This document shows, piece by piece, positions 1 to 38,735 of a DNA stretch of 38,735 nucleotides. The position numbers and the translations under genes are program-made. How positions within the stretch are numbered: position 1 is the stretch's first letter; every line of letters begins with the position of its first letter. The notes under the pieces are model-generated. The model did no database searches and had not been told where the DNA came from. It saw nothing but the letters and a program-made list of their open reading frames with translations. Source of the DNA: Verrucomicrobiota bacterium (GTDB lineage: Bacteria; Verrucomicrobiota; Verrucomicrobiia; Limisphaerales; JACDHS01). The stretch is from positions 1-38,735 of the forward strand of contig JACDHS010000038.1 of assembly GCA_013820875.1 (NCBI GenBank), in the 5' to 3' direction.

Positions 1-93
1 GCTGATATTTGAAACGCTCCCTGACCAAGCCTTAAGTCAAGTCATCCCTCCCTTTTTCTTTCGCTCTCTCCCGACCCTTCTCAACTGCCAAAA

Positions 94-597
94 TTGATTC
101 CCCACATTTTCAGACAGGCTCTCAGAACCCAGCAACTTGCGTTCAAAGACAATGAGATTGAGCGAAAGTTTGAAGGCGCAACTAATTATCTGTTCGAGAA
201 CAAGATGAACCACAGGCCTTTGACGCTCCTTGGTTCCAATCACCCGGATGGTGCTATCTCCTTTCGAGAAGAACTAATTTACTGGGATAACAAATCCAAA
301 GAAACCCCGGTTAACTTAAAGGATCATCTCCGACAATTTGACGAGTACATCAAAACAGCGGAAAAGAAGGTTGCTTGTTTCCTTGTTATCGGACCGGACT
401 TCACGCCTGAATCAAGCCTTGTGGCAATGCAGTATTTCGTCGAAAACGGAACAACTCTCACTTTGATCACCGCCGGGGAATTGAAAGAGTTGGCTGAACG
501 TTGGAAGGCAAAAGCTGGTACTCAAGCGGAAGGTGCCTTTCCGCTGGGATACTTGATACAGCCGGGTCGTTTCAACCGGCAGCTTGTGCCTCTGTGA
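94..597 (+). CDS. PD-(D/E)XK nuclease-like protein, C-terminal part (probably truncated)
   Basis: The 167-residue product contains a PD-(D/E)XK-like arrangement: Pro51-Asp52-Gly, then Asp65-Asn66-Lys67 on a predicted strand (LIYWDNKSKE), followed by a helix and a second strand (VACFLVIGPDF). This is the layout of restriction-endonuclease-like folds, so a DNA-cleaving role is inferred from the fold only. The only start is a TTG without a clear ribosome binding site, and stop codons lie in this frame at 10-12 and 22-24. Frame 2 is open from the window edge to about base 95, so the gene may be frameshifted near base 90 or cut by the window edge. I read it as the catalytic C-terminal domain of a longer gene. 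It could also be a short complete protein. Confidence 0.5.
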   Translation: MIPHIFRQALRTQQLAFKDNEIERKFEGATNYLFENKMNHRPLTLLGSNHPDGAISFREELIYWDNKSKETPVNLKDHLRQFDEYIKTAEKKVACFLVIGPDFTPESSLVAMQYFVENGTTLTLITAGELKELAERWKAKAGTQAEGAFPLGYLIQPGRFNRQLVPL

Positions 598-692
598 GTT
601 CCTCACGATTGTGCTGCTCTCCATGTCGAGGATGACGCTGAGGCTGCTGTGGAGGTGAACTGTGAGCTAAAAGTATGATCTAAAACAAGTTT

Positions 693-708
693 ATCTGTTT
701 TAACAGAT
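693..708. promoter_or_regulatory. Palindrome upstream of a small gene, possible operator
   Basis: A perfect 7-bp inverted repeat (atctgtt, 2-bp centre, aacagat) ends 22 bp before the ATG at 731. Its position fits an operator for a dimeric repressor. No repressor gene is visible next to it, so this is inference from symmetry and location. Confidence 0.3.
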
Positions 709-730
709 CTGACGGCAGAAAGCTTTTTCA

Positions 731-1066
731 ATGAACAATGTGACATTGAAGGTGTTGATTAACGGCGAACTCGTGGGGCACATGTTTGACGAGGAGTTCG
801 ATCAACCATCGTTTCGCGCTTCGTTTCTGCCAAAACGTTCGTTTGATGAGTATGCACCGCTGTTTACAAAAAACATCCGCGCTGTGGCTGAATATAACAT
901 TGACGAGCTGAATCGAGTCAGCCAGGAAATCGACAAGCTAAGGATTTCCATGGAAAGTGAAGGCGGACAGCTCCATTATTCATCAGACCCAAGTTTGCGA
1001 CCTTTCAAGAGAATTACGGCCGTGCGCATCAGAGGGAGAGAAATTTGTTTTCGGCCCCTTGACTAA
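731..1066 (+). CDS. Small protein of unknown function
   Basis: This is a 111-residue acidic-to-neutral protein without signal peptide or membrane segment. I do not recognise a family. The N-terminus (MNNVTLKVLINGELV) looks like a beta hairpin, and residues 55-75 (EYNIDELNRVSQEIDKLRIS) are a predicted helix. The ATG is preceded by a purine-rich stretch (ggcagaaag) that is only a weak ribosome binding site. A palindrome lies just upstream. The gene stands alone between a nuclease remnant and a tRNA of opposite orientation. Coding status is likely but not certain. Confidence 0.5.
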   Translation: MNNVTLKVLINGELVGHMFDEEFDQPSFRASFLPKRSFDEYAPLFTKNIRAVAEYNIDELNRVSQEIDKLRISMESEGGQLHYSSDPSLRPFKRITAVRIRGREICFRPLD

Positions 1067-1091
1067 GAGTAAATGGTCGAAAAGAAAAGAT

Positions 1092-1166
1092 GGTGCGCGA
1101 TACAGGTTTCGAACCTGTGACCCCCACCGTGTCAAGGTGATGCTCTACCACTGAGCTAACCGCGCA
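1092..1166 (-). tRNA. tRNA-Val (anticodon GAC)
   Basis: The reverse strand folds into a full cloverleaf. The acceptor stem pairs GCGCGGT with ATCGCGC (one G-T pair), followed by U8-A9, a GCTC D-stem and an anticodon loop reading TTGACAC with anticodon GAC. A GGTTCGAAA T-arm, discriminator A and an encoded CCA (complement of 1092-1094) complete it. It decodes GUC/GUU valine codons. It is a single gene, not part of a tRNA cluster, and no integrase gene lies beside it. Confidence 0.96.
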
Positions 1167-1506
1167 CAAATCGCAAGGCCGATAAAATTGCCATGCACAC
1201 ATCAATTGGCAAGCGCAGAGTTTGGCTGTGCGACGTAAAAGTGGGGGAGGAATTTCCGCCAGGTCTTGGACGAGACCGCCCTGCGGTCAACGACTCCAGA
1301 GTTCTGGCTTCGGCACTCCTGTGCCGCTTTTCGTTCGGTTGCAATGACGATGTGAGGTTCGTCAATAACGGCCCACGCGCAGAAAAAGCGGTAGAGGACT
1401 ATGTGACAGTCGGGATTGCAGCGACGAGCAAGGCCCAGGTAAAGTTCAGCGAAGATCAAAAGCTCTGTAAGAGCGACCTAAGCCGATGATGGCTGACATA
1501 GCAAAG
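1167..1506. other. Intergenic region without a convincing gene
   Basis: Short open frames exist on both strands (for example 1193-1489), but none has a ribosome binding site, a recognisable domain or a plausible protein composition. The region carries the triple hairpin listed separately. It lies downstream of the minus-strand exported-protein gene that ends at 1507 and upstream of the minus-strand tRNA. Confidence 0.5.
1274..1326. repeat. Three consecutive hairpins (REP-like)
   Basis: Three perfect stem-loops follow one another within 53 bp. They are gaccgc/gcggtc (1274-1288, 3-nt loop), ccaga/tctgg (1296-1307, 2-nt loop) and cggcac/gtgccg (1311-1326, 4-nt loop). The last is followed by cttttc on the plus strand. 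A fourth, alternative stem (ggtct/agacc, 1262-1277) competes with the first. The arrangement resembles a REP-type intergenic repeat. A terminator role is less likely because there is no long T-run. Confidence 0.5.
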
Positions 1507-2907
1507 TCACCAGACACTCCATTCGAAAATCTGCTGATCACCTTTTTTCACTGCGTATCCCTTGAGGAAAGTTTTGATCTTGCCGCCTGAATCGCGGACG
1601 ACATCGGTGGCAAACCAAAGCCAGCTTTTGTATTCAGCCATGCCAACGATCGGTCGTTCCATCGAATTTTGAATATCCGCCAGACTCGTCGACAATGATG
1701 TGGCAGGAGCGGAGGTTCGGCCTGTTTGCTTCAATCCTTTGCTCACTTGCTCCAACGCTATATTCAGCGTGTTGCTCAAACGTTTGGTGTCGCCGATTTC
1801 TTCAACTTCCGTCATTTGGGGGGTGCCGGTGCTGGTTTGGCCTTCCCGATCAGGCAAAGGATTCAATTCGGACATCATTGTCTTCGCCAAAGGATCGAAC
1901 AGGTAGAATGTGCCCTCCCTGCGGAAAGCAAAGTTCGGGGCGAGATCACCATCGAGATACAGTACAAGCTTGCTGGAGATGACTTTCCATGTGCCGTCCT
2001 TTTGCCACTGCTTCTTATCGGATTGGCCTGAGATTTTTGCATTGCTGTTTTGCAGCAGCGAAACCCAGCTCTGCTCATCCATCTTCCCAGAGATTGTTAC
2101 CCTGCCGTCTTCCGCAAACGTGACCAAAACCTCTTCGCTGGAAGAGCCATAGGTGCATGTCCAGGCACCAGTAACAGTTTGGGCATCCGCATCAGACAGT
2201 AGATCAATCGCCGGTTCCGGCGCAGCGTTCCACAGTGCTTTCCAAAGTTCCTCAATCTTTTCCGCCTGCTCCGCAAAATTTTCCAAACGCTTTTCCCAAT
2301 CCCACGCCCGGATCCAATACCAATCGGAATACTGAGCGTCCTTTGCCTGTAGGACATAGGGCCGAACTGAGTGAGCTCGAACACACACGCGTTCAGCGTG
2401 ATGCGGATCAGCAATGATGCTTGAAACGTGAGGAATATGTCCGTTCGGACCCGATATATCACGCCATCGCACACCGTCGTTCGACATCACAACTTTGCCT
2501 GACGAGCGTGGAACAAGAAACCCGTCTTGCCCTTCGGCCAGCCGGACCGAATCCACCGCGCCATAAAGAACACCTGTTGATGGATGAACGAAGAGGAATG
2601 TGAAATCGAAACAGTTGCACAGGAGTTCCCACGTGTTCCCACCATCGTTGGTCTTGTATAATCCACGCCGTTTTCCGGAGTTTTTTGGTTCACTCCATAT
2701 TTTTCCGCTGTTAACAAAGTACCATTGCTCGTTTTCATTCGTGCTGGCTCGCACGTATCGTCCGCCCACGGGCAAATCGTCTCGTTTGTAGAACTTCTCC
2801 TCAACGTTAACGATTCCCATAGCCGAGGCGTAGAAGCTAAAGACTGCGATAAGCGACATCACAAATGCGCGGCGACTAGCCAAAAATGGTCTGTGCGTGT
2901 GATTCAT
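1507..2907 (-). CDS. Exported Asp-box (BNR-like) repeat protein of unknown function
   Basis: This 466-residue protein has an N-terminal export signal. SRRAFVM (residues 11-17) followed by a hydrophobic stretch ending ASAMG fits a Tat or Sec signal; an internal ATG at codon 17 (base 2859) is an alternative start. Two Asp-box motifs, TNDGGNTW at 86-93 and SNDGVRW at 142-148, indicate sialidase/Vps10-type beta-propeller blades. There are too few for a complete propeller. Residues about 245-345 (TCTYGSSSEEVLVTFAEDG onward, then GTWKVISSKLVLYL) look like a small beta-barrel domain. The C-terminal region from about 350 is low-complexity and then ends in a short strand-rich tail. No glycosidase catalytic residues can be assigned. 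The function is unknown and the location is probably periplasmic or extracellular. The gene has no operon partner. Confidence 0.8.
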   Translation of the reverse strand: MNHTHRPFLASRRAFVMSLIAVFSFYASAMGIVNVEEKFYKRDDLPVGGRYVRASTNENEQWYFVNSGKIWSEPKNSGKRRGLYKTNDGGNTWELLCNCFDFTFLFVHPSTGVLYGAVDSVRLAEGQDGFLVPRSSGKVVMSNDGVRWRDISGPNGHIPHVSSIIADPHHAERVCVRAHSVRPYVLQAKDAQYSDWYWIRAWDWEKRLENFAEQAEKIEELWKALWNAAPEPAIDLLSDADAQTVTGAWTCTYGSSSEEVLVTFAEDGRVTISGKMDEQSWVSLLQNSNAKISGQSDKKQWQKDGTWKVISSKLVLYLDGDLAPNFAFRREGTFYLFDPLAKTMMSELNPLPDREGQTSTGTPQMTEVEEIGDTKRLSNTLNIALEQVSKGLKQTGRTSAPATSLSTSLADIQNSMERPIVGMAEYKSWLWFATDVVRDSGGKIKTFLKGYAVKKGDQQIFEWSVW

Positions 2908-3050
2908 TGCAAAAGCTGTCGGCTGCGATGGTTTGAGATTTGTTGGTGTTGGACACCTCTCCTGAGCATCTGTTCACAGAGCTTGGTCTGGCCCTTCAAT
3001 TTAGTCAGGGATACGGCCGCCGTGCCTGGCTGTATCCGGTTTGTTACCGT

Positions 3051-3677
3051 TTATGCCGCAAAGCTATCGTCCGAATCCGGCTTTCGCCGTTTGCTGTGGC
3101 TCTCGACGATCCTACGGCCGGCCTCGCGCAGCAAATCCCGTAATTCCTCCGGCGACACGGCGCGAACCTCGAAACAGGTGCCAGCAAGCCAGGTCACCAC
3201 GGCATCGAGGTTGGGAACTTGTAAATGCAACTCAAGAGTGCCGTCCTCCAGGCGTTGCCGCGATTGTTCTCCCGGCCAACGGCCCGCGGTAAACTCGTTC
3301 GGACAACCGACCAGCGCATGGAGAACAATTTCGTGTAGCGGTTTTGCGGAAGGTCGCCGTGAAGCCGTCCCTTTGCTGGGTCCAGTTTTCGGTTCGGCGA
3401 TGACTTTGCCATCGTCGCGACGGCGAATCACGACGCCCATTTGTTTCAGCAGCGCCTCTTCGATCTCAGCCAAACCTTGTGCGTAAGGTGGTTGAGTCGG
3501 GAAAGGGATAAAAGTGACGCGGGCATTTGTTAGAGTATCCAGCGCCGGATCCACTTCGATTGGTTCGTCGATCATATTGCTGTAAATCAGCAATGCATCT
3601 TCCAAACGTCCCTCCAGCAGAGAGAAGAATCTGGTTTGCGGAACGGGCCGCTTCTTTTTGTTTTTGTTCGGCTTCAT
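3051..3677 (-). CDS. Protein with a WYL-type C-terminal tail; chimeric or decayed regulator
   Basis: The last 90 or so of the 208 residues (about 113-195: LHEIVLHAL, then TAGRWPGEQSRQ, then LEDGTLELHLQVPNLDAVVTWL, then VSPEELRDLLREA) match the C-terminal extension of WYL-domain transcription regulators. These sense ligands through the preceding WYL domain. The helix-turn-helix and WYL core are missing. The N-terminus is a lysine-rich start followed by QTRFFSLLEGRLEDALLIYS, which I do not recognise. The first 37 codons and the upstream DNA lie inside a 229-bp segment that recurs at 5110-5338. The protein is therefore either a shortened regulator or a fusion made by that duplication. DNA binding cannot be supported. 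Confidence 0.55.
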   Translation of the reverse strand: MKPNKNKKKRPVPQTRFFSLLEGRLEDALLIYSNMIDEPIEVDPALDTLTNARVTFIPFPTQPPYAQGLAEIEEALLKQMGVVIRRRDDGKVIAEPKTGPSKGTASRRPSAKPLHEIVLHALVGCPNEFTAGRWPGEQSRQRLEDGTLELHLQVPNLDAVVTWLAGTCFEVRAVSPEELRDLLREAGRRIVESHSKRRKPDSDDSFAA

Positions 3678-3794
3678 GCCAGCAAAGCATACCCGGCGGC
3701 CAATCCGTGGCGACGATTTTCTGAAAGGGATCCTTACTATTTACACAAGATGGGCGACTTACTGGTGGTGCAAAAGTGAGGATTGACCCTTTTT
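3566..3794. repeat. 229-bp direct repeat, copy 1
   Basis: This segment is nearly identical to 5110-5338 over its first 110 bp or so and clearly similar over the rest. It holds the first 37 codons of the minus-strand gene at 3051-3677 plus its upstream region. It ends in the dispersed element at 3738-3794 (tatttacacaagatgggc, then agtgaggattgaccctttt). Both copies are 229 bp and in the same orientation. Confidence 0.85.
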
Positions 3795-3856
3795 GGCGAG
3801 GCCATTCCACTTTTCAAAGTCGGCGGAGGCTTAGCGATAAACGCGGTAAAGGATTG

Positions 3857-4492
3857 TCAGTTCTCCGCCTGCTTCTTTGGCGCGTTTGCCTTGAAGCTGG
3901 AGACAACCTTTCTCATTTCATCTTTGTTTTTCGAGAAACGGGACTTCAACGTCCAGGTTAGGATCTGGTGGAAGTGATCCTCATCTTCGACGGTCGTGTG
4001 AAAGTAAACGATGTTGATGTTGTCGGCGGACCCTGAAATCTCGTACTGAATGGCATCGTCGCCGTTGATCGTAAGGCGGGTGGGTTTGCTGACCGAAGCC
4101 TTTGCAAGGGAAGAGACAATACCTTCCCGCGTCAGGTCGGAGTGGGATTCCAGCGTTAGGTCCTCGTCGAGGTCCTCCTTCGCGTCCGTCAAGACAATGA
4201 CGTACGTTTCGGCGTACTTGTTGCCGTAGCGTAGTTCCCCCTCTTGATGCAACTCCTTCAACTCTGTCCAAAGTCTGGGGACTGTCAGAGAAAATTGTTC
4301 GTCAGATGATACGACAACTTTTGGTTTCGACACTTCCCTGACGATATTCGGAATGAAAATGGCCGCCAGCACACCCACAAGGACGATGCCACCAACTAGA
4401 ATCGACAGGACAATGATGAGTGCGCGGGTTCCTGAATTTTTTGGGAGCGGTGGCGGCGAAGACCGGCCTGGCAGAGGGGGAGGTTGTTCCAT
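3857..4492 (-). CDS. Membrane-anchored protein with proline-rich N-terminus
   Basis: From the internal ATG at 4490-4492 the protein has 211 residues. It begins with a proline-rich cytoplasmic tail (EQPPPLPGRSSPPPLPK), followed by one long transmembrane segment (about residues 24-46, ALIIVLSILVGGIVLVGVLAAIFI) and an exported domain of about 160 residues. That domain (SLTVPRLWTELKEL, then AETYVIVLTDAKEDL, then FHQILTWTLKSRFSKNKDEMRKVVSSFK) resembles PsbP/DcrB-like alpha-beta folds seen in bacterial membrane proteins. This family placement is tentative. The frame is open 12 codons further upstream to 4528, but the internal start gives the usual family N-terminus. The function is unknown. Stem and start lie close to broken PIN-gene DNA on the other strand. 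Confidence 0.7.
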   Translation of the reverse strand: MEQPPPLPGRSSPPPLPKNSGTRALIIVLSILVGGIVLVGVLAAIFIPNIVREVSKPKVVVSSDEQFSLTVPRLWTELKELHQEGELRYGNKYAETYVIVLTDAKEDLDEDLTLESHSDLTREGIVSSLAKASVSKPTRLTINGDDAIQYEISGSADNINIVYFHTTVEDEDHFHQILTWTLKSRFSKNKDEMRKVVSSFKANAPKKQAEN

Positions 4493-4580
4493 GGCTGTCA
4501 ACTGTAAATGGTCGATATAAACAAGCAATCACCAACGCAACCAGCCGGCGCGAAGGGCCGACAGCAGTGACTAATATCGG

Positions 4581-4597
4581 GAGGGCTGACCTTTTTT
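4581..4597 (+). repeat. Dispersed motif (gagggctgacctttttt), short copy
   Basis: This is a shortened variant of the motif gtgaggactgacccttttt found at several places in this window. It directly precedes the truncated PIN-domain fragment that begins at about 4598, so the break in that gene coincides with the motif. Confidence 0.55.
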
Positions 4598-4860
4598 GGT
4601 TGGATCATTGGCGCGTTGTGCATCAAACAGACGATTGGAAAAGTGCGTCCAGCTTGCCGCCCAAGGCGCAAGCCGATGGCGCGCATTTGGCGATTGCAGC
4701 CGCTGCAGAAGCGAACTATCTGCTGACGTGGAACTGTCGCCATCTCGCGAACGCACAAATATTAACCCGCCTGGAAGCTGAAGCCCAACGTCTCGACTGG
4801 AAATTACCGAAAGTTTGCACCCCTTTGGAATTGATGGGAGACTTGCCTTATCAAACCTGA
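4598..4860 (+). pseudogene. PIN-domain toxin, C-terminal fragment
   Basis: The translated fragment (about 87 codons) contains the second half of a PIN domain: ADGAHLAIAAAAEANYLLTWNCRHLANA, then LPKVCTPLELMGD. PIN toxins are Mg-dependent RNases of toxin-antitoxin pairs. The late acidic residue (Asp in ADGAH) and the Asn in WNCRHL are present. The N-terminal part with the first catalytic Asp and the Glu is missing. The reading frame runs upstream only into DNA antisense to the gene at 3857-4492, with no sensible start. The break coincides with the dispersed motif at 4581-4597. It should be inactive as an RNase. Confidence 0.7.
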
Positions 4861-4867
4861 CCCAATC

Positions 4868-5086
4868 ATGGAAGAGCTTTGGGCGGTCAAAGATAAGCTG
4901 GCACGAGAGGCCGACTACGATACTGACCGATTTTCGGAGAATTTGCGGGAATGGGCAGAAGAACATCCGCACCCCGGCAGGGTCATCCGCAACCCCGAGG
5001 AGTTGCGTCAGTTCGTTGCAGAAGAGGAAAGCAAACGAGAAGAATCCGGTTTAATCCTGAAAGAAAAACAGCCTGGCCAGAATTGA
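4868..5086 (+). CDS. Small charged protein next to the PIN fragment (possible toxin-antitoxin partner)
   Basis: This is a 72-residue, highly charged helical protein: EELWAVKDKLAREADYDTDRF, then LREWAEEHPHPG, then NPEELRQFVAEEES. The ATG lies 8 bp after the stop of the PIN fragment. The frame is open upstream (codons KPDPI), so the original start may have overlapped the PIN stop. Small proteins of this kind are common directly after PIN genes; I infer a partner or accessory role, not a proven antitoxin. No DNA-binding fold (AbrB, RHH, Phd) is evident. The last codons run into DNA just before the 229-bp repeat copy, so the C-terminus (ILKEKQPGQN) may not be original. Confidence 0.55.
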   Translation: MEELWAVKDKLAREADYDTDRFSENLREWAEEHPHPGRVIRNPEELRQFVAEEESKREESGLILKEKQPGQN

Positions 5087-5109
5087 TTCGAACCAAAGAT
5101 CAAAGAACC

Positions 5110-5221
5110 CGTCGATCATATTGCTGTAAATCAGCAATGCATCTTCCAAACGTCCATCCAGCAGAGAGAAGAATCTGGTTTGCGGAACTCTCCGCTTCTT
5201 TTTGTTGTTGTTCGGCTTCAT
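5110..5221 (-). pseudogene. Truncated 5' copy of the WYL-tail gene at 3051-3677
   Basis: From an ATG at 5219-5221 the translation starts MKPNNNKKKRRVPQTRFF and continues to IYSNMID, matching the first 37 codons of the gene at 3051-3677 with only a few substitutions. It then runs into unrelated sequence at 5110. It keeps the start region and upstream DNA but lacks the rest of the gene. Confidence 0.8.
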
Positions 5222-5338
5222 GCCAGCACAGCTTACCCGGTGACCCATCCGTTGCGACGATTCCCTGAAGGGGGCCTTATTATTTACGCATGATGGGCGT
5301 CTTACTGGTATGTAAAAAGTGAGGACTAACCTTTTTTT
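5110..5338. repeat. 229-bp direct repeat, copy 2
   Basis: Second copy of the segment at 3566-3794, same orientation and same length. It ends with the dispersed element at 5281-5338 (tatttacgcatgatgggcg, then gtgaggactaacctttttt), 26 bp before the stop codon of the minus-strand lipoprotein gene. Confidence 0.85.
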
Positions 5339-5364
5339 GAGTCGCGCCAGAGATGAATGAACGG

Positions 5365-6108
5365 TTATTTTTCGCTTTTCACCTCGTTCTTATCAGCTAC
5401 GGATTCGACCACGATTGTGTAGTGCAGGGACACAAGAAATTCCGTGTCCGAGCATTGTGCGACCATCAGCGGCCGTTCCAATCCGTTCACCGTCACGCGA
5501 AAGCGACTCGTATCCACCGAGTGCAATCCCTTCAATCCATCCATTGCCTTGGCAACCAATTGTTCCCGGTATTTTTCCGGGGAACTGAGCGAGCAGTTGC
5601 TGCCGTTCAAAGAAATCCGCCACATTGCTCCAGCCGGCGGTTTGATTTTGCCAACTGCCTTCACGAAATCGCTCATCTGCTTCAATGGATCGGTCGGTTG
5701 CTTAAAGACTACCTGCGCCAACAGGGCGTTGTGACCGTTTCGATCCCCTTTTTCCTCGCGCGGATACGCCCCTTCCAGCGATGGATCCGCCACACGGAAC
5801 GCCATTAAATCACCCACACTTTTGGCCGCCTCATGCAGGGCATCACGAGCCGCGGTCAATTCGGCAAGCTGCGCCGCCAGGTCCGCTTGTCTGCTGGTAA
5901 TATGCACCTGGAACACCCGTTGATCCGCTGGAACGACGACATACGCACCTGAAACCGGATCGGCCTGAGGAAATCCCGGCAGACTTTTACTGCCCCGGCT
6001 ATAACTGGAAAACACGCTGTCCGAGTTCCCGCAGCCCGAGACAACCGAACCCAATAACGCGATACAAAGAAGCAATAGTTTCATGAATAGGAAATTGTTG
6101 TTTTCCAT
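5365..6108 (-). CDS. Lipoprotein of unknown function
   Basis: The predicted start at 6108 (MENNNFLFMKLLLL) is preceded by GGGAG ten bases upstream. An ATG eight codons later (6084) is also possible. The signal ends in the lipobox SVVSGC, so the protein is probably lipid-anchored. The mature part has about 220 residues. A helical segment (about residues 75-100, LAAQLAELTAARDALHEAAKS) and a C-terminal alpha-beta part follow. I recognise no family. The two Cys after the lipobox (NGSNCSLSS and VAQCSDTE) could form a disulfide. The gene has no operon partners. The 229-bp repeat lies just downstream of its stop. Confidence 0.75.
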   Translation of the reverse strand: MENNNFLFMKLLLLCIALLGSVVSGCGNSDSVFSSYSRGSKSLPGFPQADPVSGAYVVVPADQRVFQVHITSRQADLAAQLAELTAARDALHEAAKSVGDLMAFRVADPSLEGAYPREEKGDRNGHNALLAQVVFKQPTDPLKQMSDFVKAVGKIKPPAGAMWRISLNGSNCSLSSPEKYREQLVAKAMDGLKGLHSVDTSRFRVTVNGLERPLMVAQCSDTEFLVSLHYTIVVESVADKNEVKSEK

Positions 6109-6278
6109 TAGATCACCGCTCCCGCGATTTCGTTGCATAAATTGTTCGAATGACTTTCCTCCCGCCTTTTACCCGCAATCGTCCCACGTGCGTGCAACGG
6201 AGTCGGCGATGGATCAAAAAATCGCGTAGCGGACGACGTCAGGTGACTCGTCCCTTTTACGTTGGGTTATTTTCCTCA

Positions 6279-8429
6279 TCAGGAACCGCCCTTATCGCTT
6301 GTTGTTCCAACCACGCCGATTTCGACCAAACGGAGACCGCGATTGGATGTGTTCTGCCCAAAATCGAATCGGATGTGTGATGCGTTCACCGGGGCAAATC
6401 GGACACGGCTACGTCCGCCTGCCACGATGTCGCTCAAGGTCGCCACCGGCGCATAGGTCTTTCCATCGAGAGAGGTTGACAAGATCACTTGATGGGGAAT
6501 CCGGGATGCGGGGACTTGCTGCCCATCGCCCTCAAAATAATCGATAAACGCACCACGGATACGTCGGGGTGCTTTCAGGGCAATCGTGACCAACTCGCTC
6601 TGTGCGACGTCGGCGAACGTAACGCCGTCGCTGTAAGAACCATCGATGAGATTTGAAAACTGATTGGGACGTCCCGGGATCACATCATTATGTGGGGCCA
6701 GTTTGGCCGGGGAGGTGATTTCCGCGCCATCGAACCAGAACGCCACATTGTCCGTCTTCTCCTCCACGCGTCGGAAAACGTCGAGTAATTTGCCACCTTC
6801 CGGAAGAGCCTGCAGTTCGGCGAAAAAGTCACGGCTGGAATTCTTCCGCGGATGCTTATGTCCATTCTCATCCAGAAAAAATGCGTGGGGCGAAAAGACG
6901 CGGTTTCCCATTTTTCCCAATCTTTTGATCGCCCGTTCAGGAAGCGTGCGTTCAAGGACGAAGATCCGAGTATTCCGTGGCAGGCGATCGAGTTCATCCG
7001 TCAAGACCAGTTCCAATTCCTCCGGTTTCATGAAATCGCAAATATGAATGTAGGCATCGATGTAGTTCTGATCGGTGATCGTGTAATTCAGCGTCTCCTC
7101 AGGAAAATAAAAATGTATGGTGCCAGGCTTGTAGGAAGAAAAACGCTTTGGGTTTTCCGTGTAGGTTTGATGCAGCGTTCGCCAGGCCAGACCGTTTTCA
7201 ATGCGGCGGGTCCCATCGCCCTTGATCAGCCCCCAGACGTCTTCTCTACCGCACCAGGCCATTGCTCCAGCGGAGGGGCCGCCGACATCAGCCACGAGCT
7301 TGAACGCGCGTGGTTTCACTGCGGGAACTTCCGCGATAAAGAGCTTGTTTCCACTGACGGCGGCAAACTTCGACAGAGTGCGGTATTGGGAATAATATTC
7401 GAGGGAATCGCTGTAAAGATCGGCAGATATAAAATCTCCGGTTTCAGCGGCGGTGCGCATGCTCGCAGCACAACTCGGCACGGTGGCGGAACGAATGTCC
7501 GCAAGGGCGCCGACTGAATTCAACAAGCAACCTCCCGCCCACTTCGCGCCGGGTGCCGCTCGCTTAATGTCAGCGCGCAGCTTCCGCAGCACATCGCGCT
7601 GAATCAAATCCATCGCCTGGCGCAAATCGTAGGTTCTCCGGTTGTTGATGGCGGCAGGATCGACGCCGCCGCCAGTGGACGCCATTAATCCCGGAACGTC
7701 CACCTCTGCGAATGATTTATAAGCGGCATTCCACGACTTGTTCAATGCCTTGATTTTATCGTCATACATCTCCGCCAGTTTCTGGCGGAAGGCCGCAGGA
7801 AACCGCGAACTCTTTTCGTGTTTATACGTATTCCACCACCAGTTCTCATACCAGCCATAGACGACTTGATCTCCGTATTTGGCGGTCAAGTGCTCGACCA
7901 CGAGCAGCGTGAACCAGACGCTCCGCTCGGCATTCTCCGGCACATGCAGCGACATCCATGTCTTCGTCGTCCAGTCACCACGAACCTCCGGAGACGGGCA
8001 AACGTTCGGCGTGAATTGGTGGCGGATCATCCAGTCCATGAGGGTGTCGAGACTCCGCCAATCCGGCTTGCCCAGACTCGATGGGTCGAAGCCGCCATCT
8101 TCGGGCCACGTCAAAAACTTTCGCTCATCCAGCCCAACTTCACTTGGATAGAGCGGAAACCGAATCGCATTGCAACCGAGCGATTTCAGGTAGGCAGCGT
8201 CCTCATCGGTCAATGGCCATCCCCGCGCCAACTGCTGAGGTGGTCCGACATTGTATTGATTCACTCCGAAGAGCACCGCCGGGATCTTCGGCAGCGCATC
8301 TGCCGAGACGGCAAAAGTTCCGCCGCAGAACGCGGCCAGAATGGCGAGTAGGGTTAGGACTGTTTTCACGATTGGCACCAAGTTCAAGCTACCTGCATCG
8401 TCAATGCTAACCTTTTGGCCATCCAGCAA
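6279..8429 (-). CDS. Secreted glycoside-hydrolase-like protein (GH42/GH5-type barrel) with C-terminal beta-sandwich
   Basis: This protein of about 700 residues has a Sec signal (IVKTVLTLLAILAAFCGGTFAVSA). The open frame starts at a TTG (8429). GTG codons at 8378 and 8369 sit better before the signal, so the start is uncertain. Residues 50-400 look like a TIM barrel of the GH42/GH5 clan: GVNQYN at the first strand, NAIRFPLYPSE, then YGDQVVYGWYENWWWN with candidate acid/base Glu195, and KLFIAEVPAV with candidate nucleophile Glu367 (numbering from the TTG). FRQKLAEMYDDKIKALNKSWN matches the GH42 stretch that follows the acid/base. Residues 420-530 form a Rossmann-like domain, and 570-710 a discoidin/F5-8C-like sandwich (IRGAFIDYFEGDG, then VILSTSLDGKTYAPVATLSD). 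The substrate is unknown; plant or microbial polysaccharide is inferred. A deleted partial copy lies at 11653-12076. Confidence 0.75.
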   Translation of the reverse strand: MLDGQKVSIDDAGSLNLVPIVKTVLTLLAILAAFCGGTFAVSADALPKIPAVLFGVNQYNVGPPQQLARGWPLTDEDAAYLKSLGCNAIRFPLYPSEVGLDERKFLTWPEDGGFDPSSLGKPDWRSLDTLMDWMIRHQFTPNVCPSPEVRGDWTTKTWMSLHVPENAERSVWFTLLVVEHLTAKYGDQVVYGWYENWWWNTYKHEKSSRFPAAFRQKLAEMYDDKIKALNKSWNAAYKSFAEVDVPGLMASTGGGVDPAAINNRRTYDLRQAMDLIQRDVLRKLRADIKRAAPGAKWAGGCLLNSVGALADIRSATVPSCAASMRTAAETGDFISADLYSDSLEYYSQYRTLSKFAAVSGNKLFIAEVPAVKPRAFKLVADVGGPSAGAMAWCGREDVWGLIKGDGTRRIENGLAWRTLHQTYTENPKRFSSYKPGTIHFYFPEETLNYTITDQNYIDAYIHICDFMKPEELELVLTDELDRLPRNTRIFVLERTLPERAIKRLGKMGNRVFSPHAFFLDENGHKHPRKNSSRDFFAELQALPEGGKLLDVFRRVEEKTDNVAFWFDGAEITSPAKLAPHNDVIPGRPNQFSNLIDGSYSDGVTFADVAQSELVTIALKAPRRIRGAFIDYFEGDGQQVPASRIPHQVILSTSLDGKTYAPVATLSDIVAGGRSRVRFAPVNASHIRFDFGQNTSNRGLRLVEIGVVGTTSDKGGS

Positions 8430-8590
8430 AATCCGGTGGCAGGGCCTGGCTGCGATACACCGTAATAAACTGCTGGATGCGTTCCGATCACAGTGGATTG
8501 TCCGCTGCCGCTTTTCGCCCGCCAGCGCGCGGGTCCACTCGAAACCGGTGTATTTGAAGGAGCCGAAGGATCGCCTCGGAAGTAGTGAGG

Positions 8591-8782
8591 TCTGATCGTG
8601 CGCATCTTGACGTTGCTACGGTTGGGGCGGCACACGTTTGCTCTTCCTCGAGGGAGAGAACACAGGCAAGGGTGAAAACGTAGGATATTTTGAGGCATTC
8701 TGTTAAAGTTGGGCGTTCTCCCTCACCCTAGCCCTCCCGCTGGGAGAGTGAATGTAGCAACGTCAAGATATGCACGGTCTGA
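8591..8782. repeat. 192-bp imperfect palindrome (MITE-like)
   Basis: The outer 29-bp arms (8591-8619 and 8754-8782, sharing atcttgacgttgctac) match with about four differences. Inside lie two similar hairpins in inverted order (ctcttcctcgagggagag and ctctcccagcgggaggg on opposite strands), each followed by agggtga-type sequence. The whole is a large stem-loop without coding capacity. It supplies in-frame codons upstream of the serine hydrolase start, which is why that open frame is longer than the gene. Confidence 0.7.
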
Positions 8783-8915
8783 TCCGGGGCTGCCCCCTTT
8801 ACGCTTGCTACCGGCGGAAACAGGGAGAAAATCGTTGCGAATGAACCCGACACTCATGCCGTTTTCCGTGACCCGGGGTGCGTCAAAAACGAAGAGTTCC
8901 AGCACGTTTTGGGGC

Positions 8916-10604
8916 ATGTCTTTCTTTGCAAGCGGCTGTGCGCGTCGGGTTTTATTTTTTATTCTGATCTGTGTTTGTTGCGGTTTGTACGCTTCTGACG
9001 GCAAAGAAGGTCCAGGCCAACAGGCGGTTGTTGTTGGGGGAAAAGAGATGGAAGAGAAGGGGCAGGACGAGGACTTGTTTCGTCTTCGCGACAGTTTTGG
9101 TGAACAGCATTTCTTTCCAGAAGGCGGTTTTATTTTACGACAAGGCCAGCAGCTTCCAAAGTTGGTTTGGGAACATCCTGATTTGATTGGCAGGGTGCTT
9201 AAGAATATCACCATTCCCACACGCTGGTTTGATGCGAATTTCAAAGAAGTGGAAGTCGCTCGAACGTTGGGACGTTATTACGTCTATGGCGAAGCCCCCG
9301 CACCTCATGGTCCTGTCCTGCGTAGAGCCATGACCTGCTTTTGTGTGAAAGAAAATACAGATTTAAGCCTGTTGGCTGAAAAAGAGGTTTTGGTTGTTGA
9401 ACCTGATCCGAAGAAAAAACAAGCCTTGATAGATAATGTTGTCAACACCTGGCGGATGACGGAGGAAGGTGTTTTGGAATTTGCGGCCTTGATGGAAACC
9501 GGTTTTGATCGCCGCCCGGTGCGAAAGGGGCAGTGGCAGATGGAGAACGCAACGCGCCATGTGCAATTGAAACGGAAACGGATGGGGTTGGATGTCCGTC
9601 CACCTGTGATGGTATCGCCCCGCTCCATCAAAACGAATCCTGCTCCTGTGCTGCGTGTTGGATCCGATGCGGAAGCCGGGATTACGCAGGCTCAATTGAA
9701 GGCACTCGAAGATCAATTGGACGGCTGGTATGCAGAGGCCCAGGAACCGACAGCGGTCGTAATTGCACGGCGTGGTGTCATTGTTTTTTCAAAGGGCTAT
9801 GGGACTGTGGATGAGCAACCGGTGACAGTGAATACCCCCATGTTGCTGCATTCAGCCATGAAACCGCTTTTGGGTATTCAACTTGCGACCTACTTGGATC
9901 GCGGGTTTTTGAAATTGGATGAACCGGTGGGTAATTACCTGGCCGATTTTAAAGCAGCGGAAGATCGCGATTTAACTTTCAGAGCGTGCCACGTGCATAC
10001 CACGGGCATTCATTTCCCCTGGGCGCTTGCGTTCGCGCGCCATTTTTACTTTCACACCTGGCATGAAAGTTTGATTGCGCATTGTAAGCGAGATTGGGCA
10101 CCCGGAGCTAAACATCAGTATGGGGTTGTGGGAATGATTCTGTCTGTTCGAGCTTTGGAATTGTTGCGTGGCTTGAACTATTGGGATGCAATGGAGCGTG
10201 ACCTCTTTGCACCCCTTGGCATCCGGAACATGCTTCCAGGGGGCACCGGTTTTTCGGCGGAAGACCTGGCTCGGCTCGGTGTGCTGCTGGATAATCATGG
10301 GAAGTACGGAGGCTGGGAGTTTTTCTCGGAAGAAACGTATCAATCGATTTTGCCTGCGTCGCTCAAGCCGTACTTTCCTCAACTGGATATGACGTATGGC
10401 ATTGGTTTGCAAAGCTATGCAGGGCGTTTTGGGGCGGGCAGTTATGGGCATGGGGGTGGATGTGGAACGCAACTGATCGTTAATCCAGAAAAGCATTTTG
10501 TTTTTGCCATGGTAAGAAACGAGCCGGGAAAGGCTTACGGAAAACACTTGAACGAGGTGCTGGCGTTGTTGGATCGCGGCGTGGGTGATGAATTGGATGA
10601 GTGA
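8916..10604 (+). CDS. Exported serine hydrolase, beta-lactamase class C / penicillin-binding fold
   Basis: The frame is open from 8709, but the first codons come from the repeat. The ATG at 8916, preceded by ggggc, gives a good signal peptide (SFFASGCARRVLFFILICVCCGLYA) and 562 residues. Residues 20-230 form an unrecognised N-terminal domain. The C-terminal 330 residues are a beta-lactamase-type serine hydrolase: Ser313-Ala-Met-Lys316 (SxxK), PGAKHQYGV at 397-404 where the family has Tyr-x-Asn, and HGGG from His512 replacing KTG/HTG. The Asn to Val change is unusual and may alter substrate. It may be an esterase, D-aminopeptidase or carboxypeptidase acting outside the cytoplasm. ATGs at 8841 and 8856 are alternatives. 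No operon partner. Confidence 0.8.
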   Translation: MSFFASGCARRVLFFILICVCCGLYASDGKEGPGQQAVVVGGKEMEEKGQDEDLFRLRDSFGEQHFFPEGGFILRQGQQLPKLVWEHPDLIGRVLKNITIPTRWFDANFKEVEVARTLGRYYVYGEAPAPHGPVLRRAMTCFCVKENTDLSLLAEKEVLVVEPDPKKKQALIDNVVNTWRMTEEGVLEFAALMETGFDRRPVRKGQWQMENATRHVQLKRKRMGLDVRPPVMVSPRSIKTNPAPVLRVGSDAEAGITQAQLKALEDQLDGWYAEAQEPTAVVIARRGVIVFSKGYGTVDEQPVTVNTPMLLHSAMKPLLGIQLATYLDRGFLKLDEPVGNYLADFKAAEDRDLTFRACHVHTTGIHFPWALAFARHFYFHTWHESLIAHCKRDWAPGAKHQYGVVGMILSVRALELLRGLNYWDAMERDLFAPLGIRNMLPGGTGFSAEDLARLGVLLDNHGKYGGWEFFSEETYQSILPASLKPYFPQLDMTYGIGLQSYAGRFGAGSYGHGGGCGTQLIVNPEKHFVFAMVRNEPGKAYGKHLNEVLALLDRGVGDELDE

Positions 10605-10622
10605 ACCTAAAAAAAGCACTTA

Positions 10623-10734
10623 AAACCACAGATGGACACAGATAAGAGGGGTTTGCGGGAAAAATGGGAATCACCCTGCAAGTGAATACTTTCTGACCGA
10701 AATATCTGTGTTTATCTGTGTCCATCTGTGGTTT
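10623..10734. repeat. Palindromic repeat with perfect 23-bp arms
   Basis: The arms at 10623-10645 and 10712-10734 are exact reverse complements (core accacagatggacacagat). They are separated by 66 bp of unrelated sequence. The left arm starts 18 bp after the stop codon of the serine hydrolase. The RNA could form a very stable hairpin, so it may also act as a transcription terminator or mRNA-stabilising element. The right arm is extended on its inner side by a second atctgtg. Confidence 0.75.
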
Positions 10735-10752
10735 CCCTTCTTTCCTTGTCTT

Positions 10753-11066
10753 TCAACTGCCGGTTTTAGGGTGAAACGCGTTGCTCCCGTTTCTCCGTGG
10801 GAAAGGCTGTTCTGCTGTGGGTTTTGAGTTCATGAAAAGCGAGCGGATCGCAAATCTGAATGTAGCAGTCGGTTTCGCCTTTGTTCCATTTATGTTCTTC
10901 AATGAACTGTTCAAGAACGGCGTGATCTCTTCATTTCCGAAAAGATCAATATCTTCACTGAGGAAGGCACGCTCGACAAATAGTTGCAACGGAGCAGAAC
11001 CGAAGACCGTAATTTCCAGTCGAAGTTGCGGAGGAAGGAGACGCGCTAATTCGTCAAGCCGTTGTC
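10753..11066 (-). pseudogene. Nucleotidyltransferase-like protein, fragment
   Basis: Reading the minus strand from about 11066 gives LDELARLLPPQLRLEITVFG, then SAPLQLFVERAFLSEDIDLF, ending at 10753 after about 104 codons. The pattern V-FGSAxLQL...SxDIDLF is that of nucleotidyltransferase-fold proteins (DUF6036-like antitoxin/toxin families), in which G-S/G, D-x-D and the following helix bind nucleotide and Mg. No start codon is present: the frame begins right after a TGA. The C-terminus (RNGSNAFHPKTGS) looks non-native. Probably a remnant. Confidence 0.5.
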
Positions 11067-11198
11067 ACGTGCGAGCAGGTGTCCGATCCGCACGTCGCGC
11101 TCGGTCAGACGGCCCTGGTCTTCGCGCAACAAAATGCGCGCAGCGATGCGAGCTTTGCGCCAGCAGCGGTCAAGTCGTTCGGGCGAACTGTTCGGCAT
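11046..11198 (-). pseudogene. MNT-type minimal nucleotidyltransferase, N-terminal remnant
   Basis: From the ATG at 11198 the translation reads MPNSSPERLDRCWRKARIAARIL, then GHLLARDNGLTN, then stop. Minimal nucleotidyltransferases (MNT/HEPN antitoxins) begin with such a helix, followed by VRLFGSLARG and DIDL. Here the FGS part has decayed to GHL and the catalytic Asp residues are lost. The end overlaps the other nucleotidyltransferase fragment in a different frame. Assignment rests on a short match. Confidence 0.35.
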
Positions 11199-11250
11199 AT
11201 GTTTCTTATAGACGCAAACGGGGCTGGGGTCAAAGCGCGAAACCAAAAAG

Positions 11251-11421
11251 GGGGCATCCCGGGTGTGATTTGTTCCGGGTGAGATGTTGAAGGGACAGGC
11301 TGGAAGCGCTGTCCTACCTTAGGCGGCTTCGCCGCCAGTGTAGGACAGCGCATCTTGCCTGTCCCCGGGGGAAAGGGGAACACGAATTCTCACCCGTTTA
11401 AAATCGCACCCGGGCATTCCC
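11251..11421. repeat. 171-bp nested palindrome
   Basis: The outer arms (gggcatcccgggtgtgattt and its inverted partner ending at 11421, with cgggtgaga next to each) enclose inner arms gggacaggctggaagcgctg/...cagcgcatcttgcctgtccc, with ctgtcctac/gtaggacag at their inner ends. At the centre is a short hairpin ggcggcttcgccgcc. All three levels fold into one long cruciform or RNA hairpin. No protein is encoded. Confidence 0.75.
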
Positions 11422-11639
11422 GGCGAACCTTCGGGCCAGCCTTTTTGCACCTGCGGATCCCAGATGGCGATGCCGGGATCGCCCGTAGCGAGATAGACGT
11501 CCGCCTTTTGGCAGAGTTCCTTCGGCTTGCCGGTCTTCCAGCCGACGACCATGGGGTAGGCCTTGGTGTTGGTGCCTTTGTGGTGCGGCGATAGTAATCC
11601 ATGTCGATCTGGCCGGGTGTCTTTTCATACGAGGTGAGG
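11398..11639 (-). pseudogene. Unidentified protein fragment with a frameshift
   Basis: Two minus-strand frames join into one sensible peptide if one base is added near 11585: EKTPGQIDMDYYRR, then KGTNTKAYPMVVGWKTG, then CQKADVYLATGDPGIAIWDP. Composition and continuity suggest former coding DNA, but I do not recognise the family. The 5' end stops exactly at the dispersed motif at 11634-11652, and the 3' end runs into the 171-bp palindrome. Confidence 0.4.
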
Positions 11640-11652
11640 ACTGACCCTTTTT
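11634..11652 (+). repeat. Dispersed motif gtgaggactgacccttttt
   Basis: This is the cleanest copy of the dispersed motif in the window. The next base begins the truncated glycoside-hydrolase copy, and the preceding bases end the unidentified fragment. The motif therefore sits exactly at a junction between two broken genes. The similar, longer copies at 3738-3794, 5281-5338 and 22646-22698 carry an additional tatttacac-type left end. Confidence 0.7.
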
Positions 11653-12076
11653 CAGTTGTTGATGGCGGTAGGATCGACACCGCCGCCCGTGGACGCCATC
11701 AATCCCGGAACGTCCACCTCGGCGAATGATTTGTAAGCGGCATTCCACGACTTGTTCAGTGCCTTGATTTTATTGTCATACATCTCTGCCAGTTTTTGGT
11801 GGAAGGTCGCGGGAAACCGCGAACTCTTTTCGTGTTTATACGAATTCCACCACCAGTTCTCATACCAGCCATAGACGATTTGATCTCCGTATTTGGCGGT
11901 CAAGTGCTCGACCACGAGCATCGTGAACCAGACGCTTCGCTCGGCATTCTCCGGCACATGCTGGCTTGCCCAGACTCGATGGGTCGGGTTAGGACTGTTT
12001 TCACGATTGGCACCAAGTTCAAGCGTCCTGCATCGTCGATGCTAACCTTTTGGCCATCCAGCAAAATCCGTCGAAC
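11653..12076 (-). pseudogene. Deleted partial copy of the glycoside-hydrolase-like gene at 6279-8429
   Basis: Three blocks match the intact gene in order. Bases 11653 to about 11962 correspond to about 7640-7950 (residues from HVPENAERSVWFT to VDPTAINN). A short block (cttgcccagactcgatgggtc) corresponds to about 8067-8090. The last block, about 11987-12076, corresponds to about 8350-8428 and holds the signal-peptide region (LDGQKVSIDDAGRLNLVPIVKT). Two internal segments of about 115 and 260 bp are deleted, and everything after the first third of the gene is missing. Many third-position differences show that the copy is old. Confidence 0.85.
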
Positions 12077-12544
12077 CGGGTTGCCAGTTGTGATTCCTTT
12101 TGCCTGGGACGAAAGGAAGAATGCCGCACCCCGGATTTTGTTCTGAAGGTTGCAGCCAGGTCTTTTGGTTGTCTGCACGGTTTAGTTCGTTAAGGAGCAC
12201 AGTTCGCCTAATTGGATCAGCTTTACTGATGGCGATTGATCGGTGCAGTGCCTAGTTCGTTCCGCCGCGCGACCTCTGCAATCTGCTTCCCACTGCGATA
12301 ACTTTTGCACAGGGCAACTGCCTCATTGTTGGGATGGTAGAAACACTTCATACGAGCGGATAGCTAGCCGCGAAAGAACAAACATCGCAATAGGAATCCG
12401 GGCGAAGAATCAAAGCAAACTAAGAGAGCCGTGGCTCAGAAAGGGGCAGTCCTTACTTTTTAAATTAACCTTGGCATTTTGTGTAAATAACGAGAAAGTG
12501 CCCCTTCACCTTCAACGCCACCGAGTGAACCACTTTGCTCAAAT
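12077..12544. other. Intergenic region without a gene
   Basis: No supported coding sequence is present. The region carries one inverted copy of the dispersed element at 12441-12490, about 55 bp before the Tat-exported protein gene. An open frame at 12243-12548 on the plus strand has no recognisable content. Confidence 0.5.
12441..12490 (-). repeat. Dispersed element, inverted copy
   Basis: The reverse strand reads ttatttacacaaaatgcc, a variable stretch, then aaaaagtaaggactgcccc. This matches the copy at 22646-22698 (tatttacacaaaatgcc, then taaaaagtgaggaccc), so the element occurs in both orientations. Confidence 0.65.
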
Positions 12545-14089
12545 ATGAAGCACTCTTCTTTACCGCCACAACTTCTGGTCAACCAAAATCAACCGTCAAC
12601 ACGGACGCTGCCCCGGCGCGATTTTCTCCGCACCAGCGCCTTGGGCGGACTGGCGCTGGCCACTGGAGTCTGGCCGCTGGTGGCCACAGCGGGTTCTCCG
12701 AAAAACACCAGCGCGCAGGAGTTGAAAAAATTGCCCGGCGCATCGTTCCACCGGAAAGCGGAACTGTTGCAGGGGATTTACGAAAACGTCGCGTTCAGTG
12801 ATTCGGGAATTCTCTATTCCATGATGCGATTGGATGCGGATGGCATCCGTCCGTTTGTCCCGGCGGATTTTCAGGGAAAGATCGGCCTGAACGTCGATGT
12901 CGGCAAATTGAAGCTCGACGGGTTCCATGATTATTTGCATGGGGAAAATTCCATCAGTGCTTCCGGTTTATACCTGGCGGCGCAATCGTTTCGCTGGCAG
13001 GTGACGCGTTCTAAAAAGGCGCTGGCCCAGGCGCGCAAAGCGTTTCGATCCCTCGACTTGATTTACCGCATGGGCGAACAGGCCGGCAAACCGGGCTGGA
13101 TGTGCAAGCCTTATGGCTTTCGTCCATCGGTCCAAACCAGTGGCGATCAATATCTGGACGCCTGCTGGGGATTGTGGACGTATCACGGCATCGCGGGTGT
13201 CGAAGACCGGCGGCGCATTGAGGAAATGTTCATTCATTTCGCGGATTACTGGCGCAACGCGGATTACGTGTTGAGTTACTTCGGTTCGCATTGGGATCAG
13301 AAGGGCGAAACCGGCTCTTACAACGCTGTTTACGCCATGATCAACGCCTGCGCCTATTCGTTCTCCAAAAACCCGGTGCATTTGCAGGAGTTTGAAAAAT
13401 GGATGGCGAAGGCGACCTGGACGAAAACCACGCCGCTGCAAACGCTGCGCGGAAATGTCCTCCGTCAGATCAAAGAAAAGGGGAAAGCGGAAGTGGTGCC
13501 TTACAGCGCGGCGTTTTCACTGGCGAAGGATGTGTTGCAACCGGGCGAATGCCTCTGCTGGGAAACGGTGATTCACGCCAAGTTTGTCGCCGTGGCCTCT
13601 GATTTGATTGTGCAATCGGGAACCTCGGATTTGTCCGGCCAACTGGCGCGCATTCTCGAACGCTGGTGGGGCGAATGGAAATACGGCGTGGGCGAAGATT
13701 TGCTGCCGTATTATTGGTTCGCGGTGGACTTGGTCAAAGACACCTGGCGTCCGCTGCCGAAAACAAAACTTCTGCCCAGGGAGCAATGGTTGTTTGGCGA
13801 CCCGTTCACTTCTTACTTGTCGCAGGTTCGATGGAATGAGCCGCTGGCCCGGTTCGCCGTGGTGTCCGCCATCGCGGCGAGACATTGCCCGGAGAGCGAG
13901 GCGCGGATGAAAGAGCTGGGGCGACGAATCCTGTCGAGCGTGGATGAGACGCGCCTGCACTGGTTGGTGGATTTTGACGGCAAACAATTGCTGCCGGAGA
14001 TCAGCTATTACGGACAGTGCCTGAGCAGTGAAGTGCCGGGATCATTTCTGGCCGCGTATTGGAAGGGGCGAAGGGATAAGCTTTGGTGA
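12545..14089 (+). CDS. Tat-exported protein of unknown function, likely alpha/alpha-toroid fold
   Basis: This is a 514-residue protein with a twin-arginine signal: RRDFLRTSALGGLALATG around residues 24-41, ending near VATAGS. The mature part is helical and rich in aromatic residues (SYFGSHWDQKGETGSYNAVYAMI, then GLWTYHGIAG), a composition typical of six-hairpin toroid enzymes such as lyases and glucuronyl hydrolases. I cannot place it in a family, and no catalytic residue can be named with confidence. No ribosome binding site is obvious before the ATG. The last 20 codons (ISYYGQCLSSEVPGSFLAAY) recur as degenerate DNA at 15527-15590. It is transcribed towards the NlpC/P60-like gene 176 bp downstream, so co-transcription is possible. 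Confidence 0.7.
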   Translation: MKHSSLPPQLLVNQNQPSTRTLPRRDFLRTSALGGLALATGVWPLVATAGSPKNTSAQELKKLPGASFHRKAELLQGIYENVAFSDSGILYSMMRLDADGIRPFVPADFQGKIGLNVDVGKLKLDGFHDYLHGENSISASGLYLAAQSFRWQVTRSKKALAQARKAFRSLDLIYRMGEQAGKPGWMCKPYGFRPSVQTSGDQYLDACWGLWTYHGIAGVEDRRRIEEMFIHFADYWRNADYVLSYFGSHWDQKGETGSYNAVYAMINACAYSFSKNPVHLQEFEKWMAKATWTKTTPLQTLRGNVLRQIKEKGKAEVVPYSAAFSLAKDVLQPGECLCWETVIHAKFVAVASDLIVQSGTSDLSGQLARILERWWGEWKYGVGEDLLPYYWFAVDLVKDTWRPLPKTKLLPREQWLFGDPFTSYLSQVRWNEPLARFAVVSAIAARHCPESEARMKELGRRILSSVDETRLHWLVDFDGKQLLPEISYYGQCLSSEVPGSFLAAYWKGRRDKLW

Positions 14090-14265
14090 CGGTCACAGAT
14101 GCACGAATTGACTTCTCGAAAATGTAAAGCGGGCCTTGGAAGGGCGGCAACATGTCAATACTCTTGACTGACCACACGCCTTAATGGGTGACTCTTTTTC
14201 CAGTTTTTTTCATCACTCAAACTTAATTAATTCACTTTCAACTTAAGACCTGCTAAAGCTGCGAA

Positions 14266-15609
14266 ATGTCCAGCAAGAGTTCGACCCGAACGCCAAGTAG
14301 CGAGCAAACGTTTCAGAACAAGACCTCCAAAATTCGATGGCTGGCATTGCTGGGGACAATTCTTTTGGTCCTGGCAGGAGCAGCTCTTTACATCTCTCGC
14401 ACGCCAGGAGGATTGGTTGAATCGAAACCGTCCGAAACCCATCCGATTCTGTCCAATCCAGGCCCGTGGGGTGAACTGGAATACATCCCAATAGATATCG
14501 AAATCCCCGACCATTTCCTGGACAGCATAGATGGAACGCCGCCGACCTGGTTTTTTGGGGGTTATACGAAGGGGGCGCTCGCTAATTTTTTGAAGGGGTG
14601 CGGCCTGGGTCGGGAACAGGAAACAGCGTTGATGAACCAAGCTTCTTGGGAAATGAATCAGGAAGGTTGCCGGATTCGAGTGGAGGACAAACTGGTCCGC
14701 AGTTTAAGCCCTCACTCGCGGTCAGCTATCTACAACGCGCTGGCGCGGTTTCCCGAGAATATTGATCAATATGCGCCTAATCTCTATCGTCCTGAAAGAA
14801 TCGATGACCGACTGGAGAAAGGCCGGTTGTCTCCGGAAACAATTCGTCAATTCAAAGAGTTGCTGTATCCCGCAGGTAACATGGTCGCTTTTGCTGATAG
14901 CGGCTTGATCCTACGCAGCATGTCAAACCAAACGGAACGGTTGCGTTTCATGAAGACGGTTTCTCGCCGAGGCAGTTTTCTGATCAAATTAAACGTCCGC
15001 CCGGACAGCGATGTAAAAGCCCTGGTCAAGTATTGGGGCGGAGGCGCCCATGCCAAAGATTTCGAGCCATTGCTCGAATCGCTCACCCGGGTTTCGGGTG
15101 GGTGCAAGATTGACATTGCCCACCTGCTGCCGCCTTTCGCCCGTAAACGAATTTACACGTTTCCTCACCAGGTAGACACAGCGGACCAACTCAACCAGGA
15201 TTGCCACTGGACTTCGTTCAACTTTTTCCGGGAGATACCGCAAGACGACTTTTCCGATCCGGAAGCCGCGATCGCTCGATTCGAAACAGAGTATGAATTG
15301 GTCGGCTCTGATACACGCAACGCTCGTTACGGCGATATGTTGGTCTTTCAAGGGAGCAGCGGGATAAACGTTCATTCGGCGATTTATATTGCTGATGACA
15401 TGATTTTCACCAAAAACGGGGCGGGGAAAGATCAGCCATGGATTTTCATGAAACTGGAAGATCTCCGGGCTATCTATGTGCTGCCCAACGGATCAATCGA
15501 ACTTTCCCTCTATCGCCGCAAGGCCAAGATCAGCTATTTACGGTCAGTGCCCGAGCAGCGAAGTGCCGGGATTGTTTCTAGTGCAGTGTCGCATAAAAGA
15601 CTTATGTAA
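14266..15609 (+). CDS. Membrane-anchored NlpC/P60-like (cysteine peptidase fold) protein
   Basis: The 447-residue protein has one N-terminal transmembrane segment (about residues 24-44, IRWLALLGTILLVLAGAALYI) and an external domain. The C-terminal part shows an NlpC/P60-like pattern: Cys313 in QDCHWTSFNFF at the start of a helix, NARYGDMLVF at 352-361, and His370 in VHSAIYIADDMIFTKNG. GDMLVF...HSAIYI is the classic strand-turn-strand of this fold. Such enzymes cleave peptidoglycan peptides or other amides; the actual substrate is unknown. The middle (residues 95-300) is an unrecognised helical region. Residues 422-447 are encoded by a degenerate fragment resembling the end of the preceding gene, so the native C-terminus was probably near LSLYRRK. 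Confidence 0.7.
   Translation: MSSKSSTRTPSSEQTFQNKTSKIRWLALLGTILLVLAGAALYISRTPGGLVESKPSETHPILSNPGPWGELEYIPIDIEIPDHFLDSIDGTPPTWFFGGYTKGALANFLKGCGLGREQETALMNQASWEMNQEGCRIRVEDKLVRSLSPHSRSAIYNALARFPENIDQYAPNLYRPERIDDRLEKGRLSPETIRQFKELLYPAGNMVAFADSGLILRSMSNQTERLRFMKTVSRRGSFLIKLNVRPDSDVKALVKYWGGGAHAKDFEPLLESLTRVSGGCKIDIAHLLPPFARKRIYTFPHQVDTADQLNQDCHWTSFNFFREIPQDDFSDPEAAIARFETEYELVGSDTRNARYGDMLVFQGSSGINVHSAIYIADDMIFTKNGAGKDQPWIFMKLEDLRAIYVLPNGSIELSLYRRKAKISYLRSVPEQRSAGIVSSAVSHKRLM
15527..15590 (+). pseudogene. 3'-end remnant resembling the end of the gene at 12545-14089
   Basis: The stretch beginning gatcagctatttacgg and continuing through gcagcgaagtgccgggat matches 13997-14050 with a one-base insertion and scattered differences. 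In the right frame it reads ISY(YGQC)PSSEVPGLFL. It is the tail of a second, lost copy or paralogue, now read in another frame as the end of the NlpC/P60-like gene. Confidence 0.7.
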
Positions 15610-15611
15610 CA

Positions 15612-15718
15612 GTGATTTCCGCAAAAAGGTTGGCCTGGGCGGACTGCTGTTGCTGACGCTGTTGTGCGTCTTTGCAGTCGTTTCTCATTTCCGGGCGAAA
15701 GGGCGCCTTCGAGCCTAG
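15612..15718 (+). pseudogene. 5'-end remnant, near-identical copy of the start of the gene at 25916-27454
   Basis: About 107 bp match 25916-26022 almost base for base (ttccgcaaaaaggttggcc through gggcgaaagggcgcc), covering the start and the membrane anchor. A one-base loss near the start codon shifts the frame. The match stops shortly after the anchor. It directly follows the remnant at 15527-15590. A hairpin ccgcca/tggcgg at 15770-15788 follows in the intergenic DNA. Confidence 0.85.
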
Positions 15719-15948
15719 AAACGGCAGAGAAAAAGGTAGAGGAGACTGAGTAGAAATTTCTCGTAGCAACCGCCAACCGGACTGGCGGAATCTGCATGCC
15801 CGCCATGATGAAAAGCGAGGACACAAACGCGTCTTTTTCATCCCCTCCTCCTTGAACCTTCCGAAGCAGCATTCAGACAGTAAAAATGCAGAAGGTGCCC
15901 GGGACGAGTTGGTGGCTGCGATCGCGTGAAATTTGCACTCACTCGGAA

Positions 15949-17088
15949 TCACTTTATTTTGACAACAACGGGGACAATGAAGTTGACCCTGTAGCCGCCG
16001 CGATTTTTGCTATGTTCGAGAGGTTGTGTCCGGCCTTGTTCATCGGTGGCGCGGGCCATGAGAACACAGCTTCCCGGTTCTGCCGGGGTTCGCCACTCGT
16101 AATGCCAGAGCGTCCAAAGGTAGTGCGATGGGTCGCTGGTCAACCGGGCGAGATGCCATGATTTCCCACCATCGACGCTGATTTCGACTCTCTTAATTTT
16201 GGATTCACCGCTCCAGGCGGCGCCGCGAACGAGGTAGGTGGTGTTGGCAGGAATTACTTCGTGCAAAGCTGGGCGCGCAATCTGCGCTTTCACGTCGATC
16301 TCGGTGACTGGCTTTAGTTGCGGCGGCAATTCATCGCACTCTTCCCAATAGCTATAATCCGCAGTCTGGAAATAGCCGGTGTACTCCTGGCTGGTCACAG
16401 CAATGCGCGAAATCCATTTCACACACGCCATGCCAAACCAGCCAGGAACCACCGCGCGGAGAGGAAATCCATGCGCTGGCGGCAGCGGTTCCCCATTCAT
16501 CTTGTAGGCGAGCAGCACATTTTGTCGGGCCTTGGCGATTGGAATGCTGTGTGAAAACGGGATCGTTCCCGGTGTCTTGGGCTCCTTGTGCAGTTCTCCG
16601 CGATCAGCCCCCTCGATGACCACATCACGCGCGTTGTTCTTCACGCCCGCCCGCTCCAACAAATCCCGCAGCCAAATACCCGTCCATGTGGCTGTGCCGA
16701 CAGCGCCTTGTCCCCACTGAACACCTTCCTGTTGGCGCCGGATAAACACGCGGCTGTTTCCGGCGCATTCGAGAGTCACGGTTGTGGTGGCCTCCGGGAA
16801 ACTCAGCAACTCCTCAAAGGTGAGGTTCATCGGTTTTCGAATTGCGTCACCGTGTATCTTTAGGCGCCAGGTGTTGAGATCGATTTCCGGTGTCGGAAAA
16901 TGGCTTCGAACATAAAACGACTCATTTGGCGTGATCACGCTACCTAATGAGGCAAAGGTAAATTCCAAGTTTTCGGGTGATTGCTCTCGCACAATCAGGC
17001 CGGACGTTCCTGTGTTCTCGGGTTGTGTTTCAGGATGAATGGACGGACGGCGGTCAGGCTCGTTTTTTTTCTGCACTCTGGGAATCAT
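15949..17088 (-). CDS. Sulfite oxidase family molybdopterin enzyme
   Basis: The 379-residue protein has the two domains of sulfite oxidases: the Mo-cofactor domain (about 55-235) and the C-terminal Mo-co dimerisation domain (about 262-375, VEISVDGGKSWHLARL). Cys108 in TLECAGNSR is the conserved Mo ligand; HGFPLRAVVPGWFGMACVKW (206-225) is the conserved cofactor-binding stretch. There is no heme domain, no signal peptide and no Tat motif, so it should act in the cytoplasm unless exported by other means. Known members oxidise sulfite to sulfate or reduce protein methionine sulfoxide. Its place as last gene of a persulfide/thiosulfate operon favours sulfite oxidation. The start overlaps the stop of the upstream gene by 4 bp (ATGA), so translation is coupled. 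Confidence 0.88.
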   Translation of the reverse strand: MIPRVQKKNEPDRRPSIHPETQPENTGTSGLIVREQSPENLEFTFASLGSVITPNESFYVRSHFPTPEIDLNTWRLKIHGDAIRKPMNLTFEELLSFPEATTTVTLECAGNSRVFIRRQQEGVQWGQGAVGTATWTGIWLRDLLERAGVKNNARDVVIEGADRGELHKEPKTPGTIPFSHSIPIAKARQNVLLAYKMNGEPLPPAHGFPLRAVVPGWFGMACVKWISRIAVTSQEYTGYFQTADYSYWEECDELPPQLKPVTEIDVKAQIARPALHEVIPANTTYLVRGAAWSGESKIKRVEISVDGGKSWHLARLTSDPSHYLWTLWHYEWRTPAEPGSCVLMARATDEQGRTQPLEHSKNRGGYRVNFIVPVVVKIK

Positions 17089-17591
17089 GATTTTTTCTCC
17101 CTGGAAACAACGCTGACGTCTCCATTGCGTTCAATGTAAGCTGACTTTACTCCAGCGGGGTTGTCGGTGGATTTCAGACGAAGCGCTTCCATCAGATCTT
17201 TTTCGCTAAGATAATGTTTACGCATTACCGCAGGATCGATTTTCCCATCGCTAATCAACTTCTCGGCATTTCCTTTCAAAAGAGAGCCTATGTGATGGAA
17301 ATGAAACGAAAGCGCTGCGAGCAAACGATGGAGCAGAACGAGAACGAGACAGGCGACGATGGTTGGAAGCAGCGGCGCGGAATTGTTAATGGTGCGGGAA
17401 AGCGTGGAGCCGAGAATAAAAGCGAGAATGACGTCAAATGCGGTGTTGCGCGCCAGAAACCGCTTGGCCCCGAAACGAACCAGGATCAGGGCAGTAAAGA
17501 AAATAACTGCTGCGCGCAGGCTTACCTGTAACGAGGTAAAGTCACCAGGGTCTTTGCCCAGGCCGAGCAAGTCGAACAGGTCTAAGTCCAT
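17085..17591 (-). CDS. DUF421 (YetF-like) membrane protein
   Basis: The 168-residue protein has about three transmembrane segments in the first 100 residues (VSLRAAVIFFTALILVRF, then FDVILAFILGSTLSRTIN, then TIVACLVLVLLHRLLAALSF). A C-terminal cytosolic DUF421-type domain follows (LLKGNAEKLISDGKIDPAVM, then LSEKDLMEALRLKS). The RFGAKRFLARNTAFDVILAFILGS region is the family signature. The function of DUF421 is not established. It lies 6 bp after the upstream YeeE/YedE gene and overlaps the sulfite-oxidase gene by 4 bp, so it is an integral member of the sulfur operon and may serve a membrane step there. Confidence 0.85.
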   Translation of the reverse strand: MDLDLFDLLGLGKDPGDFTSLQVSLRAAVIFFTALILVRFGAKRFLARNTAFDVILAFILGSTLSRTINNSAPLLPTIVACLVLVLLHRLLAALSFHFHHIGSLLKGNAEKLISDGKIDPAVMRKHYLSEKDLMEALRLKSTDNPAGVKSAYIERNGDVSVVSREKKS

Positions 17592-17597
17592 TAAGTC

Positions 17598-18170
17598 TTA
17601 GCGAAAGGTGAACCGTTCAAGGACAATCAACGCCAGCACAAGAAAGGCAGCAAAGCCTGCGATGAATGTGCCGCGTCTTATGTGCACGAGGTCGGGCAAC
17701 AGCACCTTGCCTTTGTCGCCCCAGGTTTCGACCGTGTTTTTCAACCAACCGGAGAGCTCGGCATACAGGTAGGAACCGGCCATCAGTCCAACGATACCGA
17801 AAAGGGCATCCCAGTTGCCTTGGCCGAGTGCGGCCGCGGTGGTGCCCGGGCAATAGCCGATCAGCGCGAAACCGAATCCAAAAATCAGTCCGCCGATAAT
17901 GTTCGCGCCCAATCGCGTGTTCTTAATGTGCAATTTTACTTTACCCATCGCATTGAGGGCAAACACACCAAGCATTCCGACCACAATCGCCGAAACCATC
18001 ACTTTGATGACGGTCCAATCCTGAAAAAGCAGTTGGCCGATCAGGATGTGAAATTTGCCGACACCGCCTTTCTGCAACAGAAATCCGAAGATCAAGCCGA
18101 ACACGACGGCGTAGGTCAGCTTCTTTGCCCGGCTCGCTTCAGCTTGTTGGGATGCGGCGTCGGTGTTCAT
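17598..18170 (-). CDS. YeeE/YedE (TsuA-like) thiosulfate-type permease, second half-type
   Basis: The 190-residue membrane protein has about four to five transmembrane helices. The motif GFALIGYCPGTTAAALGQG (Cys107) corresponds to the Cys-containing loop of YeeE/YedE proteins, where conserved cysteines relay thiosulfate through the membrane in the characterised TsuA. It starts 3 bp after the stop of the other permease half (18174-18758). The two probably work together as a split YeeE/YedE transporter, a common arrangement. The C-terminal helix (FIAGFAAFLVLALIVLERF) follows a short basic loop. Substrate is inferred from family and from the operon. Confidence 0.88.
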   Translation of the reverse strand: MNTDAASQQAEASRAKKLTYAVVFGLIFGFLLQKGGVGKFHILIGQLLFQDWTVIKVMVSAIVVGMLGVFALNAMGKVKLHIKNTRLGANIIGGLIFGFGFALIGYCPGTTAAALGQGNWDALFGIVGLMAGSYLYAELSGWLKNTVETWGDKGKVLLPDLVHIRRGTFIAGFAAFLVLALIVLERFTFR

Positions 18171-18173
18171 GGT

Positions 18174-18758
18174 TCAAAGACGATAGATGAGGTTCGCCAG
18201 AAGTGCGCCCCCGGCAAAAATGCAGATCACAGCGATCCAGGAGGCGACATTGAGCTGCAACGTGCCGCTGATGCCATGTCCACTCGTGCAACCACCGGCA
18301 ATCCGCGCGCCCAAGGCCATCAGGACCCCGCCCAGAAAGCCAATTCCGACGCGCAGTGCGACCGAACCGGTCCCGAAGCGCTCCTCCCAAAACGGAGGCA
18401 GCGTCCGATTGGTGATTTCCCCACCGGTCAGCGCGGCGATGAACGCGCCCAGAATGGCTGACCCGACAAACAGAAGCTCCCAATCGAGTTTCGGCGGATT
18501 GTCTTTGTAGTAGTTCAACGACTCGGTGTGTTTGCGAGCGAAGAGCTTCCCAAGCAGCCCGGCTGCCGAGGCATAAGCGGACGAGGCGCCAATCGGTTTG
18601 TCAGAAATCGCAAACGTGAACCACGCCAACACCCCGATGAGCGCTCCAACCAGATACGGCGACCACGCCGGGCCTGAGTAATCGCGCGCGTCGGGAACGC
18701 CGGCGGACAAAAGGTTGGGCAACCCTGCGATCAGTGCGATCAGAATCAGCTTTGGCAT
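18174..18758 (-). CDS. YeeE/YedE (TsuA-like) permease, first half-type
   Basis: From the ATG at 18758 the protein has 194 residues. The frame is open upstream, but those codons overlap the broken gene at 18769-19083 and are not family-like. Helices are visible at 1-19, 34-50, 93-111, 135-156 and 170-190. The family motif MALGARIAGGCTSGHGISG (148-166, Cys157) is intact. WSPYLVGALIGVLAWFTF at the start of the second helix is typical. It probably forms a two-component thiosulfate or related sulfur-compound importer with the gene 3 bp downstream. Confidence 0.88.
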   Translation of the reverse strand: MPKLILIALIAGLPNLLSAGVPDARDYSGPAWSPYLVGALIGVLAWFTFAISDKPIGASSAYASAAGLLGKLFARKHTESLNYYKDNPPKLDWELLFVGSAILGAFIAALTGGEITNRTLPPFWEERFGTGSVALRVGIGFLGGVLMALGARIAGGCTSGHGISGTLQLNVASWIAVICIFAGGALLANLIYRL

Positions 18759-18768
18759 AATGGAAAAC

Positions 18769-19083
18769 TCATGCTGTTTTCGCCGAGAGCACGCGCGGAT
18801 GCGTTTTCTTCCAGTGTTCCACAATGGAGAACACCACCACACAGAAGAGTGTAATGGCGGCAATCCAGAGCCAGGGCGAAATATGGGCGACTTCTGCTAG
18901 CGTGACTCCCCCAGTCGCTCCAGATTTTCGCAACCGCTTTCATTCTGTGAGAACCGCGGTGTTTTTTAAGGCCGTCGTGATGCCGATGGGCCTCTCGGCC
19001 GAGGCAAATGCAAACCAGCTCAGCACGCCGATGGCTGCGCCGACCACGTAGGGAGACCACGATTTCTTTCGCAGCGGATTCAT
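18769..19083 (-). pseudogene. YeeE-like small membrane gene interrupted by an in-frame TGA
   Basis: From the ATG at 19083, with AGGA about 12 bp upstream, the frame reads MNPLRKKSWSPYVVGAAIGV, then LSWFAFASAERPIGITTA, and stops at a TGA (18940-18942) after 47 codons. The same frame continues with KRLRKSGATGG and a clear second membrane segment (ISPWLWIAAITLFCVVVFSI), then VEHWKKTHPRVLSAKTA, to a stop at 18769. The first part is clearly paralogous to the N-terminus of the permease at 18174-18758. Either a point mutation or a small indel has broken a 104-codon gene, or two mini-proteins are made. Spacing (32 bp after the upstream gene) places it in the operon. Confidence 0.6.
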
Positions 19084-19115
19084 AAGTCACATTCCTGTTT
19101 AGACATCATAGGATT

Positions 19116-20528
19116 TCATACGTCCTGCTGCTCCTCGGCTTCTTCCACCGGGAACTCCGCATTCTTCCAGGCTTTCATGCTGCCGGGGATATTAAACACT
19201 TCCTTAAAACCGTTTCGCTCCAGCACGCTGGCAGCAATGCTCGCCCGGTAACCGCTACCGCAGTAAGTTGCCACCGCTCTGTTGCGGTCCAGCTTGTCGA
19301 GCTGCTCAGGAAGGAACGCGGCGAAAATGTGTTGCGCTTTTGGGATTTTCCCTTGTTTCAGCTCGTCCTCGCGCCGCACATCAAGCACTTGCAATCCATC
19401 GCGTTTTTCGTCCACCACCACTTCCTTCAGCTCGTGGACGCTCATTTGCGGCAACTTTCTGAACGGCATGCCGGCTTCCATCCAGCCGCGCATCCCTTGG
19501 CGGAGATATCCGGCAATGTTGTCGTAGCCCACCCGCAACAGATGACGCACGGCTGAATCGAGATATTCTTGATCCGGCAGAACCAGGAGCAATTCCACTT
19601 CAGGCTTGAGCATCCAGCCTGACCAGATGGGAAATTCCTTGCGCAAGGCAATGTTGAGCGAGCCTTCAATGTGCGCGCCCCCAAAGGCCTCGATTTCGCG
19701 GGTGTCGAGCACGAGCCGGTTTTTCTTTTTCATCTCGGCTGCGAAATCTTTCGCGGAAAGCGGCTGAACCACCGGCAAACATTTCAGAACGCGCGGCCCC
19801 TCGGCGTTGACCTTCTTCATGCGCGAGTAGTAAAATGGTGCGGGCGGCAAATCTTTTAAAACCGCTTTGACAAACTCGTCCTCGCTCTTGGCCTGAAGTT
19901 TTTTGCTGTTCAATCGCTCGTAGCCCACGGTGCTGGAATCGCGATCACCGATGTTGCCGCCACAGGGGGAACCTTCTCCATGCGCGGGATACAGTTCCAC
20001 CTGGTCGCCGACTTTCAGGATTTTTTCATGCAGCGTGTGATAGAGCTGCCGAGCGAGCTTCTTTTCAGTGCCGCCGCCGATCAGGTCCGGTCGCCCCACC
20101 TCTCCGGCGAACAACGTGTCGCCGGTAAAAATGCCCCACGGTTCACTGGCACCCTTGCCGCCGCTCACCAGAAAGGAGATATGCTCAGGCGTGTGCCCAG
20201 GTGTGTGCAGCACTTTGAATTTCAGCTGACCGAGTTCGAACTCATCGCCTTCCTCGAGTTGTTTGACGTCGAAACTGTAGTCGGAACTTTTGCCCCCGTA
20301 GATTTTCGCGCCAGTCAACTCACTTAATTCGCGGCTGCCAGAGACAAAGTCCGCATGAATATGCGTTTCGAGAATGTGCGTGATGCGAACATTGTTTTCC
20401 CTGGCGACATCCACGTACACCTGCGCATCGCGCCGCGGGTCGATCACCGCGCAAATACCAGCATCATCATCGCCAACTACATAGGACAAAAGGGCCAATC
20501 CTTCGGTTTTGATTGTTTCGAGAACCAT
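19116..20528 (-). CDS. Metallo-beta-lactamase / double rhodanese fusion (CstB-type persulfide dioxygenase)
   Basis: The 470-residue protein starts 9 bp after an AGGAGG ribosome binding site. Residues 1-240 are an ETHE1-like metallo-beta-lactamase domain with THIHAD (His56, His58, Asp60), His112 in HTPGHTPEH, Asp137 in FTGDTLF and His183 in YPAHGEG; this set binds the single Fe(II) of persulfide dioxygenases. Residues 260-355 are a first rhodanese domain without the catalytic Cys (LVLPDQEY at that site). Residues 365-460 are a second with active-site Cys423 in TYCGSGYRAS. The architecture equals that of CstB, which converts persulfide and sulfite to thiosulfate. It should be the first enzyme of this operon, acting in the cytoplasm. 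Most upstream gene of the cluster. Confidence 0.9.
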   Translation of the reverse strand: MVLETIKTEGLALLSYVVGDDDAGICAVIDPRRDAQVYVDVARENNVRITHILETHIHADFVSGSRELSELTGAKIYGGKSSDYSFDVKQLEEGDEFELGQLKFKVLHTPGHTPEHISFLVSGGKGASEPWGIFTGDTLFAGEVGRPDLIGGGTEKKLARQLYHTLHEKILKVGDQVELYPAHGEGSPCGGNIGDRDSSTVGYERLNSKKLQAKSEDEFVKAVLKDLPPAPFYYSRMKKVNAEGPRVLKCLPVVQPLSAKDFAAEMKKKNRLVLDTREIEAFGGAHIEGSLNIALRKEFPIWSGWMLKPEVELLLVLPDQEYLDSAVRHLLRVGYDNIAGYLRQGMRGWMEAGMPFRKLPQMSVHELKEVVVDEKRDGLQVLDVRREDELKQGKIPKAQHIFAAFLPEQLDKLDRNRAVATYCGSGYRASIAASVLERNGFKEVFNIPGSMKAWKNAEFPVEEAEEQQDV

Positions 20529-20870
20529 AGACTTCCTCCTTGCACACCGTCCGCGCCATTGATTTATGGAAAGAACGTCACCCCGAAACGGAGTGATTCA
20601 ATTGGGGGAACGGCTGATTGTCAGGTGCGTCGGGCGCCGGGCGCCGGGCGAGTCTTTGGCCAAACGGATTTGAGTTCGGGATTCTAAAGAGTTCATTTTC
20701 TAGCATCCGTTCTGATGTGATGGGGCAGTCCTCGAGCTGCGATCACTCGTCATTGGTGAAACGATTTCCCGGAATCGCCCTTATTTCATCGGAAGTTTGC
20801 AATCGCTCGGAAACGGCCGGAGGATGGAATTGCGGGAGATTCTTGCGCAGCCTCTGGACGCCCCTGGCGA
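20529..20870. other. Upstream region of the sulfur operon
   Basis: This 342-bp region between two minus-strand genes contains no supported gene. It holds the ribosome binding site of the fusion gene, the palindrome at 20579-20595, and a short GC-rich tandem (gggcgcc three times near 20630-20650). The downstream end of the unknown gene at 20871 borders it, so the operon promoter must lie here. Confidence 0.5.
20579..20595. promoter_or_regulatory. Near-perfect palindrome, candidate operator of the sulfur operon
   Basis: The 17-bp sequence caccccgaaacggagtg is an inverted repeat with 6 of 7 arm bases paired around a 3-bp centre. It is centred about 59 bp upstream of the first start codon of the operon. 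Sulfur-responsive repressors such as CstR or BigR bind inverted repeats near such operons. No regulator gene is visible nearby. Confidence 0.35.
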
Positions 20871-21941
20871 CTACACGAATCGGGAATCCGTCCTGGCAGA
20901 TGTGCTGGATGGGTTGAGGTCCATGAACTCGCGCACCTGGGGAGATGTTTGCGAGGAGTTGAAGGAGAAAACCGGTTGTTCGTTCTCGTCGTAGAGTTGC
21001 TCTTCATCGTCCGGCCATACTTCCCAGGTGTGCGGGCCGGGGACGTAATCCAGGAACATCATTCGCGAGCCGGGGCCGTGGAAATTGGCTCGCAGCTTGT
21101 CCCGCACCCATGAGGCTTCGTAACCCCACTTGTGTTTGGGGGGACATTTGACCATCGGCCCCAGTTGCGCCTTTTTTTCCCAAAGCTTCATCATCTCCAC
21201 AACATCCTCGCTCGGTTGCCAATGCCGCAGCTTCGGTTTGGTAAACTCCGGGCCGTAATGGAAGTTAAACGCCTGCGGGATGTCGTCCGGCTTCAGGTGG
21301 TTGATTTCATTCACCGTCAGACAGGTGGTGATGAAATATTCCGTGTCCGATTCCCGGTAGGTAAATGCCAGGATCGAGTCGAGGCAGAGACAGATGAAAG
21401 CTCGCCCGTTCCCGACCGTCATCGAAATGGGGGTGCTGCCGAAGAAAACAATCAGGAACATCGACAGATCCTCCCCGACTCGATTGTGGACACGGGTGGA
21501 AAACCGTTCCAGCACATGGGTTGAAAAAACCACCCGCTTGCCGTTGAGATACAGCTCCGGAAAAAATTCCTCACCGGCGTAGAAACGGAACCGGTGAGCC
21601 TGCCCGAGCGGATGACTTTCCGTCATCTGCTGGACGATTGCCACTTTGGAGACCATGTCCTTGGTCGTGATCCTGAAGAGCCGGACGTTGTCGGAGCGGG
21701 CGGCGTTGATCGCGTTGCAAAAGATCAGGGCGGAACTTTTCAACGCCAGTTTATCGAATCCGCCGGCGCGGTGATCCGCCCGCGCGATTCGGGGCGGCAA
21801 AGCGTTGAGAAACTCCGTGTTGAGCGCGCGATGGATCTGGGGCAACTGGGCGGTGTGCGGGTACAAAGTCACATTCGCCCGCCGTTCCTCGACGACTTCG
21901 AATTCAGGCCGGTATTTGGAATCGAAAGGGCGATGTTTCAT
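20871..21941 (-). CDS. Protein of unknown function
   Basis: From the ATG at 21941 (MKHRPFDSKYRPEFEVVEER) it has 356 residues. The frame is open 15 codons further up, but those lie in intergenic-looking DNA. No signal peptide or membrane segment is convincing, although residues near FLIVFFGSTPISM are hydrophobic. The centre reads FSTHVLERFSTRVHNRVGE, similar to short helical motifs in RelE-like and phage proteins, but too weak for assignment. The C-terminal part is rich in Trp, Asp and Glu (HTWEVWPDDEEQLYDENEQP). I recognise no family. It stands alone, 342 bp downstream of its minus-strand neighbours. Confidence 0.6.
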   Translation of the reverse strand: MKHRPFDSKYRPEFEVVEERRANVTLYPHTAQLPQIHRALNTEFLNALPPRIARADHRAGGFDKLALKSSALIFCNAINAARSDNVRLFRITTKDMVSKVAIVQQMTESHPLGQAHRFRFYAGEEFFPELYLNGKRVVFSTHVLERFSTRVHNRVGEDLSMFLIVFFGSTPISMTVGNGRAFICLCLDSILAFTYRESDTEYFITTCLTVNEINHLKPDDIPQAFNFHYGPEFTKPKLRHWQPSEDVVEMMKLWEKKAQLGPMVKCPPKHKWGYEASWVRDKLRANFHGPGSRMMFLDYVPGPHTWEVWPDDEEQLYDENEQPVFSFNSSQTSPQVREFMDLNPSSTSARTDSRFV

Positions 21942-22014
21942 CGGTTGTCTCGCGGTCGGAATAGATACGCGATGAACCCGCCCCACTCAAGCGTGCAAGG
22001 TGGGGCGCTACGGA

Positions 22015-22596
22015 TCAATCCGCAAACGATATGTAGAGGTGACGCAAGAGCGCCTTTTTTAGATCAATCCAGTATCGATCCAGAGCTTCTCCCGAAACCG
22101 GGTCGGTTGTCTGGTTTTCTAACAAGCCTCCGTTTGCCACGACCAGGCGCGCTGAGATGGTGTTGCTTGAATGGACTGTGAGCAAAGCTCGACGCACTCC
22201 CAATCGACGCAGTTCCTGCAAGGCGAGCCGGAGCGTTTGTTTGCCATACCCTTTCCCTCGTTCTGACGCGCGCACGTAGTAGCCGATGTGACCGCCCGAT
22301 CGCAGCAATCGTTCGTTCAGCCGATGTCGCACACGCACAATTCCAACAACCCGATTTGCCTCGTTGACGATCCAATAACTTGTTTGTGGGACGAATTCTG
22401 CCGCAATCCGGGCGGGATCTTCAGCATCGCGACATTGGCGCAGAAAAACTTCGAGCGTGCACTCGCCACGACCGAAAGTGGTGCCAAAACAACGTGAATC
22501 TCCGTGCCCCAATTCCTTGAGAACCGCGTCGAGATCGGGTAACGCTCCTTCGGCCCAACTCGCGAGACGAAGGAATGTGGAGTCGTTGCCGGTCAT
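22015..22596 (-). CDS. GNAT-family N-acetyltransferase
   Basis: The 193-residue protein shows the GNAT core: strand 4 and motif A GGHIGYYVRASERGKGYGKQ (about 100-120), where RGKGYG binds the pyrophosphate of acetyl-CoA. Then come RRLGVRRALLTVHSSNTISA (motif B, with SNT and Ala before the conserved helix) and a terminal strand DRYWIDL. Residues SYWIVNEANRVVGIVRVRHR form the preceding strands. It should transfer an acetyl group to an amine; substrate cannot be predicted. The tail RRALLTVHSSNTISARLVVANGG is typical of the streptothricin/RimJ-like group with free-standing genes. No operon partners; it is followed by a 28-bp gap before an open region. Confidence 0.85.
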   Translation of the reverse strand: MTGNDSTFLRLASWAEGALPDLDAVLKELGHGDSRCFGTTFGRGECTLEVFLRQCRDAEDPARIAAEFVPQTSYWIVNEANRVVGIVRVRHRLNERLLRSGGHIGYYVRASERGKGYGKQTLRLALQELRRLGVRRALLTVHSSNTISARLVVANGGLLENQTTDPVSGEALDRYWIDLKKALLRHLYISFAD

Positions 22597-22645
22597 AAGT
22601 TAAGACATTGTTCGATGGATCGTTGAAGAGGAAATCAGTTCTTTC

Positions 22646-22698
22646 TATTTACACAAAATGCCCGACTGACTAGTGTGTAAAAAGTGAGGACCCTTTTT
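22646..22698 (+). repeat. Dispersed element, copy with complete left end
   Basis: The element reads tatttacacaaaatgcccga, a variable stretch, then gtaaaaagtgaggaccctttt. It lies 5 bp beyond the stop codon of the minus-strand lipoprotein gene at 22704. It shares both ends with the copies at 3738-3794 and 5281-5338 and, inverted, with 12441-12490. Confidence 0.7.
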
Positions 22699-22703
22699 AC
22701 AAT

Positions 22704-23591
22704 TCAAAGTTCAAGTGGATTACGATTGAAGCCGTTATTTGATAATGCCGTGGTCTTATGAAACTCCCTCCGTTGAATTCGATGACTGTTCTCTAAATAC
22801 CATGTTTTCATTTGGTTTCGCAGAAGATCCGGCTCATTCAAACTGCGCTGAGATGCCCAGGTCTGAACACTTTTAGGAAACTCTTTAGAATTGCAAATGA
22901 TTGATCGAATCACTTCAGCCGATCGAACGGATATGGGGTATTCGAGGAAATCTTCTCCGGCGAGATAAGGATCTGCTTCCTCTTCGATAAACAAATGACG
23001 AGCAATCATTTCCAACAATAAAGGGTTATTGGATTGCATTAACTTACGGAACGCTCGCCCCGCTTGGCCTGGCTGTTTGCTGTTGTACTGCTGCAATAGC
23101 CGCTTTTCGTCGTCTGTCGCTGTGTCTGAATCGAGAATCTTGATTTTATTTAGAGATGTTTCAATAACGGGCGGACGCCATGATTTTTCAGCGTCAAATT
23201 GCGGCTGACTACGCACCAGTTCACTACCGGTTTCGCAATGGACCGGAGTCGCGGAATTGATATTTCCTTCCACTCGCAAGCGCTTCCCGATGAGCGATTC
23301 CGGTTTCAGAATGCATTGGCGTTTATCCACCAGAACCACAGCAGGAGCAATCATTTGTCCTTTTGGAGAACGCAACGTCCCTTTGGCCTTTTCAGCAGTT
23401 GGGCCTGCCTCCAAGCTGAGCAACGCAACCTTCTGCGGTTTGCCGTCAAACGTATACAGCGTTTCCTCGCGGCACACTCCGTCCCACGTTCCCGACTGGC
23501 TAGGCATGCTCGCGCAACCTGCAGACAGTAAAAGAACAACGATGCTCAAAAGAGCTGAAATACATGTACATTTCCTATTCATCCTTTTCAT
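22704..23591 (-). CDS. Lipoprotein of unknown function
   Basis: The 295-residue protein has a signal peptide with lipobox LLSAGC (Cys26 or so after MKRMNRKCTCISALLSIVVL). It is probably a membrane-anchored periplasmic protein. Residues 30-130 look like beta strands (GTWDGVCREETLYTFDGKPQ, then RLRVEGNINSATPVHCETGS), similar to small OB-like lipoprotein domains. The C-terminal half is helical (LLEMIARHLFIEEEADPYLA). I recognise no family. The codon use is more A/T-rich than in the genes upstream. The dispersed element lies directly after the stop codon. Confidence 0.7.
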   Translation of the reverse strand: MKRMNRKCTCISALLSIVVLLLSAGCASMPSQSGTWDGVCREETLYTFDGKPQKVALLSLEAGPTAEKAKGTLRSPKGQMIAPAVVLVDKRQCILKPESLIGKRLRVEGNINSATPVHCETGSELVRSQPQFDAEKSWRPPVIETSLNKIKILDSDTATDDEKRLLQQYNSKQPGQAGRAFRKLMQSNNPLLLEMIARHLFIEEEADPYLAGEDFLEYPISVRSAEVIRSIICNSKEFPKSVQTWASQRSLNEPDLLRNQMKTWYLENSHRIQRREFHKTTALSNNGFNRNPLEL

Positions 23592-23736
23592 AGCTCAGAC
23601 AACGACCAACGAACCCTCATCAATCCAAAACCTTGTAAATGGCCCCCTGAAAGGACACAGCAAAGAGCAAATAGCCGACAGTTAAATTTTCAGCCCTTCG
23701 CCCCCGAGTGTAGTAGGTAATATCGCGAGGATCTAA

Positions 23737-24651
23737 TCACAAATCTTTACTTCGCTTTGCACTGAACACCCATTGCCCAAAGGCTGCACCCTTCTGAAAC
23801 ACGAGCTTGGGTAAACGGGGGTTGTTTGCAAATGGAACAGCAATCAACTCACCTCTCTCTAAATCCATAGATTCCACTTCATATGGAAACTTCAAATCGT
23901 TGTAGATGTTCAGATCAAGACCAGACGTTCCTCTCTCGTGAATGGTCACAGGATACTCGTTCTGGGAAAAGTCGCCTTCGACTTTCAAAAAACCGCCCTC
24001 CTTGAATACACCGCTTTCGTATTGGGTAGGAAAATGGATGTTCAAATGCTCCTTTATAAACGTGAAGGCTTCCAATGAATTGGTTAGTCTCCACATATTC
24101 CACGCACCTTTGATACCGTTCCGTTCGCGAAAATAAATAGTCCCTCCAGCAGCCACTACAATGTGGTTCTCATTCGTCTCGATCCCAAAGTGCTGCATGT
24201 TCGAAAGCAATTGTGAGCTGGATGAGATGGGTTCGATTTCTCCTGTTTTTTCCCAGCGGATAGAGAGGGTGCTACTCTTGTACATCCCGTCCTGCCAGCC
24301 CTGAGTAAACCGGGTTTCATTGATGAGTGTATCCCCGGTCGAAAGCTTTCTTGTGTGGGTTTGTGTCCGCTCCGCAGTGCGCTCGATACCGTTGGCCGAC
24401 GGCTGAGAGACCTGCACAAGAATCACTCCTGGTATGAGCACGAATACTGAGCCTACGCAGCCGAGCCAAAGAATGGTCGAACGCTCAACCAAAGGCGTTT
24501 TTTTGAAAAGCATCTTGTGTCCCAGATAGTAAACCACGCAAAAGACCATCGTGAGCGCCGCCACACTAATGATGAGGTAAATAATACTCACGGGCTTCAA
24601 GGAGGATAACTCACACCCTCTATGTTTGGAAACATTCTTCCAGCGGCACAA
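23737..24651 (-). CDS. Membrane protein of unknown function
   Basis: The 304-residue frame encodes two N-terminal transmembrane segments (IIYLIISVAALTMVFCVVYYL and TILWLGCVGSVFVLIPGVILV), followed by an external domain of about 200 residues rich in strands. The domain reads like a beta protein (SIRWEKTGEIEPISSSSQLL, then HIVVAAGGTIYFRERNGIKG). The start is uncertain: neither the first codon nor a GTG at 24591 has a ribosome binding site. No family recognised. A/T-rich and flanked by similar genes of the same orientation. Confidence 0.6.
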   Translation of the reverse strand: MCRWKNVSKHRGCELSSLKPVSIIYLIISVAALTMVFCVVYYLGHKMLFKKTPLVERSTILWLGCVGSVFVLIPGVILVQVSQPSANGIERTAERTQTHTRKLSTGDTLINETRFTQGWQDGMYKSSTLSIRWEKTGEIEPISSSSQLLSNMQHFGIETNENHIVVAAGGTIYFRERNGIKGAWNMWRLTNSLEAFTFIKEHLNIHFPTQYESGVFKEGGFLKVEGDFSQNEYPVTIHERGTSGLDLNIYNDLKFPYEVESMDLERGELIAVPFANNPRLPKLVFQKGAAFGQWVFSAKRSKDL

Positions 24652-24790
24652 CAGAGAAATTATTTATCACCGGATACGCACGAACTTGGTGGTCGAGGGA
24701 ACTTTGGGATGTCATTTCCGGAACCCCTAAAGAACAGGGAAGGCACTGCCAAGGGATCCTTTTATTGTTTCCCTCTTTACTTCAGGGACT

Positions 24791-25555
24791 CTAATCTTCA
24801 GTCACGACCTCCCGCACTTCCCCTGTTTCTTTATCAATCCAAACCTGCGCCAAGAATGATCCGCCTCGGGTGTTCGGTGGCAAATTGCTTGGAAAAGTCA
24901 CAATCCACATCCCAGCCCGCAAAGCCGTTGTTGGTTTCAGTCCTGCAATCTCAAATCCACTCTTTTCGAGATGTTTTGCCGCCCGGCTTATGGCTTTTGC
25001 AGCATCTAGCGAGTGGCCCACTCCGATTTCGCTCGTTTGGCTTTTCTCGGTTGTCTGGGGCTCGTCGGCATCATCGGCAGCTTCTACTAGGTTCTTCAGG
25101 TAACACCACTCTTTGATACCAGAATTGTAGGGGATTCCGCGCTCGTTATTACGCAAGTCAGACCCCCATGTAAATTTTGAATTGGCTACAAATTTTGAGT
25201 TCACAGTGAAGATAAATACCTGTGCTGGCCTGAATGTGCCCCAACCCCATTTTCGGACTGACTCGTAATAAATCGCCCGGTCAATTTCCTCTCCTCGCAA
25301 CTCGCCCCTAGCCATCGAAACTCCGTTCGTATCTACCAGCTCAAGAGAGCCGAACCCATGCCTGTTCGTATTTCCCGCGTGGGTTATAACCGCTACGGTG
25401 AACCTGAATTCATCTTCTGACTTTTGGACTTTTATTTTCAGAAATGGATGTTTTTTCAGCTTGTCCACCTTCATTTCGGAAATGGCGTAATACGCGTGCA
25501 GGTCGCTAGGCAAAAAGACGGAGAGCGTCAGAAAAAGAGAGAGAAGTATCTTCAT
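24791..25555 (-). CDS. Exported protein of unknown function
   Basis: The 254-residue protein begins with a clear Sec signal (KILLSLFLTLSVFLPSDLHA). The first 130 mature residues form a strand-rich domain (FLKIKVQKSEDEFRFTVAVI, then GFGSLELVDTNGVSMARGEL). Residues about 180-250 look like a PepSY-type alpha-beta unit (SLDAAKAISRAAKHLEKSGF, then MWIVTFPSN, then AQVWIDKETGEVREV). The helix, strand and QVWIDKETGEV strand order is typical of PepSY, but the match is weak. Function unknown, location periplasmic or extracellular. It ends 139 bp upstream of the next minus-strand gene. Confidence 0.65.
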   Translation of the reverse strand: MKILLSLFLTLSVFLPSDLHAYYAISEMKVDKLKKHPFLKIKVQKSEDEFRFTVAVITHAGNTNRHGFGSLELVDTNGVSMARGELRGEEIDRAIYYESVRKWGWGTFRPAQVFIFTVNSKFVANSKFTWGSDLRNNERGIPYNSGIKEWCYLKNLVEAADDADEPQTTEKSQTSEIGVGHSLDAAKAISRAAKHLEKSGFEIAGLKPTTALRAGMWIVTFPSNLPPNTRGGSFLAQVWIDKETGEVREVVTED

Positions 25556-25915
25556 AACCCTTAGCTAAGCTACGAGAGCCTCCATTCAATTACATTAGCT
25601 TTTTGCTCAGAGCACAAGAAGTTACCCAAAAGTCACACAAAACGATTTTCACGGCTCGAGTGGGAACAATGCTTTCGCCTTATTCGTTCTGGTGTGGATA
25701 CCCAAAAGATTCCAGAAATACCAAAAGCTGGTCGAATGATAGATGGAAATCCGTTCCGTTCTTGTCCATTGATGCTTATCAGTGCTCACTATACACAAAA
25801 ATGCGCAGTTGGATTTAAGTAAATACTGCCCCCTTTACGTCGGCTTATTGTTTGCTGTCGGTTTATGAATTCGAGCAGAATGGGCCGAACGTTGTCTCAA
25901 AGATAGATATCATCC
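25556..25915. other. Intergenic region between divergent genes
   Basis: This region must hold the promoters of the exported-protein gene (minus strand) and of the GspG-tailed gene (plus strand). No supported gene is present; a 71-codon open frame at 25603-25818 lacks support. A variant of the dispersed motif (actgccccctttacgtcgg, about 25826-25845) resembles gtcccttttacgttgg at about 6250. Confidence 0.45.
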
Positions 25916-27454
25916 ATGACCTTCCGCAAAAAAGTTGGCCTGGGCGGACTGCTGTTGCTGACGCTGTTGTGCGTCTTTGCAGTCGTTTCTCATTTCCGGG
26001 CGAAAGGGCGCCTGAAAGCCTACTACGCGGAGCTTGCGGCCAGCGGCGAGAAGGTCACGATTGCCGATCTCACCCCCGTTTTTCCGTACGACTCGAACGG
26101 AGCGCCAACGGTGCTCAAAATCAGCGGTGCGCTCAAGCTTGCCGAGTTCACGCCACCGATGATGAGCATGATCGCGCCGGGTGTGGCGAGAGTGGCTTGG
26201 GATCAGCCCGATTTGAGTATCGATTCCTCCTCAGCATCGTTTAAAGGGAAGACAAACGTGTGGGAGGCCCTAGCTGGTGCAGTCGATGGGCGAGAGGCTG
26301 AATTGGCTGAACTACGGAGCACGCTAACAAACTCGGCCTTTTATTTTTCATTGGATTACCAGCAAGGTTTTACGCTCCTTCTCCCGCACCTCGCGCCGTT
26401 GAAGAAAGTCGAACAACAACTTGTCAGTGCAATGATGTTTGACTTGCATCGACAACAGCACGATCTGGCGATGGCGAACCTCATGGCAGCGGTGGCATTG
26501 CCGCGTATTTATACGAATGAGCCGTTGATGATTTCTCAAATGGTTCGTTTTGCGCTGGAGTCCATTGCGATCCATGCAACCTGGGAAGCTTTGCAGTTCG
26601 ATGGCTGGAGCGAGGCTCAACTCGCCGCGTTGCAGAAAAATTGGGAAGGCATTGAGACGCTCGGCGACATCCAGTCGGCATTGCGCATGGAACGTGCCAT
26701 GGGCACATCATATTTCGACAGGATCCGACTGCATGGCTACTCGTCAACAATGAGCCTGACACCGCCACCAACCAGTCTGATAGACAGTTTGTCCGAGTTC
26801 ACAGAAGGAGCCGTCGAAAACCCGGGTGAGGCGCTACGGACCGCCGTCAACAAAACTGTGCTCTGGCAGTTTTGGAAATATATCTGGTCCTACGATGACG
26901 AGATCGAGTATTCCGAGTTTTTTCGTAGAACAATCCGGTCGATTGATACGGCAACTCGTAACGAAAACTTCGGACCAGTTATTGAGGAGCAGCGCGTTTA
27001 CACGGAGGACAACGAGGAAAATTATTTTGATTTCATGGACGAGCCGAACTGGGCGATGGGTCTCGGGCGGATGCCGCGTTTCTGGATGGGAAAATTCGTT
27101 ATTCGCGGGACAAACACCCGGACGATTCAACAGATCGCCGTCACCGCAATCGCGTTGAAGCGCTACCGTCTAAAGCACGGTCGTTATCCGCAAGGTTTGG
27201 AGAATCTTGTTCCGGACTATCTGTCGGAGTTGCCGCGCGACTATTTCGACGGACAGACATTACGTTACAAGCTCCAGCCCGATGGGAATTTTTTGCTCTA
27301 TTCCGTCGGGGAGGATTTGAAGGACGATGGCGGTGAGCCGACCACCAAAAATGGGAAACTGCACTGGCGCCAGGGCCTCGATCTGGTATGGCCGCGTGCC
27401 GCCACGCCGTCTGAGGTAACTGCTTCTCCATTAGCGACTATTAGCGAAGATTAG
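25916..27454 (+). CDS. Membrane-anchored protein with GspG-like C-terminal domain
   Basis: The 512-residue protein has one N-terminal membrane anchor (VGLGGLLLLTLLCVFAVVSHF) and a long helical external part. Residues 400-475 (IQQIAVTAIALKRYRLKHGR, then YPQGLENLVPDYLSELPRDY, then FDGQTLRYKLQPDGNFLLYS) match the C-terminal half of type II secretion major pseudopilins, including the YPxxLexLvP pattern and the strand with Asp residues. The pilin-like N-terminal helix is absent. Such fusions are frequent in Verrucomicrobiota and Planctomycetota; their role is not known. A truncated copy of the first 107 bp lies at 15612-15718. It is followed by a palindromic array rather than a terminator. Confidence 0.75.
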   Translation: MTFRKKVGLGGLLLLTLLCVFAVVSHFRAKGRLKAYYAELAASGEKVTIADLTPVFPYDSNGAPTVLKISGALKLAEFTPPMMSMIAPGVARVAWDQPDLSIDSSSASFKGKTNVWEALAGAVDGREAELAELRSTLTNSAFYFSLDYQQGFTLLLPHLAPLKKVEQQLVSAMMFDLHRQQHDLAMANLMAAVALPRIYTNEPLMISQMVRFALESIAIHATWEALQFDGWSEAQLAALQKNWEGIETLGDIQSALRMERAMGTSYFDRIRLHGYSSTMSLTPPPTSLIDSLSEFTEGAVENPGEALRTAVNKTVLWQFWKYIWSYDDEIEYSEFFRRTIRSIDTATRNENFGPVIEEQRVYTEDNEENYFDFMDEPNWAMGLGRMPRFWMGKFVIRGTNTRTIQQIAVTAIALKRYRLKHGRYPQGLENLVPDYLSELPRDYFDGQTLRYKLQPDGNFLLYSVGEDLKDDGGEPTTKNGKLHWRQGLDLVWPRAATPSEVTASPLATISED

Positions 27455-28112
27455 CGGTTAAACTGCGGTTTTCAGGTTTGTAGGTTAAAATTGCGATAAC
27501 CAGGGGAGCAATTCATAAGCAGAGCTTCTGTACAGAGCGACAGAAAGGCATTTCTCCGGAACATAGTTCCCGTCGGCGCGATGGGGTCTTTTTTGCGCGA
27601 AACAGGGTCCAAAACGGCGCGTCGCGGACCCCTTCACGAAAAAACAGGTCCAAAACCGGCCGTCACGGAGGCCTATTTTTTAAAAGGGCCTTTTTACGGA
27701 AAGTTTTGTTAACGATTTTTTAAAAAAGGCTTCGCGACGGAGATTCCTGAGCCCCTTTTTAAAAAAGGTGTCCGTGACGGCCGGTTTTGAGGCCATTTTA
27801 AAAAAAGGGCTCCAAAACGGCGCGTTTTGGACCTGTTTTTTCGTGAAAGGGTCCGTGACGCTCCGTTTTATACTATGTTTTGCGTGTTTAAGTCTTTGTA
27901 AGCCGCACGGGGAGAGGGTTTTCCGAAGATTGCGCCGTTTCACGCAGTCGGAAGACCGGTGGCGAAGAATTGGCCTCGAAACAGACGTAAAAACAGACCA
28001 AAGGATGATAAGGTTTTCTTGTTCAAGTGGCTCTAAACAAGCCTCGTGGATCGGGTCCGGTCAAACGAAGCTTGATTGTGGTCGGGGTGCGGGACAGGCT
28101 GAAGTTCACGTC
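27455..28112. other. Long intergenic region containing the palindromic array
   Basis: No gene is supported in this 658-bp interval. An open frame of the next gene reaches back to 27768, and a minus-strand frame covers 27680-27943, but both are repeat-derived peptides. The tandem array occupies 27568-27871. The 240 bp between the array and 28113 are unremarkable and must contain the promoter of the DUF3604 gene. Confidence 0.55.
27568..27871. repeat. Tandem array of eight 40-41-bp palindromic units
   Basis: Units start at about 27568, 27608, 27649, 27690, 27731, 27771, 27811 and 27852. Each has a 20-22-bp core that is itself an imperfect palindrome; the best is 27811-27831, tccaaaac...gttttgga around gcgcg. 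A spacer that is also self-complementary follows (cctgttttttcgtgaaagg, gccattttaaaaaaagg). Cores drift between tcc-aaaacgg- and tcc-gtgacgg-type sequence. The units at 27608 and 27852 are inverted versions of each other, so the array as a whole is also close to a palindrome. No cas genes and no conserved repeat of the CRISPR kind. Confidence 0.8.
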
Positions 28113-30128
28113 ATGAGCTGTTTTCGGAGACATTCCTTTGGTTTACCGGGCTGCATTGCCGCAGCCGCACTCTTCTTCTCAATCGCGTCCGCTCCGGCTG
28201 ATCCTCCTCCCAGGCCGGTGATGATTCCCGGTGTCACCTCCAGCGGCAGGGCTACTGTGTCTCCGGCGCAAGGTATCTCCGGCGAGTTCGGTGCCTGGAC
28301 AGTCAAGTTCACCGTCGGCAAAGAGGGGATCGAAACCGGTGGAGGCATTCGTGTGCAATTGCCGGATTCATGGCACTCCGGCCCAAGAAATTCGGCAAAC
28401 AGTTTGCAGTCCCGCGATCCAGCGAAACCTCACTACGTCCAGGCGCGCGTCTCCCGGTCGGGAGTCAAATTCGCTCACCTGGTGGAGTCGGAACGAAGCA
28501 ATGAGGAATTGATCAAGCATCCGAAACTTTCATTGGACGGACGGAACGAGCGATACGTTTTTGTTGTGCGCGTGCATTTGACCGAAGGCCGTTTGCAGGC
28601 AGGTGACACAATCTCGGTGATTTACGGCGAACGCTCTGGCGGCAGTCCGGGAATGTTGGCGGCCGCCATTGCTACCGATCAGGAACCGGTGCTTGTGGCG
28701 GTGGATACGACCGGTAAAAACACATTTCAACGGATAAAAAAGGAGCCGCAAATCCAGTCGCTTGCCGGAGAACCGGTAGAGATGCTCGTTCATGCTCCTT
28801 CGCAGGCTGTGCCGGGACGTCCGGTGCAGATGCTGGTGGCGCTATTGGACGCGCAATATAACCCGGTGATGCGCCCGGTGAAGTTGCGGCTTTCGCTCGT
28901 TACCGGGAACGGGTCGTTTTCGGCCAAAGTTAACGCGCGGCCCCGGAATGGCCGGATTCAGTTCAGTGTGACTCCCAGGAGTGTCGGAGTGTTGCGGGTG
29001 AAAGTTGAAGCACCCGACCTGAAACTCTCCGCGGTTTCGAATCCAACCGATGTCACTAAGGCCCTGCCGGAACGGAAGCTTTACTGGGGTGACATTCATT
29101 CCCATGCGCGGCTTAGCTGGGACGGCGTGGGAGATCGTTCCTTTGAATATGCGCGCCATATTACCGGCCTGGATTTTTATGCGCTCACCGACCACTCGAT
29201 TGAGCCGACCGGCGGCACAACGCGCGGCCTTTCGAAAGAGACCTGGGCTGAATCTGTCGCGCTGACGGAAAAATTTCATGACCCGCCTCACTTTGTGACG
29301 ATTCATGGCTACGAAGCTTCTTTTGACCGGCCGTATGGACATCACAATGTTTACTTTCGTGATCGGCCCGGGCCATTCATTTACCCGGAGCGAACGTCTC
29401 TGGATGAATTGTGGCAAATGGCCGCTGCCGGCGAGGTGCTCACGATTCCGCATCATACCGGCAAATTTCCCGGCGGAATTGATTTCGAGCATCATCATCC
29501 TGACTTCCGCCGGAACTTCGAAATCTATTCCGGGCACGGCTCCAGCGAAGTGTATGCTCCCGGTCAACCGCTTTCATTCGAACGCAGTAACTTCACCCAG
29601 CCATCACGGAGCCTGCCCGCGCCGACGTTCGCCCAGGATGCCTGGAAAAAGGGACTGCTTGTCTCAACCATCGCCGCGTCTGACGATCACCGCGGTCAAC
29701 CCGGTCAGCCTCACTTTGGACTCGCGGCAGTCCGCGCGCCGACCCTCACACGGAACGATGTTTTCCAATCGCTCCACGACCGGCACACTTATGGAACGAC
29801 CGGGGCAAAAGTCATCCTGGAGTTCTCGCTGAATGGTAGCCCAATGGGCAGTTCGGTGCAGGTTGATTCCGCACCGTTGTTGAAGGTCCGCGCGCTCGGA
29901 AGCGGGGTGATCGAAAGAGTCCAAATCCTGAAATGGCAGAAGTCGGCGGAGAAATTTGCCGTTCTGCATTCATGGCATCCCGATGCGCTCGATTTCGAGG
30001 GCGAATACCGGGATGAGGCGTTTACAGCGGGTGCGATCTATTATGTGCGCTTGCGACAAAAGGAACCGATCCGTGATCACCTCGTCAAGGCGTGGTCTTC
30101 TCCCATCTGGACGGAGAAGAAACATTGA
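28113..30128 (+). CDS. DUF3604 protein (PHP-like metal-dependent phosphoesterase fold), exported
   Basis: From the ATG at 28113 the protein has 671 residues and a signal peptide (LPGCIAAAALFFSIASAPAD). The frame is open upstream to 27768, but that part consists of array-derived codons. Residues 25-310 form a beta-rich region typical of DUF3604 N-termini. The metal site follows: YWGDIHSHARLSW (His329, His331), then YALTDHS, IHGYEASF, IPHHTGKFPGG and AASDDHRGQPG, all classic DUF3604/PHP motifs. The C-terminal region (about 560-670) is a beta sandwich. The family is predicted to bind two or three metal ions, but the substrate is not established. Upstream gene is 658 bp away; the alpha-2-macroglobulin gene follows after 362 bp. 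Confidence 0.85.
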   Translation: MSCFRRHSFGLPGCIAAAALFFSIASAPADPPPRPVMIPGVTSSGRATVSPAQGISGEFGAWTVKFTVGKEGIETGGGIRVQLPDSWHSGPRNSANSLQSRDPAKPHYVQARVSRSGVKFAHLVESERSNEELIKHPKLSLDGRNERYVFVVRVHLTEGRLQAGDTISVIYGERSGGSPGMLAAAIATDQEPVLVAVDTTGKNTFQRIKKEPQIQSLAGEPVEMLVHAPSQAVPGRPVQMLVALLDAQYNPVMRPVKLRLSLVTGNGSFSAKVNARPRNGRIQFSVTPRSVGVLRVKVEAPDLKLSAVSNPTDVTKALPERKLYWGDIHSHARLSWDGVGDRSFEYARHITGLDFYALTDHSIEPTGGTTRGLSKETWAESVALTEKFHDPPHFVTIHGYEASFDRPYGHHNVYFRDRPGPFIYPERTSLDELWQMAAAGEVLTIPHHTGKFPGGIDFEHHHPDFRRNFEIYSGHGSSEVYAPGQPLSFERSNFTQPSRSLPAPTFAQDAWKKGLLVSTIAASDDHRGQPGQPHFGLAAVRAPTLTRNDVFQSLHDRHTYGTTGAKVILEFSLNGSPMGSSVQVDSAPLLKVRALGSGVIERVQILKWQKSAEKFAVLHSWHPDALDFEGEYRDEAFTAGAIYYVRLRQKEPIRDHLVKAWSSPIWTEKKH

Positions 30129-30232
30129 TTAGAGTGATTTTTAGAATCATCCGAATTGGGCCAATCTGAAGTGTGATGGAACGGGCGAATCATTCAAGGG
30201 AAGAACTTTGCCGGTTTTTTGAAGGACGACCC

Positions 30233-30257
30233 GCAGTCATCGCAGCGCGATGACTGC
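30233..30257 (+). terminator. Perfect hairpin downstream of the DUF3604 gene
   Basis: Two exactly complementary 11-bp arms (gcagtcatcgc and gcgatgactgc) enclose a 3-nt loop, about 105 bp after the stop codon. There is no T-run after it, so it is a candidate for termination or RNA protection rather than a classic intrinsic terminator. Confidence 0.45.
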
Positions 30258-30323
30258 TACCTGGCGCGTCACGTTGTCATTAGGTCCGAAAATTACTTTC
30301 AGAAATGTTCTAAGGTTTTCTCG

Positions 30324-30368
30324 ATCTCACGCGTTGTCTTCATGTGAGACGTTGTCTTTGCGTGAGAT
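30324..30368. promoter_or_regulatory. Direct repeats inside an inverted repeat upstream of the alpha-2-macroglobulin gene
   Basis: Two tandem 18-bp copies (gttgtcttcatgtgagac and gttgtctttgcgtgagat) sit between perfect 9-bp inverted arms, atctcacgc (30324-30332) and gcgtgagat (30360-30368). The element ends about 122 bp before the start codon. Such spacing fits a regulator binding site, but no regulator is known. Confidence 0.35.
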
Positions 30369-30490
30369 GGCGGAGCCGGGAAACCGGTTATTCGCGCACT
30401 TCCCTATTTTGTGGAATTCTGAATGATGGGCAGCAAGGCGGCATTTTTGGCATCTAAGACATTTTGAAAATAATCAAATTGGGTTCTCCT

Positions 30491-33400
30491 ATGAAACGAC
30501 AGCTAACCATTGGACTTCTTATTCTCCTCAGCATTCTGACCGTCGTGGTTGCGGCGACTCGCGACGCGCAGTGGAAGAAGGTGGAGGAGGCGGTCAACAA
30601 AGGGTTACCGAAGTCTGCCATCGAAGCTTTGGAGCCGATCATCAAAGAGGCGCTCGCCGAGAAGAAGTACGGGGAAGCCGTTAAAGCGATTGCCCGCAAG
30701 ATTGTCCTCGAAGGCACCATCCAGGGGAATAAACCGGAAGAAAAAATCACCCGGCTGGAGAAGGAAATCGAAACGGCTCCCGCAGAGATCAAACCACTGA
30801 TGCGCACTTTGCTGGCGCACTGGTATTGGCACTATTTCCAGCAGAACAAATGGCGTTTCATGCAGCGCACCGCGACGGCTGAAGCGCCGGGGAGTGATTT
30901 TACCACCTGGGATCTGCCACGGCTGTTTGCGGAGATTGATAAGCATTTCACCAGCGCGTTAGCCGAAGAGAAGATTTTGAAGGCGACGCCGGTTTCTGAA
31001 TTCAATGAAGTGTTGATCAAAGGAACGTTGCCGGATGCGTATCGTCCCACCCTCTATGATTTCATCGCGCATGAGGCGCTCCAGTTCTACACCTCAGGCG
31101 AACAGGCGGCAGCCAAGCCGCAGGATGCCTTTCAGATTTCGGCGGAGAGCGAGATTTTTGCGCCGGCCGAACAGTTCATGAAATGGAAGCCGGACACGGG
31201 CGATACCAACTCACCTGTATTCAAAGCGGTTTCTTTATACAAGGAGTTGTTGCGGTTTCATCAAGGCGACGAAGACAAAAGCGCCTTTATTGATGCGGAT
31301 ATCGGGCGGTTGGTTTACGGGAAGAACATCGCGACCGGTGAAAACAAAAACGCGCGATACATGACAGCTATGCGGCGGGTGGCTAACCAGTGGGAGACGC
31401 ATGAACTCGCGGGCATGGCCCTCTACCACGTTGCGAAAACGCTGCAGGAAGCGACCGAACTTGCCAAGGCGCATGAACTGGGGCGACGCGTCGTGCGGGA
31501 GTATCCGAAGAGCAACGGAGCACAACTGTCTCGCCATCTGATTTCCATCATTGAAGCCAAGTCCGCCAGCATCGTCACCGAACGGGTCTGGAACGCGCCG
31601 ACTCCGATGATCCAGGTGCACTATAAGAATGTGGAATCCGTTTATTTTCGCGCGATTCCATACGACTGGAGTGCGGGGGTAAAGAAAATGCGCCGGCCTG
31701 TCGAACACCTGGATCATGCGCAAAAGGAAGCCATTGTGAAATCCGAGCCTGTTCTTGAATGGTCGCATCAACTGCCGCCCACGCCTGATTTCAAGGAACG
31801 CACCGCTTCATTTCCCGCGCCGCGCGGTTTGAAAGCCGGTTTCTACTTCATCGTGTCGAGTCATCGCGCTGACTTTCAACAGGACGCAAATCAGGTCTCG
31901 GTCGCCGATGTCTGGGTGAGTGATCTCGCGTTTATTTTACGTCCGCGCGCACAGTTGATTGAAGGCTTCGTGTTGCAGGCGAACTCGGGTGAGCCGATCA
32001 AAGGTGTCCGGGTGGATGGCTGGTATAACGATTACCGGGCGAACAAGCTCGTTCCGATCGAGGCTATTCATACCGATGCCAATGGAATGTTCCAATTCAC
32101 ACCGCAGCAAGGGCATCAATATATTCTCCGTGCAAGAATCGGAGAGCAGGAAATTGGTGCGGCTTCCCACACCTATCATAATTGGTGGGATAGAAACACT
32201 GCTCGTGACCAGACCGTCTTGTTCACGGATCGCGCGATTTATCGGCCGGGCCAAACGATTCAATACAAAGGCATCTGCCTGAAGGTGAATCAACAGGAGA
32301 ACAATTATGCTGTGCTCGAAGGGCAGGAAGTCACCGTTGTGTTCCTCGACGCGAACGGGCAGGAGATCGCCAAGCAGAAGCATCGTTGCAATGATTATGG
32401 ATCGTTTACTGGAAGTTTTCCCGCGCCACGCGATCGGTTGATGGGACAGATGACCCTCCAGGTTCATGGTCCGCAAGGGGTCGCCCACATCCGGGTGGAA
32501 GAATACAAACGTCCGAAATTTCAGGTGACACTCGATGCGCCAAAGACCGCTCCGAAACTGAATGAACTCGTGAGCTTAACCGGGCACGCGATGGCTTACA
32601 CGGGCGCGGCAGTGGACAATGCACAGGTGAAATATCGCGTGGTGCGCGAAGTGCGTTGGCCGCAATGGTGGAATTGGGGATGGCATCGCGGCGGCCATCG
32701 CGCCGGTGACCAAAGCCAGGAAATCGCCAACGGCACTTTAACAACGGAAGTGGATGGCAGCTTTACGATTAAGTTCGTGGCGAAACCGGATCTCTCCATC
32801 TCCGAGAAAGATGAGCCGACATTTGTTTTCCGCATTTACGCCGATGTCACCGATAGCGCCGGTGAAACGCGTTCCGATGAACGCACGGTGAATGTGGGTT
32901 ACACCGCGTTGCAAGTGACATTGAACGCAGGAACCTGGCTGGAGCACAACGAACTGTTTGCAGTCAAGATCACGACGCAATCGCTCGATGGGGAACCGCA
33001 GGAAGCGAAAGGGATCGTGCGAATCTATGAACTGAAAGCTCCGGAAAAAGTGCAGCGCGCTCCACTGTCTGGCGGAGAAATCCCATACCATCGCGGGGTC
33101 TCAACAACGGATCAGAACGAAGAAACTGAACCGGATCTTTCGGATCCCAACAATTGGCCGCTTGGAAAAATGGTGGTTGAGAGAAAGTTCACGACTGACA
33201 AGGAAGGGAAAGAGTCACTGCAATTCAAACTAAAGAGCGGGGCTTATCGCGTCCTTCTGGAAACGCAGGATCGATTCGGAAAAAATGTAACGGGAAAACT
33301 CCCCCTGCAAGTACTGCAACCAAACGCGAACAAGCTCGCGATCAAAATTCCGAACCTGGTGGTCGCAACGACCAACTCCTATGAACCGGGAGAAGAATTC

Positions 33401-36400
33401 CTGGCTCTGTGGGGAACCGGTTATGACACGGGCCGCGCCTTCATTGAAATTGAGCATCGGCACAAAATCCTTCGCAGTTACTGGACGAAGCCGGGTCGGA
33501 CGCAGGAAGCGATCAAGCTGGCGATCAACGAAACAATGCGCGGTGGTTTTACTTTGCACGTGACCCAGGTGCGGGAGAATCGGGCTTACCTGACTACGCA
33601 AAATATCCAGGTGCCATGGAGTAACAAGGAGCTGGAAATCAAATGGGAACATTTCACTTCGAAGCTTGGGCCGAACCAGAAGGAAACCTGGACGGCGGTG
33701 GTGCAGAAGCGGAGTGATGGAGTAATGGGGAAAAGGAGTGGTGAGGGGAAGTCAGATCCCAGCACTCCAAAACTCCAACACTCCAATACTTCTGAACAGT
33801 TCGCCGCCGAAATGGTCGCGACTCTGTATGACAAGTCGCTGGATACTTTCGTTCCCCATCATTGGCTGCAACGGTTCGGGATTTTTTACCAGAACCATTC
33901 GACGGCGCGGCCGAGCTTTGAAAATAGTGCGAAACGTTTTCAAAGTTATCGCTCCGACTGGAACTCGTTCGCTGGCGTGCCAAACATCACCTATCGGTCC
34001 TTCCCGCCGGAGCTGACGCAGAACTACTATGGTTACCGGTTTTCCCGAGTAGGCGGACGCGGTGGAGTGGCAATGGCAGAAGCCCCAAGCGCAAGCACCG
34101 CCAGGGCGGAGAACGGTCTCGTTGCGCAAGATGCCTTCTTCGAAACCGGCGAACTGCTGGCCCTCAGTCCGATACCGGGTTCGAAACGGGAGATGAAAGA
34201 CAAGAATGGCCAATCTCCAGAAGAAGCGCAAACTGGAGAAAAAGAGCCCGACCTCGAAAATGTCACCGCTCGCAAAAACTTAAATGAAACTGCCTTTTTC
34301 TTCCCGCAATTAACCAGCGACAGCAATGGCGTCGTGCGCATGACATTCACCATGCCGGAAGCATTGACCGAATGGCGCTTCATGGGTTTCGCACATGATA
34401 AGAATGTCCGCTCCGGATTTATCGAAGCCAAAGCGGTCACATCGAAAGATTTGATGGTGCAACCGAATCCGCCTCGCTTTTTACGTGAGGGCGACGAAGT
34501 GGAATTCACGGTTAAGGTGTCGAATCAAACGGATACGCCACAGCAGGGCAAGGTGCGGTTGACCTTTGCGAACGGTCTTACGGAAAAGTCGGTGGACGAT
34601 TTGCTGGGTAACAAATCCACGGAACAAAGTTTCGATATTCCCGGCATGCAATCGCGCAGCTTCGGTTGGCGGATCAAAGCGCCGGAAGGAATTTCGGTGC
34701 TCACTTACAAAGCGGTGGGCGCAACGAGCAAAGTGTCCGACGGCGAAGAAGGTTTTCTGCCGGTGCTGTCGCGTCGCATTTTCATAACGGAATCATTGCC
34801 ATTGCCGATCCGCGGTCCGGGCACAAAGCATTTTGAATTCACCAAGCTGCTGCAATCCGGCAAGTCCGACACGCTCAAGAACGAGGGGCTGACAGTGCAG
34901 ATGGTTTCCAATCCAGCGTGGTATGCAGTGATGGCGTTGCCTTACCTGATGGAGTTTCCGCACGAATGTTCCGAGCAGGTATTCAACCGGTTTTATGCCA
35001 ACGCACTGGCGCGGCACATTGCGAAGTCCGATCCTAAGATCCATCGGATCTTCGAACAATGGCGTGGCACTTCCGCGCTCGATAGTCCGCTGGAGAAGAA
35101 CGAGGAACTGAAGAGTGTGGTGCTGGAAGAAACGCCCTGGGTTCGCCAGGCACAGAGTGAAAGCCAGGCGCGCAAGAATGTGGGAATCTTGTTCGAAGAT
35201 AACCGGCTGAACTACGAAACCGATCGCACCCTGCAAAAGCTCGCCGAGATGCAGCACAATGATGGTGCGTGGCCATGGTTCCCCGGCGGACCGGGCAACG
35301 ATTATATCACCCTCTACATCACGACTGGATTCGGTCGTGTGCGTCATCTGGGTGTCGAGGTGAATGCGGAGCCAGCTGTTCGCTCGCTGGATCGTTTGGA
35401 TAATTGGATCGACGCCACTTACCGTGAAATCCTGCGTCGCGGTCACGAGGATAAGAACAATCTTACCCCGACGATTGCGTTGTATCTGTATGGTCGGAGT
35501 TTCTTCCTCAAGGACAAAGCATTCGAACCGAAGCCTCGGGAAGCGGTGGATTACTTTCTCGGGCAGGCGCGGAAATATTGGCTGCAACTCGATAACCGCC
35601 AATCTCAGGGACACCTCGCCATCGCACTGAACCGTTTCGACGATCAGAAAACAGCGCGCGGCATCATGGCCTCTATCAAAGAGCGCTCTGTCACTGATGA
35701 AGAAATGGGAATGTTCTGGCGCGACCTCGAATTTTCCTGGTGGTGGTTCCGTGCGCCGATCGAAACGCAGGCGTTGATGATTGAGGCGTTCGATGAAGTG
35801 ATGAATGACGCTGAGGCGGTCGAAGATTGCAAAGTCTGGTTGCTGAAACAGAAACAAACGCAGGATTGGAAAACCACCAAAGCGACTGCTGATGCGGTCT
35901 ATGCGTTGCTCCTGCGCGGGACAAGTCAATTGGTCAGCGATGCGCTTGTTCAGGTGACGATCGGTGGCCAGGAAATCAAACCAGAAAAAGTCGAAGCTGG
36001 AACAGGCTTCTATGAGAAACGTTTCACCGGTCCAGAAGTGAAACCGGCGATGGGCGAGATCACCGTGAAGAAAGTGGATGAAGGAGTCGCCTGGGGGAGC
36101 GTGCATTGGCAATACATGGAAGACATGTCCAAAGTCACACCGCACGAAGGCACGCCGTTGAAGCTGAAGAAAACTTTGTTCAAAAAAGTGAACACCGCGC
36201 GCGGCCCGGAACTGCAACCGATCAAGGGCCATCTCGAAGTCGGCGATGAACTGGTTGTCCGGATCGAACTCCGCACGGATCGCGACATGGAATACATGCA
36301 CATGAAAGATCAGCGGGGCAGCGGGACGGAACCGGTCAACGTTCTCTCGCGTTACAAGTACCAGGACGGCCTCGGCTATTACGAATCCACCCGCGATACC

Positions 36401-36568
36401 GCGAGCCATTTCTTCATCGATTACCTGCCGAAAGGGGTTTACGTGTTCGAATATTCAACCCGTGTTCAACTTCGCGGGAACTATCAAAGTGGCATCGCCG
36501 AAATCCAGTGCATGTATGCGCCGGAGTTTAACAGTCATTCGGAAAGCTTTCCGTTGGTGGTGAAATAG
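30491..36568 (+). CDS. Large bacterial alpha-2-macroglobulin with thioester motif
   Basis: The 2025-residue protein starts at the ATG 30491, nine codons after an alternative TTG, with a signal peptide (QLTIGLLILLSILTVVVAAT). Order: helical N-terminal region (about 20-380), carboxypeptidase-regulatory-like domain (about 489-560), MG2 domain (LFTDRAIYRPGQTIQYKG, from about 579), further macroglobulin domains (about 650-1070), A2M domain around 1270-1330 (LTSDSNGVVRMTFTMPEALTEWRFMGF), and the thioester motif Cys1493-Ser-Glu-Gln in PHECSEQVFNRFYANALA. An alpha/alpha-toroid complement-like domain (about 1590-1830) and C-terminal receptor-like domain follow. Such proteins trap proteases in the periplasm. 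The usual neighbour, the peptidoglycan synthase PbpC, is absent. Bases 33711-33790 hold an in-frame repeat insertion. Confidence 0.92.
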   Translation: MKRQLTIGLLILLSILTVVVAATRDAQWKKVEEAVNKGLPKSAIEALEPIIKEALAEKKYGEAVKAIARKIVLEGTIQGNKPEEKITRLEKEIETAPAEIKPLMRTLLAHWYWHYFQQNKWRFMQRTATAEAPGSDFTTWDLPRLFAEIDKHFTSALAEEKILKATPVSEFNEVLIKGTLPDAYRPTLYDFIAHEALQFYTSGEQAAAKPQDAFQISAESEIFAPAEQFMKWKPDTGDTNSPVFKAVSLYKELLRFHQGDEDKSAFIDADIGRLVYGKNIATGENKNARYMTAMRRVANQWETHELAGMALYHVAKTLQEATELAKAHELGRRVVREYPKSNGAQLSRHLISIIEAKSASIVTERVWNAPTPMIQVHYKNVESVYFRAIPYDWSAGVKKMRRPVEHLDHAQKEAIVKSEPVLEWSHQLPPTPDFKERTASFPAPRGLKAGFYFIVSSHRADFQQDANQVSVADVWVSDLAFILRPRAQLIEGFVLQANSGEPIKGVRVDGWYNDYRANKLVPIEAIHTDANGMFQFTPQQGHQYILRARIGEQEIGAASHTYHNWWDRNTARDQTVLFTDRAIYRPGQTIQYKGICLKVNQQENNYAVLEGQEVTVVFLDANGQEIAKQKHRCNDYGSFTGSFPAPRDRLMGQMTLQVHGPQGVAHIRVEEYKRPKFQVTLDAPKTAPKLNELVSLTGHAMAYTGAAVDNAQVKYRVVREVRWPQWWNWGWHRGGHRAGDQSQEIANGTLTTEVDGSFTIKFVAKPDLSISEKDEPTFVFRIYADVTDSAGETRSDERTVNVGYTALQVTLNAGTWLEHNELFAVKITTQSLDGEPQEAKGIVRIYELKAPEKVQRAPLSGGEIPYHRGVSTTDQNEETEPDLSDPNNWPLGKMVVERKFTTDKEGKESLQFKLKSGAYRVLLETQDRFGKNVTGKLPLQVLQPNANKLAIKIPNLVVATTNSYEPGEEFLALWGTGYDTGRAFIEIEHRHKILRSYWTKPGRTQEAIKLAINETMRGGFTLHVTQVRENRAYLTTQNIQVPWSNKELEIKWEHFTSKLGPNQKETWTAVVQKRSDGVMGKRSGEGKSDPSTPKLQHSNTSEQFAAEMVATLYDKSLDTFVPHHWLQRFGIFYQNHSTARPSFENSAKRFQSYRSDWNSFAGVPNITYRSFPPELTQNYYGYRFSRVGGRGGVAMAEAPSASTARAENGLVAQDAFFETGELLALSPIPGSKREMKDKNGQSPEEAQTGEKEPDLENVTARKNLNETAFFFPQLTSDSNGVVRMTFTMPEALTEWRFMGFAHDKNVRSGFIEAKAVTSKDLMVQPNPPRFLREGDEVEFTVKVSNQTDTPQQGKVRLTFANGLTEKSVDDLLGNKSTEQSFDIPGMQSRSFGWRIKAPEGISVLTYKAVGATSKVSDGEEGFLPVLSRRIFITESLPLPIRGPGTKHFEFTKLLQSGKSDTLKNEGLTVQMVSNPAWYAVMALPYLMEFPHECSEQVFNRFYANALARHIAKSDPKIHRIFEQWRGTSALDSPLEKNEELKSVVLEETPWVRQAQSESQARKNVGILFEDNRLNYETDRTLQKLAEMQHNDGAWPWFPGGPGNDYITLYITTGFGRVRHLGVEVNAEPAVRSLDRLDNWIDATYREILRRGHEDKNNLTPTIALYLYGRSFFLKDKAFEPKPREAVDYFLGQARKYWLQLDNRQSQGHLAIALNRFDDQKTARGIMASIKERSVTDEEMGMFWRDLEFSWWWFRAPIETQALMIEAFDEVMNDAEAVEDCKVWLLKQKQTQDWKTTKATADAVYALLLRGTSQLVSDALVQVTIGGQEIKPEKVEAGTGFYEKRFTGPEVKPAMGEITVKKVDEGVAWGSVHWQYMEDMSKVTPHEGTPLKLKKTLFKKVNTARGPELQPIKGHLEVGDELVVRIELRTDRDMEYMHMKDQRGSGTEPVNVLSRYKYQDGLGYYESTRDTASHFFIDYLPKGVYVFEYSTRVQLRGNYQSGIAEIQCMYAPEFNSHSESFPLVVK
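33711..33790. repeat. Palindromic low-complexity repeat inserted in the alpha-2-macroglobulin gene
   Basis: The stretch starts ggagtgatggagtaatgggg and ends cactccaaaactccaacact, so its two sides are inverted versions of a ggagtgttggagt-type repeat. It encodes a low-complexity peptide (SDGVMGKRSGEGKSDPSTPKL, then QHSN) between two conserved macroglobulin strands (KETWTAVVQ and EQFAAEMVATLYDKSLD) that are normally close together. The frame is kept. Confidence 0.7.
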
Positions 36569-36676
36569 CCGTGAACCCCGGAATTGGGATGTATGACTGA
36601 TTTATTTCAGACAGGCTGACGTGAAACCGTTCATGGGTGCATCGGGTGGACGGATGTCTCCTTGATTAGTCATCCT

Positions 36677-36697
36677 GTTCAACAAAAAGAATTGAAC
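36677..36697. terminator. Weak stem-loop between convergent genes
   Basis: A 6-bp inverted repeat (gttcaa/ttgaac, 9-nt loop) lies between the end of the alpha-2-macroglobulin gene and the convergent rhomboid gene, 15 bp past the rhomboid stop. It is too weak to be more than a candidate. Confidence 0.25.
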
Positions 36698-36711
36698 ATG
36701 AAACACGCTTT

Positions 36712-37608
36712 CTACGCCCTGCGCGTCGCAGCGTAGCCCCAGCCAGCACCGACGACCAGGCCGCCGAGGTGAGCCCAGTTGGCGATTGGCAGTATATTCG
36801 TGAAGCCAAACCCCAGCCAAATCAGCATCATCGTCACGGTTTGTTTGTGAAGGAAAAGGCCACTGCCTGGCTCATATTTGCCTTTCATCCAGACATAACC
36901 GAGCAGGGCGTAAACAACGCCGGACATGCCGCCGAAGAGTGGACTGCCACCGATGACATACTGAGCCCAGTTGGAAATGGTGGCACTGACCACGACCAGT
37001 GCCAGGAGTTTTCCTGTTCCTTCCAAAGTTTCGACCATCCCTCCCAAGTCGCGCAGCCAAAGCATATTGAAGAGGATGTGTATGATCGACATATGAACAA
37101 GCATCGGAGTCAGCAACCGCCAGACTTCTCCGGAGCGAATTTCAGGAGACCCGAGCAATCGCTCAAACATGTCTGGACTTGCCTCGTAAATGCTGAAGAG
37201 GAGAAAAGGAACCTGGGTTAAAACTTCATTACCAAACCTCGTCCAGAAAAACACCAGAACCGAGGCGGCGATGAGAACTGCCGTTAGCGGCCCAACGCCA
37301 AAGACCACAAAACGACGAAAAATGTTGTCGCGTGTTCGGACCCGTTGCCTGAATTCTTTCGATTCCTTTTCCTGCGCTGCCCGCAAGTCACTGGCTTTCG
37401 CTGCTGCAGCAAATTGTTGGTCATCAGGATTGGCGCGAAAAGTCGCCAGCCATTGCGACGCTTTGGCGAGGTCATCATCGGAATGAACCCAGATTTGCCA
37501 GGCGTCCTGGTTGCCGGGGTCGATCTGATTTGAAATTCCCTGGACGTAGAGAAAATCGCTGAACTGCCGCGCTCTCGTTTCCGAATCGATTTCACCAATT
37601 GTTCGCAC
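36712..37608 (-). CDS. glpG: Rhomboid intramembrane serine protease (GlpG-like)
   Basis: The 298-residue protein has a GlpG-type cytosolic N-terminal domain (1-90) and six predicted membrane helices. The catalytic Ser229 lies in FGGMSGVVYALLGY (GxSG) and the catalytic His280 in NWAHLGGLVVG. His172, His177 and Asn181 in VHMSIIHILFNMLW are the conserved helix 2 residues that shape the oxyanion hole. Rhomboids cut transmembrane segments of membrane proteins. The start is a GTG without a clear ribosome binding site. It follows the SnoaL-like gene by 64 bp in the same direction and may be transcribed with it. All catalytic residues are present, so it should be active. Confidence 0.9.
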   Translation of the reverse strand: MRTIGEIDSETRARQFSDFLYVQGISNQIDPGNQDAWQIWVHSDDDLAKASQWLATFRANPDDQQFAAAAKASDLRAAQEKESKEFRQRVRTRDNIFRRFVVFGVGPLTAVLIAASVLVFFWTRFGNEVLTQVPFLLFSIYEASPDMFERLLGSPEIRSGEVWRLLTPMLVHMSIIHILFNMLWLRDLGGMVETLEGTGKLLALVVVSATISNWAQYVIGGSPLFGGMSGVVYALLGYVWMKGKYEPGSGLFLHKQTVTMMLIWLGFGFTNILPIANWAHLGGLVVGAGWGYAATRRA

Positions 37609-37672
37609 GGTCTAATTTGTGCACACGAGGCCGATCAAGACAAGCGTTCCTGACCCGAACGGGACGATAAGG

Positions 37673-38098
37673 TTACCGAACTGCCTCGGCAATCTTCACC
37701 GTATCGGTGAACTGTCGAAAGCGGATGATCCGTCTATTCCGCACCTCGTAGACGTGAGCGAAAGCGGCCATCATTGATTTGCCGGTTCGTTTATGAGTTC
37801 CGCGATATTCGCCGAGTGCAATGATGGTTTCACCGGCGTCGAGCCATTCAGAAACAGGTGCTTCCCATGATTCCCATTCGATTCGGAACTTTGTGAAAAC
37901 TTCGTCTAGAACAACTTCGGCGCCCACATACCGTCCACCACCGGGAAAGCCTTCATTTTGAATCCATTCAATGTCCGGAGCGAAGATCTGCAAAACCCCC
38001 TCGCGATCATTGGCGCGGAATGCAGCGTAAAGCCGTTGCACAATTTCCAGATTGTTCATTACGGTGCGATCGTAGTCCAAGATTCTAATCTCGCCCAT
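37673..38098 (-). CDS. SnoaL-like (NTF2-fold) protein
   Basis: The 141-residue protein has the cone-shaped NTF2 fold of SnoaL-like polyketide-cyclase/limonene-epoxide-hydrolase relatives: NNLEIVQRLYAAFRANDREGVL (helices 1-2), LQIFAPDIEWIQNEGFPGGG, then YVGAEVVLDEVF, and strands ETIIALGEYRGTHKRTGKSM, FAHVYEVRNRRIIRFRQFTD. The function of family members ranges from catalysis to ligand binding; none can be named here. A second start at 38059 (MNNLEIVQ) is more typical for the family; the first ATG is preceded by GGGGGA. It follows the DoxX gene by 19 bp, so the two are probably one operon. Confidence 0.85.
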   Translation of the reverse strand: MGEIRILDYDRTVMNNLEIVQRLYAAFRANDREGVLQIFAPDIEWIQNEGFPGGGRYVGAEVVLDEVFTKFRIEWESWEAPVSEWLDAGETIIALGEYRGTHKRTGKSMMAAFAHVYEVRNRRIIRFRQFTDTVKIAEAVR

Positions 38099-38117
38099 TT
38101 AAAATCCCCCGGGGTCG

Positions 38118-38585
38118 TCAAGGTTCATGTAACAGAGGTTTGCGTTCGGCAATCCGCTCACTGCCGGACCGGAGTCGGGCAACGGCATGTCCGAGGGTAA
38201 ACCGTCCCGCGCCCAGCAGACCAATGGCTGCGGTGACGAGCGCCAAGGTGAGTGGGAATTCCATTCCTCCTTGCTGGCTATCGAACCCTCCGTTGCGCAA
38301 TGCAAAGCATGCGACGAGCATGGTGGCGACCAATGGAATCGCTGCCCAACTTGTGCGAAGACCGACGATCAAAGCCAGACCGCCAAAAAACTCAACGCCC
38401 GCTGCAAGCCCGGCGTTGAGTTGCGGAAATGGTATGCCGAGGGAGGCCAGATAGCCCGCGAATCCGTTCAGGCCGCCGAATAACTTCTGGGCACCATGGA
38501 AGACGAAGACCGCGCCGGTGATTCCGCGCAACAGGAGTAGTGCGGTGTCGTGTGAGAATTGATTTTCAACATTTGCAGTTTTCAT
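38118..38585 (-). CDS. DoxX family membrane protein
   Basis: The 155-residue protein has four transmembrane segments in the DoxX pattern: LLLLRGITGAVFVFHGAQKL, then LNAGLAAGVEFFGGLALIVG, then WAAIPLVATMLVACFAL, then LTLALVTAAIGLLGAGRFTL. FHGAQKLFG and EFFGGLALIVGL are family signatures. Related proteins are linked to thiosulfate:quinone oxidoreductase subunits or, in the MadS/DoxX group, to membrane redox protection; no specific role can be assigned here. It heads a probable operon with the SnoaL-like and rhomboid genes. No ribosome binding site is obvious before the ATG. Confidence 0.88.
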   Translation of the reverse strand: MKTANVENQFSHDTALLLLRGITGAVFVFHGAQKLFGGLNGFAGYLASLGIPFPQLNAGLAAGVEFFGGLALIVGLRTSWAAIPLVATMLVACFALRNGGFDSQQGGMEFPLTLALVTAAIGLLGAGRFTLGHAVARLRSGSERIAERKPLLHEP

Positions 38586-38735
38586 AATAATTTTGAGATT
38601 TTTTGATCCTAGTTAGTGTCTGGCGGGAAACTAATTTGAAGTTGACTGGCATTGATTGGGGTGAGGATTGAGGGGAGTGAATGTTGGAGATGAAGATGAA
38701 GCTTTTCGAGGGATTGGACGTCTGAGAGTGCAACA
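38586..38735. other. Upstream region of the DoxX operon
   Basis: The last 150 bp of the window hold the presumed promoter of the minus-strand DoxX-SnoaL-rhomboid cluster. I see no gene and no strong promoter match. A purine-rich stretch (gggtgaggattgaggggag) near 38659-38677 stands out. Confidence 0.4.

Follow-up and report, generated by a model that had tools for sequence, protein, structure and literature searches.

The closest described counterparts of the locus studied here come from plasmid partition. In the sopC site of the F plasmid, 43-bp repeats that include inverted repeats stand in tandem; ten units are functional, each spans about four helical turns, and the binder, SopB, is a dimeric HTH protein (PMC7205306). 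In type III partition, TubR is a small winged-helix repressor with direct repeats (tubC) upstream of its own operon, and it forms a filament on DNA (PMC5016525). In the omega/parS system of pSM19035, iteron arrays overlap promoters and the number of units sets the affinity (PMC5016525). Tandem operator arrays to which small HTH proteins bind are already known from plasmid partition.

The window, which is the whole stretch of 38,735 nucleotides that was analysed (contig JACDHS010000038.1 of a Verrucomicrobiota bacterium), carries a tandem array. We consider it fairly probable that this array is an orphan, a copy dispersed from operator arrays in which helically phased sites serve cooperative dimers of winged-helix (wHTH) proteins. 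Unlike sopC, which is present as one array per plasmid with the SopA partner and a ParB-type protein, the system described here has wHTH proteins of ArsR/MarR type and no partner, and its arrays number in the hundreds and are unrelated in sequence. It also differs from TubR/tubC, which is plasmid-borne and has the TubZ GTPase, and from omega/parS, which has another protein fold and another repeat length and is part of a partition system. By analogy, the wHTH-array system may work most like these three, minus the partner NTPase that defines them. ArsR/MarR-family autorepressors share with it the fold, as judged by profile match, and the placement of the array, which adjoins the promoter of the regulator gene itself. 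They ordinarily use one or two operators, not 4–12 phased units, and the wHTH proteins found here match Pfam HTH_20, HTH_5 and HTH_27 with the listed members below the curated gathering cut-offs.

The initial annotation had read the array as eight units at 40–41-bp steps, and this reading holds at the position given in Table 1: shifted by 40 bp, the sequence has a self-identity of 0.45, and shifted by 41 bp one of 0.51, where 0.25 is expected; autocorrelation peaks again at lags 81, 121 and 162. A CRISPR array, which had already been judged a poor fit, was rejected because the units are 60–80% alike over their whole length and near-identical repeats with unique spacers are absent. The likely start of the downstream gene lies about 230 bp past the array, and the other copies of the array have no gene in that position and orientation (context table).

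Table 1. Features of the array locus and its surroundings, in window coordinates.
Feature	Position	Strand	Basis
Gene upstream of the array, 512 aa, product exported or in the membrane, outside the element	25916..27454	+	ORF list
Left flank, conserved between copies of the dispersed element, outward extent approximate	27490..27567	.	Six-locus alignment, BLAST extents
Tandem array of eight 40–41-bp units, orphan, no regulator gene adjoining	27568..27884	.	Autocorrelation, unit listing, TRF, five further genome copies
Left arm of the array-wide inverted repeat	27596..27687	+	92 nt, 82% complementary to 27793–27884
Most conserved stretch, 38 nt identical in six copies, holds GTTAACAAAACTTTCCGTAAA (27693–27713, minus)	27682..27719	-	Permutation, motif search
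Right arm of the array-wide inverted repeat	27793..27884	-	82% complementary to 27596–27687
Right flank, conserved between copies of the dispersed element, outward extent approximate	27885..28035	.	Six-locus alignment, BLAST extents
Downstream neighbour gene, exported protein, outside the element	28113..30128	+	ORF list, context table

A DNA search of the same genome found five more window-type copies at 75–85% identity, on contigs C64, C113, C131, C9 and C227, two of the five in opposite orientation. Homology among the six copies continues into both flanks, from about 27490 to 28035 in the window, so that the element measures about 550 bp. A DNA search of 57 other genomes gave no homologue of the element, and no wHTH gene or detectable remnant of one was found beside any of the six copies. 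Other arrays were clearly present both in this genome and in its relatives, and the earlier suggestion of an expanded mobile repeat is supported. The window array is best read as a mobile orphan copy in a gene-less family of six, which would have spread from locus to locus.

Weak matches from the window array led to arrays of other sequence with the same step. Over 530 kb of the genome surveyed by TRF, in stretches chosen without regard to arrays, almost all larger tandem arrays had a period of 41–43 bp, about 27 in number, and none had a basic period of 28–40 or 44–130 bp; the other repeats were short (15–27 bp) or long and of coding type. Extrapolation gives about 290 arrays in this genome (95% CI 190–420). 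They belong to many unrelated sequence families and are intergenic, with no fixed gene orientation or consistent position relative to genes, and a leader is shared only among arrays of the GTTAAC class. Beside the arrays of the 530-kb survey there was neither a wHTH gene nor a detectable remnant of one, and the only thing to recur beside orphan arrays was repeats. Elsewhere in the order, about 299 kb sampled from 18 other genomes contained no array of period 40–44, and 19 kb sampled from G017, which carries a wHTH homologue, contained one; the genomes are mostly draft assemblies, and arrays break assemblies. The step of 41–43 bp in many unrelated arrays, and of 42, 63 or 44 bp in distant relatives, supports the proposal of the initial annotation that same-face helical phasing is a constrained feature. 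Repeats of 63 bp, corresponding to six helical turns, occur in L215 (G115), L193 (G022) and L235 (G236), and that of L215 lies upstream of a wHTH gene.

Several arrays are flanked by small ArsR/MarR-type wHTH genes, as called from ORFs. Searches from two of these genes gave eight sites in the window's own genome, about sixteen in G001 (MAG RYN_621, Verrucomicrobiales, a member of the window's family) and few elsewhere. Nearly all sites in these two genomes adjoin a 41/42-bp array, those on C3 and C144 being cut by contig ends. In one wHTH clade the genes are paired in the order A gene, array, B gene (C590, C402 and C360 of G001). By profile search, the wHTH family is present in 17 of 320 genomes of the same order and in 7 of 388 genomes of the phylum, another class included. 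Outside the window's family, an upstream array, counted when self-identity was at least 0.55 at lag 42, 63, 84, 44 or 21 bp, was found at 20 of 29 wHTH loci, against about 1.5% of background or random sequence and 0 of 29 downstream (Fisher p = 2e-22 and 1e-8). The nine loci without it are mostly weaker homologues. Typically, about 4–12 units of some 42 bp lie just upstream of the wHTH promoter. The parent gene-array arrangement is old; several families share it, and within the Verrucomicrobiota it reaches beyond a single class.

Profile A3 of the wHTH proteins matches the structures of YgaV, ArsR, AdcR and others (hmmsearch, E 8e-6 to 1e-2), and by this profile similarity the linked proteins belong to the ArsR/MarR superfamily. 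An AlphaFold2 model, made from a two-sequence alignment only, had a pLDDT of 37. In a PADLOC search, 11 of 23 A3 members weakly matched the Csa3 CRISPR-regulator model (best E 6e-8), probably through the shared wHTH domain. At G000:C118:19605–20222, a single 281-aa ORF contains two fused wHTH domains, and its array lies more than 1 kb upstream. At G000:C27:37885–38635 (L038:886–1636), a MISL RNA (RF03079, 560 bits) has an array in its vicinity, together with a B-type wHTH gene and a Y1 transposase.

Between the array and the wHTH gene there is a conserved promoter-like element, GCTTGCCG-N17-AAAGATG, and the ATG follows some ten bases further downstream. Most loci of the window's family have the element at positions -83 to -90 relative to the wHTH domain, and its pattern has three matches in the whole of the window's genome, all at wHTH genes; it is weak or unrecognised at several more distant loci. 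The promoter is near-leaderless. The array mostly ends about 40–130 bp upstream of the -35 element, so it lies outside the transcript of the wHTH gene, which favours action as DNA, and its position upstream of the gene's own promoter suggests autoregulation. In 28 gene-array pairs, protein identity was correlated with unit similarity read on the gene strand (Mantel r = 0.43, p = 0.0002), whereas the reverse strand gave no correlation (r = 0.005, p = 0.46). Gene and array therefore descend together as one oriented unit. Such co-variation is what cognate recognition predicts; it is also expected from mere joint inheritance and is not proof of binding.

The longest invariant stretch of the window element, the 38-nt run of Table 1 (permutation p = 0.005 on gap-free columns), contains without mismatch the motif of the arrays linked to A/B wHTH genes. 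Exact matches to this motif in the same genome fall in arrays on C9, C27, C34, C64, C93, C113, C126, C131, C173 and C227; the reversed control pattern gave zero matches in that genome, and a motif scan of viral contigs gave none. On C173, a GTTAAC-type array and a window-type fragment are about 120 bp apart. This locus and the one motif unit make up the link between the window array and wHTH proteins. Since the window copies keep the unit with the A/B motif, the array is probably bound in trans by the A/B-clade wHTH proteins encoded at C126 and C27.

In the mechanism that we propose, wHTH dimers would bind successive sites of an array on one face of the DNA, would cooperate along the array and would regulate their own promoter. 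A four-turn step would put all sites on the same face and suit lateral cooperation. Dimers of ArsR/MarR type typically cover about 20 bp, so a unit of 41–43 bp could hold two dimers, or one dimer and a spacer. Autocorrelation at lag 21 inside the 41/42-bp arrays was not raised (0.009–0.014); with this half-period signal absent, two equal sites per unit are not established and the two-dimer version is a guess. In the window's family, arrays with or without their gene may have been copied round the genome, the sequence diverging and the geometry staying fixed. An orphan such as the window copy could act as a decoy or provide a secondary site of regulation, could form a nucleoprotein patch locally, or could be a passenger. 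Of the roles offered in the initial annotation, a nucleoprotein scaffold to which proteins would bind is supported as the likeliest. A bolder proposal is self-addressing chromatin, in which wHTH proteins would co-evolve with their own arrays at fixed geometry and some 300 arrays per chromosome would act as nodes that organise or silence it. This is speculative and rather improbable; it would extend through the Verrucomicrobiota with many sequence codes, a node role in some lineages, a 41–43-bp unit and a 21-bp quantum, the last of which is drawn from lags of 63, 44/22 and 21 bp at few loci.

As had been described, the window array is near-palindromic as a whole, being an imperfect inverted repeat with the arms listed in Table 1; about the centre at 27740, 92 of 149 positions are symmetric. 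The further description of every core as a palindrome did not hold up, because a single core, that at 27811 (9/10), exceeded the shuffled 99% level in a best-of-search test, and the remaining cores scored 4–6 of 10, where the null median is 5. Symmetry of the spacers is moderate, four of them scoring 7–8 of 9–10. A tandem array with a dyad at one centre has second centres half a period off, so palindromic core and palindromic spacer are one fact, and the symmetry is a property of the whole array, not of most single cores. Nor is it supported that the cores vary while keeping their symmetry: among the six copies, two-sided changes affect 3 pairs, compared with 2.5 in shuffles. Of 68 array units, some are palindromes but many lack this symmetry; plain direct repeats make up many arrays, especially those adjoining wHTH genes. 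Palindromic cores as the selected feature are not supported, nor is covariation driven by pairing. The palindromic core as array unit was rejected for most window cores and most wHTH-linked arrays. A structured RNA or transcribed hairpin, formed by the long stem of the window array, would agree with the strong folding of the + strand (z-score -13, minimum free energy -175 kcal/mol). However, the array-wide inverted symmetry yields this energy by itself, the count of pair changes given above is no excess of compensatory change for the long hairpin, and the RNAalifold covariation term across the six copies is unfavourable. Moreover, Rfam covariance models match only a tRNA in the window, and at wHTH loci the promoter is downstream of the array. 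RNA structure was therefore rejected and is highly improbable.

A more serious alternative is that the arrays are MITE-like elements only, 0.4–0.8 kb in length, copied by a transposase and without binding function, the 41-bp unit being a product of amplification. In agreement with this account, homologous elements sit at unrelated loci in both orientations, their flanks conserved and their ends sharp; the copy number of the array changes by whole units, and there is neither an internal gene nor a consistent gene context. What it leaves unexplained is the single period of unrelated units, the 42-bp arrays that distant families have at wHTH genes, the placement of the promoter and the invariant 38-nt unit; in addition, terminal repeats and target duplications were not seen when the element ends were compared, by eye only. 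We regard it as rather unlikely. A centromere or partition-like site, as in F sopC or TubR/tubC, was another suggestion of the initial annotation, and the 43-bp repeat of sopC with its inverted repeats is in its favour (PMC7205306). It was not borne out and is very improbable: the 29 wHTH loci share no family of neighbouring genes other than one glycosyltransferase pair and scattered weak matches, and have no ATPase or GTPase partner, a tblastn search with one protein against plasmids and one against phages gave no homologue, and each chromosome would have hundreds of arrays. Neither an NTPase partner in the operon nor occurrence on plasmids or low-copy replicons was found. Finally, REP/BIME-type repeats moved by RAYT (Y1) transposases are likewise extragenic, dispersed and partly palindromic, and the window's genome has five Y1 transposases, one beside the C27 array, with an array within 2 kb at two of the five loci. 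Their GTAG/CGTC tags occur in the array units at the level of chance (30 of 68, shuffled mean 30.8), and REP units are 20–40-bp palindromes (PMC3733652), whereas many array units are non-palindromic and the arrays have a fixed 41–43-bp tandem period and a link to wHTH genes. With the tags at chance and so few transposases, this origin was rejected and is hardly credible.

In the open-access literature we found no published description of such arrays, which is weak evidence of novelty. What appears to be undescribed is that chromosomal arrays occur by the hundred, unrelated in sequence yet fixed in helical period, and are tied to a regulator family that co-varies with them across a phylum. With its many natural pairs of protein and array, whose recognition code and helical phasing vary independently of each other, the system makes cooperative assembly on DNA, co-evolution of binder and site, and the spread of orphan sites directly testable.

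The window also contains other repeats. Positions 15617–15717 are 96% identical to 25922–26022 and duplicate the first 100 nt or so of the gene at 25916–27454. The C-terminus of the same gene is supplied by a second dispersed repeat of high copy number at 27416–27480 (ATTAGCGACTATTAGCGAAGATTAGCGGTTAAACTGCGG...), which has about 35 matches at 87–96% identity, several of them at contig ends. The gene at 6279–8429 is partly duplicated in broken form, 7641–7947 corresponding to 11655–11961 and 8348–8435 to 11983–12070 at 94–95% identity.
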